Part shown: positions 1-64,000 of the stretch, piece after piece
How positions within the stretch are numbered: position 1 is the stretch's first letter
Layout: every line of letters starts with the position of its first letter
From: Actinomycetospora sp. NBRC 106375
GTDB taxonomy: Bacteria; Actinomycetota; Actinomycetes; Mycobacteriales; Pseudonocardiaceae
Length of the DNA: 64,000 nucleotides
Direction: 5' to 3'
Assembly: GCF_030269665.1 (NCBI RefSeq)
Contig: NZ_BSTS01000004.1
Coordinates: 124,001-188,000, forward strand
Notes under the pieces: model-generated
Databases searched by the model: none
What the model saw: only the letters and a program-made list of their open reading frames with translations
What the model was told of the DNA's origin: nothing
Made by a program: the position numbers and the translations under genes

Positions 1-1
1 G

Positions 2-1435
2 ATCCTGCTCTCGGCGCTGACGATCGTGTTCCTGCTGGCCGTGGTGTCGCTGCAGCCGATGGCGGCCTACTCGGGCGGGCCGCAGTCGCTCGTCGTGCTG
101 GTCGCCCTGCTCGTGTGCCTCATCCCGACCACGATCGGCGCGCTGCTCTCGGCGATCGGGATCGCCGGCATGGACCGGCTGGTGCAGCGCAATGTGCTCG
201 CCACGTCCGGTCGCGCGGTCGAGGCGGCGGGTGACGTGGCGACGCTGCTGCTCGACAAGACCGGGACGATCACCTACGGCAACCGGCGCGCGACGGCGTT
301 GCATGCGCTCGACGGGGTGGACGGCGCCGAGCTCGCGGCGGCCGCCCGGCTCTCGAGCCTCGCCGACACGACCCCCGAGGGGCGCTCGATCGTCTCGCTG
401 TGTGCCGAGGAGCACGGGCTGGCGGTCGAGGCGAGCGCACGCGAGGCGGCCGCCGAGTTCGTGCCGTTCAGTGCGACCACCCGCATGTCGGGGGTCGACC
501 TCGACGGCCGGGAGCTGCGCAAGGGCGCGACGTCGGCGGTGCTGGCCTGGCTGGGCCCCGACGTCCCCGACACCGACCGCGCCCGCCTCGAGGAGATCAG
601 CACCGAGATCGCCGAGCGAGGCGCCACCCCGCTGGTGGTCGCCTCCCATGTGAGCAGTTGGCGCCCCGATAAGGGCGCCAACTGCTCACGTACGGGTGCG
701 CTGGGGGTCGTCGAGCTCTCGGACGTCGTGAAGCCGGGGATCGCGGAGCGGTTCGGGGAGCTGCGGGCGATGGGCATCCGGACCGTCATGATCACCGGCG
801 ACAACCCCGTGACCGCGCGGGCGATCGCCGCGGAGTCCGGCGTCGACGACGTCCTCGCCGAGGCGACGCCGGAGGACAAGCTCGCGCTCATCCGCCGCGA
901 GCAGGCCGGCGGGCGGATGGTCGCCATGACCGGCGACGGCACCAACGACGCGCCCGCGCTCGCGCAGGCCGACGTCGGCGTCGCCATGAACTCGGGGACC
1001 GCGGCGGCCAAGGAGGCCGGCAACATGGTCGACCTCGACTCCGACCCCACCAAGCTCATCGGGGTCGTCGAGGTCGGCAAGCAGATGTTGATCACGCGCG
1101 GGGCGCTGACCACGTTCTCGCTGGCCAACGACCTCGCGAAGTACTTCGCGATCCTGCCGGCGATGTTCCTGGCGATCTTCCCGCAGCTCGGCGCGCTCAA
1201 CGTCATGGCGCTGGCGACGCCGCGGTCCGCGATCCTCTCGGCGGTCGTCTTCAACGCGCTCGTGATCGTCGCGCTGATCCCGCTGGCGCTGCGCGGCGTG
1301 CGGTTCCGCCCGTCCTCGGCCGACCGGCTGCTGCGCCGCAACCTGCTCGTCTACGGGCTCGGCGGCATCGCCGTGCCCTTCGTCGGCATCGCCGCCATCG
1401 ACCTCCTCGTCCGGCTCATCCCGGGGATCGGCTGA
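2..1435 (+). CDS. kdpB: KdpB, ATPase subunit of KdpFABC potassium pump (5' end outside window)
   Basis: P-type ATPase subunit that energises high-affinity K+ uptake in the membrane complex KdpFABC. The frame is open from base 2, so the N-terminus lies outside the window. Visible motifs are the phosphorylation loop DKTGTIT (D near base 256), MITGDNP, the hinge [12 protein letters not shown], and the C-terminal membrane segments with [17 protein letters not shown]. kdpC starts 3 nt after the stop. Oddity: the conserved stretch between VVA and LGVV carries about 14 extra residues (within [17 protein letters not shown]) encoded by a 40-bp palindrome at 650-689. The reading frame survives. The insertion falls where the nucleotide-binding domain rejoins the phosphorylation domain, so some function may remain, but this is not certain. 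Confidence 0.97.
650..689. repeat. 40-bp palindromic element inside kdpB (family A, copy 1)
   Basis: Arms GTGAGCAGTTGGCGCC (650-665) and its exact complement (674-689) enclose the 8-nt loop CCGATAAG. The same outer arm, GTGAGCAGTTGG, flanks a second 40-bp palindrome at 59193-59232. Both copies are preceded by CAT and followed by G. The element is translated in frame as part of KdpB. Confidence 0.9.
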
Positions 1436-1438
1436 ACC

Positions 1439-2116
1439 ATGTCCACCGTCATCGACTCCGAGCCGACCGCCACCCGCGAGTCGCCCGTCACCACGGGCCA
1501 GCTGCGCCGCCAGCTCGCCGCCGCGGTCCGGGTGCTGCTGGTGCTGACCCTGCTGCTCGGCGTCGTCTACCCCGCCGTCGTCTGGGGCGTGTCCCGCCTC
1601 CCGGGCCTGCACGCGAACGCCGAGGGCTCGGTGATGCCGGGGATCGGGGGCTCGAGCCTCATCGGCATCGACCCCGTCCCCGCGAACCCGGCCGCCGACC
1701 CCTGGTTCCACCCGCGGCCGACGGCCTCGGCCCCCGACGACGCGGTCGCCGGCCTCGGGCCGGCCGACGCGACGACTTCCGGCGGCTCGAACCTGGGCCC
1801 GTCCTCGGAGGACCTCGCGACCGCTGTCGCGGACCGTCGCGCCGCGATCGCCGCGCGCGAGGGCGTCGACCCGGCCGTGATCCCGCCCGACGCCCTCACG
1901 GCGTCGGCGTCCGGGCTCGACCCGCAGATCAGCCCGGCCTACGCGGCCCTGCAGGTGCCGCGGGTCGCCCGCGTCACGGGTCTCGGCGAGGACCGGGTCC
2001 GCGCGCTGGTCGCCGCGGCCACCGACGGCCGGACGTTCGGCGTGCTGGGCGAGCCGCGGGTGAACGTCCAGGAGCTCGACGCCTCGCTCGCCACGGTCGT
2101 GCCCGGGATCCGGTGA
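1439..2116 (+). CDS. kdpC: KdpC, potassium-transporting ATPase subunit C
   Basis: Small single-span subunit that binds KdpB and raises ATP affinity of the KdpFABC pump. The 225-residue protein has a cytoplasmic N-terminus, one membrane span at about residues 30-52 (LLVLTLLLGVVYPAVVW) and an external domain with the family features GSSLIG, NPAADPWFHPRP and SGLDPQISPAYA. The C-terminal VNVQELD is also typical. The ATG lies 3 nt after kdpB. kdpD follows after 9 nt. Residues 105-150 are somewhat longer than in short KdpC proteins, as is usual in actinobacteria. Confidence 0.95.
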   Translation: MSTVIDSEPTATRESPVTTGQLRRQLAAAVRVLLVLTLLLGVVYPAVVWGVSRLPGLHANAEGSVMPGIGGSSLIGIDPVPANPAADPWFHPRPTASAPDDAVAGLGPADATTSGGSNLGPSSEDLATAVADRRAAIAAREGVDPAVIPPDALTASASGLDPQISPAYAALQVPRVARVTGLGEDRVRALVAAATDGRTFGVLGEPRVNVQELDASLATVVPGIR

Positions 2117-2125
2117 GGCGCTCCG

Positions 2126-4696
2126 GTGCAGGATGAGGAGGTGTCCGAACCTGGTGTGCCGCGCCGGGGTGAGCTGCGCATCCACCTCGGTGCGGCGCCG
2201 GGCGTCGGGAAGACCTACGCCGCCCTGAACGAGGCGCACCGGCGCCTCGACCGGGGCACCGACGTCGTCGTCGGGCTGGTGGAGACGCACCGGCGCCCGC
2301 GGACCGCGGACCTCCTGGCGGGCCTCGAGGTGCTCGCCCGGAAGACCTACGAGCACCGCGGCGCCGAGCTCGGCGAGCTCGACGTCGACGCCGTGCTCGC
2401 CCGCGCGCCGGAGGTGTGCGTGGTCGACGAGCTGGCGCACTCCTGCGCACCCGGCGCGCGCCACGCCAAGCGCTTCGGAGACGTCGAGGAGCTGCTCGCC
2501 GCGGGGATCGACGTGATCTCGACGGTGAACGTGCAGCACCTCGAGTCGCTCGGCGACGTCGTCGAGCGGATCACCGGCGTCCGCCAGCGCGAGACGATCC
2601 CGGACGCGGTGGTGCGCGCGGCCGACCAGATCGAGCTGGTCGACATCACCCCCGAGGCCCTGCGACGACGCATGGCCCACGGCAACATCTACGCGCCCGA
2701 GAAGATCGACGCGTCTCTGGCCAACTACTTCCGCACCGGCAACCTCATCGCGCTGCGCGAGCTGGCCCTGCTCTGGGTCGCCGACCAGGTCGACGTCGCC
2801 CTCCAGCGCTACCGCAGCGAGGAGGCCATCTCCGAGGTGTGGGAGGCGCGGGAGCGGGTGGTCGTCGCGGTGACCGGCGGCCCCGAGAGCGCCACCGTGA
2901 TCCGCCGGGCGGCCCGGATCGCCCGGCGCGCCGGCTCGGCGGACCTGCTGTGCGTGCACATCCTGCGCAGCGACGGCCTGGCCACCACCGGCCCGCGACG
3001 CGACGGTCCCGGTCTCCGGCGCCTCGCCGAGGACGTCGGCGCCTCGTTCCACTCCGTGGTCGGCGACGACGTGCCCGCCGCGCTGCTGGAGTTCGCGCGC
3101 GCCGCCAACGCCACCCAGCTGGTGCTCGGGACGTCCCGGCGCTCGCGCTGGGCGCGGCTGGTCGACCCGGGGATCGGCGCCCGGACCATCGCGGAATCCG
3201 GCACGATCGACGTCCACCTCGTCAGCCACGCGGAGGCCGGCGCGGCCGCGAAGCGTCCGGGGTGGTCGCTCCCGGCCCGCCGGCAGGCGTGGGGCTGGCC
3301 GGCGGCGGTCCTGCTCCCGGTGCTCGCGACCGTGGTCGGGGTGCTGCTGCGCGAATCGGTGGACCTGTCCACCGACGTGGTCCTGTTCTTCCTCACCACC
3401 GTCGTCACCGCGATGATCGGTGGGCTCGCGCCGGCACTGCTCGCGGCCGTCGGCGGCGGCCTGCTGCTCAACGTCTTCCTGACCCCGCCGCTGTACACCC
3501 TCACGGTCGCGCAGCCCGAGAACGCCTTCGCGATCGTCGCGATGGTGATCGTGGCCGTTCTCGTCGCGGCCGTCGTCGACCGGGCCGACCGCCGCGCGGT
3601 GCAGGCCGCCCAGGCGCGCACCGAGGCGACGCTGCTCGCGTCGTTCGCCCGGGTCGTGCTCGCGCGGTCCGATCCCCTGCCCAAGTTGCTCGAGCGGGTA
3701 CGCGAGGCGTTCGGGCTCACCTCCGTGGCGCTGCTCGAACGGCGCGGACCCACCTGGGATGTCACCGCCTGCACCGGCGAGGCCCCGTGCGCCAGGCCCG
3801 CCGACGCGGACGCCGACGTCGAGATCGACGAGGGCGTCCACCTCGTCGCGACCGGCCGCACGCTGACCGCGAGCGAGAGCGCGCTGTTCGCCACCGTCAG
3901 CGGGCAGGCGCTGCTCGCCCTGCGCAACCGGCGCATGGCGGCCGAGGCGACCGACGCCCAGCGTCGGGCCGACGCGGCCGGGCTGCGCACCGCCCTGCTC
4001 TCGGCCGTGGGGCACGACCTGCGGACGCCGCTCACCGCGATCAAGGCGGCCGCGGGGAGCCTGCGCGACCCGACGCTGCGCATGTCCACCGGGGATCGCC
4101 AGGAACTGCTCGCGACCGTCGAGGAGTCCGCCGACCGCCTGACCGGCCTCGTCGACAACCTGCTCGACTCCTCGCGCCTGGCCACGGGGGCCGTGAGTCC
4201 GATCGTCGCGCCGGTGGGGCTCGACGAGGTCGTCGCCGCGACGCTCGGGGGCGGCCACGTCGACGCGACGCGGGTGACCGTCGACGTCGCCGAGGACCTG
4301 CCCGCCGTCCTCGCCGACACCGGGCTCGCGGAGCGGGTGGTCGCGAACCTGGTCGACAACGCCGTGCGGCACGGCGGCGCGGGGCCGGTCGCGGTCCGGG
4401 GAAGCGCCCACCGCGACCGCGTGGAGCTGCGCGTCGTCGACACCGGCCCGGGCGTGCCCCGCAAGGAGCGCGACCGCCTGTTCGGGCCGTTCCAGCGCCT
4501 CGGCGACCGGCGGGCGGCGACCGGCGTCGGGCTCGGCCTGCACGTCGCGCGCGGGTTCACCGAGGCGATGGGCGGGCGGCTCGACGCCGAGGACACCCCC
4601 GGCGGCGGGCTGACCATGGTCCTCTCGCTGCCGGCGGCCCCCCTCGGGGCGGAGGAGCACCGCGTCGCGCCCCCGCTGGACCCGGCGGTGGGGTGA
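2126..4696 (+). CDS. kdpD: KdpD, osmosensitive K+ sensor histidine kinase
   Basis: Membrane histidine kinase that senses K+ limitation and controls KdpE. Order of domains in 856 residues: KdpD domain with Walker A GAAPGVGKT (22-30) and the THRRP and DELAHS motifs; a UspA-like domain (about 245-370); four closely spaced membrane helices (about 390-490); a GAF-like region; HisKA with the phospho-acceptor in AVGHDLRTPLTAIK (His630); HATPase with DNAVRHG, DTGPGVP and GVGLGLHVARG. The GTG at 2126 follows kdpC by 9 nt, so translation is probably coupled. A GTG at 2141 directly behind GATGAGGAG is an alternative start. Confidence 0.95.
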   Translation: MQDEEVSEPGVPRRGELRIHLGAAPGVGKTYAALNEAHRRLDRGTDVVVGLVETHRRPRTADLLAGLEVLARKTYEHRGAELGELDVDAVLARAPEVCVVDELAHSCAPGARHAKRFGDVEELLAAGIDVISTVNVQHLESLGDVVERITGVRQRETIPDAVVRAADQIELVDITPEALRRRMAHGNIYAPEKIDASLANYFRTGNLIALRELALLWVADQVDVALQRYRSEEAISEVWEARERVVVAVTGGPESATVIRRAARIARRAGSADLLCVHILRSDGLATTGPRRDGPGLRRLAEDVGASFHSVVGDDVPAALLEFARAANATQLVLGTSRRSRWARLVDPGIGARTIAESGTIDVHLVSHAEAGAAAKRPGWSLPARRQAWGWPAAVLLPVLATVVGVLLRESVDLSTDVVLFFLTTVVTAMIGGLAPALLAAVGGGLLLNVFLTPPLYTLTVAQPENAFAIVAMVIVAVLVAAVVDRADRRAVQAAQARTEATLLASFARVVLARSDPLPKLLERVREAFGLTSVALLERRGPTWDVTACTGEAPCARPADADADVEIDEGVHLVATGRTLTASESALFATVSGQALLALRNRRMAAEATDAQRRADAAGLRTALLSAVGHDLRTPLTAIKAAAGSLRDPTLRMSTGDRQELLATVEESADRLTGLVDNLLDSSRLATGAVSPIVAPVGLDEVVAATLGGGHVDATRVTVDVAEDLPAVLADTGLAERVVANLVDNAVRHGGAGPVAVRGSAHRDRVELRVVDTGPGVPRKERDRLFGPFQRLGDRRAATGVGLGLHVARGFTEAMGGRLDAEDTPGGGLTMVLSLPAAPLGAEEHRVAPPLDPAVG

Positions 4697-4701
4697 GGTC
4701 C

Positions 4702-5385
<684 letters not shown>

Positions 5386-6587
5386 GGATCAGGACCGCGG
5401 TGATCACGAGGAGTACCGCGAGCCCGACGAGGACGGCCGTGAGGCTGATGACGCCCAGCAGCAGGCCCACCACGGCCGGCGCGATCACCGCGGCGGTCGC
5501 CCCCACCGCGACCACGACCGTCAGCGCCTCGCCGGAGCGGTCCGGGGCGATCTCGGCGGTCCACACCGCGAGGACCGCGGCCCCGCCCATGATCCCGGGC
5601 GCGTAGATCGCGGCGGCCACGAGGGCGACGATCCCCGAGCCCGCGCCCGTGCCGAGCACGACGAGCGAGGCACCGAGGAAGAGCAGGCAGGCCGCCGCGA
5701 CGCGGACGGTGCCGAAGCGCGCGCACCACCCGCCGATGCCCAGCCCGACGAGACCGACCACCCCGACCAGCGCGTAGAGCACCGGCGCCCAGCCCGGCGC
5801 GAGGGCGGCACGGCGCAGCATGTCGGCCGCCCAGGTGAAGAAGGTCGTGACGCCGACGTGGAAGGCGATCGAGTACGCGACCGGCACCGCGAGCCCGCGC
5901 AGTGCGAGGCGCCCGGCCCGCCCGACCGGGTCGGGCGGCACCCGGGGCGTCCAGCGGAGGTTGAGCAGGCCCGTGAGGGCGGAGGCCAGCCCGATCGCCA
6001 CCCACAGCAGGCGCCAGCCGGGGACGCCGATCGCCCCCAGCCCGACGATCCCCGACACCACGAGGCCCGCACTCGTCCCGGTGCTGATGACCGCGAGCGT
6101 CCGGGGGCGCGCCGGCGCGTCGACGACCACGGCGGCGAGGTCGGAGTACGCCGCCCACACCCAGCCCGCGGCGCTGCCGGCGAGCACCACGCCGACCGCC
6201 AGGACGAGCGGCGACCAGGCCCCGGCGGCGAGCAGCCCGCCGACGAGCCCGCACGCGCTCCCGACCGTCGTCGGCGCGCGCCGACCGCACCGCCGGCCGA
6301 GGACGGGCGCGAGGAGCAGGCCGGCGAGGTAGCCCGCGAACGACCCGGAGGCGATGAGCCCGAGCACGGCGTCGTCGAGACCGTCCGCCGACAGCGACGG
6401 GTCCGCGCGCAGCGAGGGCAGCGTCAGGCCGAACGCGTAGCGGCCCATCCCGTAGGCCACGCCCACCACCGCGGCGCCGGCGACGGTGAGGCGGAGAGCC
6501 GCGGTGCGCATCGCCCGATCGTGGATCACAGCACGGCCACAGGTCGACCACACCGCCCGGACAGCGCCGGGGCCGACGCTTCACGTC

Positions 6588-6926
6588 ATGACCGCAGCAA
6601 CCGACCCCACGCCGACGCCCCGCCCCGCTCCCCCGGCCCGACCCGACGGCTACACCGTCCACCGCGACGCCGACGCCCCGACGATGGTGTCCGCGACGAC
6701 GACGACCGCGGCACCGGCCCCGCCCGGTCCCGTCGCGACGACCCGCCGCCAGGTCTCCCTGTGGGTCGCGTCCGTGATCGCGATCGTCGCGTTCCTCGTC
6801 GGCATGGGCATCTCGATGCTCGTCGGCCCGCTCGGCGGCCCGCCCGACGGCGGCGCCGGCGGCCCCGGCGGGACCCCGCCCGGCGCGTCCACGAGCCAGA
6901 GCACCGACACCACGCAGGGCACCTGA
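6588..6926 (+). CDS. Small single-span membrane protein, unknown function
   Basis: A 112-residue protein starting MTAATDPTP. The N-terminal half is proline-, threonine- and alanine-rich and probably disordered (about 1-65). It is followed by one hydrophobic helix (SLWVASVIAIVAFLVGMGIS, about 67-90) and a glycine/proline-rich tail ending in STDTTQGT. This layout is common in small actinobacterial envelope proteins, and no family can be assigned. An upstream GTG in the same frame (6486) is rejected because the extra segment overlaps the 5' region of the divergent MFS gene. Codon use matches the neighbours. Confidence 0.6.
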   Translation: MTAATDPTPTPRPAPPARPDGYTVHRDADAPTMVSATTTTAAPAPPGPVATTRRQVSLWVASVIAIVAFLVGMGISMLVGPLGGPPDGGAGGPGGTPPGASTSQSTDTTQGT

Positions 6927-7025
6927 TCCCGGCGAGGGGCACCTCCCGCCGCCCGCGACCCCCCTCGGGCCTGCCGGACGTGCCCCTCGCCGACCCGGGC
7001 GGCCGATCGGGGTCGGCCGCCCGGT

Positions 7026-7074
7026 GGCTACTGGCTGGTATCGCTCGCGTGGCGAGGGATACCAGCCAGTAGCC
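7026..7074. repeat. 49-bp palindromic element (family B, copy 1)
   Basis: Two 23-nt arms (7026-7048 and 7052-7074) form a stem with one mismatch and a 3-nt loop (GTG). The core ACTGGCTGGTATC is shared with the element at 21879-21927, which lies in inverted orientation with the same internal mismatch. It lies in the 270-bp gap between the small membrane protein and the CNNM operon. A direct repeat of GGGTCACCCC follows at 7093-7113. Confidence 0.9.
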
Positions 7075-7173
7075 GCGCGTCCCGCGCGAGCCGGGTCACC
7101 CCGGGTCACCCCGGGGAACTCCGCCGACGGCGTGTCCGTTGTGCCGGATGTCCGCCTCGACCCTGGGGAGCCC

Positions 7174-7200
7174 ATGACCCGCCGTCCGGTCCGCCCGTGA
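7174..7200 (+). other. Possible 8-codon leader ORF coupled to the CNNM gene
   Basis: ATG at 7174 opens an eight-codon frame (MTRRPVRP) that stops in TGA 7198-7200. That stop overlaps the GTG start of the next gene as GTGA. GGGGAG lies 3 nt before this ATG, whereas the GTG at 7197 has no purine-rich site of its own. Translation of the large gene may therefore be coupled to this minicistron. This is inference. Confidence 0.35.
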
Positions 7201-8510
7201 CCGAACTGCTCCTGATCCTCGCGGCGGCGGTCCTCGTCGTCGCCTGCGGCGTCTTCGTCGCCGCCGAGTTCGCCTTCGTCGGCGTCGACCGCGCCGCGAT
7301 CGAGCGGGAGGCCGAGCACGACCGCCGGTCCCGCGGGGTGCTGTCGGCGCTGCGCTCGCTCTCGACCCAGCTCTCCGCCGCCCAGCTCGGCATCACGGTC
7401 ACGAACCTCGCGATCGGCTTCCTCGCCGAGCCCGCGATCGCGGCCGTGCTGGCCGAGCCCCTGCAGTCGCTCGGGCTGTCCGCGGACGGCGCGTCGGCGG
7501 TCTCGCTGATCGTCGCGCTCGTCCTCTCGACGGCCGTCACGATGATCTTCGGCGAGCTCGTGCCCAAGAACCTCGCCATCAGCGCGCCCCGCGGCACCTC
7601 CCGCGCCGTGCAGGGCGTGATGCGCGCGTTCACCACGGTCACGCGCCCGCTGGTGGCGCTGCTGAACTCGACGTCCAACGTGCTCGTGCGCGCCGTCGGC
7701 GTCGAGCCGACCGAGGAGCTCGCCTCGGCCCGGTCCGCGGAGGAGCTGTTCTCGCTGGTCCGCCGCTCGGCCGACCAGGGCACGCTCTCCGGGGAGACGG
7801 CGACGCTGGTCCAGCGCACGCTCGCGTTCACCGAGCGCCACGCCGCGGACGTCATGACCCCGCGCGGCGCGATGGTGACCCTCGCGCCGACCGACACCGT
7901 CGCGACGCTGCTCGAGCGCTCCGCCGCCACGGGCCGGTCGCGGTTCCCGGTGCTGGGCGACGGCCACCCCGGCGTCGTCCAGGTCCGCGACGCGCTCGGC
8001 GTCGACCACGCGACCCCCGTCGGCGACCTCGCCCGCCCCGTCGGCGCCATCCCCGAGACCCTCGACCTCGACCGCCTGCTGACCCAGCTGCGCGCCGGCG
8101 ACGTCCAGCTCGCGCTCGTCGTCGACGAGTACGGCGACGTCGCCGGGCTCGTCACCCTCGAGGACCTCGTGGAGGAGCTCGTCGGCGAGGTCCGCGACGA
8201 GCACGACCCGGGCACCCCGCCCGGCCGGCGCCTCGACGACACCACGTGGCGCGCCGCCGGCCGCCTGCGCCCGGACGAGGCCTCGACGCTGATCGGCTGG
8301 ACGCTGCCCACGTCGCCCGAGTACGACACGCTCGCCGGCCTGCTCGCCGAGCACCTGGGGCGCGTGCCGGCGGCGGGCGACACCGTCACCGTCACCGCGA
8401 CGCGGCCGGGCGAGGATCTCGGCGAGGTCGTCGAGCGGGAGGTCCGACTCACCGTCGAGTCGGTCGACCGGTGGCGGGTCGTGGCGGTGCGCCTGGAGGT
8501 GGCCGCGTGA
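7197..8510 (+). CDS. CNNM/CorC-family membrane protein with CBS pair (first of tandem)
   Basis: Member of the DUF21-CBS (CNNM, formerly TlyC/hemolysin C) family, linked to divalent cation export or tolerance. In 437 residues: a DUF21 membrane domain (about 1-185, AAEFAFVGVDRAAIE, QLGITVTNLAIGFLAEP, FGELVPKNLA), two CBS modules (about 205-330, HAADVMTPRGAMV and LALVVDEYGDVAGLVTLEDLVEELVGE) and a CorC/HlyC domain (about 345-437). It overlaps the next gene by 4 nt. A paralogue follows at once, so the pair probably forms one unit. No signal peptide is seen apart from the first helix. The start is uncertain (see the leader ORF). Confidence 0.88.
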   Translation: MTELLLILAAAVLVVACGVFVAAEFAFVGVDRAAIEREAEHDRRSRGVLSALRSLSTQLSAAQLGITVTNLAIGFLAEPAIAAVLAEPLQSLGLSADGASAVSLIVALVLSTAVTMIFGELVPKNLAISAPRGTSRAVQGVMRAFTTVTRPLVALLNSTSNVLVRAVGVEPTEELASARSAEELFSLVRRSADQGTLSGETATLVQRTLAFTERHAADVMTPRGAMVTLAPTDTVATLLERSAATGRSRFPVLGDGHPGVVQVRDALGVDHATPVGDLARPVGAIPETLDLDRLLTQLRAGDVQLALVVDEYGDVAGLVTLEDLVEELVGEVRDEHDPGTPPGRRLDDTTWRAAGRLRPDEASTLIGWTLPTSPEYDTLAGLLAEHLGRVPAAGDTVTVTATRPGEDLGEVVEREVRLTVESVDRWRVVAVRLEVAA

Positions 8511-9520
8511 GCGTCGGAGCCGGCATCGCCACCGCCGTCGTCCTGCTGGCGGTCAACGCCTTCTTCGTCGGCGCCGAGTTCGCCCTGATCTCGGCGCGCC
8601 GCGCGTCCCTCGAGCCGCGCACCACGACCTCGTGGGCCGCGCGGGTCACCGTGCGCGCCATGGAGAACGTGTCGCTGATGATGGCGGGCGCGCAGCTCGG
8701 CATCACGATCTGCTCGCTGGGCCTCGGTGCCCTCGGCGAGCCCGCGGTCGCCGCGGCGATCGAGCCGGTCTTCGCCGCGCTCGGCCTGCCCGAGGCCGCC
8801 GTGCACCCCGTGGCGTTCGCGATCGCGCTGCTGATCGTCGTGTTCCTGCACGTCACGGTCGGCGAGATGGTCCCGAAGAACATCGCGCTCGCCGTCCCGG
8901 ACCGTGCGGCGCTGGTGCTCACCCCGCCGCTGGTGGGGATCGTGACCGTGCTGCGGCCCTTCCTCTGGGTGCTCAACGGCATCGCCAACCTGACGCTGCG
9001 GGCGGTGCGGGTCGAGCCCCGCGACGAGATGGCGAGCGCGTTCAGCCGTGACGAGGTCGCCGCGCTGGTGGAGCAGTCGCGCGACCACGGGCTGCTCGAC
9101 CGCGACGAGGCGGCCCTCGTGCACGGCGCGCTGGGGTTCTCCGACGCCACCCTGGACCTCGTGGCGGTCGACGATGTCGTCACCGCCCGGCCGGACGCGA
9201 CCGTCGCCGAGCTGGAGGCGGTCGCGCGGGCGCGGGGCTTCTCGCGGCTACCGCTGCGCGACGAGCACGGCTGGCACGGCTACGTCCACGTCAAGGACCT
9301 GCTCGGCCCGCCCGCCCCGCCCCGGGACGCGCCGCCGCCGACGGGGATCGTGCGGCCGCTGGCCACGTTCGCCCCCGACACCCCGCTCGCGGACGCGCTC
9401 ACCCGGATGCGGCGCAGCGGGGCGCACCTGGCGCTCGTGGGCACGGATCGGGTCGTCACCCTCGACGACGTGCTCGCCGCGCTGGTCGGCGACATCCACC
9501 ACGCCGGGGCGCGCTCCTAG
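8507..9520 (+). CDS. CNNM/CorC-family membrane protein (second of tandem, lacks CorC/HlyC domain)
   Basis: Paralogue of the preceding gene. The 337 residues hold a DUF21 domain (NAFFVGAEFALISARRASLE, AQLGITICSLGLGALGEP, VGEMVPKNIAL) and a CBS pair (about 205-330). The C-terminal CorC/HlyC domain present in the first protein is missing. GTG 8507 overlaps the upstream stop (GTGA), with CTGGAGGT 7 nt upstream as ribosome binding site. The two products could form a heterodimer, since CNNM DUF21 domains are known to dimerise. The 3' end overlaps the convergent UspA gene by 4 nt. Confidence 0.87.
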   Translation: MSVGAGIATAVVLLAVNAFFVGAEFALISARRASLEPRTTTSWAARVTVRAMENVSLMMAGAQLGITICSLGLGALGEPAVAAAIEPVFAALGLPEAAVHPVAFAIALLIVVFLHVTVGEMVPKNIALAVPDRAALVLTPPLVGIVTVLRPFLWVLNGIANLTLRAVRVEPRDEMASAFSRDEVAALVEQSRDHGLLDRDEAALVHGALGFSDATLDLVAVDDVVTARPDATVAELEAVARARGFSRLPLRDEHGWHGYVHVKDLLGPPAPPRDAPPPTGIVRPLATFAPDTPLADALTRMRRSGAHLALVGTDRVVTLDDVLAALVGDIHHAGARS

Positions 9521-9861
9521 AGACGGTCCTTCACCGCGAGCACGGGCACCGGCGCCTCGAGCAGCAGCCGCTGCGCGACGTCGCCGAGGAACGCCTTGCC
9601 CACCGGGCTGCGGCGCCGCACGCCGATGACGAGCAGGTCGACATCGGCGTCGGCCTCCAGGCGCTCGAGCACGGCGTCGCCGTCCTCCACGCCGACCACG
9701 CGGTCGACGACGGTGGCGCGCGCGCCGTCGGGCACGGCGAGGGGGCCCGCCCGCAGGTTGAGTGCGACGACCTGGGTGCGGCGGCGGTCGCCCTCGGCCA
9801 GCGCGACCTCGAGGGCCGCCGCGCCCGGATCGTCGTCGGTGACCGCCACCAGGATCGTCAT
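9517..9861 (-). CDS. Universal stress protein (UspA family), short
   Basis: Cytoplasmic single-domain UspA-like protein of 114 residues, starting MTILVAVTDDDPGA. The canonical ATP-binding end (G-x2-G-x9-G-S/T) is altered here: VIGVRRRSPVGKAFLGDVAQRLL reads GD where GS or GT is expected, and the preceding loop has RRRSPVG. The C-terminal strand APVPVLAVKD is typical. The role is presumably stress-related; ATP binding is unproven. GGACGGAG lies 5 nt before the ATG. It is convergent with the CNNM gene. Confidence 0.8.
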   Translation of the reverse strand: MTILVAVTDDDPGAAALEVALAEGDRRRTQVVALNLRAGPLAVPDGARATVVDRVVGVEDGDAVLERLEADADVDLLVIGVRRRSPVGKAFLGDVAQRLLLEAPVPVLAVKDRL

Positions 9862-10056
9862 CTCGACTCCGTCCCCGGACGTCCCCCGGTGGACGCCGCG
9901 GCGAGCCTACGGCCGGCACCGGCCGTCTGCGCGAGCACACTGCGCCACCCGGCCGGGGCAGCACGAAACCGGTCATCCGTCTGTCGTGTGTGATACAGAC
10001 CGCAAAGGTGATCGAACGGACACTGGGCGTACCCGTACGAACGTTCAGGAGGTCCC

Positions 10057-11364
10057 GTGAGCGGCTCGCCACCACCGATGCGCCGGATCGCGATCGCGAG
10101 CATGACCGGCACCGTGATCGAGTTCTACGACTTCTTCATCTACGGCACCGCCGCCGCCCTCGTGTTCAACAAGGTCTTCTTCCCGTCGCTCGGCGCCGCG
10201 GCGGGCACGGCGCTGGCCCTGGCCACGTTCGGCGTCGCGTTCGTCGCCCGGCCCTTCGGCTCCGTGCTGTTCGGCCACTTCGGCGACCGGCTCGGACGCA
10301 AGCGCACGCTCGTCACGACGCTGCTGCTCATGGGGCTCTCGACGCTGGCCATCGGCCTGCTGCCCACCACCGGGGCGATCGGCGTCGCCGCCCCGATCAT
10401 CCTCGTGCTCCTGCGCGTCCTGCAGGGCCTCGCCGTCGGCGGCGAGTGGGCCGGCGCCACGCTGCTCACCGCGGAGAACTCCCCGGCGAAGGCGCGCGGC
10501 AAGTTCGCGCTGTTCCCCCAGCTCGGTCCGTCGCTCGCGTTCGCCCTGGCCAGCGCGACGTTCCTGGCGACGGCACTGACGATGTCGAACGAGGCGTTCC
10601 TCGCCTGGGGCTGGCGGGTCCCGTTCATCGCGAGCGTCCTCCTGGTCGCGGTCGGTCTCTACGTCCGCCTCGCGATCACCGAGACCGCGGCCTTCTCGTC
10701 GCACCGCAAGGCGGGCGTGGTCGACACGACGATGCCCGTGGCCGCGGTCCTGCGGACCCAGACCAAGGAGGTCCTGCTCGGCGCCGGCTCCACGATGGCG
10801 GTGTTCGCGTTCTTCTACATCGGCGTCACCTACCTGACGACCTACGGCACCCAGCAGCTGGAGCTGCCGCGCACCACCGTGCTCGCGATGGGCATCGTCG
10901 GCGGGCTCGTCTTCGCGGCGACGACCATCGCCGGGGCGATCCTCTCCGACCGGGTCGGGCGCCGACGGATGATCATCATCGGGAACTCGCTCGCCGTCGC
11001 CGGCGGGATCGTCGCGTTCCCGATCCTCGACATCGGCACCGGCTGGTCGTTCGGGCTCGGCCTGTCGGTGGTGCTCGGCGTCGTCGGGTTCGCGTACGGG
11101 CCGCAGGGTGCCCAGCTGCCCGAGCTCTTCCCGACGCGCTACCGCTACACCGGGGCCGGCATGGCCTACAACCTCGCCGGTGTCCTCGGCGGCGGCGTCG
11201 TCCCGCTGATCGCGACCGCCCTCGTGGCCACGTTCGCCTCGAGCTTCGCGATCGGGCTGCTGCTCGCAGGGCTGTCGGTCGTGAGCCTGCTCTGCACCCT
11301 CGCCCTGCCCGACACCGGCGCCGAGTCGATCCCGGACGCCGCCCCGGAGGCCGCCCTGGCGTGA
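10057..11364 (+). CDS. MHS-family MFS symporter (metabolite:H+ symporter)
   Basis: Twelve-helix inner-membrane carrier of 435 residues in the metabolite:H+ symporter branch, which includes shikimate, proline/betaine and alpha-ketoglutarate carriers. Diagnostic stretches are TGTVIEFYDFFIYGTAAAL near residue 20, FARPFG-like VARPFGSVLFGHFGDRLGRK in loop 2-3 and LQGLAVGGEWAGA in helix 4. The substrate cannot be told. GTG at 10057 is preceded by AGGAGG with 4-nt spacing. The 195-bp upstream region has CTGT-N10-ACAG (a weak inverted repeat), which could be a regulator site. A strong inverted repeat follows the stop. Confidence 0.88.
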   Translation: MSGSPPPMRRIAIASMTGTVIEFYDFFIYGTAAALVFNKVFFPSLGAAAGTALALATFGVAFVARPFGSVLFGHFGDRLGRKRTLVTTLLLMGLSTLAIGLLPTTGAIGVAAPIILVLLRVLQGLAVGGEWAGATLLTAENSPAKARGKFALFPQLGPSLAFALASATFLATALTMSNEAFLAWGWRVPFIASVLLVAVGLYVRLAITETAAFSSHRKAGVVDTTMPVAAVLRTQTKEVLLGAGSTMAVFAFFYIGVTYLTTYGTQQLELPRTTVLAMGIVGGLVFAATTIAGAILSDRVGRRRMIIIGNSLAVAGGIVAFPILDIGTGWSFGLGLSVVLGVVGFAYGPQGAQLPELFPTRYRYTGAGMAYNLAGVLGGGVVPLIATALVATFASSFAIGLLLAGLSVVSLLCTLALPDTGAESIPDAAPEAALA

Positions 11365-11381
11365 GCCGGACCCCGATCACC

Positions 11382-11428
11382 GCCGGACCGGCGCCCGCTT
11401 CATCCCTTTCGACGGGTGCCGGTCCGGC
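11382..11428. terminator. 16-bp-stem inverted repeat after the MHS symporter gene
   Basis: Arms 11382-11397 and 11413-11428 pair over 16 bp with one mismatch around a 15-nt loop. It starts 18 nt after the symporter stop and ends just before the -10 box of the Crp-family gene. It is probably a terminator. There is no T run, which is normal in such GC-rich DNA. An operator role is the alternative. Confidence 0.6.
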
Positions 11429-11429
11429 C

Positions 11430-11435
11430 TACGCT
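11430..11435 (+). promoter_or_regulatory. Putative -10 box, leaderless promoter of Crp-family gene
   Basis: TACGCT ends 7 nt before GTG 11443. This TANNNT-N7-start spacing is typical of actinobacterial leaderless mRNAs, and there is no purine-rich ribosome site before the GTG. Confidence 0.5.
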
Positions 11436-11442
11436 GCGCCCG

Positions 11443-12144
11443 GTGTCCGGTCCCACGGTCTCGCCGTTCCTTCTCGCGGAGCCCGGCGCGGTCAGCCGCC
11501 GGATCGAGGCGCTCGGCATCCCGCGGCTCCTGCGCGCCGGCGAGCACCTCTACCGCCAGGGCGAGGGGGCGTCGTCGTTCCACGTCGTGGCAACGGGACG
11601 GGTCCGCATCCACATGCTGCGCCCGGACGGCACCGTCCGCGTCATCTCCTGGGCCGAGCCGGGGGCGAGCCTCGGCGAGGGCGTGTGCTTCGACGGCGGG
11701 CCCCACCCGGTCACCGCGACGGCGGCCGGGGCGTGCCGCGTGCTGTCCGTCGGCCGCGACGTGCTCGTCGAGGCCGCGCGCGACGACCCCGAGCTGCTCG
11801 TGGAGGTCGTGCGGCGGGTCGCCCACAAGCAGCGGGTGCTCCACCTGCACGTGTTCCTCGACGGCCTGCCCGCCCGCGAGCGCGTAACGGTGCTGCTCGG
11901 CCACCTCGTCGAGGCCTACGGCGAGGGCGCGCTCGGGACGGCGGGCACCGGCGGCATCTCGGCCCGGCTCAGCGTCCGGCCCGCCGTGGACGAGCTGGCG
12001 CTGATGATCGGGCTGACGCGCGTGACGACGAGCCGCGAGCTCTCCCGGCTCGTCGCCGAGGGCGTCCTGGTGAAGGACGGTCGCAGCATCGTCGTGCGCG
12101 ACCTCGCGGCCCTGCGGCGGCGGGTGGACGCGGTCGCGGTGTGA
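11443..12144 (+). CDS. Crp/Fnr-family transcriptional regulator
   Basis: Cytoplasmic regulator of 233 residues. An N-terminal cyclic-nucleotide-binding-type beta roll (LRAGEHLYRQGEGASSFHVVATGRVRIHMLRPDG, about 25-65; GEGVCFDGGPHPVTATA) is followed by a long dimer helix and a C-terminal winged helix-turn-helix (PAVDELALMIGLTRVTTSRELSRLVAEGVL, about 190-220). The phosphate-binding cassette does not match the cAMP consensus, so the ligand is unknown. The start was set at GTG 11443 because of the -10 box 7 nt upstream. The longer frame begins inside the terminator hairpin. It is convergent with DUF3040. Confidence 0.82.
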   Translation: MSGPTVSPFLLAEPGAVSRRIEALGIPRLLRAGEHLYRQGEGASSFHVVATGRVRIHMLRPDGTVRVISWAEPGASLGEGVCFDGGPHPVTATAAGACRVLSVGRDVLVEAARDDPELLVEVVRRVAHKQRVLHLHVFLDGLPARERVTVLLGHLVEAYGEGALGTAGTGGISARLSVRPAVDELALMIGLTRVTTSRELSRLVAEGVLVKDGRSIVVRDLAALRRRVDAVAV

Positions 12145-12159
12145 CGGGTCGCGGTGCGC

Positions 12160-12537
12160 TCAGCGCCGCAGCGGGCGCACCCGGTAGAGCACCGTGCGCA
12201 GCAGCAGCGGCACGCCGACGGGCAGCACCAGGCAGCCCACGGCGCCGACGACGGCCAGCACCACGCTCCCGAGGTGCAGCCCGAGCACGAGCGGGACCGC
12301 GCCGAGCAGCACGGTGGCGACCAGGCCCAGCACGAGCGCGAGGTTGCCGGCCCCCATGCGTCCCGGGGCGGGCGCGCTGACCCGGCGGGCGAAGCGCGGG
12401 TCCTCCTGCGCCAGCGCGCTCACGATCGCGCCGAAGCGCTCGGCGACGGGGTCGGCGGGTCGGTCGGGAACGGCGGGCCGACCGTGCTCGTCGTGCGGGT
12501 CCACCCCACCAGGGTGCGGTACGTCCGGGTTCGCCAC
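12160..12537 (-). CDS. DUF3040-family membrane protein
   Basis: A 125-residue protein with a hydrophilic N-terminal third carrying the family-type motif ALAQEDPRFARRV (about 41-53), then two hydrophobic helices (LALVLGLVATVLLGAVPLVL and VVLAVVGAVGCLVLPVGVPLLL) and a short basic tail. DUF3040 proteins are widespread actinobacterial membrane proteins of unknown function. The start is GTG 12537. Only 15 nt separate its stop from that of the convergent Crp-family gene. GGTGCGC and GCGCACC around 12152-12181 could form a shared terminator. Confidence 0.75.
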   Translation of the reverse strand: MANPDVPHPGGVDPHDEHGRPAVPDRPADPVAERFGAIVSALAQEDPRFARRVSAPAPGRMGAGNLALVLGLVATVLLGAVPLVLGLHLGSVVLAVVGAVGCLVLPVGVPLLLRTVLYRVRPLRR

Positions 12538-12659
12538 ACCGTGTCCTCGACCACCGGCGTGACGCGGCGACCAGCGGAAACGGCGACGTCACACGGACGA
12601 CACACCGTGCCGCCGACGGCGGTCACGGCACCGGTCGGCGACGCGGACGGCGACCCCGC

Positions 12660-13196
12660 TCACTCCGGCGGGCGAGGCGCCGCTCGTCGCAACAGCTCCT
12701 CGGCCGCCGCGCCGAGCTCGGCGCTGCTCTGTCCGACGATCGCCCGGAGGTAGATGCCGTCGCCCAGGGCCGCGACGAGGTCGGCCGCGAGGGCGTCGCC
12801 GAGCTCCTCGGCGAGCGCCGTCCGCCACCCCGCCATGCACCGGCGGGTCACCTCGGCGGCCCGCGGCTCGGTGGTCGACAGCTTGATCATCGCGACCGTC
12901 GTCCGGTACACCGCGCTGCCCGCCGCGGGGTCGTCGATCGACGTGCGCAGGTAGTAGCGCGCGATGCCCTCGGGCGCCGCGCGGGCCGCCGCGAGATCGG
13001 CGTCGGTGAGGGTGCGGCACCGGTCCAGCAGCCCCTCGAGCAGGGCCTCGCGCGAGCCGAAGTGGTAGAGCAGCCCGCCCTTCGAGACGCCCGCGGCCGA
13101 CGCGACGGCGTCGAGGGTCACCGTCTCGGGTCCGGAGGTCACCACGAGGTCGGTGTAGGCGTCGAGGATGCGGTCGCGCTGTGACGGGCGAGGCAC
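12660..13196 (-). CDS. TetR-family repressor of the adjacent MFS drug exporter
   Basis: A 178-residue regulator with an N-terminal helix-turn-helix (RDRILDAYTDLVV, TLDAVASAAGVSKGGLLYHFGSREALLEGLL, about 7-53) and a divergent ligand-binding C-terminus (TetR_C family with IKLSTTEPRAAEVTRRC). The gene faces away from the 14-helix exporter with 81 bp between. That gap holds two copies of a CCGTCC-type palindrome, so local autoregulation and exporter repression are likely. GTG 13196 is the only start consistent with the conserved HTH length. The inducer is unknown. Confidence 0.88.
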   Translation of the reverse strand: MPRPSQRDRILDAYTDLVVTSGPETVTLDAVASAAGVSKGGLLYHFGSREALLEGLLDRCRTLTDADLAAARAAPEGIARYYLRTSIDDPAAGSAVYRTTVAMIKLSTTEPRAAEVTRRCMAGWRTALAEELGDALAADLVAALGDGIYLRAIVGQSSAELGAAAEELLRRAAPRPPE

Positions 13197-13200
13197 GCCG

Positions 13201-13262
13201 TTGACAGTAGACCGTCCAGCCGGTGTAGTTTCGATCCTCGTAACTGTACCGTCCGGACGGTA
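13201..13262 (+). promoter_or_regulatory. Divergent promoter/operator region, TetR-MFS pair
   Basis: TTGACA (13201-13206), a 17-nt spacer and TGTAGT (13224-13229) form a good promoter towards the exporter. The spacer contains an imperfect site, GACCGTCCAGCCGGTG (13210-13225). A perfect 16-bp palindrome TACCGTCCGGACGGTA lies at 13247-13262, between promoter and start codon. Two sites of one motif in this position fit TetR repression. Confidence 0.75.
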
Positions 13263-13277
13263 AACCAGGAGGCTCCG

Positions 13278-14741
13278 ATGTCCCGCCGGTCGCCCGGTCT
13301 CGCCCTGGCCGCGCTGACGCTGCCGGTGCTGCTGATCAGCATCGACATGACGGTGCTGGGCACCGCGCTGCCCGCCCTCGCCGAGGATCTCGACCCCGGC
13401 GCGGCCGAACAGCTCTGGATCGTCGACGCGTACTCGTTCGTGCTCGCCGGGCTGCTGGTCACGATGGGCACGCTCGGCGACCGGATCGGGCGGCGCCGCC
13501 TGCTGCTGTGGGGGTCCGCGGCGTTCGGCCTCGCGTCCGTCGCCGCCGCGTTCGCGCCCAGCGCCGGCGCGCTCGTCGCCGCCCGCGCGCTGCTGGGCCT
13601 GGGCGGGGCGACGCTGATGCCGTCGACGTTCTCGCTGATCAAGACGACGTTCCCGGAGCCTCGTCGTCGTGCCGTCGCGGTGGCGGTCTGGTCGGCCGCG
13701 TTCTCGGGCGGCGCCGCCGCCGGACCGGTGCTGGCGGGCTTCCTGCTCGAGCACTTCTGGTGGGGCTCGGTGTTCCTCGTGAACGTGCCGGTGATCGTGC
13801 TGCTGCTCGTCGCCGGCCCGGTCGTGCTGCCCGAGAGCCGCGACCCGCACCCCGGCCCGTTCGACCTGGTCTCCGCGGTGCTCTCGCTCGCCGCGATGGT
13901 GCCGGTGGTCGCGGCGGTGAAGACGGTCGCCACCGAGGGCCCGACGCCCACGGCCGCGCTGGCCGCGGCGCTGGGGCTCGGCGCGGGGGCCCTGTTCGTC
14001 CACCGTCAGCGGACCGTCGCCCACCCGCTGCTCGACCTGCGGCTGTTCACCCGGCGGTCGTTCTCGGTGTCGGTGGTGACCAACCTGCTCGGGGTGTTCG
14101 CCCTGGTCGGGCTGCTCCTGCTGCTGCCGCAGTACCTGCAGCTCGTGCTCGGCCTCGGCCCGCTCTCCGCGGCGCTGTGGATGCTGCCGGGCTCGGCCGC
14201 CGGGGTCGCCGGGGCGCTCGTCGCCGCCCGCCTCACCCGGCGCCTCGCGCCGCCCGCCCTCGTCGGCCTGGGCCTCGCGGGCGCGGGGCTCGGGCTGGCG
14301 CTCGTCGCGGCGTTCGGCGGGCTCGCGGGTGTGGTCGTCGGGTTCGCCCTGCTCGGGGGCGGGGTCGCGCTCGCCGAGGCCCTGACCAACGACCTCATCC
14401 TCGCCGCCGCGCCCACCGACCGGGCCGGGGCGGCATCGGCGATCTCCGAGACGGGCTACGAGCTCGGCGGCGCGCTCGGCACGGCGGTGATCGGGAGCCT
14501 CGCCGCGGCCGTCTTCACCGCCCGGACCGGGCAGGAGACGCTCGGCGGCGCGATCACCCACGCCGCGGGGCTCGACCCGGCCGCGGGGTCCGCGCTCGCC
14601 GTGGCCGCCCGCGACGCGTTCACCGCCGGGCTGCAGGGCGCGGCGGCGCTCGGCGCCGTGGTCCTGGTGCTCACGGCGGTGGGCGCATGGCGGCAGCTGC
14701 GGGCCGGCGCCGCGGACGACCGGGAGCCGGTCGCGGTGTGA
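13278..14741 (+). CDS. DHA2/EmrB-QacA-type 14-helix MFS drug exporter
   Basis: Multidrug efflux-type membrane protein of 487 residues. Features of the DHA2 branch: helix 1 with SIDMTVLGTALPALAEDL (motif D1), loop 2-3 GDRIGRRRLLLWG (motif A), helix 5 motif C region AFSGGAAAGPVLAGFLLEHF (about 145-165), and about 14 hydrophobic segments. The closest characterised relatives are probably the LfrA/QacA type; the substrate is unpredictable. ATG 13278 has AGGAGG 6 nt upstream. Control by the divergent TetR protein is strongly implied by the operators. Confidence 0.88.
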   Translation: MSRRSPGLALAALTLPVLLISIDMTVLGTALPALAEDLDPGAAEQLWIVDAYSFVLAGLLVTMGTLGDRIGRRRLLLWGSAAFGLASVAAAFAPSAGALVAARALLGLGGATLMPSTFSLIKTTFPEPRRRAVAVAVWSAAFSGGAAAGPVLAGFLLEHFWWGSVFLVNVPVIVLLLVAGPVVLPESRDPHPGPFDLVSAVLSLAAMVPVVAAVKTVATEGPTPTAALAAALGLGAGALFVHRQRTVAHPLLDLRLFTRRSFSVSVVTNLLGVFALVGLLLLLPQYLQLVLGLGPLSAALWMLPGSAAGVAGALVAARLTRRLAPPALVGLGLAGAGLGLALVAAFGGLAGVVVGFALLGGGVALAEALTNDLILAAAPTDRAGAASAISETGYELGGALGTAVIGSLAAAVFTARTGQETLGGAITHAAGLDPAAGSALAVAARDAFTAGLQGAAALGAVVLVLTAVGAWRQLRAGAADDREPVAV

Positions 14742-14752
14742 CGCCGGCGCGG

Positions 14753-14847
14753 GGAGCGAGGGACGCCCTCGCTGCGTGAGCGCCCGGAACCCGAGGAGCG
14801 AGGGACGCCCTCGCTGCGTAGGACGCAGCGAAGGACGCCCTCGCTCC
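14753..14847. repeat. Triple 25-bp palindromic repeat array (family C)
   Basis: A 25-bp unit beginning GGAGCGAGGGACGCC occurs at 14753-14777 and 14795-14819 in direct orientation, and as a diverged inverted copy at 14823-14847. Each direct copy contains AGCGAGGG-ACG-CCCTCGCT. Copies two and three can pair into one long hairpin with a 3-nt loop. It lies between convergent genes, so it may also terminate transcription. Confidence 0.85.
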
Positions 14848-14861
14848 ACACACCGCGCCGG

Positions 14862-15184
14862 TCAGCGGGGCTGGACCTCGCCCATCTCGCCCCAGCCGTC
14901 CTGCGGCACGTCCTGCACGTTGATGATCTTCGGCGCGGTGGCCACCCAGTCCGGTGCCTGGGCCACGAACTCCTGGAAGTGGTCGGACTGCACGTGCGCC
15001 TCGCCGGCGTCGTCCTGGAACGCCTCGATGAGGACGTAGGTGTTGTCCTCGGAGAGGTGCCGGGCCCACTCGAAGAAGATGTTGCCGGGCTCGCGGCGCA
15101 CCGCGTCGGTGAACTCCTCGACCAGCGACGGGAACTGCTCGGCGTACTCCGGCTTCACCGTCCACTTGACGTGATCAGGATCAC
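14862..15184 (-). CDS. ABM-domain (quinol monooxygenase-like) protein, probable frameshift near start
   Basis: Small antibiotic-biosynthesis-monooxygenase fold protein of roughly 105 residues. The body (VKPEYAEQFPSLVEEFTDAVR, GNIFFEW, YVLIEAFQDDAGEAHVQSDHF, GWGEMGEV) is typical of YgiN/quinol monooxygenase-like proteins. The natural start, GTG 15184 behind AGAGGAGA, reads V-I-L-I-T and then leaves frame. One extra base near 15170 would give VILITVKWTVKPEYAEQF, the expected first beta strand. Either a base was lost in the genome or in the sequence, or translation begins at GTG 15158 without the first strand and without a ribosome site. Confidence 0.7.
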
Positions 15185-15273
15185 GCTCGTCTCCTCTCGG
15201 CCGACGCCCCGCGCCGGATCGACTCCGACGATCATCCTCGCGCGCGGGGCCGCGGGCGGGCCACACTGGCCGG

Positions 15274-16131
15274 GTGGAGGAGACGACGGACCCCCGCGTG
15301 GGGAGCCCGGCCGGCGCCCTGGCCGGCCACGTCACCTACCACGGCTACGAGATGCACGGCGAGCCCGGCGTGCACCGCGGCCTGCCCTCGCCGTACCTGA
15401 CGTTCATCGTCACCTTCGGCACGCCGCTGACCATGCGGACCCCCGACGGCGGGCTCGTGGTCCGGCGCACCGCCCTCGGCGGGCTGCACGCCACCCCGGA
15501 GACGATCGTCCACGACGGCCGCCAGTCCGGGGTGCACATCTCGCTCGACCCCCTCGCGGCCCGGGCACTGCTCGGGGCCCCGGCCGCGGAGCTCGCGGGG
15601 GTCACGGTCGACGCCGACGACGTGCTCGGCACCCTCGCCCTCGAGCTGGCCGACCGCGTGGAGGAGGCCGACGGCTGGGCCGCCCGGTTCGCCGCGCTCG
15701 ACGACGTCCTGCACCGCTCCCTGCGCGGCGCCTCCCCGGCGACCGCCGCCGGCCGCCCGGTCGCGCCCGAGGTGCGCCGCGCGTGGCGGCGGCTCGTCGC
15801 CTCCGGCGGCACCGTCCCGGTGCACGGGCTCGCCGACGAGGTCGGCTGGAGCGAGCGCCACCTCGGCCAGCGCTTCCGCGCCGAGCTCGGGGTCGCACCG
15901 AAGGTCGCCGGGCGGATGGCGCGGTTCGACCGCACGCGCCGTCGCCTGGCCGCCCGGGCGCTCGCCGGCGGCCCGCTCGGGCTCGCCGACCTCGCCGCGG
16001 ACGCGGGCTACGCGGACCAGGCCCACCTCACGCGCGAGTTCGGCGCGCTGGCCGGCTGCTCGCCCACGCGCTGGCTCGCCGAGGAGATCGGGAACATCCA
16101 AGACGCGAGCCCGCCGCAGCCGTCACCGTGA
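15274..16131 (+). CDS. AraC-family transcriptional regulator
   Basis: Regulator of 285 residues. The N-terminal part (about 1-150) is a ligand-sensing region without a clear family (GYEMHGEPGVHRGLPSPYLTFIV). The C-terminal 100 residues form the AraC double helix-turn-helix (VHGLADEVGWSERHLGQRFRAELG and LADLAADAGYADQAHLTREFGALAGCSPTRWLAEE). GTG 15274 has CACACT 6 nt upstream, a weak -10 for a leaderless message. The VOC gene starts 5 nt after its stop, so the two are co-transcribed. The divergent ABM monooxygenase and the VOC protein are the likely targets. Confidence 0.88.
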   Translation: MEETTDPRVGSPAGALAGHVTYHGYEMHGEPGVHRGLPSPYLTFIVTFGTPLTMRTPDGGLVVRRTALGGLHATPETIVHDGRQSGVHISLDPLAARALLGAPAAELAGVTVDADDVLGTLALELADRVEEADGWAARFAALDDVLHRSLRGASPATAAGRPVAPEVRRAWRRLVASGGTVPVHGLADEVGWSERHLGQRFRAELGVAPKVAGRMARFDRTRRRLAARALAGGPLGLADLAADAGYADQAHLTREFGALAGCSPTRWLAEEIGNIQDASPPQPSP

Positions 16132-16136
16132 ACGCC

Positions 16137-16562
16137 ATGAGCACCGACAGCAAGACACCCCCGCCCCAGGTCTGGCCCAGCCTCGCCGCGAACGACGCCC
16201 GCGGTCTCATGGCGTTCCTCACCGACGTGCTCGGGTTCGTCGAGACCGTCGCCTACACCGACGACAGCGGCGTCGTGCAGCACGCCGAGCTCGCCTGGCC
16301 GGCCGGCGGCGGGATCATGATGGGCCAGCGGCGTCCCGGCACCGACGGCCGCGTCACGGCGTCGGGCGCGTTCAGCGCCTACGTCGTCGTCGCCGAGGCC
16401 GGCGACATCGACGCGCTCGCGGCGCGGGTGCGCGACGACGGGCGCGGCACGGTCGTCCGCGAGCCCTACGACACCGACTACGGCTCCCACGACGTCGCCG
16501 TCCGCGACCCCGAGGGCAACAACTGGCAGTTCGGCACCTACCCCGGTTCGCCCCGCCCCTGA
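16137..16562 (+). CDS. VOC (glyoxalase/bleomycin-resistance fold) protein
   Basis: A 141-residue single VOC domain protein: MSTDSKTPPPQVWPSLAANDARGL, then LTDVLGFVETVAYTDDSG, AELAWPAGGGIMMG, and the C-terminal SHDVAVRDPEGNNWQFGTYPG (D-P-E-G-N-x-W is the family hallmark, Glu being a likely metal ligand). It may act on a small electrophile or bind an antibiotic; the substrate is unknown. ATG 16137 lies 5 nt after the AraC gene and is probably translated from the same message. Confidence 0.85.
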   Translation: MSTDSKTPPPQVWPSLAANDARGLMAFLTDVLGFVETVAYTDDSGVVQHAELAWPAGGGIMMGQRRPGTDGRVTASGAFSAYVVVAEAGDIDALAARVRDDGRGTVVREPYDTDYGSHDVAVRDPEGNNWQFGTYPGSPRP

Positions 16563-16568
16563 CCACGG

Positions 16569-17348
16569 TCAGCCCGGCTCCGGGTGGGACAGGTGCTGGT
16601 GGACCATCCGCCAGCCCCCGGGCGTGCGCCGGAAGACGCGCGTCCCGCGGGAGCGGTCGGTCGGGCCGCCGGCCGGGGTGATCTCGTCGATGCCCCAGGA
16701 CACGGCGAGGTCGCCGCCGGCGAGGACGCGCAGGTCGGGGATCGTCCAGTGCACCGGGTCGGGCGAGGCCTCGAGGCCCGCCCGGCAGACCTCGCGGACC
16801 TCGTCGACGCCGGCGTGGTCGCCGGCGTGCTCGTAGGACACGACGTCGTCGGCGATGGTGGCCATGAGGCCGTCGAGGTCGCCGGCCGCGGTGTCGTCGG
16901 CCCAGCGACGGTGGACCTCGCGGACCGCCTGCTCGTCGTCCTCCCGGATCGGCGTCTCGTCGGCGAACGAGTGGTGCTCGTGGGCCACCACCCACCGGTC
17001 CCCCTCGCGGCGCAGCCCGAGCGTCAGCCGCAGGCGCCGCTCGGGGTGGGCGGCGAGCTCGTCCGAGGTGTCGCAGCGCAGCAGGGCGTGGGCGAAGGCG
17101 ACGTCGTCGCCGGCGGTGACGTCGAGCTCGAGGATCTCGAAGCACGCCCCGCTCGCCTGGAACGCGAAGAACGGCGGCCAGGTCGCCGCGTACGCCGCGA
17201 TCCCCCGGACCCCGTCGTGGGGTGGCGGGACGTCGAACATGACGATGTCGCCGGCGTGGTCGGCGACGACCGTGTCCAGGTCGCCGGTGTGCACCGCGAG
17301 CGCCCACCGCTCGATCAGGGCGCGGATCGCGTCCTCGTGGTCGGCCAT
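16569..17348 (-). CDS. Tandem SnoaL/NTF2-like protein
   Basis: A 259-residue soluble protein made of two SnoaL-like (ketosteroid-isomerase fold) domains. Domain one (about 1-128) starts with AIRALIERWALAVHTGDLDTVVADHAGDIVMFDVPPP. Domain two (about 132-255) restarts with AVREVHRRWADDTAAGDLDGLMATIADDVVSYEH and ends VFRRTPGGWRMVHQHLSHP. The repeated helix-helix-strand pattern shows internal duplication. Such proteins usually bind or isomerise small organic molecules; no substrate is evident. GAGGAGG lies 6 nt before the ATG. It is convergent with the VOC gene. Confidence 0.82.
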   Translation of the reverse strand: MADHEDAIRALIERWALAVHTGDLDTVVADHAGDIVMFDVPPPHDGVRGIAAYAATWPPFFAFQASGACFEILELDVTAGDDVAFAHALLRCDTSDELAAHPERRLRLTLGLRREGDRWVVAHEHHSFADETPIREDDEQAVREVHRRWADDTAAGDLDGLMATIADDVVSYEHAGDHAGVDEVREVCRAGLEASPDPVHWTIPDLRVLAGGDLAVSWGIDEITPAGGPTDRSRGTRVFRRTPGGWRMVHQHLSHPEPG

Positions 17349-17405
17349 CGGGATCCTCCTCGGGTCGGTCCTCCTACCCGGTGGAACTCCCGCGGGCCGC
17401 CGGAA

Positions 17406-18014
17406 TCATCGGTCGGCGGCCGACGCGTCGAGGAACGCGGCCGGCGGCAGGGCGCGGGGGTCGCCGGTCGCCCATCCGACCGGGTCGGGGCCGAGGCGGG
17501 CCAGCGCGCGCACCTGGTCGGCGCACCACGGCGAGATCCCCGGGTAGGTCCCGGCGAGGACGTCGTCCCGGAACGGTGCCCAGGCCACGGTGCGGACCTC
17601 GTCGACCTCGCCCGGATCCGGGTCCCGGGGCGGGCCCGCGCTGCGCGCGGTGAACACCGGGCACATCTCGTTCTCGAGGACGCCGCCCTGCTCGGCGCGG
17701 TAGCGGAACCCGGGCAGCACGAGGCGCAGCCCGTCGATGGCGATCCCGAGCTCCTGGCGGGCCCGGCGCCGGACCGCGGCGTCCATCGCCTCGCCCGGGG
17801 CGGGGTGGCCGCAGACGGTGTTGGTCCACACCCCCGGGAACGTCGCCTTGCTCCGGGCGCGGCGGGTGAGCAGCAGGTCCCCGCGCCCGTCGAAGACGTA
17901 GCAGGAGAACGCGAGGTGCAGCGGCGTGGCGTCGTGGTGCACGTCCGCCTTGGCCGCCGTCCCCGCGGCCGCGCCGGACTCGTCGAGCAGCACGACCCGT
18001 TCGATGATCCCCAC
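17406..18014 (-). CDS. idi: Type 1 isopentenyl-diphosphate delta-isomerase
   Basis: Converts isopentenyl diphosphate to dimethylallyl diphosphate in isoprenoid synthesis. It has the Nudix-type fold of type 1 enzymes: the catalytic cysteine lies in TNTVCGHP, the metal/His region is HHDATPLHLAFSCYVF, and the catalytic glutamate is in ENEMCPVF; SPWCADQVRAL is near the C-terminus. GTG 18014 gives a normal 202 residues. The longer frame to 18071 adds a non-conserved basic stretch. Its upstream region holds a short tandem repeat and a strong hairpin, so it is likely transcribed independently of DUF1707. Confidence 0.9.
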   Translation of the reverse strand: MGIIERVVLLDESGAAAGTAAKADVHHDATPLHLAFSCYVFDGRGDLLLTRRARSKATFPGVWTNTVCGHPAPGEAMDAAVRRRARQELGIAIDGLRLVLPGFRYRAEQGGVLENEMCPVFTARSAGPPRDPDPGEVDEVRTVAWAPFRDDVLAGTYPGISPWCADQVRALARLGPDPVGWATGDPRALPPAAFLDASAADR

Positions 18015-18083
18015 GGGACCCCAGCTTCCCCGGACCGGACGGAAGCGGCATCTCGGAGCGGAGGAGGTCACCCCGCGGCGGAG

Positions 18084-18119
18084 GACGCCGAGAAGGACGC
18101 CGAGAAGGACGCCGAGGAG
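18084..18119. repeat. Three tandem 12-bp units upstream of idi
   Basis: GACGCCGAGAAG is repeated at 18084-18095 and 18096-18107, and with one change at 18108-18119. It lies 70 bp upstream of idi. No start codon with a ribosome site would make it coding. Confidence 0.85.
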
Positions 18120-18182
18120 TCGCCGCAGGTCAGGCGCGCGAGGTCAGCACGGCACCGTCAGACGTGGTATGCAGGAGAGATC

Positions 18183-18219
18183 GGTGGGCCCGGGCTCGTC
18201 CCTCGAGCCCGGGCCCACC
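18183..18219 (-). terminator. Perfect 16-bp hairpin, probable terminator
   Basis: Arms 18183-18198 and 18204-18219 are exact complements around the loop TCCCT. It lies downstream of DUF1707 and the iron box on the minus strand and upstream of idi. No T run follows, as usual in this genome. Confidence 0.75.
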
Positions 18220-18264
18220 TCTCGCCGCTGCCGCTGGGCGCCACCACAACACCCGCGCAGCGAT
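18183..18264 (-). ncRNA. Candidate iron-repressed small RNA (about 82 nt)
   Basis: The minus-strand -10 box TAGGCT (18276-18271) sits inside an iron box. Transcription would start near A18264 and stop after the 16-bp hairpin at 18183. The predicted RNA folds as a 5' hairpin (CGCTGC at 18262-18257 with GCAGCG at 18231-18226, plus GGG/CCC inside) with an exposed U/G-rich loop, followed by the terminator stem. There is no open frame with a ribosome site. The layout is that of the IdeR-controlled mycobacterial sRNA MrsI; sequence similarity is not claimed. No good -35 is visible. Confidence 0.4.
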
Positions 18265-18282
18265 GAGGCAAGCCTAACCTCA
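18264..18282 (-). promoter_or_regulatory. IdeR/DtxR-type iron box
   Basis: On the minus strand TGAGGTTAGGCTTGCCTCA matches the DtxR/IdeR consensus TTAGGTTAGGCTAACCTAA at 15 of 19 positions. It overlaps a TAGGCT -10 element, the expected position for Fe(II)-dependent repression. Confidence 0.6.
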
Positions 18283-18306
18283 GCTGGCGGCGGAGCGCCA
18301 GCCCCC

Positions 18307-18819
18307 TCACCACCGATCGTGCGGGCCCCGATGACCGCCCGGTCCGTGCCCGTGCCAGCGGCCGCGTCGAGCGTGGCCGAGCACGATGAAGAGCAGCGGG
18401 ATGATCAGCAGGCCGGCACCCGAGCCGGTCGTGGCCGCGCCGATCGCGAGGGCCGGCATCACGAGCACGAGCACCATCACCAGCGCGAAGACCGGCAGGG
18501 CCGCCGCCGGGTGGGGCCGGTGCGGACCCGGGGGCACCGGGCGCGCGCGGACCGCCGCCTCCTCGACGGGCGCGGGCGGGCGCGGCAGCGGCGGGTGCGG
18601 CGCGGGCAGGTCGGTGAAGAGGGCCTCGAGATCCGACCGGCGGACCGCGACCGCGGCGCGCTCGGAGCGGTCGCCGAACTCGTCGACGTCGAGCCGGCCG
18701 GCGCCGAGATGGACGCCGAGGGCGTCCAGGGCGGCGGTCCGCTCGTCGTCGGAGACCCGCAGGTCCGGCTCCGGGCGCCCGCCCGCCGCGCCCGCGTCGT
18801 CACCGTGGTCGTGATCCAC
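18307..18819 (-). CDS. DUF1707 protein with C-terminal membrane hairpin
   Basis: A 170-residue protein. The N-terminal DUF1707 domain reads PDLRVSDDERTAALDALGVHLGAGRLDVDEFGDRS (about 18-52), a short SHOCT-like helical module frequent at the front of actinobacterial membrane proteins. A proline-rich linker and two adjacent hydrophobic segments follow (VFALVMVLVLVMPALAIGA, GLLIIPLLFIVLG). The tail is rich in Gly, His and Arg (RRGRWHGHGPGGHRGPHDRW) and could bind metal. GTG 18819 has GGGAGGAG upstream. The function is unknown. An iron box lies just past its 3' end. Confidence 0.75.
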   Translation of the reverse strand: MDHDHGDDAGAAGGRPEPDLRVSDDERTAALDALGVHLGAGRLDVDEFGDRSERAAVAVRRSDLEALFTDLPAPHPPLPRPPAPVEEAAVRARPVPPGPHRPHPAAALPVFALVMVLVLVMPALAIGAATTGSGAGLLIIPLLFIVLGHARRGRWHGHGPGGHRGPHDRW

Positions 18820-18960
18820 CGCGCCTCCTCCCGTCGCACGGACACCCCCACGCAGCGCCCGGCCGGTCACCCCATCGTGCGCCTCCCGGCGCGGAATCGC
18901 CGTGAATCCACGGGGCGACCTCCCGACGACCTCCCGACGACCAAGGGCAGGCTCAGCTTT

Positions 18961-18975
18961 CTGGAATGATTCCAG
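18961..18975. promoter_or_regulatory. Fur-family-like 7-1-7 palindrome upstream of VIT1 gene
   Basis: CTGGAATGATTCCAG is a perfect 15-bp palindrome with a single central base, the geometry of Fur/PerR/Zur operators. It ends 21 nt before the ATG of a predicted iron/manganese transporter. Assignment to a Fur-type regulator is inference. Confidence 0.45.
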
Positions 18976-18996
18976 TCTTCGTGGGACGCTGGAGGC

Positions 18997-19737
18997 ATGG
19001 CCGTGAACAGCTCCGACGCGGGCGCGACGGACGGACCCGCGCACCCCGAGCCCCACGGCGGCGAGCTCTCGCAGCGCCTGAACTGGCTGCGTGCCGGGGT
19101 GCTCGGCGCCAACGACGGCATCGTCTCGACCGCCGGGATCGTCGTCGGCGTGGCCGGGGCGACGGCCGAGCGCGCCCCGATCGCCACGGCCGGCGTCGCG
19201 GGGCTCGTCGCCGGCGCCGTGTCGATGGCCCTCGGCGAGTACGTGTCGGTGTCCAGCCAGCGCGATTCGGAGAAGGCCCAGCTCGCCAAGGAGAAGCGCG
19301 AGCTGCGGGAGACGCCGGGCGAGGAGCTCGAGGAGCTCGCCGAGCTCTACGAGGAGAAGGGCCTCCGCCGCGAGACCGCCCGCCAGGTGGCGGTCGAGCT
19401 GACCCAGCACGACGCGCTCGCCGCCCACGTCGACGCCGAGCTGCACCTCGACCCCGACGAGCTGACCAGCCCCTGGCGCGCCGCCGCGGCGTCGGCGGTG
19501 TCGTTCGTGTCCGGCGCCCTGCTCCCGCTCGTCGCCATCCTCGTGACCCCGACGTCGTGGCGGGTGCCCGTCACGGTCGCGGTCGTGCTCCTGGCGCTCG
19601 GGATCGCGGGCTGGATCAGCGCCCGTCTCGGCGGCGCGACCCCGCGCCGCGCGGTGCTGCGGGTGGTCGTCGGCGGCGCGCTGGGCCTGGCCGTCACCTA
19701 CGGGATCGGCTGGCTCGTCGGCGGCGCGGTCGGCTGA
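18997..19737 (+). CDS. VIT1/CCC1-family iron/manganese transporter
   Basis: Membrane protein of 246 residues that probably exports Fe(II) or Mn(II). Helix 1 with LNWLRAGVLGANDGIVSTAGIVVGVAGA and helix 2 with GAVSMALGEYVSVSSQRDSEKAQL are family signatures. A glutamate-rich cytoplasmic helical insert (about 90-155) corresponds to the metal-binding domain. Three C-terminal helices follow (VSFVSGALLPLVAIL, VAVVLLALGIAGWI, GALGLAVTYGIGWLVG). The ATG has CTGGAGGC just upstream. A Fur-like palindrome precedes the start, fitting metal control. The 3' end overlaps the convergent WYL gene by 40 nt. Confidence 0.87.
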   Translation: MAVNSSDAGATDGPAHPEPHGGELSQRLNWLRAGVLGANDGIVSTAGIVVGVAGATAERAPIATAGVAGLVAGAVSMALGEYVSVSSQRDSEKAQLAKEKRELRETPGEELEELAELYEEKGLRRETARQVAVELTQHDALAAHVDAELHLDPDELTSPWRAAAASAVSFVSGALLPLVAILVTPTSWRVPVTVAVVLLALGIAGWISARLGGATPRRAVLRVVVGGALGLAVTYGIGWLVGGAVG

Positions 19738-20705
19738 GCCGCGTCCCCGACCGCCCGCGTGTAGCGGGCCGCGACGCGGCGGAACTCCTCGACCAGCGCG
19801 TCCGGGGACTCGACCGTGAACTCGGCGTCGAGGCCGGTGAGGATCAGCGCCGCGGACCGCGCGTCGTCGGCCGAGAGCCGCACCCGGCAGGCGTCCGGGC
19901 CCAGCTCCTCGACGCGCACCTGGTCGGTCCAGATCGTCGCGCGGACACGCTCGGCGGGGGCCTCGACGCGCACGACGCACGGGAACGGCCGGATGTCGGC
20001 GACCCGGTCGGCGACGAAGGTGGCCGGGTCGCCGCCCGGGACCTCCCGCGGCGCGAAGCGCGGGCCGGTGGGCAGCCCGTCCGGAGCGAGCCGCGGCGTC
20101 ATCCGGTCCACGCGCAGCGTGCGCCAGTCCTCGCGGTCACGGTCCCAGGCCACGAGGTACCAGCGCCGGCCCCACGCCACGAGGTGGATCGGCTCGATCC
20201 GCCGGCGGGTCGGCGTGCCGTCGCGCGCGGTGTAGTCGATCTCGAGGACGCGGCGGTCCCGGCAGGCGCCGCCGACGGCGGCCAGCACCGACGGGTCGAC
20301 CGACGGGGCGACGCGGGGCGCCACCATCGCGACCGGCATCGCCGTGATCCGGTGACGCAGGCGCGCCGGGAGGATGCGCTCGAGCTTGACGAGCGCGGCC
20401 AGCGCCGTCTCGCCGGTGCCCGCCACCCCGGAGCCGGCCGCCGTCCGCAGCGTCACCGCCACGGCGACCGCCTCGTCGTCGTCGAGCAGCAGCGGCGGCA
20501 GCGCCGCCCCGGACCCGAGCCGGTAGCCGCCGCCGGGGCCGAAGTCGACCTCGACCGGGTAGTCGAGCCCGCGCAGCTTGTCGACGTCGCGGCGCACGGT
20601 GCGGGTGGTGACGCCCATGCGCTCCGCGAGCTCGGGACCCGTCCACTCCGGACGCGCCTGCAGGAGCGAGAGGAGCCGCAGCAGGCGGGCGGAGGTCTCG
20701 AGCAC
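19698..20705 (-). CDS. WYL-domain transcriptional regulator
   Basis: DeoR-type helix-turn-helix plus WYL domain, 335 residues. N-terminal wHTH: RLLRLLSLLQARPEWTGPELAERMGVTTRTVRRDVDKLRGLDYPVEVDFGPGGGYRLG (about 7-64). WYL core: RVLEIDYTARDGTPTRRRIEPIHLVAWGRRWYLVAWDRDREDWRTLRVDRM (about 145-200), followed by the WCX extension. WYL proteins sense nucleotides or nucleic acid in some systems; here the context gives no defence genes. GTG 20705. It is transcribed in the same direction as the aldolase upstream, with a 43-nt gap. Confidence 0.87.
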   Translation of the reverse strand: MLETSARLLRLLSLLQARPEWTGPELAERMGVTTRTVRRDVDKLRGLDYPVEVDFGPGGGYRLGSGAALPPLLLDDDEAVAVAVTLRTAAGSGVAGTGETALAALVKLERILPARLRHRITAMPVAMVAPRVAPSVDPSVLAAVGGACRDRRVLEIDYTARDGTPTRRRIEPIHLVAWGRRWYLVAWDRDREDWRTLRVDRMTPRLAPDGLPTGPRFAPREVPGGDPATFVADRVADIRPFPCVVRVEAPAERVRATIWTDQVRVEELGPDACRVRLSADDARSAALILTGLDAEFTVESPDALVEEFRRVAARYTRAVGDAAQPTAPPTSQPIP

Positions 20706-20748
20706 CCCGTCAGTGTGCCGCCGATGGCGGACCGGACCGGTCCGCGAC

Positions 20749-21537
20749 TCAGCCCCAGGCGCGGCCGGCGGCGTCGAGCGTCGACAGGACCGCGGGGACG
20801 TCGGACCAGACGGTGACGAGCGCGAAGCCGTCGGCGGCCCGGGCGGCGGCGTACTCGGCGTGGGTCGCGTGGACGGCCGCCCGCTTCCCGGCCCCGGAGC
20901 ACGCCGCGAGCACCCGGCGGAAGGCGTCGTGGATCGCGGGCTCCTCGCGGTCCTGGGCCGGACCGAGACCGAGGGCGACGCCGAGGTCGCCGGGGCCGAC
21001 GAACAGGCCGTCGAGCCCCGGCGCGGCGGCGATCTCGTCGGCCCGCGCCAGCGCGTCCGACGTCTCGATCATCGCGAAGGCCAGCACCTCGTCCGCCGAG
21101 CCGATCGGGTCGTCGCCCGGGCGCAGCGCCGTGCGGAGCGGGCCGAAGGAGCGGCGCCCCCGCGGGGGGTAGCGGCAGGCGGCCACGAGCTCGGTCGCGG
21201 TGGCCGCGTCGGACACCATCGGGGCGATCACGCCGCGGACGCCGAGGTCCAGGACGAAGCCGATGATCGACTCGTCGACGGCGGGCAGCCGCACGAGCGG
21301 GGCGAGACCGTGCGCGGCGATCGCCCGCACCGCGTCGGCGCTGCGGGCGCGGTCGAACAGGCCGTGCTGGAGATCGAGGGTCAGCGCGTCGAGCACGTCG
21401 TGGCCCGCGGCGTAGGCCGCGATCACCTCGACGAGATGGGGATCGGGCACGGTCAGCCAGCCGTTGCGCGCGGCACGCCCCGCGGCCCAGGCCCTGCGCA
21501 CGCTGTCGGTCCCTGCCGCTGTCACCGGATCCGTCAC
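20749..21537 (-). CDS. HpcH/HpaI-family aldolase (2-oxo acid aldolase)
   Basis: Class II, metal-dependent pyruvate-type aldolase fold, about 262 residues. Motifs: WLTVPDPHLVEVIAAYAAGHDVLDALTLDLQHGLFD (usually D-x-E-H, here DLQHG), PLVRLPAVDESIIGFVLDLGVRGVIAPMVSDAATATELVAACRYPPRGRRSFGP, MIETSDAL (metal-binding Glu) and GLFVGPGDLGVALGL. The glutamine in DLQHG occurs in several HpaI subgroups. The start is uncertain: GTG 21537 is preferred because HpaI proteins begin shortly before this point. GTG 21567 and the frame to 21666 overlap the divergent small gene. Confidence 0.82.
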   Translation of the reverse strand: MTDPVTAAGTDSVRRAWAAGRAARNGWLTVPDPHLVEVIAAYAAGHDVLDALTLDLQHGLFDRARSADAVRAIAAHGLAPLVRLPAVDESIIGFVLDLGVRGVIAPMVSDAATATELVAACRYPPRGRRSFGPLRTALRPGDDPIGSADEVLAFAMIETSDALARADEIAAAPGLDGLFVGPGDLGVALGLGPAQDREEPAIHDAFRRVLAACSGAGKRAAVHATHAEYAAARAADGFALVTVWSDVPAVLSTLDAAGRAWG

Positions 21538-21632
21538 GGTGGCACCGTCGCACGAGACCTCGATCACCTTCCGGTCGGCTGCTCCGTTCGAGGGAGCCGC
21601 GGCGGTGATCCGTCCCCGTACGATCAGCGGTG

Positions 21633-21860
21633 ATGTCCGCGCCGCCCCGCACGAAGTCCTCGCCACGCTTCACGTTCGACCGCGACACCGCGTACCGGAT
21701 CACGGTGCGCGGCGACGCCGGCGAGCGCCAGGAGCTCCTGCTCGACGCCTACCAGGGGTGGCTCCAGGGCCCCGACGGCATCCGCCACCGCTTCGGCGCG
21801 CACCGGCGGGCGCGCACCGAGCTGCGCGACGACACCATCCGGACCGTCGTCGGACCCTGA
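21633..21860 (+). CDS. Small hypothetical protein, 75 residues
   Basis: Unrecognised small protein: MSAPPRTKSSPRFTFDRDTAYRITVRGDAGERQELLLDAY, then QGWLQGPDGIRHRFGAHRRARTELRDDTIRTVVGP. Basic, no membrane segment, mixed alpha/beta look. TACGAT (21619-21624) stands 5 nt before GTG 21630 and 8 nt before ATG 21633, so the message may be leaderless and start at either codon. Codon use is as in neighbouring genes. It is followed by the second family B palindrome, then the convergent BldM-like gene. Confidence 0.6.
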   Translation: MSAPPRTKSSPRFTFDRDTAYRITVRGDAGERQELLLDAYQGWLQGPDGIRHRFGAHRRARTELRDDTIRTVVGP

Positions 21861-21878
21861 GCTCCTCCGGCCGGCGGC

Positions 21879-21927
21879 GGTCACTGGCTGGTATCCCTCG
21901 CTGAGCGAGCGATACCAGCCAGTAGCC
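21879..21927. repeat. 49-bp palindromic element (family B, copy 2, inverted)
   Basis: Core arms 21883-21901 and 21905-21923 (19 nt each, one mismatch) carry ACTGGCTGGTATC. Outer bases extend the stem to 21879-21927 with two more mismatches. Its reverse complement matches the 7026-7074 element almost throughout, differing mainly in the loop. It lies between convergent genes. Confidence 0.9.
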
Positions 21928-22014
21928 GTCGTCGGCGCCCGCGAGGACATCCTGCCGCCTCCGACCCGGCGGGACGTCCGGCGAGAGCCGGGTTTCGCCT
22001 GACGAGCGGGGCGC

Positions 22015-22623
22015 TCAGGAGACGAGACCGCAGCGGAAGCCCTGGGCCACCGCCTGGGCGCGGTCGGCCGCCGAGAGCTTGCGGAACAGCCGGCGGGCGT
22101 GGGTCTTCACCGTGTCCTCGGACAGGTAGAGCTCGCGCCCGATCTGGCCGTTGCTCTTGCCCTGGCTCATGCCGCGCAGGACCTGCATCTCGCGCTCGGT
22201 GAGGTTGATGCCCGCCCCCGGCGACGCGGTGCGCTGCATCGGCATCGAGCCGGCCTCGGCGCCGACGGCCGAGTGGGCGAGCGCGGCCACGAGCTCGGGG
22301 CGCGAGGCGTCCCAGCGCAGGTAGCCGCGGGCCCCGCCGGCGATCGCGGCGGCGATGCTGCCGGCGTCGTCCGGGGCGCCGAAGACCATGACGTTGGCCT
22401 GCGGGTGCGCGGCCATGAGGCGACGGGTCGCCTCGGCGCCCGAGGCGACCGCGCGCTGGGTGCCGACGAACACGACGTCCGCGGTCTGGCGGGCGTAGCG
22501 GGTGAGCAGCTCGTCGGCCGTCGACACGCAGTCGATGCGCTGGACGCCGGGCACCGCGGACATGACGCGCGTCAGTCCCTCGCGGACACTGCGCCGGTCG
22601 TCGCAGATCAGAACAGTCCTCAT
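22015..22623 (-). CDS. BldM-like LuxR-type regulator with degenerate receiver
   Basis: A 202-residue regulator with a receiver-like domain (1-120) and a NarL/LuxR helix-turn-helix (LTEREMQVLRGMSQGKSNGQIGRELYLSEDTVKTHARRLFRKLSAADRAQAV, about 141-192). The C-terminal half is very close to Streptomyces BldM as I remember it. The acidic pair CDD is present, but the phospho-acceptor position 54 is glycine (DVVFVGTQRAV), so activity should not depend on classical phosphorylation. ATG 22623 has GGACGGAG upstream. A leader with two competing hairpins precedes it. Confidence 0.85.
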   Translation of the reverse strand: MRTVLICDDRRSVREGLTRVMSAVPGVQRIDCVSTADELLTRYARQTADVVFVGTQRAVASGAEATRRLMAAHPQANVMVFGAPDDAGSIAAAIAGGARGYLRWDASRPELVAALAHSAVGAEAGSMPMQRTASPGAGINLTEREMQVLRGMSQGKSNGQIGRELYLSEDTVKTHARRLFRKLSAADRAQAVAQGFRCGLVS

Positions 22624-22637
22624 ACAGACTCCGTCCG

Positions 22638-22670
22638 GGTGGGGAGACCTCCCACCGTGTCCACGGTGGG
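22638..22670 (-). promoter_or_regulatory. Leader with mutually exclusive hairpins before BldM-like gene
   Basis: Hairpin A: CCCACCGTG (22651-22659) with CACGGTGGG (22662-22670), perfect, 2-nt spacer. Hairpin B: 22638-22656, outer GGTGGG/CCCACC arms. Both need bases 22651-22656, so only one can form. Hairpin B ends about 14 nt before the ATG, next to the ribosome site. The A palindrome could instead be a protein operator. Confidence 0.45.
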
Positions 22671-22744
22671 CGTTGATCCCCTCATCGGCCGTCCCACCCG
22701 TCCGCTTGACCCCCGAATGACACCCACGTCGTTAGGAACCCCCG

Positions 22745-23206
22745 ATGGAGTGGCGCGCGAACCCCCGCCGCGTACTGGTCGTCAACGGCCCGAACCTGGA
22801 TCTCCTCGGCCGCCGCGAGCCCGAGGTCTACGGCACCGACACCCTCGACGACCTGGTCGAGCGGTGCCGGCGCACGGCCGGTGAGCTGGGGCTCGAGGTC
22901 GACGCGCGGCAGAGCAACCACGAGGGCGTGCTCATCGACGTCGTCCACGAGGCGATGACCGGCCATGGCGGAGTGATCATCAATCCGGGCGGCTACACCC
23001 ACACGTCCGTGGCCCTCCGCGACGCTCTGGCCGCGCTGCCGGTGCCCGTGGTCGAGGTGCACCTGTCGAACGTCCATGCACGGGAGGCGTTCCGCGCCCA
23101 CTCGTACGTGTCGCCGGTGGCCACGGCCGTGATCGCCGGGGCCGGGGTGACGGGCTACGACCTCGCGCTGCGTTTCCTGGCCGAGCGGGTGCTGCGCCGG
23201 GCCTGA
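22745..23206 (+). CDS. aroQ: Type II 3-dehydroquinate dehydratase
   Basis: Third enzyme of the shikimate pathway, a dodecameric cytoplasmic dehydratase. The 153-residue protein has all type II motifs: [21 protein letters not shown] with the catalytic Tyr29, [32 protein letters not shown], and [22 protein letters not shown] with the catalytic His and substrate-binding residues. ATG 22745 is divergent from the BldM-like gene. TTGACC (22706-22711) is a possible -35. The gene stands alone, without other aro genes nearby. Confidence 0.95.
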
Positions 23207-23214
23207 GGTGTCCC

Positions 23215-24159
23215 TCAGAGGTGGGCGCGGCGGGCCAGGACCTCCAGCTCGCCCGCCAGCGCGTCGGGGAACTGCAGCGGCAGGAAGTGCGAGCCGGGCA
23301 GGCGGACCAGCCGCGCGTCGGGGAGCGCGGCGGCCAGGGCGGCCATGTCCGCGGGCGGGGCGAGGGTGTCGAAGTCGCCGGACACGACCGTCGTGGGCGC
23401 GGTGATCGCGGCGAGCGCGGCGTCGCCGGGAGCGGCGTGGTCCGCGGCGGCGAGCACCATCCGGGAGAACCACGTCCAGTCGTGCCGAGCGAACTGCCGC
23501 GCCACCTCGGCGAGCGTGACGAACGGGGCCGAGGTGCCGGTCGGGTCGAGCTGCGCGGGGTCCATCCCCGCGCGGTCGAGGGCGTCCCGGCTCGCGTCCA
23601 TGCTGCGCGGCAGCAGGTCGATCAGCCCGGACACCGGCGGCCCGACGACCCGCAGCAGCCAGCCCCCGACCTTGGCCGCCCCGCGGTGCACGCCCTCGGG
23701 CACGCCGGGGGCGGGCACCGGGAGGCGGGGCAGCACGCGGAAGGCGCCCGTCGCGGCACCCCCCAGCAGCAGGAGGCCCGCGACGCGCTCCGGGGCGCGC
23801 CGGGCCGCCTCGATCGCGACCGCCACGCCCACCGACCAGCCGACGACGATCGCCCGCGACATCCCCGCCGCGTCCATGACCGTGAGCAGGTCGTCGACGT
23901 GGTCGTCGACGCGGATGTGCGCCTCGTCCTCGGGGCGCGCGGACCCGCCGAGACCGCGGTGGTGCCAGGTCGTCGCGTGGTAGCCGCAGTGCGCCCCGTG
24001 CAGGAACGGCCACGCCGCCGGACTCGCGCCGAGGCCGTTCGACACGACGACGGGCACGCCGGCGGCGCCGTTGTCCCAGCGCCGCAGGCGCGTGCCGTCG
24101 CGGGCGGTCACGTCCTCGACGTGGCCGTCCCCGTCGCCGGTGCCGCCGTCGGCCGTCAC
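23215..24159 (-). CDS. Alpha/beta hydrolase
   Basis: A 314-residue alpha/beta hydrolase. Motifs: oxyanion region VVSNGLGASPAAWPFL, HHRGLGGSARPEDEAHIRVDDHVDDLLTVMDAAG, nucleophile elbow VVGWSVGVAVA (G-W-S-V-G, Ser about 117), acid in VVSGDFDTLAPPADM and His in PGSHFLPLQFPDAL. The substrate is unknown; relatives include haloperoxidase- or lipase-type enzymes. GTG 24159 is preceded by GGAGGCACC. The NDH-2 gene ends 17 nt upstream on the same strand, so the two are probably co-transcribed. Confidence 0.85.
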   Translation of the reverse strand: MTADGGTGDGDGHVEDVTARDGTRLRRWDNGAAGVPVVVSNGLGASPAAWPFLHGAHCGYHATTWHHRGLGGSARPEDEAHIRVDDHVDDLLTVMDAAGMSRAIVVGWSVGVAVAIEAARRAPERVAGLLLLGGAATGAFRVLPRLPVPAPGVPEGVHRGAAKVGGWLLRVVGPPVSGLIDLLPRSMDASRDALDRAGMDPAQLDPTGTSAPFVTLAEVARQFARHDWTWFSRMVLAAADHAAPGDAALAAITAPTTVVSGDFDTLAPPADMAALAAALPDARLVRLPGSHFLPLQFPDALAGELEVLARRAHL

Positions 24160-24176
24160 GGTGCCTCCGATGCCGC

Positions 24177-25544
24177 TCAGGACGCCGAGACGGACCGCTG
24201 CTTCATCTCGTCCGCGGAGAGGTAGTCGCGGGTCTCCTCGAACGAGGACGTCTCGCTCTTGCGGCCGGCCAGGAACCCGATGCGGATGAAGTCGTCCCCG
24301 CCGAAGAGGTGGAGGATCCAGTTGAAGACCACCCGCGCCCGCGTCCGGGTCAGCGGCAGGGCGTAGAGGTGGTACGCCCGGGTCACGGCCTGGGCCACCA
24401 TCCCCGTGAGGCGCAGCTTCAGCGGGTGCGCGACGGCCTGGGTGCCGCCGAGGTCGACGACGAGGCCGAGGTCGTGGTGCTTGTACTCGCGCAGGGTCTC
24501 GCCGCGCACCGACGCGACGACGTTGTCGGCGGCGACGACGGCCTGGCGGACGGCGTGCTGCGCGGTCGGCGGGCAGATCGACGACCCGGGCGGGCTCGCG
24601 GTCAGGTCGGGGATCGCGGCCGAGTCGCCGAGGACGAAGACGTCGTCGTAGCCGTCGAGGCGCAGGTCGGTGCCGGTCTTCACCCGGCCGCGGACCAGCT
24701 CGACCCCGAGCATCTTGACCAGCGGGCTCGCGGTGACGCCGGCGGTCCAGACGAGCGTGCGCGTCGGGATGACGCTGCCGTCGGTGAGGGTGACGCTCTC
24801 GTCGGTCACCCGCTCGACGCCGGTCTCGAGGCGCACCCCGATCCCGCGGCGGCGCAGCAGGTCGAGCGCCTCCTCGCCGAGACGCTGCCCCAGCTCGGGC
24901 ATGAGCCGCGGGGCGATGTCGACCAGCGTCCACTTCACCAGCGTCGGGTCGAGGCGCGGGAAGCGCTTCATCGCGCTGTCGGTGAGCAGTTCGAGGCACG
25001 CCGCGGTCTCGGTGCCGGCGTAGCCGCCGCCGATGACCACGAAGCTGCAGCGGGCCGCGCGCTCCTCGGGGTCGGTGGAGGCGTTGGCCAGCTCGAGCTG
25101 GGACAGGACGTGGTCGCGCAGGTAGGCGGCCTCGCCGAGGTTCTTCATGCCCAGGCCGTGCTCCTCGAGCCCGGGGATGTCGAACTGGCGGGTGACGCTG
25201 CCCGCGGCGATGACGAGCCGGTCGTAGGGCAGGTCGACGACGTCCTCGCTGATCTTGCGGACGACGGCGACCTTGCGCTGCAGGTCGAGCCCCACGACCT
25301 GGCCGGGCAGCCGCTGGGCCGTCCTGATCGCCCGTGGCAGCGGCACCGTGACCGACTGGGCCGTGATCACCCCGGCCGCGACCTGCGGCAGCAGGGGCAG
25401 GTAGAGCATGTAGTCGTGGGGGTTGACCACCACGATCTCCACCTCGCCGCGCGACAGCTCGCCCTTGAGCTCACGTTCGAGGCGCTGGACGCACTTCAAG
25501 CCGGCGAACCCGGCGCCGACCACCACGATGCGCTGCGCACTCAT
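24177..25544 (-). CDS. ndh: Type II NADH dehydrogenase (NDH-2)
   Basis: Monotopic membrane flavoprotein passing electrons from NADH to quinone without proton pumping; 455 residues. FAD-binding RIVVVGAGFAGLKCVQRL at the N-terminus, NDH-2 motif DYMLYLPLLPQVAAG, NADH-binding FVVIGGGYAGTETAA (about 165-180), FAD site VFVLGDSAAIPD, and quinone-site-like TAQHAVRQAVVAADN. The C-terminal amphipathic region (RVVFNWILHLFGGDDFIRIGF) would attach it to the membrane. ATG 25544 has AGGAGG upstream. A second, diverged paralogue lies at 46196-47662. Confidence 0.9.
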   Translation of the reverse strand: MSAQRIVVVGAGFAGLKCVQRLERELKGELSRGEVEIVVVNPHDYMLYLPLLPQVAAGVITAQSVTVPLPRAIRTAQRLPGQVVGLDLQRKVAVVRKISEDVVDLPYDRLVIAAGSVTRQFDIPGLEEHGLGMKNLGEAAYLRDHVLSQLELANASTDPEERAARCSFVVIGGGYAGTETAACLELLTDSAMKRFPRLDPTLVKWTLVDIAPRLMPELGQRLGEEALDLLRRRGIGVRLETGVERVTDESVTLTDGSVIPTRTLVWTAGVTASPLVKMLGVELVRGRVKTGTDLRLDGYDDVFVLGDSAAIPDLTASPPGSSICPPTAQHAVRQAVVAADNVVASVRGETLREYKHHDLGLVVDLGGTQAVAHPLKLRLTGMVAQAVTRAYHLYALPLTRTRARVVFNWILHLFGGDDFIRIGFLAGRKSETSSFEETRDYLSADEMKQRSVSAS

Positions 25545-25729
25545 GCCCGATGTCCTCCTGTGTTCGGTTCCGCGGAGTCTTCCCCGGGGCCCGCCGGAGC
25601 GACACCTCCCCGCGCCGAGGAGTCGGGACCCATGACCGCCCTCACAGGTGGTCCGGGCGCGAACCACCGAGCACGAGCAGGTCGCCCGTGGTCTCCTCCC
25701 CCCACCCGACGGGACCTTGAGGAGGCCGC

Positions 25730-26827
25730 ATGCCGCGGACCGTGCTGTTCACCGGCTTCCCCGGATTCCTCGGCACCGCCCTGCTGCCGCGCACGCTGCG
25801 CCGCTCCCCCGACGCGACCGCGGTCGCGCTGGTCCAGGAACGCTGGCTCGACCAGGCGCGGCGGACCCTGGCGCGGCTGGAGGAGGCCGAGCCGGCGATC
25901 GCGGGGCGGACCCGGCTCGTCGTCGGGGACATCACCCGGCCGGGTCTCGGGCTGGACCCCGGCGAGGCCGACACGCTGCGCCGCGGGCCGCTGGAGATCT
26001 TCCACCTCGCCGCGGTCTACGACCTCTCGGTGCCGCCGGAGCTCGCCTGGTCGGTGAACGTCGACGGCACCCGCCACGTCCTCGACCTCGCCCGCACCGC
26101 CGGCGAGCTGGTGCGCCTGCAGTACGTGAGCACCTGCTACGTCTCCGGGCGCTACGACGGCATCTTCGCCGAGGACGACCTGGAGCTGGGCCAGCGGTTC
26201 TCCAACCCCTACGAGCACACCAAGCACGAGGCCGAGCGCCTCGTCGCCAAGGCGCGCGAGGCCGGGATGCCCGTCACGATCTACCGGCCGTCGGTCGTGG
26301 TCGGCGACAGCCGCACCGGCGAGACCCAGAAGTACGACGGGCCGTACTACGCGCTGCAGCTCATCGCCCGCCAGGGACGCACCGCCGTGATGCCGCTGCC
26401 CGCCGACCCGTCGCGCGTGCAGTTCAACCTGGTGCCGAGCGACTTCGTCGTCGACGCCATCGCCGCGCTGGCCCCGCACCCCGGCGCGGAGGGCCGCACG
26501 GTCGCCCTCGCCGCCCCGGCGCCCCCGACGGTGCTCGAGATGTGCGAGGCGTTCGCCGCGCACACCGGCAAGAAGCTGCGCGTGGTGCCGGTGCCGACCA
26601 CCCTGTCGCGGTTCTCGATCGACCACCTGCCCGGCGTCGGGCGGGTCTTCAAACTGCCGTCGTCGACGCTGGACTACCTGACCCACCCGACCGTCTACGA
26701 GGTCACCGCGACCACGGCGCTGCTCGACGAGGTCGGCGTGCGCTGCCCGCCGTTCGCCGAGCACGTGGGCGCGATGGTCGCCTTCCACCGCGAGCACCCC
26801 GACGTCGGCAGCGCGGCGATGGTGTGA
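25730..26827 (+). CDS. NAD(P)-dependent SDR, acyl-reductase/male-sterility-type
   Basis: Extended short-chain dehydrogenase of 365 residues. N-terminal nucleotide motif VLFTGFPGFLGTALLPRTL (TGxxGFLG type) and YEHTKHEAERLV active-site region (Tyr and Lys separated by 4: Y-E-H-T-K) with VSTCYVSG before it; VTIYRPSVVVGDS follows. The layout resembles NAD_binding_4 proteins (fatty acyl reductase or carboxylic acid reductase R domains), here free-standing. The substrate is unknown. TTGAGGAGG-type ribosome site before ATG 25730. Confidence 0.8.
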   Translation: MPRTVLFTGFPGFLGTALLPRTLRRSPDATAVALVQERWLDQARRTLARLEEAEPAIAGRTRLVVGDITRPGLGLDPGEADTLRRGPLEIFHLAAVYDLSVPPELAWSVNVDGTRHVLDLARTAGELVRLQYVSTCYVSGRYDGIFAEDDLELGQRFSNPYEHTKHEAERLVAKAREAGMPVTIYRPSVVVGDSRTGETQKYDGPYYALQLIARQGRTAVMPLPADPSRVQFNLVPSDFVVDAIAALAPHPGAEGRTVALAAPAPPTVLEMCEAFAAHTGKKLRVVPVPTTLSRFSIDHLPGVGRVFKLPSSTLDYLTHPTVYEVTATTALLDEVGVRCPPFAEHVGAMVAFHREHPDVGSAAMV

Positions 26828-26841
26828 GATCGCCCGGGTCC

Positions 26842-26847
26842 TAGACT
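26842..26847 (+). promoter_or_regulatory. Putative -10 box of leaderless racemase gene
   Basis: TAGACT ends 5 nt before GTG 26853 and 8 nt before ATG 26856, placing the predicted transcription start at the start codon. No ribosome site is present. Confidence 0.5.
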
Positions 26848-26855
26848 CGGCGGTG

Positions 26856-27713
26856 ATGGTCCGGCGAGTGGCACTCCTCGACTCGGGATGCGGCCTGCTG
26901 CCCACGGCGGGCTGGCTGCGCCACCTGCGACCGGATCTCGCCCTCGACCTCTACCTCGACCCCGCGGGCATGCCCTGGGGCTCGAAGGCCTCGTCGTGGA
27001 TCGTCGAGCGGGTGGTCGGCACCGGGCGGCTCGCCGTCGCCCGCGGCGCCGACGCGATCGTCGTGCCCTGCAACACGGCGTCGGTCACCGCGGTCGTCCC
27101 GCTGCGCGCCGCCGTGGAGCCCGAGCGCCCGGTGATCGCCACCGTCCCCGCGGTCAAGCCCGCCGGGGCCACCGGGCGGCCCTTCGCCGTGTGGGCCACC
27201 GAGCGCACCACCGTCAGCGACTACCAGCGCGACCTGCTCGCGCAGTTCGCCGCGCCCGGCCAGGCGGAGCCCGTCGCGTGCCCCGGCCTCGCCACGGCCG
27301 TCGAGCACGCCGACCCGGACGCCGTGCGGGACGCGATCGCGCTCGCGGCCGCGCGCACCCCGGCGCGCTGCCGCTCGGTGGTGCTCGGCTGCACGCACTA
27401 CCCCCTGGTGGTCGAGGACATCCTCGCCGCGCTGCCGCCGGGCACCGGGCTGCACGACAGCTCGCGGGCCGTCGCCGGCCAGGCCCTGCGCCGGCTCGGG
27501 GTGCCCGAGGACCCGTCCGCCGCGCCCGCCGAGGTCCGCGTGCACCTCGGCGGGGACGAGGGCCCGCTGCCGGCCTCGGCCCTCGCCTACCCGATCGGAC
27601 GCGCGCTGGCCAGGGCCGGGCGGATCGACCGCCACGAGCTGCCGGTCACCGACGAGTCGGCCCACCACACCCGCCCGGACACGGCGGAGCAGCCGGCGCT
27701 GCGCGGGGTCTGA
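26856..27713 (+). CDS. Aspartate/glutamate racemase-family protein
   Basis: A 285-residue member of the MurI-type cofactor-independent racemase family. The first catalytic cysteine lies in AIVVPCNTASVTA and the second in VVLGCTHYPLVVEDI; VALLDSGCGLLP replaces the FDSGVGG start of MurI. The usual MurI substrate loop is altered (LDPAGMPWGSKASSWIVERV instead of D-x-x-x-x-P-Y-G), so D-glutamate supply for the wall is possible but not assured. GTG 26853 or ATG 26856 starts a leaderless message. The PRC-barrel gene follows at 19 nt with its own -10. Confidence 0.75.
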   Translation: MVRRVALLDSGCGLLPTAGWLRHLRPDLALDLYLDPAGMPWGSKASSWIVERVVGTGRLAVARGADAIVVPCNTASVTAVVPLRAAVEPERPVIATVPAVKPAGATGRPFAVWATERTTVSDYQRDLLAQFAAPGQAEPVACPGLATAVEHADPDAVRDAIALAAARTPARCRSVVLGCTHYPLVVEDILAALPPGTGLHDSSRAVAGQALRRLGVPEDPSAAPAEVRVHLGGDEGPLPASALAYPIGRALARAGRIDRHELPVTDESAHHTRPDTAEQPALRGV

Positions 27714-27731
27714 GGCCCTAGGGTCCACCGC

Positions 27732-28094
27732 GTGATCCCCGCCGAGAACATCCGCGACTGGCGCGGCCGTCCCGTCGTCGACCCGGACGAGGCGAAGATC
27801 GGGACGCTCGAGGCCGTCTACTACGACACCCTCGGCGACGAGCCGGTCTTCGCGACGGTCAAGGTGTCCGGGCTGCTGGGGCGCAACACCCACCTGGTGT
27901 TCGTGCCGCTCGCCGGGGCGGTCGTCACGCCCGACCACCTCAAGGTCGCGGTCGCCCGCGACCTGGCGCGCGAGGCGCCCTCGATCGCGCCCGACGGCGA
28001 GCTCGCCGCCCACGACGAGCCGGCGGTGTTCTCCCACTACGGGATCGAGTACCGCACGGGGTCGCGCGGCGAGCGGCGGCTGGCGCGGCGCTGA
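27732..28094 (+). CDS. PRC-barrel domain protein
   Basis: A 120-residue soluble protein built on a PRC-barrel (MIPAENIRDWRGRPVVDPDEAKIGTLEAVYYDTLGDEPVFATVKVSGLLGRNTHLVFVPLAGA, about 1-62) with a helical tail. PRC-barrels mediate binding in RimM and photosynthetic reaction centres; in actinobacteria the small free-standing forms are of unknown role, perhaps stress-related. TAGGGT (27719-27724) is 7 nt before GTG 27732, so the message is predicted to be leaderless. Convergent with the MltB-like gene. Confidence 0.78.
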   Translation: MIPAENIRDWRGRPVVDPDEAKIGTLEAVYYDTLGDEPVFATVKVSGLLGRNTHLVFVPLAGAVVTPDHLKVAVARDLAREAPSIAPDGELAAHDEPAVFSHYGIEYRTGSRGERRLARR

Positions 28095-28160
28095 GCCCCG
28101 GGGAACCCTGATCGCGATCCCGGTGACGAACGCCGTCATTTCTGACATGCATCGTCACCA

Positions 28161-28176
28161 GGACGGCGATCGCCGG
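28161..28176. repeat. 16-bp repeat GGACGGCGATCGCCGG flanking the transglycosylase gene
   Basis: The identical 16-mer occurs at 28161-28176 and 29020-29035, on both sides of the MltB-like gene and in the same orientation. The core CGGCGATCGCCG is palindromic. The downstream copy is near the end of the PRC-barrel gene; the other is 62 nt upstream of the transglycosylase start. It could be a protein site or chance in GC-rich DNA. Confidence 0.5.
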
Positions 28177-28211
28177 CTCCCGGACGCCCGGCGGCCCCGT
28201 CGCGGGCGGGG

Positions 28212-28958
28212 TCAGGGGGCCGCCGTCGCCGCGCCCACCGCCTCGCGGCGCACGCGGTCGACGTAGGCGTTCGACCGGTTGTAGGCGAGCACCGCGGTGC
28301 GCCAGTCGTCGCCGCGGCGCAGGTCCCGGTCGTCGGCGCAGAGGTAGCGGGCCGCGGCGAGGGCGGCGTCGTCGAGGTCGTCGGGGTCGCTGACCCCGTC
28401 GCCGTCGCCGTCGGCCCCGTACTCCGCCCACGTGCCGGGGATGAACTGCAGGGGCCCCACCGCCCGGTCGTAGGTGGTGTCGCCGTCGAGGCGCCCGCCG
28501 TCGGTGTCGCGGATCTCGCGGTTGCCGCCCGTCCCGTCGAGCTCCGGCCCACGGATCGGCTCGACCGGCCGGCCCGCATCGTCCAGCGCGGTCCCGCCGA
28601 AGCGGCCGTGGTTCGACTCCACCCGGCCCAGGCCCGCGAGCGTCGCCCACGACAGCCCGCAGTCGGGCAGCTCCTCGCGGGCCCCGGCCTCGGCGCCCGC
28701 GTAGGCGACGAGCGCCCGCGCGGGCACGCCGGTCGGCCCGGCCGCCGCGTCGGCCCACGCCGCCCGGGCCGCGGGATCGGGCGACACCGGGGCCGTGAGC
28801 GGCTGGGCGAACTGCGGCGCGGCGTCCGGACCGCGGCGGACGGCCACGGCGACGCCCGCGATCCCGGCGCCGAGCACCAGCACCAGCACCACGGCGGCGG
28901 CGAGCAGGTTCTCGAGCTGCCGGGCGTCCCGGGTCTCCTCGCGCTCCGGCGTGCTCAC
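28212..28958 (-). CDS. MltB-like lytic murein transglycosylase
   Basis: A 248-residue membrane-anchored wall hydrolase. Short cytoplasmic N-terminus, one hydrophobic segment (LLAAAVVLVLVLGAGIAGVAVAV, about 18-40), then an external SLT_2/MltB-type domain. The catalytic glutamate is in LAGLGRVESNHGRFGG (Glu about 114). GPLQFIPGTWAEYGADGDGDG and a calcium-site-like DPDDLDDAALAAARYLC follow. It would cleave peptidoglycan glycan strands at growth or division sites. GTG 28958 begins inside a long intergenic region with one copy of the 16-bp repeat. Confidence 0.87.
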   Translation of the reverse strand: MSTPEREETRDARQLENLLAAAVVLVLVLGAGIAGVAVAVRRGPDAAPQFAQPLTAPVSPDPAARAAWADAAAGPTGVPARALVAYAGAEAGAREELPDCGLSWATLAGLGRVESNHGRFGGTALDDAGRPVEPIRGPELDGTGGNREIRDTDGGRLDGDTTYDRAVGPLQFIPGTWAEYGADGDGDGVSDPDDLDDAALAAARYLCADDRDLRRGDDWRTAVLAYNRSNAYVDRVRREAVGAATAAP

Positions 28959-29311
28959 CCACCCGACGCTACGGACCGCCGCCTCGCCCCCGGTGGACCT
29001 CGTCCGGTCGTCACACTCCGGACGGCGATCGCCGGATCACCTTCCGGCCCGCGGAGCAACCGCCCGTCGGGGCGACCGGGAGTGTCGTCGCTGCGACACG
29101 CGCATCACCCGCTCGTCCCCGTGCGCGGGTCGCCGGTCACCGACTGGCCCGGATCGATGGGCCGTTCGAGGACGCGTCCGGGGCCGACGGTCGGGCAATC
29201 TGTCCTCCTCCCGCCGAGGCAGCCCGGGGGGCGCGGCGTCGAACCAGCGGCGTCCGCGGCACCCGCCTATCGGACACCACCGGCGGGTCCGGGTCGCGGG
29301 GAGGGGGCGCC
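28959..29311. other. Intergenic region, divergent promoters
   Basis: 353 bp without a supported gene. It contains the second GGACGGCGATCGCCGG copy (29020-29035) and a small hairpin GTGTCG-N6-CGACAC (29082-29099). I looked for a c-di-AMP (ydaO) riboswitch, often found before actinobacterial wall hydrolases, and saw no convincing match. Confidence 0.6.
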
Positions 29312-30259
29312 ATGGACATCGACGTCCGGCTGCGCATGTTCACGTGGTTCGCCGACTACTCCGGGGCCGTCGCGGTCAGCCGCATGGGCCCCGAGGAGAT
29401 CACCCGCGCACGGTCGCGGCGCCTCAGCCACAACGTCGTCACCTCGCGGGTCTTCGGGCCGATGCCGCGCGGCGTGTTCGTCACCGATCGCGTGGCGAGC
29501 ACCGACGCGGGAGCCGTCCCGGTGCGGCTCTACCGCCCGCACACCGCCCGCGCGCTGCCCGTCGTCGTCAACTTCCACGGCGGCGGGGGCACGTTGGGCA
29601 ACCTCGACCAGTCCGACTGGCTCTGCGCGCACGTCGCGTCCCGTGTCGGTGCGCTCGTGGTGTCGGTCGACTACCGCCTCGCGCCCGAGCACTCCTTTCC
29701 CGCCGGCCGCGACGACGGCTACGCCGCCGTGACCTGGGCGGCGCGGGAGGCCGCCGCGCTCGGCGCCCGCCCCGACCGGCTCGCGGTGATGGGCGACAGC
29801 GCCGGGGGCAACCTCGCCGCCGTCGTATGCCTGCTCGCGCGCGAGGCGGGACCGGTGATCGACGCGCAGGTCCTGCTCTACCCCGCGCTCGACCTGACCT
29901 TCGAGCGGCCCTCGGTCGACCGGTTCGCCGCGGGCCCGGTGCTCACCCGCACCGACATGGAGGTCTTCCGCTCGCACTACCTCGGGCCCGCCGGCGACCC
30001 GACCGACCCGCTGGTCTCGCCGCTGCTCGCCCCGGACGTCACGGACCTGCCGCCCGCGCTCGTCGTCACCGCCGCGGTCGACCCGCTGCACGACGACGGC
30101 GCGGACTACGCCCGGCGCCTGGACGAGGCCGGTGTGCCCGTGCGGCACACCGACCACGCCCGGGCCGTGCACGGTTTCCTGACCTTCCCCGGCGTGTGCC
30201 GGGCGTCGGCCACGGCGCTCGACGACGTGTGCGCCGAGCTCGTCGCCCGCTTGGCCTGA
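29312..30259 (+). CDS. Hormone-sensitive-lipase-type esterase (alpha/beta hydrolase 3)
   Basis: A 315-residue esterase of the HSL (bacterial family IV) group. Oxyanion motif NFHGGGGTLGN (HGGG), nucleophile VMGDSAGGNLAAVV (GDSAG, Ser about 166), acid in VVTAAVDPLHDDG and His in HARAVHGFLTF. It probably hydrolyses short to medium acyl esters in the cytoplasm. Start ATG 29312 behind GGGGAGGGGG. No regulator adjacent. It converges on phaB with only a 9-nt gap, and no terminator fits between. Confidence 0.9.
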   Translation: MDIDVRLRMFTWFADYSGAVAVSRMGPEEITRARSRRLSHNVVTSRVFGPMPRGVFVTDRVASTDAGAVPVRLYRPHTARALPVVVNFHGGGGTLGNLDQSDWLCAHVASRVGALVVSVDYRLAPEHSFPAGRDDGYAAVTWAAREAAALGARPDRLAVMGDSAGGNLAAVVCLLAREAGPVIDAQVLLYPALDLTFERPSVDRFAAGPVLTRTDMEVFRSHYLGPAGDPTDPLVSPLLAPDVTDLPPALVVTAAVDPLHDDGADYARRLDEAGVPVRHTDHARAVHGFLTFPGVCRASATALDDVCAELVARLA

Positions 30260-30268
30260 CGCCCGGAG

Positions 30269-31012
30269 CTAGGCGTCCATGTGCAGGCCGCCGTTGACCG
30301 AGTACACCTGCCCCGTGATGTAACCGGACTCGGGATCGGCCAGGAACTCGACCGCGCGGGCGATCTCGTCGGGCTGGCCGAGGCGCCGCATCGGGATCCC
30401 GGACACGATCTTCTCCAGTGCCTTCTCGGGCACCGCCGCGACCATGTCGGTCTCGACGTAGCCCGGGGCCACGCAGTTGACCGTGACGCCCTTGCGTGCG
30501 CCCTCCTGCGCCATCGACATCGTCATGCCGAACAGGCCGGACTTGGTCGCCGCGTAGTTGACCTGGCCGGCGTTGCCCTTCTCGCCGATCACCGAACTGA
30601 TGTTCACGATGCGGCCCATGCCGCGCTCGGCCATGTGCAGGTAGGCGAGCTGGGACATGTAGAACGTGCCCGAGAGGTTGACCTGGACCACGCGGTCCCA
30701 GTCGTCGACCTCCATCTTGGCCACCATCTTGTCCGCGGTGATGCCCGCGTTGTTGACCAGCACGTCGACCCGGCCGTGCGCGGAGATCACCTCGTCGAAC
30801 ACGCGCTCGCAGTCGCCGCGCTGGCCGATGTTGCCCTGGTGGATCGTGATCTGGTCGGGGTAGCGCGACTGCAGCTCCTCCGCGGACGTGGGGTCCGACG
30901 AGTAGCCGACGCCCACCTTCATGCCCCGCTTGGCCATCCGCTCGCTGATCGCCCGACCGATGCCCCGGGCGCCGCCGGTCACCAGGGCCACCTGTCCGGT
31001 CATGTCTCCCAT
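30269..31012 (-). CDS. phaB: PhaB, NADPH-dependent acetoacetyl-CoA reductase
   Basis: Classical SDR of 247 residues reducing acetoacetyl-CoA to (R)-3-hydroxybutyryl-CoA for polyhydroxybutyrate. TGGARGIGRAI cofactor motif, NNAGIT, catalytic NISSVIGEKGNAGQVNYAATKSG (Ser, Tyr, Lys), and C-terminal YITGQVYSVNGGLHM as in PhaB of Cupriavidus. ATG 31012 is used because AGGGAG sits 6 nt upstream; ATG 31003 lies too close to its site. It is divergent from the phaC-like gene with a 232-bp shared control region. Confidence 0.92.
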   Translation of the reverse strand: MGDMTGQVALVTGGARGIGRAISERMAKRGMKVGVGYSSDPTSAEELQSRYPDQITIHQGNIGQRGDCERVFDEVISAHGRVDVLVNNAGITADKMVAKMEVDDWDRVVQVNLSGTFYMSQLAYLHMAERGMGRIVNISSVIGEKGNAGQVNYAATKSGLFGMTMSMAQEGARKGVTVNCVAPGYVETDMVAAVPEKALEKIVSGIPMRRLGQPDEIARAVEFLADPESGYITGQVYSVNGGLHMDA

Positions 31013-31112
31013 GCGTGCTCCCTCGCTCGTCGTCCGCGTGGTTCCCAGTACCCACGACGTGGCCCGGGCCACACGACACGATTCCCCAACGATGTCCGGA
31101 CACGGACCGACC

Positions 31113-31146
31113 GGACGGGGCAACCCGTCCCCTACCCGTGGGTAGG
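31113..31146. promoter_or_regulatory. Two adjacent hairpins in the phaB-phaC control region
   Basis: GGACGGG-GCAA-CCCGTCC (31113-31130, GNRA-type loop) is followed without gap by CCTACCC-GT-GGGTAGG (31131-31146). They lie about 100 nt from each divergent start. Operators or leader structures are both possible. Confidence 0.4.
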
Positions 31147-31244
31147 ACGCGTTGCGAAACATCCCAAGCGCCCCGTACGGTCCACGCAGCACCCAGAGCC
31201 GGGTGCTGACGAGCGCCCGGTCGCCGGGCGCGAGGAGGTGCGCC

Positions 31245-32486
31245 ATGACGGCTGCCGTCGACTCTTCCGTGGCTGACGAGCACGTGGCTGACGAGCAGGC
31301 ACTCCCGACCGAGGCCCCCGTCCCGGACCCCGCCGCCTACCTGCGCGGCTACCACGTCACCGCCTACCTGCGGGGCGCGACCGAGATGACCAAGGGCGCC
31401 GGCTACGTCCTGGGCCGTGCGCTCAAGCAGACGGCGACGCCCGGGCGCAACACCAGCGACGCGCGCCGGTGGTGGCGGCACGTCCTCACCCGGCGCCGTC
31501 CGCAGTGGCACAACGAGCACGAGATCGTCTTCGAGACGCCGATCGCCCGGCTGCGGGACTTCTCGCAGGGCTCCACCGACGACGTGGTGCCTGCCCTGGT
31601 GCTCCCGCCGCAGGCCGGGCACGACTCGTGCATCGTCGACTTCCAGCCGCGCCAGTCGCAGATGATGATGATCCGCGACGCCGGCCTGACCCGGGCGTTC
31701 ACCCTCGACTGGGTCGGCGCCACCCGCGAGACCTCCGGCTCCACGATCTCCGACTACATCGCGGTGGTCGACCGCGCCGTCGAACACTGCGGAGGGCACG
31801 TCAACCTGATCGGCGACTGCCAGGGCGGCTGGCTCGCCACGATCTACGCGGCGATCCACCCCGACAAGGTCAACACCCTGACCCTGGCCGGGGCGCCGAT
31901 CGACTTCCACGCCGGCGAGACCCCCATCGGCGCCTCGTCGCGCGTGATGACGCAGCGCTTCGGGCAGCTTCCCTACCGCGCCATGGTGGCGGCCGGCGGC
32001 GGCAACATGCCGGGCTCCTTCGTCCTCGGCGGCTTCATCGCGATCCGGCCCGACGCCGAGATCGCCAAGCACGTCGACCTGCTGCGCAACCTCGACGACG
32101 CGGACGCCATCGCGCGCTACGAGGCGTTCGAGGACTGGTTCAAGCACACCCAGGACGTGCCCGGCGCCTTCTACCTGTGGCTCGTCGAGCACCTCTTCGC
32201 CGGCAACGAGCTGATCTCGGGCGAGCTCGAGGTCGACGGCAGGCGGGTGGACATGGGCGCGATCTCCTGCCCGCTGTTCCTGCTGGGCGGGGCGACCGAC
32301 CACATCACCCCGCCGGTGCAGGTGTTCGCGGCCGCGGACCACGTCTCGACGCCGGCGGACCAGGTCACGCGGCGCACCGCTCCCGGCGGCCACCTGGGTC
32401 TGTTCATGGGCAACCAGGCGCTGCGCCACGAGTGGCCGCCGCTGATGGAGGCCGTCGCCGGGCACTCGCGCCCGACCCCGTCCTGA
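31245..32486 (+). CDS. PhaC-like polyhydroxyalkanoate synthase, compact form
   Basis: Alpha/beta hydrolase-fold protein of 413 residues placed between phaB and phaA. The lipase-like box is HVNLIGDCQGGWLATIYAA (Cys192 where PHA synthases have G-x-C-x-G), the acid is in LLGGATDHITPP (Asp352) and His383 lies in APGGHLGLFMG. GELEVDGRRVDMGAISCPLFLLGG resembles class III synthases. It is shorter than class I (about 590) and has no PhaE or PhaR partner in view. A PHA depolymerase or related acyltransferase is the alternative. ATG 31245 follows GAGGAGG. Confidence 0.72.
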   Translation: MTAAVDSSVADEHVADEQALPTEAPVPDPAAYLRGYHVTAYLRGATEMTKGAGYVLGRALKQTATPGRNTSDARRWWRHVLTRRRPQWHNEHEIVFETPIARLRDFSQGSTDDVVPALVLPPQAGHDSCIVDFQPRQSQMMMIRDAGLTRAFTLDWVGATRETSGSTISDYIAVVDRAVEHCGGHVNLIGDCQGGWLATIYAAIHPDKVNTLTLAGAPIDFHAGETPIGASSRVMTQRFGQLPYRAMVAAGGGNMPGSFVLGGFIAIRPDAEIAKHVDLLRNLDDADAIARYEAFEDWFKHTQDVPGAFYLWLVEHLFAGNELISGELEVDGRRVDMGAISCPLFLLGGATDHITPPVQVFAAADHVSTPADQVTRRTAPGGHLGLFMGNQALRHEWPPLMEAVAGHSRPTPS

Positions 32487-32670
32487 GCTGCTTGACCGAT
32501 CGAGCGGGGTGGTGACGGGGCGCGCGCGACCCTGGGTATCCCACCGGCCCCGCGGGTACCTTCGCCACACCCGGCGGACCGCACGACGGCCGCCCCGTCG
32601 GCGGTCACCACCGTGGTGACCACGCCTCAGAGCCCCTGTGACCGCCCATCCCTCGACCAGGAGGACCACC

Positions 32671-33849
32671 ATGCCCGGCTCCGTCATCGTCTCCGGCAAG
32701 CGCACCCCGATCGGCAAGCTCTCCGGGGCCTTCGCGGGCCTGTCCGCGGGGGAGCTCGGCACGGTGGCGATCAAGGGCGCCCTCGAGGCCGCCGGCATCT
32801 CCGGCGAGCAGGTCGAGTACGTGATCATGGGTCAGGTCATCCAGGCCGGCGCCGGCCAGAACCCCGCCCGCAAGTCGAGCACCGACGCCGGCATCCCGAT
32901 GTCGACGCCGTCGTTCACCCTCAACAAGGTGTGCCTGTCGGGTCTCGACGCCATCGCTCTGGCCGACCAGATGATCCAGGCCGGCGAGTACGACGTGGTC
33001 GTGGCCGGCGGGATGGAGTCGATGACCCAGGGCCCGTACCTGCTCCCGAAGGCCCGCGGGGGCTACAAGTACGGCGGCGGGACGATCCTCGACGCCACCG
33101 AGTCGGACGGCCTCACCGACGCCTACGACCACGAGTCGATGGGCGCCTCCACGGAGCGCTTCTCGAAGTCGATCGGCCTCAAGCGCGAGGACATGGACGC
33201 CTTTGCCGCGTCCTCGCACCAGCGCGCGGCCGACGCCGCCAAGAACGGCCGCTTCGACGCCGAGATCGTCGGCGTGCCCGTGCCGCAGCGCAAGGGCGAC
33301 CCGGTCGTCGTCACCGAGGACGAGGGCGTCCGCGGCGACACGACGGCCGAGGGCCTGGGCAAGCTGCGGCCGGCGTTCGACTCCGACGGCGCCATCACCG
33401 CGGGCACCTCCTCCCAGATCTCCGACGGTGCCGCGGCGACCGTGGTCATGTCGGAGAAGAAGGCCAAGGAGCTCGGCCTCGGGATCCTCGCCCGCATCGG
33501 GCACCACGGCTGGGTCGCCGGCCCGGACAACTCGCTGCTCTCCCAGCCGTCCAACGCCATCCAGAAGGCGCTCAAGCGCGAGGACCTCGACGCCAAGCAG
33601 CTCGAGATGCTCGAGCTCAACGAGGCGTTCGCCGCCGTCGCACTGCAGTCGACCACCGAGCTCGGTGTCGACCCGGAGCGTGTGAACCCCGACGGCGGCG
33701 CGATCGCCCTCGGCCACCCGGTCGGCGCCTCCGGTGCGCGCATCGCGATCCACATCGCGCACGAGCTGCAGCGCCGTGGCGGCGGCATCGGCGCCGCCGG
33801 CCTCTGCGGTGGCGGCGGCCAGGGCTCCGCGCTGGTCCTGCACGTCTGA
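32671..33849 (+). CDS. phaA: Acetyl-CoA C-acetyltransferase (biosynthetic thiolase)
   Basis: Condenses two acetyl-CoA to acetoacetyl-CoA, the first step towards polyhydroxybutyrate; also usable in degradation. The 392 residues match thiolase II throughout: catalytic Cys88 in TLNKVCLSGLDAI, GGMESMTQGPYLL, NEAFAAVA, GGAIALGHPVGASGARI (His) and LCGGGGQGSALVL (second Cys). ATG 32671 is taken because AGGAGGACC lies just upstream; the frame continues to 32638 without a ribosome site. A clear hairpin follows the gene. Confidence 0.93.
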   Translation: MPGSVIVSGKRTPIGKLSGAFAGLSAGELGTVAIKGALEAAGISGEQVEYVIMGQVIQAGAGQNPARKSSTDAGIPMSTPSFTLNKVCLSGLDAIALADQMIQAGEYDVVVAGGMESMTQGPYLLPKARGGYKYGGGTILDATESDGLTDAYDHESMGASTERFSKSIGLKREDMDAFAASSHQRAADAAKNGRFDAEIVGVPVPQRKGDPVVVTEDEGVRGDTTAEGLGKLRPAFDSDGAITAGTSSQISDGAAATVVMSEKKAKELGLGILARIGHHGWVAGPDNSLLSQPSNAIQKALKREDLDAKQLEMLELNEAFAAVALQSTTELGVDPERVNPDGGAIALGHPVGASGARIAIHIAHELQRRGGGIGAAGLCGGGGQGSALVLHV

Positions 33850-33925
33850 GCGGTCCCACCGGGGTGTCATCGGTGGGGCACCGCTGACACTGGACGTCAG
33901 TAACGCCACCCCGATCATGACGTGC

Positions 33926-33953
33926 GCGGCGGCCACCTCACGGTGGCCGCCGC
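33926..33953 (+). terminator. Terminator of phaA; intergenic 33850-34170
   Basis: Perfect 12-bp stem (33926-33937 with 33942-33953) and loop TCAC, 77 nt after the thiolase stop. The whole 321-bp gap holds no supported gene. The rest is presumed promoter of the mycothiol dehydrogenase gene, with GGAGG 9 nt before its ATG. Confidence 0.75.
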
Positions 33954-34170
33954 GTCGTCGTGCCCGCCGCCGGGAACCGTGGCGCCGGCCGCTGCGTCGA
34001 ACCCTCGTGCGGGGCCGCGATCGGCGGGAGGAGCCGGGCGCGGCTCCGCCCCGGCATCCCCCCGACAGGGGAGGCGCGCTCGGTCGTGACCATGCTCGGG
34101 TACGCATGCCAAGGTGGTCGTCCGGGCACAGGTGACCGGGAGCACATCCTCAGAACACGGAGGCACACAC

Positions 34171-35262
34171 ATGCCGCAGGAGGTCCGGGGCGTCGTGTCC
34201 CGGGAGAAGGGCAAGCCGGTGACGGTCGAGACGATCGTCGTCCCCGATCCCGGTCCGGGCGAGGCCGTGGTGAAGGTCCAGGCGTGCGGGGTGTGCCACA
34301 CCGACCTGCACTACCGCGAGGGCAACATCAACGACGAGTACCCCTTCCTGCTCGGCCACGAGGCCGCGGGGGTGGTCGAGTCGCTCGGCGAGGGCGACGT
34401 GCAGGGTCTCGAGGTCGGGGACTTCGTCATCCTCAACTGGCGGGCGGTGTGCGGGGTCTGTCGTGCCTGCCGCAAGGGGCACCACCACCTCTGCTTCGAC
34501 ACGCACAACGCCGCGCAGCCGATGACGCTCAAGGAGACCGGCGAGGCCCTCTCGCCGGCGCTGGGCATCGGGGCGTTCATCGAGAAGACGCTGGTGCACT
34601 CGGGCCAGTGCACCAAGGTCAACCCCGACGTCGACCCGGCGGAGGCCGGCCTCATCGGCTGCGGGGTCATGGCGGGCACCGGCGCGGCGATCAACACCGG
34701 GCAGGTCCAGCGCGGCGAGACCGTGGCGGTCATCGGCTGCGGCGGCGTCGGCGACGCCGCGATCGCGGGGGCGGCGCTGGCCGGCGCCACCACGATCATC
34801 GCGGTCGACACCGAGGACCGGAAGCTCGAGTGGGCCAAGGGCTTCGGCGCCACCCACACGATCAACGCCAAGAACACCGACCCGGTGCAGGGCATCCGCG
34901 ACCTCACCGGCGGCTTCGGCGCCGACGTGGTCGTCGACGCGGTCGGCATCCCGGCGACCTGGAAGCAGGCGTTCGAGGCCCGCGACCTCGCCGGGCGTCT
35001 GGTGCTCGTCGGCGTGCCCTCGCCGGACATGAAGCTCGAGGCCGACTTCCAGCCGTTCTTCTCCCACGGCGGGTCGCTGCGCGCGTCCTGGTACGGCGAC
35101 TGCCTGCCCAGCCGCGACTTCCCGATGCTGGTCGACCTCGCCCTGCAGGGCCGGTTCCCGCTCGGCAAGTTCGTCACCGAGCGGATCAACCTCGACGACG
35201 TGGAGCAGTCCTTCGAGAAGATGCACCACGGTGACGTGCTGCGTTCGGTGGTGATCCTGTGA
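34171..35262 (+). CDS. mscR: S-(hydroxymethyl)mycothiol dehydrogenase
   Basis: Zinc-dependent medium-chain dehydrogenase of 363 residues that oxidises the formaldehyde-mycothiol adduct with NAD+; also known to act as a nitrosomycothiol reductase. Catalytic zinc ligands in [16 protein letters not shown] and [10 protein letters not shown]. Structural zinc cysteines in [15 protein letters not shown]. Nucleotide fold [17 protein letters not shown] (about 192-208). NWRAVCGVC and [19 protein letters not shown]-like loops are typical of the mycothiol branch. The gene overlaps the following metallo-hydrolase by 4 nt, the same pairing as I recall for Rv2259-Rv2260. Confidence 0.9.
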
Positions 35263-35903
35263 GCGCCGAGCGCGTCGGCGAGGGCGTCGAGCACATCACG
35301 ACGTCGGGCAAGTTCGAGATCGACGGCAACTCCTTCGACGTCGACAACAACGTCTGGATCATCGGGGACTCCTCGGAGGTCGTCCTCCTGGACGCCCCGC
35401 ACGACCCGGAGGCGATCAAGTCCGCCGTCGGCGACCGCAACGTCGTGGCGATCCTGTGCACCCACTCGCACAACGACCACGTCAACGCCGCACCGGCGAT
35501 CGCGGCGGCGTTCGACGCGCCGATCCTGCTCAACCCGGACGACCGGGTGATCTGGAACATGACCTACCCGGACCGCGAGCCGGACGGCGAGATCACCGAC
35601 GGCGAGACGTTCACGATCGCCGGGATCGACCTGCGGGCGATCCACACACCGGGGCACTCCCCCGGGTCCACGGTGTTCTACGCGCCCGACATCGGCACGC
35701 TGTTCTCGGGCGACACGCTGTTCAACGGCGGGCCCGGGGCGACCGGACCGTCGTACTCCGACTTCGACGTGCTCATCGAGCAGCTGGCGGACAAGGTGTT
35801 CTCGCTGCCCGGCGACACCATCGTGCGCACCGGGCACGGCGACACCACGAAGGTCGGCGACGAGGCCGCCCGTCTCGAGGAGTACCGCGAGCGGGGCTAC
35901 TGA
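35259..35903 (+). CDS. Metallo-beta-lactamase-fold hydrolase linked to mscR
   Basis: A 214-residue glyoxalase II-like hydrolase. Metal motif [15 protein letters not shown] (H-x-H-x-D-H; here THSHNDH), second-shell [13 protein letters not shown], bridging Asp in [11 protein letters not shown] and final His in [14 protein letters not shown]. Coupled to mscR by GTGA overlap, it may hydrolyse the formyl-mycothiol thioester left by the dehydrogenase; this is inference from context. The C-terminus EEYRERGY is typical of the family. Confidence 0.87.
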
Positions 35904-36013
35904 GCCCGAGGGAGACGACGCGCAGCGGGAGCTCGACCATCGAGTCGGGCCCGCATCCGGACGACGAGTACCCGGCCGACCCCTACCCCGGGGTCGCGCC
36001 GGGTTTCTCGTAT

Positions 36014-36997
36014 GTGCACCTGGACGCGGCCGCCCACCGGCTCGAGCCCGCGTCGGCGGCGTCCGCCGGGTGGACGGTCGGGGGGCGGGACCTCGACGGG
36101 TGGCTCGCCGCGCGCGACGCGGCCCCGATGACCTCCCGGGTGCCGGTGCTGGCGTTCGGTTCCAACCGGTGCCCGTCGAAGCTCACGTGGCTGCGCGAGC
36201 ACCTCGGCCTGCGCGGGCCCGTGGTCGTGCTGTGGGCCCGGGTCGAGGGGCTCGCCGCGGTCTGGGCCGCCGGGCTGCGGGCACGGGACGGCGCCCGGCC
36301 GGCGACGCTGGCCGTGGCGCCCGGCGCCGTCGAGACCCATGCGGTGTGGATGGCGACCCCCGACCAGGTGCGCGTGCTGGACCGGTGCGAGGGGCGCGGG
36401 GAGCGCTACGACCTGGTGCGCCTGCGGACCGGGCGTGTGACCACCGAGGACGGGGCGCGTCTCGACGGCGTCTGGACCTACTGGGCGGGGGATCCCGTGC
36501 GGGCGCCGCTGCTCGTGGACGGCCTGCCGGTGCCGGTGACCGCCGTCGGCCAGGAGGCCGCCCGTGACCTCGTCGGCGAGGCGGCGCCGCCGGCGCCGGA
36601 CGCGGTCACCGTCGTGCACGGCGACCCCGATCCCGCGTCGTGGCCCGCGCGCGTCTTCGTCTACGGGACGCTGCTGCCCGGGCGGCGGGCCTGGTCGCTG
36701 ATGGCGCCTCACGTGACCGGGGAACCGGTCACGGCGTGGATGCCGGGGCGGGTGCACGACACCGGGCGCGGCTACCCGGCCCTGGTCCCCGGCGGTCCCG
36801 GCCGGGCGCGGGGGGCGGTGCTCACGCTCGCCGACCCGCCGGCCGCGCTGCCCGTGCTCGACCGCTATGAGGGTCCCGACTACCGGCGTCGGCGGGCGGT
36901 CGTCCACGGCGAGCACGACGCCGCCGTCGCGTGGGTCTGGGCGTGGGAGGGCCCGGTGCACGGCGCGCCGCTGACCACCGCGTGGCCCGCCGACTAG
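36014..36997 (+). CDS. Double gamma-glutamylcyclotransferase-fold protein
   Basis: Two GGCT-like domains in one chain: domain one begins VPVLAFGSNRCPSKLTWL (after about residue 40), domain two RVFVYGTLLPGRRAWSLM (about 215 onward), with LDRYEGPDYRRRRAVVHG near the end. Such folds cleave gamma-glutamyl bonds or bind small amides; the activity is unknown. GTG 36014 is the first standard start, but the frame is open and protein-like upstream (HPDDEYPADPYPGVAPGFSY), and GGGAG stands 7 nt before an ATC at 35939. The real start may therefore be non-standard. The gene follows the MBL gene closely. Confidence 0.72.
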   Translation: MHLDAAAHRLEPASAASAGWTVGGRDLDGWLAARDAAPMTSRVPVLAFGSNRCPSKLTWLREHLGLRGPVVVLWARVEGLAAVWAAGLRARDGARPATLAVAPGAVETHAVWMATPDQVRVLDRCEGRGERYDLVRLRTGRVTTEDGARLDGVWTYWAGDPVRAPLLVDGLPVPVTAVGQEAARDLVGEAAPPAPDAVTVVHGDPDPASWPARVFVYGTLLPGRRAWSLMAPHVTGEPVTAWMPGRVHDTGRGYPALVPGGPGRARGAVLTLADPPAALPVLDRYEGPDYRRRRAVVHGEHDAAVAWVWAWEGPVHGAPLTTAWPAD

Positions 36998-37332
36998 CGG
37001 CGCACGCGGACCGAGACGAATCCGGGCGCACCCGGAGCCACCGGAGCCGCCGGCGCGGGCCGCGGGGTCGGTGCGGTCTCCCGGACTGGCGGCGCGGCGA
37101 CCGTCGCGGCGCGCGACTCCTCGGCCCGGCGCCGGACGCGCCCGCCGCGGACGAGCATCGCGACGCCGGTGAGCAGCGCCAGGCCGGCGAGGACCAGGGC
37201 GCCCACGGCGACGGGGGTGGGCACGCCGTGGAGGCGCGGGATGCCCGGCACCGCGAGGGGAGCGCAGCCCAGGAAGAGCAGCAGCGTCACCCCGCACACC
37301 GTCAGCGTCCGCACGCGCGTCCTCCCGATCAC
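36994..37332 (-). CDS. Small two-helix membrane protein
   Basis: A 112-residue protein of unknown family: short basic N-terminus, two hydrophobic segments (LTVCGVTLLLFLGCAPLAV, about 10-28, and PVAVGALVLAGLALLTGVAMLVRGG, about 40-64), then a Pro/Ala-rich cytoplasmic or external tail. A possible lipobox-like LFLGC occurs in helix one, but downstream structure argues against a lipoprotein. The start at ATG 37332 (MIGRTRVRTL) lacks a strong ribosome site. Overlaps the GGCT gene by 4 nt tail to tail. Confidence 0.6.
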   Translation of the reverse strand: MIGRTRVRTLTVCGVTLLLFLGCAPLAVPGIPRLHGVPTPVAVGALVLAGLALLTGVAMLVRGGRVRRRAEESRAATVAAPPVRETAPTPRPAPAAPVAPGAPGFVSVRVRR

Positions 37333-37471
37333 CGTGGATCTCCACTCTGTCCCGTCCGTCGCATCGACCGCCAGCGCTCGTTACGACGTCCGGGATCACG
37401 ATGTGGTCCCGTTCCGGTGGACGATCATCGTCGCGTCCGACATCCTGGCGCCGGCTCGGACAGGGGGACTC

Positions 37472-38386
37472 ATGCTCGAGATCGACGGGATCTCCAAGCG
37501 CTTCGGCTCCACGGTGGCCCTCGACGGGATGACCTTCACGGTCCGTCCGGGCGAGCTCTACGGCTTCGTCGGCGCGAACGGCGCCGGCAAGACGACGACG
37601 ATGCGCATCGCGCTGGGCGTCCTCGCCGCCGACGCCGGCGAGGTCCGGCTCGAGGGCCGCGCGCTCGACGCCGCGTCCCGGCGGCGGATCGGCTACATGC
37701 CCGAGGAGCGCGGGCTCTACCCGCGCATGGCGGTCGGCACCCAGCTGCGCTACCTCGCCGAGCTGCGCGGGCGCTCGGCCGCCGACGCCCGCGAGGCCGC
37801 CGACCGCTGGACCGAGCGCCTCGGCATCGCCGATCGTCGCGGCGACGAGGTGCAGCGCCTCAGCCTGGGCAACCAGCAGCGGGTCCAGCTCGCGGCCGCG
37901 CTGGTCGCCGAACCGGAGGTCCTGGTGCTCGACGAGCCGTTCTCGGGTCTCGACCCGATGGCCGTCGACGTCATGGGCGAGGTGCTGCGCGAGCGATGCG
38001 ACGCCGGCGCCCCCGTCGTGTTCTCCAGCCATCAGCTCGAGCTGGTCGAGCGCCTCTGCGACCGGGTCGGCATCGTGCGCGCCGGGCGCCTCGTCGCGGA
38101 GGGGACCGTCGACGACCTGCGGTCGGCGTCCGCCACCGAGCTCGTCGTCGCCGCCCCGCACGCCCCGGAGGGCTGGGCGGAGGTACTGCCCGGCGTCGCG
38201 GCGACCCGGTCGGCCGAGAGCGGGCTGGTGCTGACGCTCGCCGACGGGTCCGAGGAGACGATCACGGCCGTGCTGGACGCGGCCCGGCGCACCGGGCCGG
38301 TCCACGAGTTCCGGCGCCGGCGTCCGGCCCTCGCCGAGATCTACCGGGACACCGTGGCCGACCGGTCCGCGGGCGTGGCGGCGTGA
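37472..38386 (+). CDS. ABC-2 type transporter ATP-binding protein
   Basis: Nucleotide-binding subunit of a NatA-like exporter, 304 residues. Walker A GANGAGKTTTMRIALG, Q-loop region YMPEERGLYPRM, signature LSLGNQQRVQLAAAL (LSxGNQQ variant typical of NatA/ABC-2), Walker B VLVLDEPFSGLDPMAVD and the H-loop VVFSSHQLELVE. The C-terminal 80 residues form the DUF4162-like extension. ATG 37472 follows AGGGGG. The permease overlaps its stop by 4 nt, giving a two-gene operon. The substrate is unknown. Confidence 0.9.
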   Translation: MLEIDGISKRFGSTVALDGMTFTVRPGELYGFVGANGAGKTTTMRIALGVLAADAGEVRLEGRALDAASRRRIGYMPEERGLYPRMAVGTQLRYLAELRGRSAADAREAADRWTERLGIADRRGDEVQRLSLGNQQRVQLAAALVAEPEVLVLDEPFSGLDPMAVDVMGEVLRERCDAGAPVVFSSHQLELVERLCDRVGIVRAGRLVAEGTVDDLRSASATELVVAAPHAPEGWAEVLPGVAATRSAESGLVLTLADGSEETITAVLDAARRTGPVHEFRRRRPALAEIYRDTVADRSAGVAA

Positions 38387-39576
38387 TCGGCTCCCTGCGG
38401 CCCGTCGGCCTCATCGCGCGCCGCGAATTCGTCGCGCGCGTCCGGGGCCGCGCCTTCCTGCTCAGCACCGTCGCCGTCCTGGTCCTGCTCGGTGTCTACG
38501 CCGCCGTGGTCGCCACGATCGCGTCGAGCGAGGACACCGCGCGGGTCGGCGTGGTCGGGCCGGCGACGGCGCTCACGGGGCCGATCCAGCGTGCGGCCCC
38601 GACCGAGGGCCTCATGGTGGCGGTGGTGATGCAGCCCGACGTCGCCGCCGGGGAGGCCGCGGTCCGCGCGGGCGATCTCGACGCCCTGGTCAGCGGCGAG
38701 CCGACCCGCCCGCGGGTGTACGTGGAGTCCGAGCCCGAGGCGGACCTGGAACGGACGCTGGTCGACGCCACGTCGTCGCTGGCCCGGGACGCGTACCTGA
38801 CCGGGCAGGGCGTGGACCCGGGGGCGCTCGACGCAGCGGTCGGCGAGTCGGGTCCGGTCGTCATCGCCGCCGAGCCACCGGACCCGCAGGCCGGGGTGCG
38901 CCTGGGTCTCGGCCTCGGCGGGGCGTTCCTGCTCTTCTTCTCCATCCAGACCTACGGCGCGATGGTCGCCCAGGGCGTGGTCGAGGAGAAGGCCAGCCGG
39001 GTCGTCGAGATCGTCCTGTCGTCGGTGCGACCGTGGCAGCTCCTGCTCGGGAAGGTGCTCGGGCTCGGCGGGGTGGGGCTGCTGCAGCTCGTCGTGCTCG
39101 GCGGGGCGGGGCTCGCCGTCGCCGCCGTCGCGGGCGTGCTGACCGCCGGGGCGGGCCTCGTGTCGACGATCGTCTCCGTCGTCGTCTGGTACCTGCTGGG
39201 CTTCGCGCTCTACGCGACGGTGTTCGCGGCGGCGGGCTCGCTGGTCTCCCGCCAGGAGGACACGCAGAGCGTGCTGTCGCCGATCACGGTCACGGTGCTG
39301 CTCGGCTTCGTCGTCGGGTTCAACCTGCTGACCTCCGACCCGCGCGGCACGGCGATCACCGTCATCTCCCTGCTGCCGCCGTTCAGCCCGCTGTTCATGC
39401 CCGCCCGCGTCGCCCTGGGTGTCGCACCGGTGGGCCAGGTGGTGCTGGCCTTCGCCCTCACGCTCGCCTTCACCGCCGTCGTCCTGGCCCTCGGCGGGAA
39501 GATCTACGCGAACTCGGTGCTGCGGACCGGGGCGCGGGTGAGCCTGCGCGAGGCGCTGGGGCGCGCGCGGACCTGA
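38383..39576 (+). CDS. ABC-2 type permease (NatB-like)
   Basis: Membrane partner of the preceding ATPase, 397 residues. One N-terminal helix (AFLLSTVAVLVLLGVYAAVV), a large extracytoplasmic domain (about 50-175) and a C-terminal bundle of five or so helices beginning RLGLGLGGAFLLFFSIQTYG. GVVEEKASRVVEIVLSSVRPWQLLLGKVLGLG is the strongly conserved ABC-2/NatB coupling motif. GTG 38383 overlaps the upstream stop (GTGA). Likely exports Na+, a peptide or a drug. Confidence 0.9.
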   Translation: MIGSLRPVGLIARREFVARVRGRAFLLSTVAVLVLLGVYAAVVATIASSEDTARVGVVGPATALTGPIQRAAPTEGLMVAVVMQPDVAAGEAAVRAGDLDALVSGEPTRPRVYVESEPEADLERTLVDATSSLARDAYLTGQGVDPGALDAAVGESGPVVIAAEPPDPQAGVRLGLGLGGAFLLFFSIQTYGAMVAQGVVEEKASRVVEIVLSSVRPWQLLLGKVLGLGGVGLLQLVVLGGAGLAVAAVAGVLTAGAGLVSTIVSVVVWYLLGFALYATVFAAAGSLVSRQEDTQSVLSPITVTVLLGFVVGFNLLTSDPRGTAITVISLLPPFSPLFMPARVALGVAPVGQVVLAFALTLAFTAVVLALGGKIYANSVLRTGARVSLREALGRART

Positions 39577-39646
39577 GCGGGCCACCCGGAGATCCTCGGA
39601 CCCGTCAGGGGTCGCCAGCGCCCCAACGTGGTGCAAAGATCACGCA

Positions 39647-40639
39647 ATGCACACACGTACCACCGGCCGGGTGGCCGGCGCGATCATCGTCGTGCTCGCG
39701 TTCGTCCTCGCCGGCTGTGGTGGCCTGTCCGGCACCGGGCAGCCCCAGGCCTCGGGCGGCAGCCTCGCCGCGAGCGGCATCAACCTCCAGGGCCAGACCT
39801 ACACCGTGGGCGGCCAGGAGTTCGACGAGCAGCTCCTGCTGTGCAAGATGAGCGTGGCGGCCCTGCAGTCGGTGGGCGCCACCGTCAACGACCGGTGCAA
39901 CATCACCGGCTCCGCGGCGGCCCGCCAGGCGCTGCTCTCCGGCGAGATCGACATGGGCTGGTCGTACACCGGCACCGGGTGGATCACGAACCTCCAGAAC
40001 ACCACCCCGATCCCCGACTCCCAGCAGCAGTACGTGGCCGTGCGCGACCAGGACCTGCAGCGCAACCAGATCGTGTGGACCAACCCCACGCCGTTCAACA
40101 ACACGTACGCGATCGCGACGACGCGGGCGTTCGCCGACCAGAACAACCTGCGCACGACGACGGACTGGGCGAACTTCATCAACAGCGGCAACCCGCAGGC
40201 CACCACCTGCGTCGAGGCCGAGTTCGCGAGCCGCAACGACGGCCTGCCGAACCTGCTCAAGGCGTACGGCGTGACGGTGCCCTACAGCTCGCCGCCGGCC
40301 CTGACCGTGCTCGACACCGGCGCGATCTACCAGGCGACCGCCAACGGCGACCCCTGCAAGTTCGGCGAGGTGTTCACCACCGACGGCCGCATCCCGGCGC
40401 TGAACCTCGTGTCGCTCACCGACGACAAGAACTTCTTCCCGAAGTACAACGCGTCGAACACGATCCGCAAGCAGGTCGTCGACCGGAACCCGCGCGTCGT
40501 CGACGTGTTCAACCAGATCTCGCCGGCGCTGACGGACGACGTCATGCTCCAGCTCAATGGCCAGGTCTCGTCCCAGGGCGCCGACCCGGCCCAGGTCGCC
40601 ACCCAGTTCCTCCAGCAGCGGGGCTTCATCGGGCAGTGA
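39647..40639 (+). CDS. Lipoprotein, glycine betaine/choline-type substrate-binding protein (orphan)
   Basis: OpuAC/ProX-type binding protein of 330 residues. N-terminal lipobox FVLAGC (Cys about 23) predicts anchoring outside the membrane. The body has the type F binding-protein pattern: YTVGGQEFDEQLLLCKMSVAAL, ARQALLSGEIDMGWSYTGTGWI (the aromatic-rich quaternary-amine region), TYAIATTRAFADQNNLRTTTDW and QVVDRNPRVVDVFNQISPALTDDVM. No permease or ATPase gene lies within the window, so it must use components coded elsewhere or serve in sensing. A photolyase gene converges 21 nt away. Confidence 0.85.
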   Translation: MHTRTTGRVAGAIIVVLAFVLAGCGGLSGTGQPQASGGSLAASGINLQGQTYTVGGQEFDEQLLLCKMSVAALQSVGATVNDRCNITGSAAARQALLSGEIDMGWSYTGTGWITNLQNTTPIPDSQQQYVAVRDQDLQRNQIVWTNPTPFNNTYAIATTRAFADQNNLRTTTDWANFINSGNPQATTCVEAEFASRNDGLPNLLKAYGVTVPYSSPPALTVLDTGAIYQATANGDPCKFGEVFTTDGRIPALNLVSLTDDKNFFPKYNASNTIRKQVVDRNPRVVDVFNQISPALTDDVMLQLNGQVSSQGADPAQVATQFLQQRGFIGQ

Positions 40640-40660
40640 CGCCCCCGAGGCGCTCCACCG

Positions 40661-42043
40661 CTACAACACATTGAAGCGGTCGAGCGCCTCCTGGCGTTCC
40701 GCCTTGTGGTCGACGATCGGCTCCGGGTAGTCCGACGGCGGCTCGTCGAGCTTCCACGGCTGGTGCACCTTCTTGCCCTCGACGTCGGTGAGCTCCGGCA
40801 CCCAGCGCCGCACATAGTCGCCCTGGGGGTCGAAGCGCTCACCCTGGGTCACGGGGTTGAAGACGCGGAAGTAGGGCGCCGCGTCGGTGCCCGACCCGGC
40901 GGCCCACTGCCAGCCGTGCTGGTTGGACGGGAGGTCGCCGTCGACGAGCAGGTCCATGAAGTGCGTCGCGCCCCACCACCACGGCAGGTGCAGGTCCTTG
41001 ACCAGGAACGACGCGACGGCCATGCGCATGCGGTTGTGCATCCACGCCTCGCCGCGCAGCTGGCGCATCGCCGCGTCGATGGCGGGGAAGCCGGTGCGCC
41101 CCTCCTGCCAGGAGCGGAACTTCTCGTTCGCCGACTTCCCGGTGTCCATCGTGATCCGGTCGAACTTCGGGTCGAAGTTCTCCCGGGCCGAGCGCGGGAA
41201 GAACCACAGCACCGACGCGTAGAAGTCCCGGAAGCACAGCTCGTTGCGGTACGACGTCGGGCCCTTCCCCGAGCCGCCGAGATCGGCGAGCAGCGTGCGC
41301 GGGTGGACGACGCCGTACTTGAGGTACACCGACATCCGCGACGTCGCGGGCCGGTCGGGACGGTTGCGCAGATCGTCGTAGTCGGCGAGGTGCTCGTCGA
41401 CGAACGCCGCCCACTGGTCCAGGGCCGCGCGCTCCCCCGCCGTCGGCAGCTCGGCCTCCGGCGCCTCGTCGTCGGGGACCTTCACCGCCCGCGGCCCGCC
41501 GTCCTTCTCCGAGGGGTCCATCCAGGCGACGGTCGAGGCGTCGGTCCCGGCGGGGGCGCGCCAGCCGTGCTGGGCCCAGGCGCGACTGAACGGCGTGTAG
41601 ACCTTGTAGGGCTCGCCGTCGGACTTGGTGATCCGTCCCGGCGCCACGGCGTATGGCGAGCCGGTGCGCACGAGGTCGACACCGCGGTCGGACAGGGCCT
41701 TCTCGACGGCCTCGTCGCGCTCGCGGCCGTAGGGCCCGTAGTCGGCGGCGACGTGCACGCTGCCGGCCTGCACCGCACCCGCGAGCTTCGGGATCGCCTC
41801 GCTCGGGTCGCCGCGCACGACCAGCAGCCGCCCGCCGAGGGACTCGTCGAGGTCGCGCAGGCTGCGGTACAAGAACGTCCGCCGCGCCTTCCCGGACGGT
41901 CCGAGCAGCTTCTCGTCCAGCACGAACACGGCGAGCGCCTTCGTCGCGCGGGCCGCCGCCTCGGTGAAGATCGGCTGGTCGTGCACCCGGAGGTCGCGGC
42001 GGAACCAGACGATGGCCGTGTCCTCGCGGTCGTCGCTGCTCAT
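40661..42043 (-). CDS. phr: Deoxyribodipyrimidine photolyase (class I CPD type)
   Basis: Light-driven repair enzyme for UV-induced pyrimidine dimers, 460 residues. The N-terminal antenna-binding Rossmann domain begins TAIVWFRRDLRVHDQPIF. The helical FAD domain has SVYLKYGVVHPRTLLADLG, TSYRNELCFRDFYASVLWFFP, GRTGFPAIDAAMRQLRGEAWMHNRMRMAVASFLVKDLHLPWWWG and DLPSNQHGWQWAAGSGTDAAPYFRVFNPVTQGERFDPQGDYVRRWVPEL, all close to the family. ATG 42043. The last tryptophan-rich positions needed for electron transfer are in place by eye. Confidence 0.94.
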   Translation of the reverse strand: MSSDDREDTAIVWFRRDLRVHDQPIFTEAAARATKALAVFVLDEKLLGPSGKARRTFLYRSLRDLDESLGGRLLVVRGDPSEAIPKLAGAVQAGSVHVAADYGPYGRERDEAVEKALSDRGVDLVRTGSPYAVAPGRITKSDGEPYKVYTPFSRAWAQHGWRAPAGTDASTVAWMDPSEKDGGPRAVKVPDDEAPEAELPTAGERAALDQWAAFVDEHLADYDDLRNRPDRPATSRMSVYLKYGVVHPRTLLADLGGSGKGPTSYRNELCFRDFYASVLWFFPRSARENFDPKFDRITMDTGKSANEKFRSWQEGRTGFPAIDAAMRQLRGEAWMHNRMRMAVASFLVKDLHLPWWWGATHFMDLLVDGDLPSNQHGWQWAAGSGTDAAPYFRVFNPVTQGERFDPQGDYVRRWVPELTDVEGKKVHQPWKLDEPPSDYPEPIVDHKAERQEALDRFNVL

Positions 42044-42087
42044 GACGGACGGCTACCCCGGCCCCACGCGCCTACGCCTGGCCGGGC

Positions 42088-42737
42088 TCACCACGCCGCG
42101 AGCTGCTCCAGGGATGCGGTGACCAGCGCGTCGTCACCGGTGTCGAGCCCGTGGACGACGGCATAGCACGGGGCGACGGCGCGCCAGTCCGACGCGCGCT
42201 CCGACAGGTCCGCGCCGTAGGCGGCGGTCACGGCCGCGGCAACGTCCGGCGAGGTCTCGAGCAGCGGCCAGATGAGGTCCTTGGCGGGGTCGCCGGCGCG
42301 GGCGTCGGACCAGTCGAGGACGCCGGTGATCCGGCCGCCGTCGACGAGGACGTGCTCGGCGCGCAGGTCACCGTGCACGAGCACCGAGGCCGGGGCGTCG
42401 CGCAGGCGGTCCAGGGACGCTCTCGGCCGCCCGGGGTCGGGCAGGCGGGAGCAGGACCTCGGCGCGGCTCGCCCACCAGCAGCTCGTGGCTCACCACGAG
42501 CGGGTCTCGCGCGATGACCCGCACGAGAGGCACCGGCAGCGGGACCCGCGCGGCGAGCCACGGCAGGAGCCGCGCCTCCCGGGCGAGCCCCACCTCGGCC
42601 GCGGGCCGGCGCGCGGTGCGCTCGACCCGGCGGCCGTCGACGAGCACGGCGTCGCTGTCCCACCCGGAGCCGAGCGGGATCCGGGTGATCAACGGGGACT
42701 TCCGACGCCTAGACGCAGCGAGAGTCCGGTTGAGCAC
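42088..42737 (-). pseudogene. Phosphotransferase (APH) family gene, frameshifted and shortened
   Basis: N-terminal part (GTG 42737 frame: RIPLGSGWDSDAVLVDGRRVERTARRPAAEVGLAREARLLPWLAARVPLPVP, then VIARDPLVVSHELLVGEP) and C-terminal part (VLVHGDLRAEHVLVDGGRITGVLDWSDARAGDPAKDLIW to LEQLAAW) are both APH-like but lie in different frames, with a shift around 42455-42475. The interval between GEP and the catalytic HGDL is only about 25-30 residues; intact APH proteins have about 60-70. So both a frameshift and an internal deletion are likely. It would have been a macrolide- or aminoglycoside-type phosphotransferase. Confidence 0.75.
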
Positions 42738-42770
42738 GCCGATAGGCCGTTCGCTGCAACCGGGGTCTCG

Positions 42771-44075
<1,305 letters not shown>

Positions 44076-44239
44076 CGGCGTCAGTACCTCTCGCGCTCGT
44101 TGGCGGGAGGGGCGGCCCGGCCGCCGGGGGGTCTCCCCGCGGCGCGCTCCCGCAGCAGTCGGGGTCGTACGAGCGCGAACCGTAGTCCCCTCGCGGTCCG
44201 CGCCGCATCACGAGCGGCGGCGTCGAGCGGGGTGGTGCG

Positions 44240-44254
44240 TGTCACTGTGTGACA
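44240..44254. promoter_or_regulatory. Palindrome upstream of gltA
   Basis: TGTCAC-TGT-GTGACA (15 bp, perfect arms) lies 165 bp before gltA and 6 bp past the kinase stop. It does not match the Crp/GlxR consensus. Possible operator. Confidence 0.35.
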
Positions 44255-44260
44255 ACCACG

Positions 44261-45211
44261 TTACGAACGGTGGATCGCGTGACCGTCGAGCTCCGCCCGC
44301 CAGGGGGGTTCTGCGCCGGCCCGTGACACCGTCCAGGCGGCCGCGCGGGCGGCGAAGCCCAGGGCGTCGGCCCAGGCGTCCGCGTCGAGGCGCGCGACCG
44401 CGTCGCGGGACAGGGCGTCGTGGTCGGCGAGCCACCCCAGGAGCGCGGCGTGCACGCTGTCGCCGGCCCCGATGGTGTCCACGAGCGGGCCCACGGAGTC
44501 CGCCGGCGTCGACACCACGCCGCCGCCGCGGGTGTACGCGGTCAACCCTTCGCCGCCGCGGGTGAGCACCACCGCGCCCGCCCCGGCGTCGAGCACGTCC
44601 GCGGCCGTGCGGCCCCAGCGCTCGGCGTCCTCGTCGGAGAGCTTGACCACGCCGGCCACGGCGGCGATGCGGTCGAGGCGCGCGACGACGGCGTCGGGGT
44701 CGTCGACGAGCCCGGGCCGCAGGTTCGGGTCGAGGCTCACGAGCCGGCCCCGCGCGGCCTCCCGCTCGGCGAGCGCGGCGTAGCGGGAGGCGCCCGGCTC
44801 GAGCACCAGCGACAGGGTCCCGACCGCCACGGCCGCGGTGTCGTCCGGCAGCTCGCCGGGGTCCTCGACGAGACGGTCGGCGGTGCCCTCGACGTGGAAC
44901 GTGTAGCGGGCGGCGCCCTCGGCGTCGAGGGTGACGACGGCGAGCGTCGTCGGCTCCGGCCCGCGCCGGAGCAGGGCCGTGTCGACCCCGTTGCCCTCCA
45001 GGCGGGCCACGAGCGCGTCGCCGAACGGGTCGGTCGAGAGCCGCGTGAGCATCGTCGTCGGCACCCCGAGGCGCCCCAGCCCGACCGCGGTGTTGAACGG
45101 GCCGCCACCGAGCCGCGGGGCCAGCGGGCGCAGGGCGGGATCGCCCTCGTGGGGGTCGGGCGTGGGCACGAGGTCGACGAGGGCCTCGCCGCCCACCACG
45201 ACGCGGCTCAC
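44261..45211 (-). CDS. PfkB-family sugar kinase (fructokinase-like)
   Basis: Ribokinase-fold kinase, 316 residues. N-terminal VVVGGEALVDLVPTPDP, sugar-binding LGGGPFNTAVGLGRLGVPTTML, phosphate-loop region VVLTRGGEGLTAYTRGG and catalytic DTIGAGDSVHAALLGWLA (Asp). FHVEGTADRLVED fits fructokinase or 2-keto-3-deoxygluconate kinase. It overlaps the aldose epimerase stop by 4 nt (GTGA), so the pair is one operon for hexose uptake metabolism. The preferred sugar is not certain. Confidence 0.87.
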   Translation of the reverse strand: MSRVVVGGEALVDLVPTPDPHEGDPALRPLAPRLGGGPFNTAVGLGRLGVPTTMLTRLSTDPFGDALVARLEGNGVDTALLRRGPEPTTLAVVTLDAEGAARYTFHVEGTADRLVEDPGELPDDTAAVAVGTLSLVLEPGASRYAALAEREAARGRLVSLDPNLRPGLVDDPDAVVARLDRIAAVAGVVKLSDEDAERWGRTAADVLDAGAGAVVLTRGGEGLTAYTRGGGVVSTPADSVGPLVDTIGAGDSVHAALLGWLADHDALSRDAVARLDADAWADALGFAARAAAWTVSRAGAEPPWRAELDGHAIHRS

Positions 45212-46107
45212 GGCGCGTCCCGAGCCGTGATCCCCCACCGCACCGTCCACGTCTCCCCCGGCGCGAGGACCCGCAGGTCGGTGCCGGAGTTCGCGGCGTC
45301 GGCCGGGCACGTCATGGGTTCGACGGCGACCGCACGACCGCGCCCGGCGAGGTCGTCGGGGGTGAAGACCATGACCCAGCGGATCGACGCGTCGCCCCAC
45401 AGCGCCGTCGCCCGGCCGTCCGGTGCGGTGAGCACGCCGAGCACGCCGTCGGGACCGGGCGCGGCGGCGAAGCACGTGTCGAGGGCCAGGTCGCCGACGC
45501 GGCGGCCGCCGCGCAGGTCCTCGCCGGGCGCCACGGGGCGCACCGCGGTGGGGATCCTTCTCCCGTCGGTGTCGACGATCCGGTCGGCGGCGAGCGCGAG
45601 CGTGCAGTCGGCGGGGTCGGCGTCGCCGGCGCGCAGGTAGGGGTGGGTGCCGACGCCCGCGGGCACGTCGTCGGTGCCGGTGTTGGTCAGCGCGTGGGCG
45701 ACCGCGAGGCCGGTCGGCTCGACGACGTAGGTGGTCTCGACGTGCAGCGGCCCGGGCCAGCCCCACGAGGCCTCGACGTCGGCGGCGAGCGTCACCCGGT
45801 CCTCGGCGCGGTCGACGACGTCCCAGGGGCGGCGCCGCAGCAGGCCGTGGATGGCGTTGCCGCGGGCGGCCTCGGTGGCCTCGAGCTCGTAGGTGCGCCC
45901 GCGCCAGGTGTAGGCCGCGCCGGCGATCCGGTTCGGCCAGGGCACGAGGACCCCGCCGGCGCCCATCGGCGGCGACGCGTCGGCCTCGAAGCCCTCGACG
46001 CGGGCCCGCCCGTCGACCGCGAGGGCCCGCAGGCCGGCGCCCACGCCCGTGACGACCGCGCGCGTCGGGCCGGCGACGAGGTCGATCTGCTCGCCGGTCG
46101 GGTGCAC
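45208..46107 (-). CDS. Aldose 1-epimerase family protein
   Basis: Galactose mutarotase-like beta-sandwich of 299 residues. GAGGVLVPWPNRIAGAAYTWRGRTYELEATEAARGNAIHGLLRRRPWDV carries the conserved Arg and His; the second His lies in GVGTHPYLRAG, and the general-base Glu in GRAVAVEPMTCPADA. It would equilibrate sugar anomers before the coupled kinase acts. GTG 46107. Divergent from the second NDH-2 gene by 88 bp. Confidence 0.87.
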   Translation of the reverse strand: MHPTGEQIDLVAGPTRAVVTGVGAGLRALAVDGRARVEGFEADASPPMGAGGVLVPWPNRIAGAAYTWRGRTYELEATEAARGNAIHGLLRRRPWDVVDRAEDRVTLAADVEASWGWPGPLHVETTYVVEPTGLAVAHALTNTGTDDVPAGVGTHPYLRAGDADPADCTLALAADRIVDTDGRRIPTAVRPVAPGEDLRGGRRVGDLALDTCFAAAPGPDGVLGVLTAPDGRATALWGDASIRWVMVFTPDDLAGRGRAVAVEPMTCPADAANSGTDLRVLAPGETWTVRWGITARDAP

Positions 46108-46178
46108 GGCGGAACACGCTAGCGGGTGTGACGATCGTTTGACGTCTGCGCGCGTCCGGTTTGGGACGTCCGGCGCAG

Positions 46179-46193
46179 CGGTCACAGTGACCG
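46179..46193. promoter_or_regulatory. Palindrome at the start of the second NDH-2 gene
   Basis: CGGTCACAGTGACCG is a perfect 15-bp palindrome ending 2 nt before ATG 46196. It would cover the ribosome site region as RNA or serve as a repressor site as DNA. TTGACG at 46139-46144 is a possible -35. Confidence 0.45.
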
Positions 46194-46195
46194 AC

Positions 46196-47662
46196 ATGAC
46201 GAGCGAGAGCGCCCGCCCGCCGAAGGTCGTCATCGTCGGCGGGGGGTTCGCCGGCTTCCAGGCGGCCCGGTCCCTGGCGAAGCGCATGGGCGACGACGTC
46301 GACATCGTCCTGGTCAGCCCGACCAACTACTTCCTCTACCTGCCCCTGCTGCCGGAGGTCGCCTCCGGGATCCTCGAGCCGCGCCGGATCTCCGTAGCGC
46401 TCGCCGCCGCTCTGCCGCCGTGCGTGCGGCACGCCCCCGGGGAGGTCGACGAGCTCGACCTCGACGACCAGCGGATCGGGTGGCTCGACCCCGAGGGCGT
46501 CCACCACGCGACCTCCTGGGACCGCCTCGTGATCGCGGCCGGCAGCGTGCACAAGGTGCTGCCGGTGCCCGGGGTCACCGAGTACGCCCAGGGTTTCCGC
46601 GGCGTCCCCGAGGCGCTCTACCTGCGCGACCACCTCATCCGCCAGGTCGAGCTCGCCGCCGTGTGCGACGACCCCGACGAGCGGGCGGCGCGGCTGACCA
46701 CCGTGGTGGTGGGCGGCGGCTACACCGGCACCGAGGTCACCGCCCAGGGCTTCCTGTTCACGCAGGAGCTCGCGCGCAGCCGCGGGCTGTCCGAGGTCCC
46801 GCGCTGGGTGCTCGTCAGCCGCGGGGAGATCCTCGCCGGGCTCGCCGGGCACCTCAGCCGCACCGCCGACCGTGTCCTGCGCGATCGCGGGGTCGACGTG
46901 CGCACGCACGAGGAGGTCGAGGAGGCCACCGGCGACGGGGTGCGGCTGTCGTCGTCGGGCGAGCACATCCCGACCCGGACGCTGCTGTGGTGCGTCGGCG
47001 TGCGCCCGGACCCGTTGATCGACGACCTCGGGGTGGAGGTCGAGCAGGGCCGGATGGTCACCGACACCGAGCTGCGCGTCTCCGGCCACCCGCACGTCTT
47101 CGCGTGCGGTGACGCCGCCGCGGTGCCCGACCGGGCGCGTCCCGGCCAGTACACCGCGATGACCGCCCAGCACGCCGAGCGCCAGGGTCGCCTCGCCGGG
47201 CGCAACGTCGCCGCCTCGCTCGGGCGGGGACGCGTGCGCAAGTACAAGCACCGCGACCTCGGCTTCGTCGTCGACCTCGGGGGGTTCGACGCCGCCGCCA
47301 ACCCACTGGGCGTGCGCCTGACGGGCAAGCCCGCCCACGTCGTCGCCCGGGGGTACCACCTCATGGCGATGCCCGGGAACCGCGTGCGCACGGCCGTGGA
47401 CTGGCTGCTCGACGCCCTGCTACCGCGCCAGACCGCCCAGCTCGGGCTCGTACGATCGCCCTCGGTCCCGCTCGACTCCGCGTCGCCCGAGGTGCCGCAG
47501 CACGGGCTCGGCTTCCCGCACGCGGCGCCGCCGGGGGCGTCTCAGTCCTCCCGGGAGCGCCCGGGCGGGTCCGCGGAGGCGGCGTCCCCCGATGCGTCGT
47601 CGGGGGACGCGTCGGGGGGCGCCGCGTCCGTCGGGGCGTCCTCCCGCAGGGGTGCCCGGTAG
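46196..47662 (+). CDS. Second NDH-2-like NAD(P)/FAD oxidoreductase
   Basis: Paralogue of the enzyme at 24177, 488 residues. KVVIVGGGFAGFQAARSL for FAD, NYFLYLPLLPEVASGILEPRRI, VVVGGGYTGTEVTA for NADH, VFACGDAAAVPD and TAQHAERQGRLAGRNVAASL. It lacks the membrane-attachment pattern of the first copy as clearly, but RTAVDWLLDALLPRQTAQLG may serve. The last 40-50 residues are a Ser/Asp/Ala-rich tail (SPDASSGDASGGAAS) overlapping the convergent MFS gene for 121 nt. A palindrome overlaps the start. Confidence 0.87.
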   Translation: MTSESARPPKVVIVGGGFAGFQAARSLAKRMGDDVDIVLVSPTNYFLYLPLLPEVASGILEPRRISVALAAALPPCVRHAPGEVDELDLDDQRIGWLDPEGVHHATSWDRLVIAAGSVHKVLPVPGVTEYAQGFRGVPEALYLRDHLIRQVELAAVCDDPDERAARLTTVVVGGGYTGTEVTAQGFLFTQELARSRGLSEVPRWVLVSRGEILAGLAGHLSRTADRVLRDRGVDVRTHEEVEEATGDGVRLSSSGEHIPTRTLLWCVGVRPDPLIDDLGVEVEQGRMVTDTELRVSGHPHVFACGDAAAVPDRARPGQYTAMTAQHAERQGRLAGRNVAASLGRGRVRKYKHRDLGFVVDLGGFDAAANPLGVRLTGKPAHVVARGYHLMAMPGNRVRTAVDWLLDALLPRQTAQLGLVRSPSVPLDSASPEVPQHGLGFPHAAPPGASQSSRERPGGSAEAASPDASSGDASGGAASVGASSRRGAR

Positions 47663-48918
47663 CGCCAGAACACGGGGAAGATCGCGACCACGACGATCGT
47701 CAGCACGACCACGCCGACGCCGCCGATGACCGTGGCGGTGCCGGGGCTCGTGGCGTCGGCCACCGGCCCGTGCCACAGGTCGCCGAGACGGGGCCCGCCG
47801 GCGACCACGACGGTGAACACGCCCTGCATGCGCCCGCGCATCCGGTCGGTCGCGACCACCTGCAGCATCGTCTGCCGGAACACGGCGCTGACGAGGTCGG
47901 CGGCGCCGGCCGCCGCGAGGCACGTGACCGCGAGCCAGAGCATCGAGGTCAGGCCCGACAGCGCGACGCCGACGCCCCAGACGCAGACGGCGACCGTCAC
48001 CGCCACGCCCTGGCGCCGGATGCCGTGCAGCCGCCCGGAGAACAGGCCGCCGAGCGTCGCCCCGATCGCGATCGAGGCGAACAGCCAGCCGAGCGCGGTG
48101 CCACCGCCCGGCGGGTCGCCGAAGACCGTCACGGCCTCCTCGGGGAACACCGCGCGCGGCATGCCGACGGCCATCGCGACGATGTCGACGAGGAACGAGA
48201 CCAGCAGGACCTGGCTCGTGGCGATGTAGCGGAAGCCGGCGAGCACGTCGGCGAACCCGGCGCTGCGGCGCACCGCCGCCACCGCGCCGCGCAGCCCGCC
48301 GGGGCCGTCGCCGACGGGCAGGCGCGGGAGCATGAACGCCGCCCAGATCGACGCGACGAGGCAGACCGTGTCGACGAGGTAGAGGGTGCCGACCGAGGTG
48401 AACGTCAGCGCGACGCCGGCCACCAACGGGCCGGCGATGGCGCCGAGCTGGGTGACGGTGAACAGCAGCGTGTTCGCCGCGGGCAGTTCGTCGTTGGGCA
48501 GGATCCGGGGCAGCACCGCCGAGCGCGTCGGCTGGTTGATCGCGAGGAACGCGGTCTGGATCGCGAAGAGGGTCAGGACCTCCCACGGCCCACCGAGCCC
48601 GGTGATCGCGGCCAGGCCGAGCAGCAGCGACGTCACCGCGATCCCCGCGCCGGTCACCACGAGCAGCACGCGGCGGTCGACCGCGTCGGCGATCGCCCCG
48701 CCCCAGAGCCCGAAGACGATCAACGGGACGAGGCCGAACAGGCCGGTGAGTCCGACCCACGCCGACGACCCGGTCAGCTGGTAGAGCTGCGTCGGGACGG
48801 CGACGACCGTGAGCTGTGCGCCGACCACCGTGACGATCGCGGCGATCCAGAGCCGCCGGAACGCGGGCGTGCGCAGCGGTGTGGTATCGGCGAAGAGCCC
48901 CGATAGTCCTCTGGCCAC
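47542..48918 (-). CDS. EntS-like MFS exporter
   Basis: MFS_3-type exporter of 458 residues with about 12 helices. TPAFRRLWIAAIVTVVGAQLTVVAVPTQLYQLTGSSAWVG at the N-terminus and GLWGGAIADAVDRRVLL in loop 2-3 are typical of the enterobactin-exporter-like group. INQPTRSAVLPRILPNDELPAAN in the central loop also fits. The substrate is not known. C-terminal tail DAPTDAAPPDASPDDASGDA is low complexity and lies antisense to the tail of the NDH-2 gene. GTG 48918. pdxH follows upstream on the same strand with a 19-nt gap. Confidence 0.83.
   Translation of the reverse strand: MARGLSGLFADTTPLRTPAFRRLWIAAIVTVVGAQLTVVAVPTQLYQLTGSSAWVGLTGLFGLVPLIVFGLWGGAIADAVDRRVLLVVTGAGIAVTSLLLGLAAITGLGGPWEVLTLFAIQTAFLAINQPTRSAVLPRILPNDELPAANTLLFTVTQLGAIAGPLVAGVALTFTSVGTLYLVDTVCLVASIWAAFMLPRLPVGDGPGGLRGAVAAVRRSAGFADVLAGFRYIATSQVLLVSFLVDIVAMAVGMPRAVFPEEAVTVFGDPPGGGTALGWLFASIAIGATLGGLFSGRLHGIRRQGVAVTVAVCVWGVGVALSGLTSMLWLAVTCLAAAGAADLVSAVFRQTMLQVVATDRMRGRMQGVFTVVVAGGPRLGDLWHGPVADATSPGTATVIGGVGVVVLTIVVVAIFPVFWRYRAPLREDAPTDAAPPDASPDDASGDAASADPPGRSRED
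47582..47610. terminator. Hairpin inside the overlapping gene tails
   Basis: GCGTCCCCCGA (47582-47592), 7-nt loop, TCGGGGGACGC (47600-47610): a perfect 11-bp stem inside the 121-nt overlap of two convergent reading frames. It is probably a bidirectional terminator that is also coding on both strands. Confidence 0.6.
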
Positions 48919-48937
48919 GGAGCCCGATCCTGCGCCC

Positions 48938-49582
48938 TCACGGCGCCAGGCGCTCGACCACCCATCCCCGATCGGTGCGGCGGAAGCGCATCCGGTCGTG
49001 CATCCGGTGGGTGCGGCCCTGCCAGAACTCGACGTGGGTGGGCCGGATCAGCCAGCCGCCCCAGTGCGGGGGCGGGGGGATCTCGTCGTCGCCGGAGAAG
49101 CGTTCGGTGACGGAGGCGAGCAGGTCGTCGAGGGCCGCGCGGTCCCGCACCACCGTCGACTGCGGCGACGCCCAGGCCCCGAGCTGCGACCCGCGCGGAC
49201 GGGTGCGCCAGTAGGCCGCGGTGTCCTCGCGGGAGAGGCGCTCGACGGTGCCGATCACGGTCGCCTGTCGCTGCAGGGCGATCCACGGAAAGGTCGCGGA
49301 CACCTGGCGGGTCTGGTCGATCTGGTGGCTCTTCTCCGACGTGTAGTTGGTGAAGAACGTGACCCCGCGCCCGTCGACGTCCTTCGCGAGCACCGTGCGG
49401 GTGGTCAGCCGGTGCTCCTCGTCGCCGGTGGCCAGCACCATCGCGTTGGCGTCAGGCAGGCCCGCCTCCCGGGCGGCGCCGATCCACGCGAGCAGCTGCT
49501 CGTGCCAGGTGGGGGCGAGGTCGGCGGCGTCGAGGGTCGCCGACCGGTAGTCCTCGCGCATCGCCGGCAGTTCCGTCGTCAC
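48938..49582 (-). CDS. pdxH: Pyridoxamine/pyridoxine 5'-phosphate oxidase
   Basis: FMN enzyme producing pyridoxal 5'-phosphate, 214 residues. MREDYRSATLDAADLAPTWHEQLLAWI at the start, DANAMVLATGDEEHRLTTRTVLAKDVDGRGVTFFTNYTSEKSHQI (FMN and substrate contacts), FPWIALQRQATVIGTVERL, and the C-terminal PPPPHWGGWLIRPTHVEFWQGRTHRMHDRMRFRR signature. GTG 49582 has GAGAGGAGG upstream. Product PLP is the cofactor of SerC, coded nearby on the other strand. Confidence 0.93.
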   Translation of the reverse strand: MTTELPAMREDYRSATLDAADLAPTWHEQLLAWIGAAREAGLPDANAMVLATGDEEHRLTTRTVLAKDVDGRGVTFFTNYTSEKSHQIDQTRQVSATFPWIALQRQATVIGTVERLSREDTAAYWRTRPRGSQLGAWASPQSTVVRDRAALDDLLASVTERFSGDDEIPPPPHWGGWLIRPTHVEFWQGRTHRMHDRMRFRRTDRGWVVERLAP

Positions 49583-49716
49583 CCGGCCTCCTCTCTCCTG
49601 TCCGTTTTCCCGCCGCACCGTAGGCATCCCCGGCGTCCCCCGACAGGTCCCGACCTGGGCGTGAGCAGCGACACAGACCCGCGCGTTGTCCGCGGGCGGT
49701 CCGCGGAGCACGTTGA

Positions 49717-52218
<2,502 letters not shown>

Positions 52219-52264
52219 GCTCGCTGCTCCGAACGGGCTAGATCCCAGGGCCGAGGTGCGCCTC

Positions 52265-52302
52265 GCCCGTGTCCACCGCCTACCGAGACGGCGGACACGG
52301 GC
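52265..52302 (+). terminator. Terminator after serC
   Basis: Fourteen-bp stem (52265-52278 with 52289-52302) with one mismatch and a 10-nt loop, 47 nt after the serC stop. TAGCGT (52337-52342) behind it is a possible -10 for sepH. Confidence 0.65.
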
Positions 52303-52408
52303 GGCGCGCCTCCCTCGTCCGAGGAGATCCGTGACCTAGCGTCGGTCGGCGAGCACCGAGTCCCACCTGACATGCGGGACGAGGGCCGCGAGCCGACGGG
52401 GAGGCCTG

Positions 52409-53491
52409 ATGCGTCAGCTGCGCGTCGTCGGCCTGGGTGACGACCACGAGACGGTGATCCTCGAGGACCCGATCCGCCACGAGCGCTTCGCCGTGTCCGG
52501 TGACGAGCGGTTGCGGGCGGCCGCCCGCGGCGACGTCCGCAGGCTCGGGCAGATGGAGATCGAGGTCTCCAGCCCCCTGCGGCCCCGGGACATCCAGGCG
52601 CGGGTGCGGGCCGGCGAGTCGGTCGACGAGGTCGCCGAGGCCGCCGGTGTCAGCACCGCGCACGTCGAGCGGTTCGCCTACCCCGTGCTCCTCGAGCGGG
52701 CCCGCGTCGCCGAGATCGCCCGTCGGGCCCACCCGGTGCTGCCCACCGACCCGACGCGCACCGACGGGCGCACGCTCGGCGAGATCGTGTCCGCCACGTT
52801 CGCCGCCCGGGGGCAGGACCTCGACGACGCCCGCTGGGACGCCCACAAGGGCGACGACTCCCGCTGGGTCGTGACGCTGTCCTGGCAGGCCGGCCGCTCG
52901 GACAACACCGCGCGCTGGTGGTTCAAGCCGGGCGCCTCCGGCGGCGTCGTCGACCCGCGCGACGACCCCGCCCGCGAGCTGCTCGGGCAGGACCCCGTCG
53001 GCGGGCCGCGTCGTGTCGACGCGCCGGCGCCCACGGTCACCCCCGAGCCCCCCGCCGCGGAACCGGCGGCGGACGAACACCCCGAGACCCTCGAGGAGAC
53101 GCCCGCCCTGGCCGTCTCCGGCGACACCGCCCCGGCACGCCGTGCCCCGGGATCCCCCCACACCTCCGGACATGCCTCGGGCCACGCGAGCTCGGGGCCG
53201 TCGGCGACGCGCCGGGCCGAGCGCGGTTCGGCCCGGCGCGGCGCACGCCCGCCGCGGGGCACCGGGACGTCGCCGACGTCGCCGACGTCGGGCACGGCGC
53301 CCGGGACCCCGGACGACCCGGTCCCCGCACCGCGCACCGAGCGTCCCGCCGGTCCGGACACACCGTCCGAGCCGGCCGCCGACACCGGCGCGGCCGGGCC
53401 CGCCGAGGGCAGCCGGCGCGGGAAGCGCTCGCACCCGATCGTCCCGTCCTGGGAGGACGTCCTGCTGGGCACGCGGTCGCCGCGCAGCTGA
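52409..53491 (+). CDS. sepH: SepH (DUF3071) septation protein
   Basis: Cell-division protein that stimulates FtsZ assembly in actinobacteria; 360 residues. N-terminal DUF3071 domain (MRQLRVVGLGDDHETVILEDPIRHERFAVSGDERLRAAARGD) with a helix-turn-helix-like segment DIQARVRAGESVDEVAEAAGVSTAHVERFAYPVLLERARVA (about 65-105), and LVSATF-like region ending GRSDNTARWWF. The C-terminal third is disordered, rich in Pro, Ala and Arg, ending RGKRSHPIVPSWEDVLLGTRSPRS. ATG 52409 has GGGGAGG upstream. It lies between serC and DUF2537. Confidence 0.9.
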   Translation: MRQLRVVGLGDDHETVILEDPIRHERFAVSGDERLRAAARGDVRRLGQMEIEVSSPLRPRDIQARVRAGESVDEVAEAAGVSTAHVERFAYPVLLERARVAEIARRAHPVLPTDPTRTDGRTLGEIVSATFAARGQDLDDARWDAHKGDDSRWVVTLSWQAGRSDNTARWWFKPGASGGVVDPRDDPARELLGQDPVGGPRRVDAPAPTVTPEPPAAEPAADEHPETLEETPALAVSGDTAPARRAPGSPHTSGHASGHASSGPSATRRAERGSARRGARPPRGTGTSPTSPTSGTAPGTPDDPVPAPRTERPAGPDTPSEPAADTGAAGPAEGSRRGKRSHPIVPSWEDVLLGTRSPRS

Positions 53492-54169
53492 CTACCGGAA
53501 CGCGGCGACCGCCAGGAACACCAGCGCGATGCCGGTGCCGACGAAGGTGCCGTAGACCGCCCAGCGCCAGGTCGGCACGCGGCGGTTGAGCCACAGCGCC
53601 GGCACGAGCCCCGCGACCACCGCGGCGTCCACGAGGAGCCCGATCACGCCGAGCCCGATGATCAGCGGGGCGGCGAGGGCGAGGTTCGCCAGCAGGACGA
53701 CGCCGGCCACGAGCGCGGTGAGCAGGAGGCCCACCCCCCACGGGGTCGGCTCGGCGGCGACCGCGTCCGGGGTCAGGGGGGTGCCGTCGACGGCGACGGC
53801 AGGCGTGTCGCCGGTGCCCGCCTCGCCGTTGCGGGCGGGCAGCACGGGCATCGGCGGCGGGTGCGGGGTCCGGGTCACGGCGCGCAGGGCCACGCGGAAC
53901 CCCGTGACGGGGTCCTGGTAGTCGACGGGCGCGGCGAGCTCCACCGAGAGCCGCGCCGCGAGCCGGCGGCCGCGGCGGCTGACCGCGTCGGTCGCGGGGT
54001 CCGGGCCGCCCGCGCCGACCGGGGTGGAGGCCGCGATCCGCGCCCACTCCTGCAGCGCCTCGACCAGATCGGGCGGCAGCCCCCACGTGCGGCCGTCGGT
54101 CCCCCCGCCCAGCGGCACCCCGGCGACGATCGCCCGTCCCTGCTCGGCCCGCAGCTCGACGACCTTCAC
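53492..54169 (-). CDS. DUF2537 membrane protein
   Basis: A 225-residue protein of the DUF2537 family, conserved beside the SpoU and sepH genes in Mycobacteriales. N-terminal soluble region VVELRAEQGRAIVAGVPLGGGTDGRTWGLPPDLVEALQEWARIA, then a long variable stretch and three hydrophobic helices at the C-terminus (WGVGLLLTALVAGVVLLANLAL, PLIIGLGVIGLLVDAAVVAGLVPAL, YGTFVGTGIALVFLAVAAF). The function is unknown. GTG 54169 overlaps the SpoU stop by 4 nt. The stop abuts that of sepH without a gap. Confidence 0.82.
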   Translation of the reverse strand: MKVVELRAEQGRAIVAGVPLGGGTDGRTWGLPPDLVEALQEWARIAASTPVGAGGPDPATDAVSRRGRRLAARLSVELAAPVDYQDPVTGFRVALRAVTRTPHPPPMPVLPARNGEAGTGDTPAVAVDGTPLTPDAVAAEPTPWGVGLLLTALVAGVVLLANLALAAPLIIGLGVIGLLVDAAVVAGLVPALWLNRRVPTWRWAVYGTFVGTGIALVFLAVAAFR

Positions 54170-54969
54170 CGCGCACCCCCGCCGGTCGCGTGGAAGGCCA
54201 CCGCGGCCGCCGTGGCGACGTTGAGCGAGTCGACGTCGCCGGCCATCGGGATGCGCACCCGGACGTCCGCCGCGGCGAGGGCCTCGGCGGAGAGGCCGGG
54301 ACCCTCCGCGCCGAGTACGAGCGCCAGCCGCTCCGCGTCCGCCGCAGCCGCGAGCGCTCCGTCGTCGCCGGCCGGGGTGAGGGCGGCGAGGGTGAAGCCG
54401 GCGTCCCGCAGCGCGGCCACGGCGTCGTCGAGCCCGCAGGTCGCGAACGGCACCCGCAGCACGTGGCCCATGGAGACGCGCACGCTGCGACGGTAGAGCG
54501 GGTCGGCGCACCCCGGGCCGACCAGCACCGCGTCGACGCCGAGGGCGGCGGCGTTGCGGAACAGGGCGCCCAGGTTCTCGTGGTCGTTCACGCCCTCGAG
54601 CAGCGCGACGCGGCGGGCGCCGGCGAGCAGGTCGGGCAGGTCGGGCGCCGGGGCGCGGTCCGCGCTGGCGAGCACCCCCCGGTTGAGGTGGAATCCCACG
54701 ACGTGCGCCATCGTGTCCGCATCCGTGACGTATGCGGGCACGTCCGCGCCGGAGAGATCCGCGGCCAGATCCTCGATGCGCCGGGCGACGCCGAGCAGGG
54801 CGCGGGGCGGGTAGGGCGAGGCCAGCAGCCGGCGCACGACCACCGTGCCCTCCGCCAGCACGAGCCCGCGGCCACCGGGGCGGTCGGGGCGGCGGTCGGC
54901 GCGGGCGAGGTCGCGGAAGTCGGCAAGACGCGGGTCCGCCGCGTCCTCGACCTCCACCACACGCGCCAC
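54166..54969 (-). CDS. SpoU-family RNA 2'-O-methyltransferase
   Basis: TrmH/SpoU-type knot methyltransferase of 267 residues. N-terminal substrate-binding part (DPRLADFRDLARADRRPDRPGGRGLVLAEGTVVVRRLLAS) and the catalytic SPOUT domain: VALLEGVNDHENLGALFRNAAALGVDAVLVGPG (motif 1), ALVLGAEGPGLSAEALAAADVRVRIPMAGDVDSLNVATAAAVAFH (motifs 2 and 3). It probably methylates rRNA or tRNA ribose. GTG 54969. Overlaps DUF2537, with which it forms an operon. Divergent from the BFN gene. Confidence 0.92.
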   Translation of the reverse strand: MARVVEVEDAADPRLADFRDLARADRRPDRPGGRGLVLAEGTVVVRRLLASPYPPRALLGVARRIEDLAADLSGADVPAYVTDADTMAHVVGFHLNRGVLASADRAPAPDLPDLLAGARRVALLEGVNDHENLGALFRNAAALGVDAVLVGPGCADPLYRRSVRVSMGHVLRVPFATCGLDDAVAALRDAGFTLAALTPAGDDGALAAAADAERLALVLGAEGPGLSAEALAAADVRVRIPMAGDVDSLNVATAAAVAFHATGGGAR

Positions 54970-55159
54970 GTGCGTATCGTTCCAGCCCCCGTGGCGCGCC
55001 CCGTGAGCCGGGCGGGACCACGGTGTGGTGTGAGCCTCCCCCCCCGGGGCACCCGGGATCGGGCACCGGGCGGGGAGACTGGCGGACGCCCGTGACAGAG
55101 GCGAGGGACCGCGGAACGGAACTCCCCGGAAGGGCCCGGGGACGTGGGAGGCTGGGGCC

Positions 55160-55711
55160 GTGAGCGAGATGCGGGTGGTCGGCGTGCTGGCCGTGGACGA
55201 CGCGACGCAGCAGGGCGGCGGATCGTCGGGCACGGGCGAGAGCCGGCACCCCGTCGTGCTGCTGCAGGAGACCGAGGGCAAGCGGTGCCTGCAGATCTGG
55301 ATCGGGCTGGCCGAGGCCGAGGCGATCGCCCTCGAGCAGCAGGGGCGGCTGCCCGAGCGCCCGCTGACGCACGTGCTGATCTCCGACGTCGTGTCCGCGC
55401 TCGGCAGGCGCCTGGAGCGCATCGAGATCACCGAGGTCCGCGGCGGCACCTTCTACGCCGACCTGGTGTTCGACCGCGGCCTGCGCGTCTCCGCACGTCC
55501 CAGCGACTCGATCGCCATCGCGCTGCACGCCGACGTGCCCATCCACGCGACCGAGGGCGTGCTCACCGACGCCGGCGTGGTGGTGGAGGACGACGAGACC
55601 GAGGAGGCCGCCGCCGGGGGCGGGGCCGCGAGCAACGACGAGGACGAGGTCGACCGGTTCCGGGCGTTCCTCGACAACATCTCGCCGGAGGACTTCGGAC
55701 GAAGCGGCTGA
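55160..55711 (+). CDS. Bifunctional nuclease (BFN, DUF151) family protein
   Basis: A 183-residue protein with the DUF151 fold: MRVVGVLAVDDATQQ, HPVVLLQETEGKRCLQIWIGLAEAEAIALEQQGRLPERPLTHVLISDVVSALGRRLERIEITEVRGGTFYADLVF, and RPSDSIAIALHADVPIHATEGVL. The C-terminal acidic tail (DDETEEAAAGG... EDEVDRFRAFLDNISPEDF) is typical of the mycobacterial homologues. Nuclease activity was shown for plant and thermophile members; here it is only family-based. GTG 55160 has GGGAGG upstream. Confidence 0.87.
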   Translation: MSEMRVVGVLAVDDATQQGGGSSGTGESRHPVVLLQETEGKRCLQIWIGLAEAEAIALEQQGRLPERPLTHVLISDVVSALGRRLERIEITEVRGGTFYADLVFDRGLRVSARPSDSIAIALHADVPIHATEGVLTDAGVVVEDDETEEAAAGGGAASNDEDEVDRFRAFLDNISPEDFGRSG

Positions 55712-55741
55712 CGCCTCCGCGGATCTCGTGGGTGAGAGGTC

Positions 55742-55761
55742 ACCGCTGGTCGACCAGCGGT
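55742..55761. promoter_or_regulatory. 20-bp palindrome in promoter of GCS2-family gene
   Basis: ACCGCTGGTCGACCAGCGGT, perfect over 20 bp. TACGCT (55779-55784) is a possible -10, so the palindrome covers the -35 area, where a repressor or activator would bind. Confidence 0.45.
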
Positions 55762-55944
55762 CCGCTTCCGTCGTGCCCTACGCTGAACGGACGCTTTCCG
55801 CGGGCGGACGGCGTTCGCGGCTGGCGTGTCCCCGCGGGCTGTGTCAGCGTGACCGCTCGTCGGGGTTCGCGGAGGTGCCGTGACGTCGCCCGCGAGGCGC
55901 CGCGCGGTGGTCGGGTCGGATCGTGGACGGGAGCCGGTCGGGTA

Positions 55945-57459
55945 ATGGGCCAGCACCTCACCGCGACCCTCTTCACCGCCTCGGACCAGGCCCGGTACCG
56001 CCATCGCATCCACCGCTGCCTCGAGGCGTTCGGGCGGATGGTCAGCGAGGGCCGGTTCGCCGGGGCGGAGCCGAGCACCGGCGTCGAGATCGAGCTCGCC
56101 CTGGTCGACGAGGACATGCGCCCGGCGATGCTCAACCACGCCGTGCTCGACCGCTCCGCCACCGACGTCCTGACCTCCGAGCTCGGCCGGTGGAACCTCG
56201 AGATCAACCTCCCGCCGCGGCTGCTGCCCGGCGCCACCGCCCGCGACCTCGAGCAGGACGTCCTGAACGCCGTCACGACGGCGGCCGACTGCGCCCGTCC
56301 GGTCGGGGCGCGCGCGGTGACGATCGGCATCCTGCCCACGCTCGCGGCCGAGCACCTCGCGTCCGACCAGCTCACCGAGGACCCGCGCTACGCCCTGCTG
56401 AACCGGCAGATGCTCACCGCGCGCGGCGAGCCGTTCCGCCTCGACATCACCGAGCCGCCGGCGTCGCGCCACGGCCCGGCCGACGGCGCGCCCGCCGAGC
56501 ACCTCGTCCTCGACGTCGACTCGATCGCCCCCGAGGCCGCCTGCACCTCGCTGCAGCTGCACCTCCAGCTCACCCCCGAGCACTTCCCGGCGTACTGGAA
56601 CGCCGCCCAGGCCGTGGCGGGCCTTCAGGTCGCGGTCGCGGCGAACTCGCCGTTCCTGCTCGGACGCCGGCTCTGGGCCGAGACCCGGGTGCCGCTGTTC
56701 ACCCAGGCCGTCGACACCCGCCCCGTCGAGCTGCGCAACCAGGGGGTCCGCCCGCGCGTGTGGTTCGGCGACCGGTGGGCCCAGTCCGCCTACGACCTGT
56801 TCGAGGAGAACGTCCGCTACTTCGGCGCCCTCCTCCCCCTGGCCGAGGACGAGGACCCGCTCGCGGAGCTCGACGCCGGCCGCGCCCCGAGCCTGCAGGA
56901 GCTGCGGCTGCACAACGGCACGGTGTGGCGCTGGAACCGCCCGGTGTACGACGTCGCCGACGGCGTCGCGCACCTGCGTCTCGAGAACCGCGTGCTGCCC
57001 GCCGGGCCGACCGCCGTCGACGCCGTCGCCAACGCGATGTTCTTCTACGGCGTCATCCGGGCCCTCGCCGAGTCCGACCGGCCGCCGTGGCAGCTGATGT
57101 CGTTCGACGCCGCCGAGGCCAACTTCACCGCCGGCGCCCGCCACGGGATCGAGGCCGCCCTCTACTGGCCCGGCGTCGGCACCGTGCGCGCCGACGAGCT
57201 CGTGCTGCGCCGCATGCTCCCGCTGGCCCAGGAGGGGCTCGCGTCCTGGGGCGTCGACGGCGCCGCGATCGACCGCTACCTGGGGATCATCGAGCAGCGC
57301 TGCGTGCGCCGGCGCACGGGCGCCACCTGGCAGGTGCGGGCCGTCGCCGACGCCCAGTCCCGCGGGCTCGACCGGGGCAACGCCGTGATGACGATGATGC
57401 GCGGCTACCTCGAGGGCATGGAGGCCAACGAGCCCGTGCACGACTGGCCCGGCATCTAG
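55945..57459 (+). CDS. GCS2-family glutamate-cysteine ligase-like protein
   Basis: Carboxylate-amine ligase-fold enzyme of 504 residues. STGVEIELALVDEDMRPAMLNHAVLD (ATP-grasp-like Glu), ELGRWNLEINLPPRLLPG, TSLQLHLQLTPEHFPAYWNAAQAVAG, and RPVELRNQGVRPRVWFGDRWAQSAYDLFEENVRYFGALLPL. True glutathione synthesis is unlikely because a mycothiol-type enzyme is coded in the window. An alternative gamma-glutamyl amide may be made. ATG 55945. The 233-bp upstream region holds a perfect palindrome. It overlaps the methyltransferase stop by 4 nt. Confidence 0.82.
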   Translation: MGQHLTATLFTASDQARYRHRIHRCLEAFGRMVSEGRFAGAEPSTGVEIELALVDEDMRPAMLNHAVLDRSATDVLTSELGRWNLEINLPPRLLPGATARDLEQDVLNAVTTAADCARPVGARAVTIGILPTLAAEHLASDQLTEDPRYALLNRQMLTARGEPFRLDITEPPASRHGPADGAPAEHLVLDVDSIAPEAACTSLQLHLQLTPEHFPAYWNAAQAVAGLQVAVAANSPFLLGRRLWAETRVPLFTQAVDTRPVELRNQGVRPRVWFGDRWAQSAYDLFEENVRYFGALLPLAEDEDPLAELDAGRAPSLQELRLHNGTVWRWNRPVYDVADGVAHLRLENRVLPAGPTAVDAVANAMFFYGVIRALAESDRPPWQLMSFDAAEANFTAGARHGIEAALYWPGVGTVRADELVLRRMLPLAQEGLASWGVDGAAIDRYLGIIEQRCVRRRTGATWQVRAVADAQSRGLDRGNAVMTMMRGYLEGMEANEPVHDWPGI

Positions 57460-58202
57460 GGCATCGAGGCGGGCTTCACCGCGCGGTGGAACACCACCCG
57501 GCCCAGCCGCCGGGAGCGGTGGGAGACGGCGTCGATGCCCGTGAACCCGGCCTCGGCCAGCATCGTCCTGAGATCCTGGGCGTCGACGAGGTGCGGTGAC
57601 GCCGCGGCCTCGTGACCGTGCCCGGCACCGTGCCCGTGGTCGTGCCCGTGGTCGTGGCCGTGGTCGTGGTCGTGGGCGTGGTCGTGGCCGGGCGCGTGGC
57701 GGGCGAACAGCCCGACCACGCCGGGCTCGGAGGCGTCGGGGTCGGAGAGGTGCAGGCTCCCGCCGGGTGCGAGGACGCGGTGGACCTCGGCGAGCATCGC
57801 GCGCTGCTGGTCCGGCGGCAGGTGGTGGAACATGAACGACGACAGCACCCGGTCCACCGAGCCGTCGGGCTGCGGCAGCCGGTCGGCGTACCCGCGCTCG
57901 AGGTGCAGCGTGGCACCCTGCCGGGCGGCCTTGCGGGCGGCGAGCTCGAGCACGGCCGGGTCGGGATCGAGGCCCACGAACGTGGCGCCGGGCGCGACGC
58001 GCGCGGCGAGCAGGAGGACCTCCCCGGTGCCGACGCCGATCTCCAGCACGGTCTGCCCGGGCGCGAGCCCGGCCTGGGCCACCAGCTGCCAGTGCACCGG
58101 CCGGGCGCCGAGGAGGCGGGTGAACGTGTCGTAGAAGGCCACCGGCATGCCGTTGCCGACCGCCGGCAGGAACGGACGCTCGGTGGACGGGGACTCGGTC
58201 AC
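57456..58202 (-). CDS. Class I SAM methyltransferase with histidine-rich insert
   Basis: A 248-residue methyltransferase of the UbiE/COQ5-like type. SAM motif I VLEIGVGTGEVLLLAARVAPGATFVGLDPDP, SFMFHHLPPDQQRAMLAEVHRVLAPGGSLHLSDPD (motifs II and III). Between the core and the last 50 residues is a segment with about 12 histidines in 26 residues, alternating with Asp and Gly, encoded by a 6-bp-type repeat. This is typical of nickel- or zinc-binding tails and unusual here. GTG 58202. Divergent from an AraC-type regulator. Confidence 0.87.
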   Translation of the reverse strand: MTESPSTERPFLPAVGNGMPVAFYDTFTRLLGARPVHWQLVAQAGLAPGQTVLEIGVGTGEVLLLAARVAPGATFVGLDPDPAVLELAARKAARQGATLHLERGYADRLPQPDGSVDRVLSSFMFHHLPPDQQRAMLAEVHRVLAPGGSLHLSDPDASEPGVVGLFARHAPGHDHAHDHDHGHDHGHDHGHGAGHGHEAAASPHLVDAQDLRTMLAEAGFTGIDAVSHRSRRLGRVVFHRAVKPASMP

Positions 58203-58289
58203 GGCGCGGACCTCCTGGGACGAACATCGGTGGACCACTCCACGGTGCTGGTGCGCCGACCAGGCCACAAGGGACGATCCACGGTCGTG

Positions 58290-59186
58290 ATGGGACGGAA
58301 CGTGGATGCCGCCGCGCGCGTCCCCCTGATCGGGTTCCCGCGCTCGCCCGGGACGCCGCCGGTGACGGTGGAGCGGTGGACCGGGCCGCAGTCCCACCAC
58401 GGCCCGGCGGCGAGGGGGACGCACGCCCACGACTTCCTCGTGCTGCTCCACGTCGAGCGCGGCCACGGTCCGATGCGCGTGGACGACCGGGCGTTCGACC
58501 TCGGTCCGGGCGACGTGCTCCTCATCGCCCCCGGCGCGGTCGTGACCCCACCGGACGCCCGCGTCCCCGACGACGGCGCGACGTGGGCGGTGTTCTTCCC
58601 GGTCGACGCCGTGGACCCCGCCGGCGCGGCGCCCCTCGTGTCGTGGCGGGCACACCCCCTGCTCGCGCCCTTCGCGGGCGGGCACGGCGGCGCCCAGAAG
58701 CTCACGGTGCCCGCGGACGAGCGTCCCGCCTGGCGGGCGGAGCTCGAGGCCCTCGCCACGGAGCTCGCCGAGCGCCGCGACGGGGCGGGGGACGCCGTGC
58801 GGGCGCACCTGACGCTGCTGCTCGTGCGGCTGGGGCGCCTCGAGGTGGACGTGCCCGGCGCGCTGGCCGACCGCCCGGTGCTCGCCGCGGTGTTCGACGT
58901 CGTCGAGCGGCGGTTCGCCGAGCCGATCACCCCGCAGGACGTGGCGCGGGAGGTCGGGCTGACGCCCGGGCACCTCACCACGCTCGTCGGCCGGGAGACC
59001 GGCCGGACCGTCGGGCAGTGGCTCACCGAGCGACGGATGCGCGAGGCGCGACGCCTGCTGGTGACCACGGACCTCACCGTCGCCGCCGTCGCGGGCCGCG
59101 TCGGGTACCGGGACCCGGGCTACTTCGTGCGCCGGTTCCGCCGGGAGCACGGCGTGCCGCCGCAGGGGTGGCGGCGCGGTGCCTGA
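58290..59186 (+). CDS. AraC-family regulator with cupin domain
   Basis: A 298-residue regulator. N-terminal cupin-like sensor (THAHDFLVLLHVERGHGPMRVDDRAFDLGPGDVLLIAPGAVV, about 43-85) and C-terminal AraC domain (ITPQDVAREVGLTPGHLTTLVGRETGRTVGQWLTERRMREARRLLVTTDLTVAAVAGRVGYRDPGYFVRRFRREHGVPPQGWR). ATG 58290 or GTG 58287. 87 bp from the divergent methyltransferase, so regulation of that gene is likely. The 3' end runs into a family A palindrome. Confidence 0.88.
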   Translation: MGRNVDAAARVPLIGFPRSPGTPPVTVERWTGPQSHHGPAARGTHAHDFLVLLHVERGHGPMRVDDRAFDLGPGDVLLIAPGAVVTPPDARVPDDGATWAVFFPVDAVDPAGAAPLVSWRAHPLLAPFAGGHGGAQKLTVPADERPAWRAELEALATELAERRDGAGDAVRAHLTLLLVRLGRLEVDVPGALADRPVLAAVFDVVERRFAEPITPQDVAREVGLTPGHLTTLVGRETGRTVGQWLTERRMREARRLLVTTDLTVAAVAGRVGYRDPGYFVRRFRREHGVPPQGWRRGA

Positions 59187-59192
59187 TCGCAT

Positions 59193-59232
59193 GTGAGCAG
59201 TTGGGCGCGCTATAGCGCGCCCAACTGCTCAC
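59193..59232. repeat. 40-bp perfect palindrome at a convergent gene junction (family A, copy 2)
   Basis: GTGAGCAGTTGGGCGCGCTA and its exact complement give a perfect palindrome, exactly as long as the kdpB copy and sharing the outer 12 bp. It provides the last residues (EQLGAL) and the TAG stop (59212-59210) of the exporter on the minus strand and follows the AraC stop by 6 nt. Confidence 0.92.
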
Positions 59233-60487
59233 GAGCGCGGGAGCGCACCGCCCAGAGCCCCGCCACCACCGCGGCCAGGGCCGAGAGCGCGCCGCCGAGC
59301 CAGAGAGGCGCGCGGCCGCCGAGCTCCTCGGCGAGCCAGCCCAGCGCGGGTCCGCCCAGGGGCGTGCCGCCGAGCATCACGAGCATCCACAGACCCATGA
59401 CGCGCCCGCGGACCGACTCGTCGACCCCGAGCTGCACCGCGGCGTTGGCCGCGCTGGTGAACAGCAGCTGGGCGGCGCCGGTCGGCACGAGCAGGAGGGC
59501 GACCAGCGCGTAGGTGGGCATGAGCCCGGCCGTGACCTCGCAGAGGCCGAAGACGACGCCGGCGACCACGACCGTCCGCAGGCGCGGCCGTCCGACCCGG
59601 CGCGCCGCGGTGAAGGCCCCGATCAGGCAGCCGACGGCGAGCGACGAGGTCAGCAGGCCGTAGGACTCCGCGCCGCGCCCGAAGACGTTGCGGGCCATGA
59701 GGGCCAGCGTCACGAAGAAGTTGATGCCGAGCGTCGAGACGAAGAAGGTCAGCACCAGCAGGAGCACCACGTCGGGGTGCCGACGCACCTCGCGCAGCCC
59801 GGCCCGGACCGCGCCGCGCTCCCGGGGCGCCCGCGCGTAGGCGAACATGTCGGCCGGCCGCATCATCGCGAGGCCGGTCAGCACCGCCGCGAACGTGATC
59901 GCGTTGAGCAGGAAGACCCAGCCGGTGCCGACAACGGCGATCACGAGGCCCGCGACGGCAGGTCCGAGGACGCGCGCGGTGTTGAACGTCATCGAGTTCA
60001 GGGCGACGGCGTTGGCCAGCGCGCCCGAGCCCACCATCTCGCCCGCGAACGACTGCCGCACCGGCCCGTCGAGGGCGGAGAAGACACCCAGCAGCACGCA
60101 CAGGACGTAGACCTGCGTGAGCGTGACGGCGCCGGAGACGTCGAGCAGCCCGAGCACGAGGGCGCAGACGCCCATGGCGACCTGCAGCGCCATGAGCAGG
60201 CGGCGCTTGTCGTAGCGGTCGGCGATCGCGCCGCCCCACAGCGAGAGCAGCAGCGTCGGGCCGAACTGCAGCGCCGCGGCGACGCCGAGGGCGATCGGGC
60301 TGCCGCCGGAGAGCTCGAGGACCAGCCAGTCCTGGGCGACGCGCTGCATCCACGTCCCGACCAGCGAGACGACCTGGCCGGACGCGAAGAGGCGGTAGTT
60401 GCGGACCCGCAGGGCGGCGAACATGCCGCCAGGGCGGTCGTCGTCCTCGGGGTGCCGCTGGGTGGGGGCGGTGTCGACCTCGCTCAC
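59210..60487 (-). CDS. EntS-like MFS exporter (second)
   Basis: MFS_3-type carrier of about 425 residues and 12 helices. FAALRVRNYRLFASGQVVSLVGTWMQRVAQDWLVLELSGG and SLWGGAIADRYDKRRLLMALQ are typical. Relatives include enterobactin and drug exporters. GTG 60487 (VSEVDTAPT) is preferred; GTG 60505 extends the frame by 6 residues. An iron-box-like motif lies just upstream, which would suit a siderophore exporter but is weak. The last residues and stop come from a family A palindrome. Confidence 0.83.
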   Translation of the reverse strand: MSEVDTAPTQRHPEDDDRPGGMFAALRVRNYRLFASGQVVSLVGTWMQRVAQDWLVLELSGGSPIALGVAAALQFGPTLLLSLWGGAIADRYDKRRLLMALQVAMGVCALVLGLLDVSGAVTLTQVYVLCVLLGVFSALDGPVRQSFAGEMVGSGALANAVALNSMTFNTARVLGPAVAGLVIAVVGTGWVFLLNAITFAAVLTGLAMMRPADMFAYARAPRERGAVRAGLREVRRHPDVVLLLVLTFFVSTLGINFFVTLALMARNVFGRGAESYGLLTSSLAVGCLIGAFTAARRVGRPRLRTVVVAGVVFGLCEVTAGLMPTYALVALLLVPTGAAQLLFTSAANAAVQLGVDESVRGRVMGLWMLVMLGGTPLGGPALGWLAEELGGRAPLWLGGALSALAAVVAGLWAVRSRAREQLGAL

Positions 60488-60514
60488 CGGGGTCCACCGT
60501 CGCACGCCACTCTC

Positions 60515-60528
60515 GTGAGCTTACCTAA
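60515..60528 (-). promoter_or_regulatory. Weak iron-box-like motif before EntS-like gene
   Basis: Minus strand TTAGGTAAGCTCAC resembles the left half of the IdeR consensus TTAGGTTAGGCTAACC but lacks one G and the right half. Low confidence. Confidence 0.25.
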
Positions 60529-60547
60529 CGACTTCGTGGCGGGCGGT

Positions 60548-60600
60548 GTCAGCGAAGTGCCGTCACGGACGCTGAGTGTCCGTAACGGCACTTCGCTGAC
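60548..60600. repeat. 53-bp palindromic element (family D)
   Basis: Two 23-nt arms (60548-60570 and 60578-60600) with one mismatch and the loop GCTGAGT. Outer arm begins GTCAGCGAAGTGCCGT. It lies between dodecin (3' side) and the exporter on the same strand. Architecture (about 20-bp stem, single mismatch, short loop) matches families A and B although the sequence differs. It may end transcription of dodecin. Confidence 0.88.
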
Positions 60601-60626
60601 CACGCCGCGCGCGGTCAGGGCTTCGG

Positions 60627-60845
60627 TCAGGGCTTGGTGTCCTCGAGGGCGAAGCCGATGTTCAGGGTCACCTGGAAGTGCCCGACCTCACCGTTCTCCA
60701 CGTGCCCGCGGATCTCGGAGACCTCGAACCAGCTGACCTGGCGCAGGCTCTCCGAGGCCCGGCGCACGGCGCCGCGGATGGCCTCGTCGACGCTCTCGCT
60801 GGAGGTCCCGACGACCTCGGTCTTCCGGTAGATGTTGTCCGCCAC
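60627..60845 (-). CDS. Dodecin
   Basis: Small flavin-storage protein, 72 residues, forming dodecamers that sequester riboflavin or FMN. Sequence VADNIYRKTEVVGTSSESVDEAIRGAVRRASESLRQVSWFEVSEIRGHVENGEVGHFQVTLNIGFALED is near the family consensus; the tryptophan in QVSWFEV is the flavin-stacking residue. GTG 60845 has AAGGAG upstream. A TetR gene lies upstream on the same strand; a family D palindrome follows. Confidence 0.93.
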   Translation of the reverse strand: MADNIYRKTEVVGTSSESVDEAIRGAVRRASESLRQVSWFEVSEIRGHVENGEVGHFQVTLNIGFALEDTKP

Positions 60846-60931
60846 CCGGGGGCTCCTTCGCTTGGTCGGCGTGCTTCTCCTCGAACCGGTACCCGTTCTC
60901 CGGCGGACGCCCACGTGACGCCGCCGGCGCC

Positions 60932-61531
60932 TCAGGGCGGGCGGACGTGGTCGACGGCGGCACCGAGAGCGAGGCACAGCACGTGGAGATCGCGGTGGAG
61001 CCGGGCGAGCATGAGCCCGCCCTGGACGGCGGCGAGCACCGCTACGGCCATGTCGCCGGCGTCACGGGTCGCGTCGACGGTGCCGTCGCGCTGCCCGGCG
61101 GCGAGCAGCGCGGCGATGCGGTCCTGCCACCGCGCGAAGGCCGCCGCCTGGTGCTCGCGCCACCGCGGCTCGGCGTCGACCTGTCCGCTGAACACCCCGA
61201 GCGGGCAGGCGAAGGGCCCACCCCCGTCGCGGTGCAGCTCGAACAACGACCGGGCCCACGCCCGGACGTCGTCGCCGTCGAGCGCCGGCTGGGCGGCGAG
61301 CACCCGCTCGAGCTGGCGGTCGATGACGGCGAGAACGAGGTCGGACTTGCCGCCGAAGTAGTGGTAGAGCTGCGACTTCCCGGTGCCGCTGGCGGCGAGG
61401 ACGTCCCCGACACCGGTCGCGGCGATCCCGCGCTCGTGCATCAGGTCGGCGGCCGCGTCGACGATCGCGTCGCGCGTCCGGCGGCCGCGCGCCGTCGGCG
61501 GCGTGCCCGGACGCGCGTCCTCCGCCGTCAC
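60932..61531 (-). CDS. TetR-family regulator
   Basis: A 199-residue TetR protein. Helix-turn-helix RDAIVDAAADLMHERGIAATGVGDVLAASGTGKSQLYHYFGGKSDLVLAVI (about 20-70) and a C-terminal TetR_C domain with CPLGVFSGQVDAEPRWREHQAAAFARW, as in AcrR/LmrA-type regulators. GTG 61531. The divergent molybdopterin oxidoreductase gene lies 65 bp away with a palindrome between, so it is the likely target. Confidence 0.88.
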   Translation of the reverse strand: MTAEDARPGTPPTARGRRTRDAIVDAAADLMHERGIAATGVGDVLAASGTGKSQLYHYFGGKSDLVLAVIDRQLERVLAAQPALDGDDVRAWARSLFELHRDGGGPFACPLGVFSGQVDAEPRWREHQAAAFARWQDRIAALLAAGQRDGTVDATRDAGDMAVAVLAAVQGGLMLARLHRDLHVLCLALGAAVDHVRPP

Positions 61532-61560
61532 CCGTTCACCCTCCTCGTCACGACGTCGAT

Positions 61561-61590
61561 TGTACCGATAGGTACAGTCTGCGCTAGGGT
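61561..61590 (+). promoter_or_regulatory. TetR operator and leaderless promoter
   Basis: TGTACC-GATA-GGTACA (61561-61576), perfect arms, overlaps the -35-like TTGTAC (61560-61565). TAGGGT (61585-61590) ends 6 nt before ATG 61597, which suggests a leaderless message repressed by the adjacent TetR protein. Confidence 0.6.
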
Positions 61591-61596
61591 CGCGCC

Positions 61597-63003
61597 ATGA
61601 CCGCCGTGGAGCCCACCGACCGGCCCGGACCCGGCACGGGCACGGACGCGGAGGGGGACGCCGCAGACGGGTCCGGGAACCGGCACTACGGCTTCCCGGC
61701 GCCCCTCTTCCGGGCCCTGGGCCGGATCCCGGTCCCGCCGCCCGCCGACCCCCGCACCTGGCGCAGCCCCTTGCGCGGTCGCTGGCTGACCTCGGTGCTC
61801 GGGCTGGTGCTGCTCGTCGGCCTGCCCGTCGTGATCCTCACGGGCCTGCTGTCCTACATCGCCTACGGGCCGCAGTTCGGCCAGGCGATCCCCGGCGACG
61901 TCGGGTACCTGCGCCTGCCGCCCTTCGACTGGCCGACCTCGCCGTCGTGGCTCTACCGCCTCACGCAGGGCCTGCACGTCGGGCTCGGCCTGGTGCTCGT
62001 CCCGGTGATCCTGACCAAGCTCTGGTCGGTGGTGCCCAAGCTGTTCGCCTGGCCGCCGGTGCGCAGCCTCGCGCAGCTGCTCGAGCGGATCTCGCTGCTG
62101 GCGCTGGTCGGCGGAATCCTGTTCGAGCTGGTCACCGGCATCATGAACATCCAGTACGACTACTCGTTCGGCTTCGACTTCTACACCGCGCACTACTGGG
62201 GCGCGTGGGTGTTCATCGCGGGCTTCCTCGCCCACGTCGCGATCAAGCTGCCGACGATGGTCCGCGCGCTGCGCACCGGGGCCCCGGGTCGGTGGCTGCA
62301 CGACACGACCGCGGAGACCGTGCCGGAGCCGCCCGACGACGAGCCGGGGCACAGCCTGGTCGCGGTGTCGCCGAGCCCGCCGACGATGAGCCGCCGGACC
62401 CTGATCGGCGCGGTCGCCGGCGGCAGCGCGCTCGTCGGGGTGCTGACCATCGGGACCACCGTCGACGCGCTCCGCCCGCTGGCCTTCCTCTCGCCGCGCG
62501 GGCGGTCGTACGGCACCGGGCCCAGCGACTTCCAGGTCAACCGCACCGCGTTCGCCGCGGGCGTCGGGCCCGGGATCGGCGACGGCTACGCGCTGGCGCT
62601 GCGCGGGGGCCCGGCCGGCGAGGTTCGGCTGGACCGGGCGGCGCTGGGCGCGCTGCCCCAGCACACCGCGACGCTGCCGATCGCGTGCGTCGAGGGCTGG
62701 TCGGTGACGCGGACGTGGACCGGCGTGCGGCTGCGCGACCTCGCCGCCCTGGCCGGTGTCCCGGCGCCCGCCACCGCGTTCGTCCAGTCCCTGGAGCGGG
62801 CCGGGCCGTTCGCCCGCGTGACGCTGCAGGGCAACCAGGTGCTCGACCCCGACGCGCTGCTCGCCCTGCGCGTGGGCGAGGACGCGGGTGCGATGGCCGA
62901 CCTCTCGCTCGACCACGGCTTCCCGGCGCGCGTGATCGTCCCGGCGCTCCCGGGCGTGCACAACACCAAGTGGGTCGGCGCGATCGACTTCCGGAGCGCG
63001 TGA
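61597..63003 (+). CDS. Cytochrome b-like/molybdopterin-dependent oxidoreductase fusion
   Basis: A 468-residue membrane protein. Residues about 60-225 hold four helices resembling a cytochrome b561/formate dehydrogenase gamma-type membrane module (histidines in RLTQGLHVGLGL and TAHYWGAWVFIAGFLAHVAIK could bind haem). The C-terminal domain (about 310-465) is sulfite-oxidase-like molybdopterin type, with the Mo-ligating-type cysteine in LPIACVEGWSVTRTWTGVRL. SRRTLIGAVAGG (about 265) looks like an internal Tat-type junction. The electron donor and acceptor are unknown. The next gene overlaps by one base. Confidence 0.85.
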   Translation: MTAVEPTDRPGPGTGTDAEGDAADGSGNRHYGFPAPLFRALGRIPVPPPADPRTWRSPLRGRWLTSVLGLVLLVGLPVVILTGLLSYIAYGPQFGQAIPGDVGYLRLPPFDWPTSPSWLYRLTQGLHVGLGLVLVPVILTKLWSVVPKLFAWPPVRSLAQLLERISLLALVGGILFELVTGIMNIQYDYSFGFDFYTAHYWGAWVFIAGFLAHVAIKLPTMVRALRTGAPGRWLHDTTAETVPEPPDDEPGHSLVAVSPSPPTMSRRTLIGAVAGGSALVGVLTIGTTVDALRPLAFLSPRGRSYGTGPSDFQVNRTAFAAGVGPGIGDGYALALRGGPAGEVRLDRAALGALPQHTATLPIACVEGWSVTRTWTGVRLRDLAALAGVPAPATAFVQSLERAGPFARVTLQGNQVLDPDALLALRVGEDAGAMADLSLDHGFPARVIVPALPGVHNTKWVGAIDFRSA

Positions 63004-63494
63004 TGGGCCGCTTCCGACGCTTCTACGGCGAGCACCCGCTGCACCTGCTCGCGCTGCTCGGCTGCTTCGCGCTGGCCGGGGCCGCGGTGCTCGCGCTCGT
63101 GCCGGACCCGAGCGCGGTCACGATCCTCATCTGGTTCGCCGCCGCCGTGATCGGCCACGACCTCGTGCTCTACCCGCTCTACGCCCTCGCCGACCGATCC
63201 CTGGTGCTGACGCGGTGGGTGCGCCGGCGCGTCTCGTCCCGGGCGGTGCTGGTGCCCGCGACCAACCACGTCCGCCTGCCCGCGATCGGCGCGGCGCTCG
63301 TCGGGCTGATCTGGTTGCCGACGATCTCCGGCAACGGCGCTCCCGTCCTGTTCTTCGCCGCCGGCCTCCCCCCGACCGTCGACTACGTCTCCCGCTGGCT
63401 GCTGCTCACCGCCGCGCTCTTCCTCGCCAGCGCCGTCGTCTACGCCGTCCGCCTGGGTCGGGCGGCCGTCCGTGAACGGTCGTCCCGGCCGTAG
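63003..63494 (+). CDS. Membrane protein partner of the molybdopterin oxidoreductase
   Basis: A 163-residue membrane protein with four hydrophobic segments (HLLALLGCFALAGAAVLALV, AVTILIWFAAAVIGHDLVLYPLY, LPAIGAALVGLIWLPTI, WLLLTAALFLASAVVYAV). No family recognised with certainty. ATG 63003 overlaps the upstream stop (TGATG), so it is co-translated and probably part of the same redox complex. The stop codon lies in the loop of a 13-bp hairpin. Confidence 0.78.
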   Translation: MGRFRRFYGEHPLHLLALLGCFALAGAAVLALVPDPSAVTILIWFAAAVIGHDLVLYPLYALADRSLVLTRWVRRRVSSRAVLVPATNHVRLPAIGAALVGLIWLPTISGNGAPVLFFAAGLPPTVDYVSRWLLLTAALFLASAVVYAVRLGRAAVRERSSRP

Positions 63495-63506
63495 CCGGGA
63501 CGACCG
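63477..63506. terminator. Bidirectional terminator containing a stop codon
   Basis: Perfect 13-bp stem (63477-63489 with 63494-63506), loop CGTA. The TAG stop of the membrane gene is at 63492-63494. It lies between convergent genes and should serve both. Confidence 0.8.
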
Positions 63507-63516
63507 CACCGTGGGG

Positions 63517-64000
63517 TCAGGGCTTGCGGCCCCAGGCCGAGACGAGCGGCGGGTTGGACATGTGGAGGCGCCCGGAGCCGAGCGCGTCGAGGTGGGCCGC
63601 GAGGTCGTCCTCGGTCGCCCACCCGGTGGCGACGAGCCCCGCGCCGACCTGGTGCACGTTGGCGGCCTCGAGCCGGGCGACGGCGGGGTCCGCGAGGGGG
63701 AAGGTCGCGTCCGCTCCCACGTCGACGAGACCCGCCTCGCCCATCACGCGGGGCAGCGCGCGCCCGTAGCGCAGGTGGACGCCGCGCCGGGCGAGCAGGT
63801 CGATGAAGCCCGCCCGGAGGCGGTTGGCGCGCTGGCCGTCGACGTCGCCGCGCTCCTCGGCCTCGAGGCACGGGACCGGCTGGCTCTCGACGTCGTAGTC
63901 CTCGACGAGGACCCACCCGCCGGGCCGCAGCGCCCCGATCATCCGCCGCAGCGCCTCGTCGCGCTCGGGCACATGCGTGAGCACCAGCCGGGCGTGCACG
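63517..64000 (-). CDS. Class I SAM methyltransferase, C-terminal part (5' end outside window)
   Basis: Open to the window edge, so the SAM-binding N-terminal half is missing. Visible: ARLVLTHVPERDEALRRMIGALRPGGWVLVEDYDVES (motifs post-I to III), a middle region RANRLRAGFIDLLARRGVHLRYGRALPRVMGEAGLVDVGADATFPL, and AWGRKP at the end. The second half resembles UbiE-like or unspecific natural-product methyltransferases. The substrate is unknown. It converges on the oxidoreductase operon. Confidence 0.8.
   Translation of the reverse strand, partial: VHARLVLTHVPERDEALRRMIGALRPGGWVLVEDYDVESQPVPCLEAEERGDVDGQRANRLRAGFIDLLARRGVHLRYGRALPRVMGEAGLVDVGADATFPLADPAVARLEAANVHQVGAGLVATGWATEDDLAAHLDALGSGRLHMSNPPLVSAWGRKP

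Follow-up and report, generated by a model that had tools for sequence, protein, structure and literature searches.

The window analysed here is a 64-kb stretch of the genome of a member of Actinomycetospora, and the locus of interest lies on its minus strand, between the gene of a DUF1707 protein and idi. Read from 18300 to 18183, the minus strand presents the hexamer TGGCGC, a further 18 nt, the hexamer TAGGCT embedded in the sequence TGAGGTTAGGCTTGCCTCA, and then a segment with the appearance of a two-hairpin RNA. The features, all on the minus strand, are as follows.

17406..18071, minus strand: idi, isopentenyl-diphosphate isomerase (NF002995), downstream neighbour, outside the unit
18183..18264, minus strand: predicted small RNA gene of ~82 nt, from conservation bins, fold and covariance model
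18183..18219, minus strand: 16-bp GC-rich terminator-like hairpin with a perfect stem, without U tail
18225..18263, minus strand: 5' stem-loop, from predicted folds and kept pairs
18241..18249, minus strand: apical loop UUGUGGUGG, proposed pairing seed, invariant in 17/17 aligned sequences
18264..18282, minus strand: iron box (IdeR/DtxR-type operator) TGAGGTTAGGCTTGCCTCA, 15/19 to consensus
18271..18276, minus strand: -10-like hexamer TAGGCT within the iron box, from sequence
18295..18300, minus strand: -35-like element TGGCGC, 18 nt 5' of TAGGCT, from conservation
18310..18852, minus strand: DUF1707 protein (PF08044), upstream neighbour, outside the unit

The RNA start near 18264 is predicted from spacing, and the limits of the 5' stem-loop are approximate (~18225-18263), the base of its stem differing slightly between predicted folds.

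Iron box, promoter-like elements and putative iron regulon

Rescoring upheld the operator proposed in the initial annotation at 18264-18282 (minus strand), overlapping TAGGCT: the box TGAGGTTAGGCTTGCCTCA agrees at 15 of 19 positions with TTAGGTTAGGCTAACCTAA, which we take to be the IdeR/DtxR consensus. The full consensus, allowed up to three mismatches, had no match in the 64-kb window, because the site itself carries four. The looser pattern TNAGGNNAGGCTNNCCTNA, allowed up to two mismatches, matched in the window only at 18264-18282, where the site scores on both strands because it is a palindrome; 4 of 100 shuffles reached at least two matches in the same scan. Across the 6.79-Mb genome this core pattern occurs without mismatch at two places, one of which is the sRNA locus, and its backward control was found nowhere at up to one mismatch.

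The -35-like element is conserved. The motif TKGCG occurs at a spacer of 16-19 in 16 of the 17 sequences, and in the closer of two clades within the genus the 20-nt bin containing it has a mean identity of 0.83 versus 0.49 and 0.62 in the flanking bins, the bin of 0.62, the one next to the RNA, including the first half of the iron box as well. A simple sigma-70 scan found nothing at the sRNA locus. Taken together, these elements place what appears to be an operator of the IdeR type over the promoter of the small RNA.

Core boxes with one mismatch number three in the genome, all of them on a single contig (C12) and near siderophore-type genes.

C12: one-mismatch iron box upstream of an L-lysine/L-ornithine monooxygenase gene
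C12: one-mismatch iron box upstream of a Peripla_BP_2 gene, with a FecCD permease gene nearby
C12: one-mismatch iron box between a chorismate-binding enzyme gene (Chorismate_bind) and an ABC transporter gene

By their annotation, the genes beside these three boxes look like siderophore genes. The second zero-mismatch box of the genome (L034:1501-1519) is situated between a truncated globin gene and the gene of a GAF/AAA-lid protein. A further site, L037:1501-1785, has an iron box overlapping the start of a lysine-rich, Cys-rich small protein of 88 aa (MGKGAKKDKE...KKCCRSTPRCKGCP), which has no Pfam or NCBIfam match, and two other box sites (L035 and L036) have no clear iron neighbour.

Two DtxR-family proteins are encoded in the genome. 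One of them, C3:288560, scored 314.6 bits to 7b1v and 263.1 bits to the IdeR structure 1fx7; the PDB chains that it matches best, those of DtxR-family iron repressors and IdeR, cover residues 1-240, nearly its full length, and on this similarity it is assigned as an IdeR. In genome G014 (L185), the iron-box-like sequence GAGGTTAGGCTGACCT lies directly 5' of the seemingly leaderless start of the main ferritin, which suggests direct IdeR control of ferritin; weaker versions are found upstream of the main ferritin in G001, G003 and G016.

Structure, conservation and neighbourhood of the RNA

The 95-nt RNA is predicted to fold with unusual stability (z = -6.2), and none of 200 shuffles was as stable. 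Its 3' hairpin proved to be as initially described at 18183-18219, with a 16-bp stem free of mismatches and a 5-nt loop; a simple scan for U-tail terminators found none at this position. The 5' hairpin was likewise recovered, but its supposedly open U/G-rich loop is partly closed by U-G pairs in the predicted fold (GUGGU). No variation is seen across the 17 sequences in the apical loop or the bases that flank it (GGUGUUGUGGUGGCG). Standard pairs occupy 99.5% of the alignment cells in which both partners have a letter. The covariation score exceeded those of all 500 shuffles. Three pairs in the stem of the 3' hairpin have two-sided changes within the genus; the count of pairs with such changes is not above that of shuffles, 482 of 500 of which reach the same, because the variation is split between the two clades. 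In the 5' stem-loop, all pairs with both letters are kept in the 16 distinct sequences, with no two-sided changes, and in callitridis and chibensis the 5' stem has one base fewer on either side. The ~82 nt had been considered devoid of open reading frames; GTG-started frames do exist within the RNA, but none of them represents a conserved peptide, divergence setting in after five codons.

The occurrence of the RNA was analysed across the genus, family and order. When a 17-mer of the RNA was scanned over the genome contig collection, 77 records were obtained (a set from which the records of the window's own genome were possibly left out), of which 15 belong to Actinomycetospora. All 15 carry a box of 14-16/19 located 9-45 nt upstream, and in the other 62 records the box scores at most 13/19. 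A covariance model (R1), built from 17 genus sequences that match it by construction, gave 85-113 bits in 17 of the 18 genus genomes among the 297 family genomes searched, the sole miss within the genus being a genome that is 59% complete (G013). The initial annotation had called for such a search in related genomes and had named the conservation of box and hairpin between sister species as the point on which its proposal might fail. On both counts the outcome was favourable, with the RNA in 17/18 genomes and the box in 15/15 records. A blastn search with the region, which employs no model, also detected the RNA in its own genome and in 16 of the 17 other genus genomes, the shared part (q70-141) beginning just 3' of the box.

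Beyond the genus, no strong R1 match was observed in the 279 other family genomes (best E = 0.0013); among 397 order genomes two genus members matched strongly, and the other 395 were without a strong match. The weak R1 matches elsewhere are GC-rich hairpins without a box: the best box beside them scored 12/19 in the family (checked in 13 of the 17 genomes outside the genus that gave a match) and 10/19 in the order (9 of 9 checked). Rfam 15 gave no matches in the window. The best bacterial sub-threshold match was to Scr3920 (RF02828), a Streptomyces sRNA, at 21.5 bits versus a cut-off of 88 and in the 3' hairpin only, and Actinomyces-1 RNA (RF02928) reached 15.2 bits versus 39.1; the RNA is a member of neither family.

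Conservation centres on the -35-like element, the box and the RNA. In the close clade (9 sequences), identity to the window is 0.92-0.99 in five 20-nt bins that extend from the second half of the box through the hairpin. Outside the RNA it is at most 0.64 after the hairpin and 0.25-0.68 before, except for the peak of 0.83 at TGGCGC. Within the RNA the bins of the 5' hairpin and loop reach 0.97-0.99, versus 0.92-0.97 for the terminator. The far clade (L013-L019) shows 0.95-1.0 in the RNA core and a peak of 0.96 in the -35/box region, whereas identity is 0.71-0.81 in the segment that separates box from core and 0.28-0.77 beyond the hairpin. Its members have 34-36 extra nt between box and core, in which a further hairpin is predicted in 7/7, and the RNA should therefore be ~124 nt long in this clade.

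In the close clade, idi is located 3' of the RNA core on the same strand in 9/9 loci, at distances of 159-887 nt, and DUF1707 is upstream of the RNA in 8/9 loci, the contig ending in the ninth. In the 7 loci of the far clade, the RNA directly follows a co-oriented gene of a WYL-domain protein, which is partial in L163, and neither DUF1707 nor VIT1 gave a match in these loci, of which L163 extends just 354 nt upstream. There, idi occurs at 1538 nt in one locus and is absent within 4.0-7.6 kb in L098, L108 and L163; three further loci, extending 0.2-1.6 kb downstream, are too short to judge. Box, RNA and hairpin are thus kept together and the neighbouring genes differ between the two clades, a pattern of conservation and synteny that argues for an independent gene. 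By sequence, the segment qualifies as a conserved, structured non-coding RNA independent of its neighbours.

Beyond DUF1707, the window contains the gene of a VIT-family protein (18997-19734, plus strand; PF01988), to which the MbfA iron exporter model is weakly similar, far below its cut-off. A VIT-family gene lies at this position relative to the RNA in 8/9 close-clade loci, with no match in the far-clade loci, and the presence of this iron gene near the RNA may be a coincidence.

Search for target messages

The loop was used for target prediction, as the initial annotation had proposed, and no result beat the controls. The exact 9-mer anti-seed CCACCACAA occurs at 25 places in the genome, one of which is the sRNA locus itself; judged by eye, these include no start site of a recognizable iron gene, and the 12-mer does not occur in the genome except at the sRNA locus. 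The pattern CCACCAC between a Shine-Dalgarno sequence and ATG, sought at ATG starts in 6 genomes, was found at 77 places (73 without overlapping repeats). Of the latter, 36 passed a coding filter and were assigned by manual grouping to 21 groups, one place being that of a sigma-factor-like protein. Five groups are iron proteins according to Pfam/NCBIfam, namely Dps, MftC (the model being applied to the G003 copy only), a 2Fe-2S subunit, a desaturase and a P450; several other group names (MurC, AspS, MarR, etc.) were assigned by reading the sequence letters. The sequence GGAGGAGGCCCACCACATG, an apparent conserved target start in 6/6 genomes, was rejected because it is coding sequence inside boxB (TIGR03225), where it encodes EEAHHM, and boxB was set aside as internal.

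A scrambled seed yielded 25 places in the same 6 genomes versus 77 for CCACCAC, because it is proportionally rarer (41 versus 120 occurrences in 173 kb of background), and CCACCAC between Shine-Dalgarno and ATG is not commoner than expected from how often the 7-mer occurs overall. The pattern read backwards gave 51 places in the same search. The scrambled set is too small for iron proteins to be compared fairly (24 of its 25 places were examined, with few real starts).

In the window's genome (GGAGCTGACCACCACCATG) and in G006, CCACCAC is located between the Shine-Dalgarno sequence and the ATG of dps; in G011, G012 and G003, thus in both clades, it has the same position before the ATG of mftC (mycofactocin maturase). 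When the duplexes of 18 dps-like start regions were ranked against 148 background starts, their median was within the best 6.8%; with 18 of 200 shuffled loops doing equally well, this pairing does not reach significance. In the far clade the dps ranks are ~44% for G003, G014 and one copy of G016, 19% for G001, 88% for the second G016 copy, and 4-7% for G007 and G010. The main ferritin gene, for which 15 of the 17 loci were included, showed no consistent preference, with 5 of the 15 in about the best 8% and a median of ~32%. As predicted targets not above controls, dps and mftC are weak leads only.

A probable iron-responsive small RNA and comparable known systems

Several other explanations for the locus were considered. 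The box and hairpin might form a leader or attenuator that confers iron control on idi, which lies downstream on the same strand in all nine close-clade loci. This arrangement would, however, put a strong hairpin between the box and idi, over a distance that ranges from 159 to 887 nt; conservation drops directly after the hairpin, and in the far clade, in which idi is found once at 1538 nt and is missing from three loci, box and RNA are nevertheless kept, so that we regard an idi leader as very unlikely. It is just as improbable that the hairpin is a mere terminator of the upstream DUF1707 or WYL gene and that the box is a decoy or arose by chance. Similar GC-rich hairpins without a box occur elsewhere in the order, so the 3' hairpin belongs to a common type, and it would also halt upstream read-through, but a bare terminator explains neither the 5' hairpin and loop, which are conserved as much as the terminator or more, nor the retention of the box in 15/15 Actinomycetospora records, and the upstream gene differs between the clades.

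The invariance of the codons GTG TTG TGG TGG CG- could be taken to indicate a short iron-regulated peptide that begins at the GTG of the loop (MLWW...). Yet the frames diverge among species after 5 residues (VLWWRPAAAARG, VLWWRQRQRREV, VLWWRPRWLRKR), their lengths run from 18 to at least 200 codons, and a Shine-Dalgarno sequence is not evident before the GTG; such a peptide is extremely improbable. A genuine IdeR-controlled RNA might instead bind protein as a sponge, or serve a purpose other than iron, without pairing with iron-related mRNAs. The lack of significant enrichment over the target controls would fit such a role, whereas the existence of the dps and mftC leads, and of a loop that forms a single short invariant seed-like stretch as the available part of a study of MrsI describes for that RNA (PMC11188477), speaks for pairing; we consider this alternative unlikely.

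The reading we favour, with fair confidence, is a free-standing small RNA gene under repression by iron-loaded IdeR. An operator over the -10 element, a short RNA, an exposed invariant loop and a terminator together suggest an antisense regulator that acts in trans and is made at low iron. When iron is plentiful, IdeR would occupy the box over the -10 element and block transcription. When iron is scarce, the promoter would open, and RNA polymerase would start near 18264 and stop at the 16-bp hairpin, producing an RNA of ~82 nt (~124 nt in the far clade). This RNA would present the invariant loop UUGUGGUGG, which may base-pair with mRNAs at CCACCAC-like stretches lying at the start codon or the ribosome-binding site; such pairing would reduce the expression of iron-storing or iron-using proteins. 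The sequence itself shows the box, the promoter-like elements, a conserved structured RNA that is independent of its neighbours, and an encoded IdeR; transcription, repression by IdeR, pairing as the mechanism and the iron-sparing purpose are what we infer.

Iron-sparing sRNAs that are released by the iron repressor at low iron are represented by RyhB and its analogues, which are controlled by Fur. The Actinomycetospora RNA would share this regulatory logic, with a DtxR-family repressor instead of Fur. In the table of a 2022 review, as far as it was available, RyhB is placed under Fur and no sRNA is listed for the iron-sensing DtxR (PMC9294342); in the accessible portion of a genome-wide study of C. 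glutamicum DtxR the term 'small RNA' occurs in the reference list only (PMC12327846). The portions of the literature covered by our search contained no description, for Actinomycetospora or the family to which it belongs, of a small RNA under iron control, and MrsI was the only IdeR-controlled sRNA met there.

According to two reports (PMC11188477, PMC8628891), the mycobacterial MrsI (ncRv11846) is ~100 nt long, has an IdeR site at its promoter and a predicted terminator, carries a short seed and a single-stranded apical loop, and lowers bfrA, hypF and fprA; the available text of one of them locates it between blaI and rv1847 (PMC8628891). The Actinomycetospora RNA is similar in its ~82 nt, the iron box over its -10 element, the 16-bp hairpin and the 9-nt apical loop. 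In contrast to MrsI, it is not beside blaI, its neighbours being DUF1707 or WYL upstream and idi or others downstream, and it has predicted leads only where bfrA, hypF and fprA are the reported targets of MrsI. The comparison with MrsI is one of published description and position.

The original suggestion of an iron-sparing counterpart of MrsI is plausible and partly supported: the genome encodes an IdeR and has three boxes beside siderophore-type genes, but the predicted targets are not above controls, the neighbours differ from those of MrsI, and the searches beyond the genus returned no sequence relative. Owing to its different location and the lack of a detected relative outside the genus, the RNA should be filed as a new small RNA, presumably controlled by a DtxR-family protein, and not as MrsI. 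It is best read as analogous to MrsI, i.e., as an IdeR-repressed trans-acting sRNA. The product of the locus is most likely a small regulatory RNA, turned on at low iron in Actinomycetospora, and its purpose is probably to save iron as the known mycobacterial RNA does. A more far-reaching version, which we put forward as a rather unlikely conjecture, is that the RNA is genus-specific and of an origin independent of MrsI and RyhB, with the same iron-sparing role, and that its 9-nt loop covers the starts of both dps (iron storage) and the [4Fe-4S] protein gene mftC, so that iron scarcity would also lower mycofactocin-dependent metabolism.

As a defined gene with one invariant loop, in a genus of soil bacteria, the locus lends itself to testing. 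A second RNA that shares the promoter logic of MrsI and has no detected relative beyond a single genus would point to the repeated emergence of iron-sparing sRNAs under IdeR.
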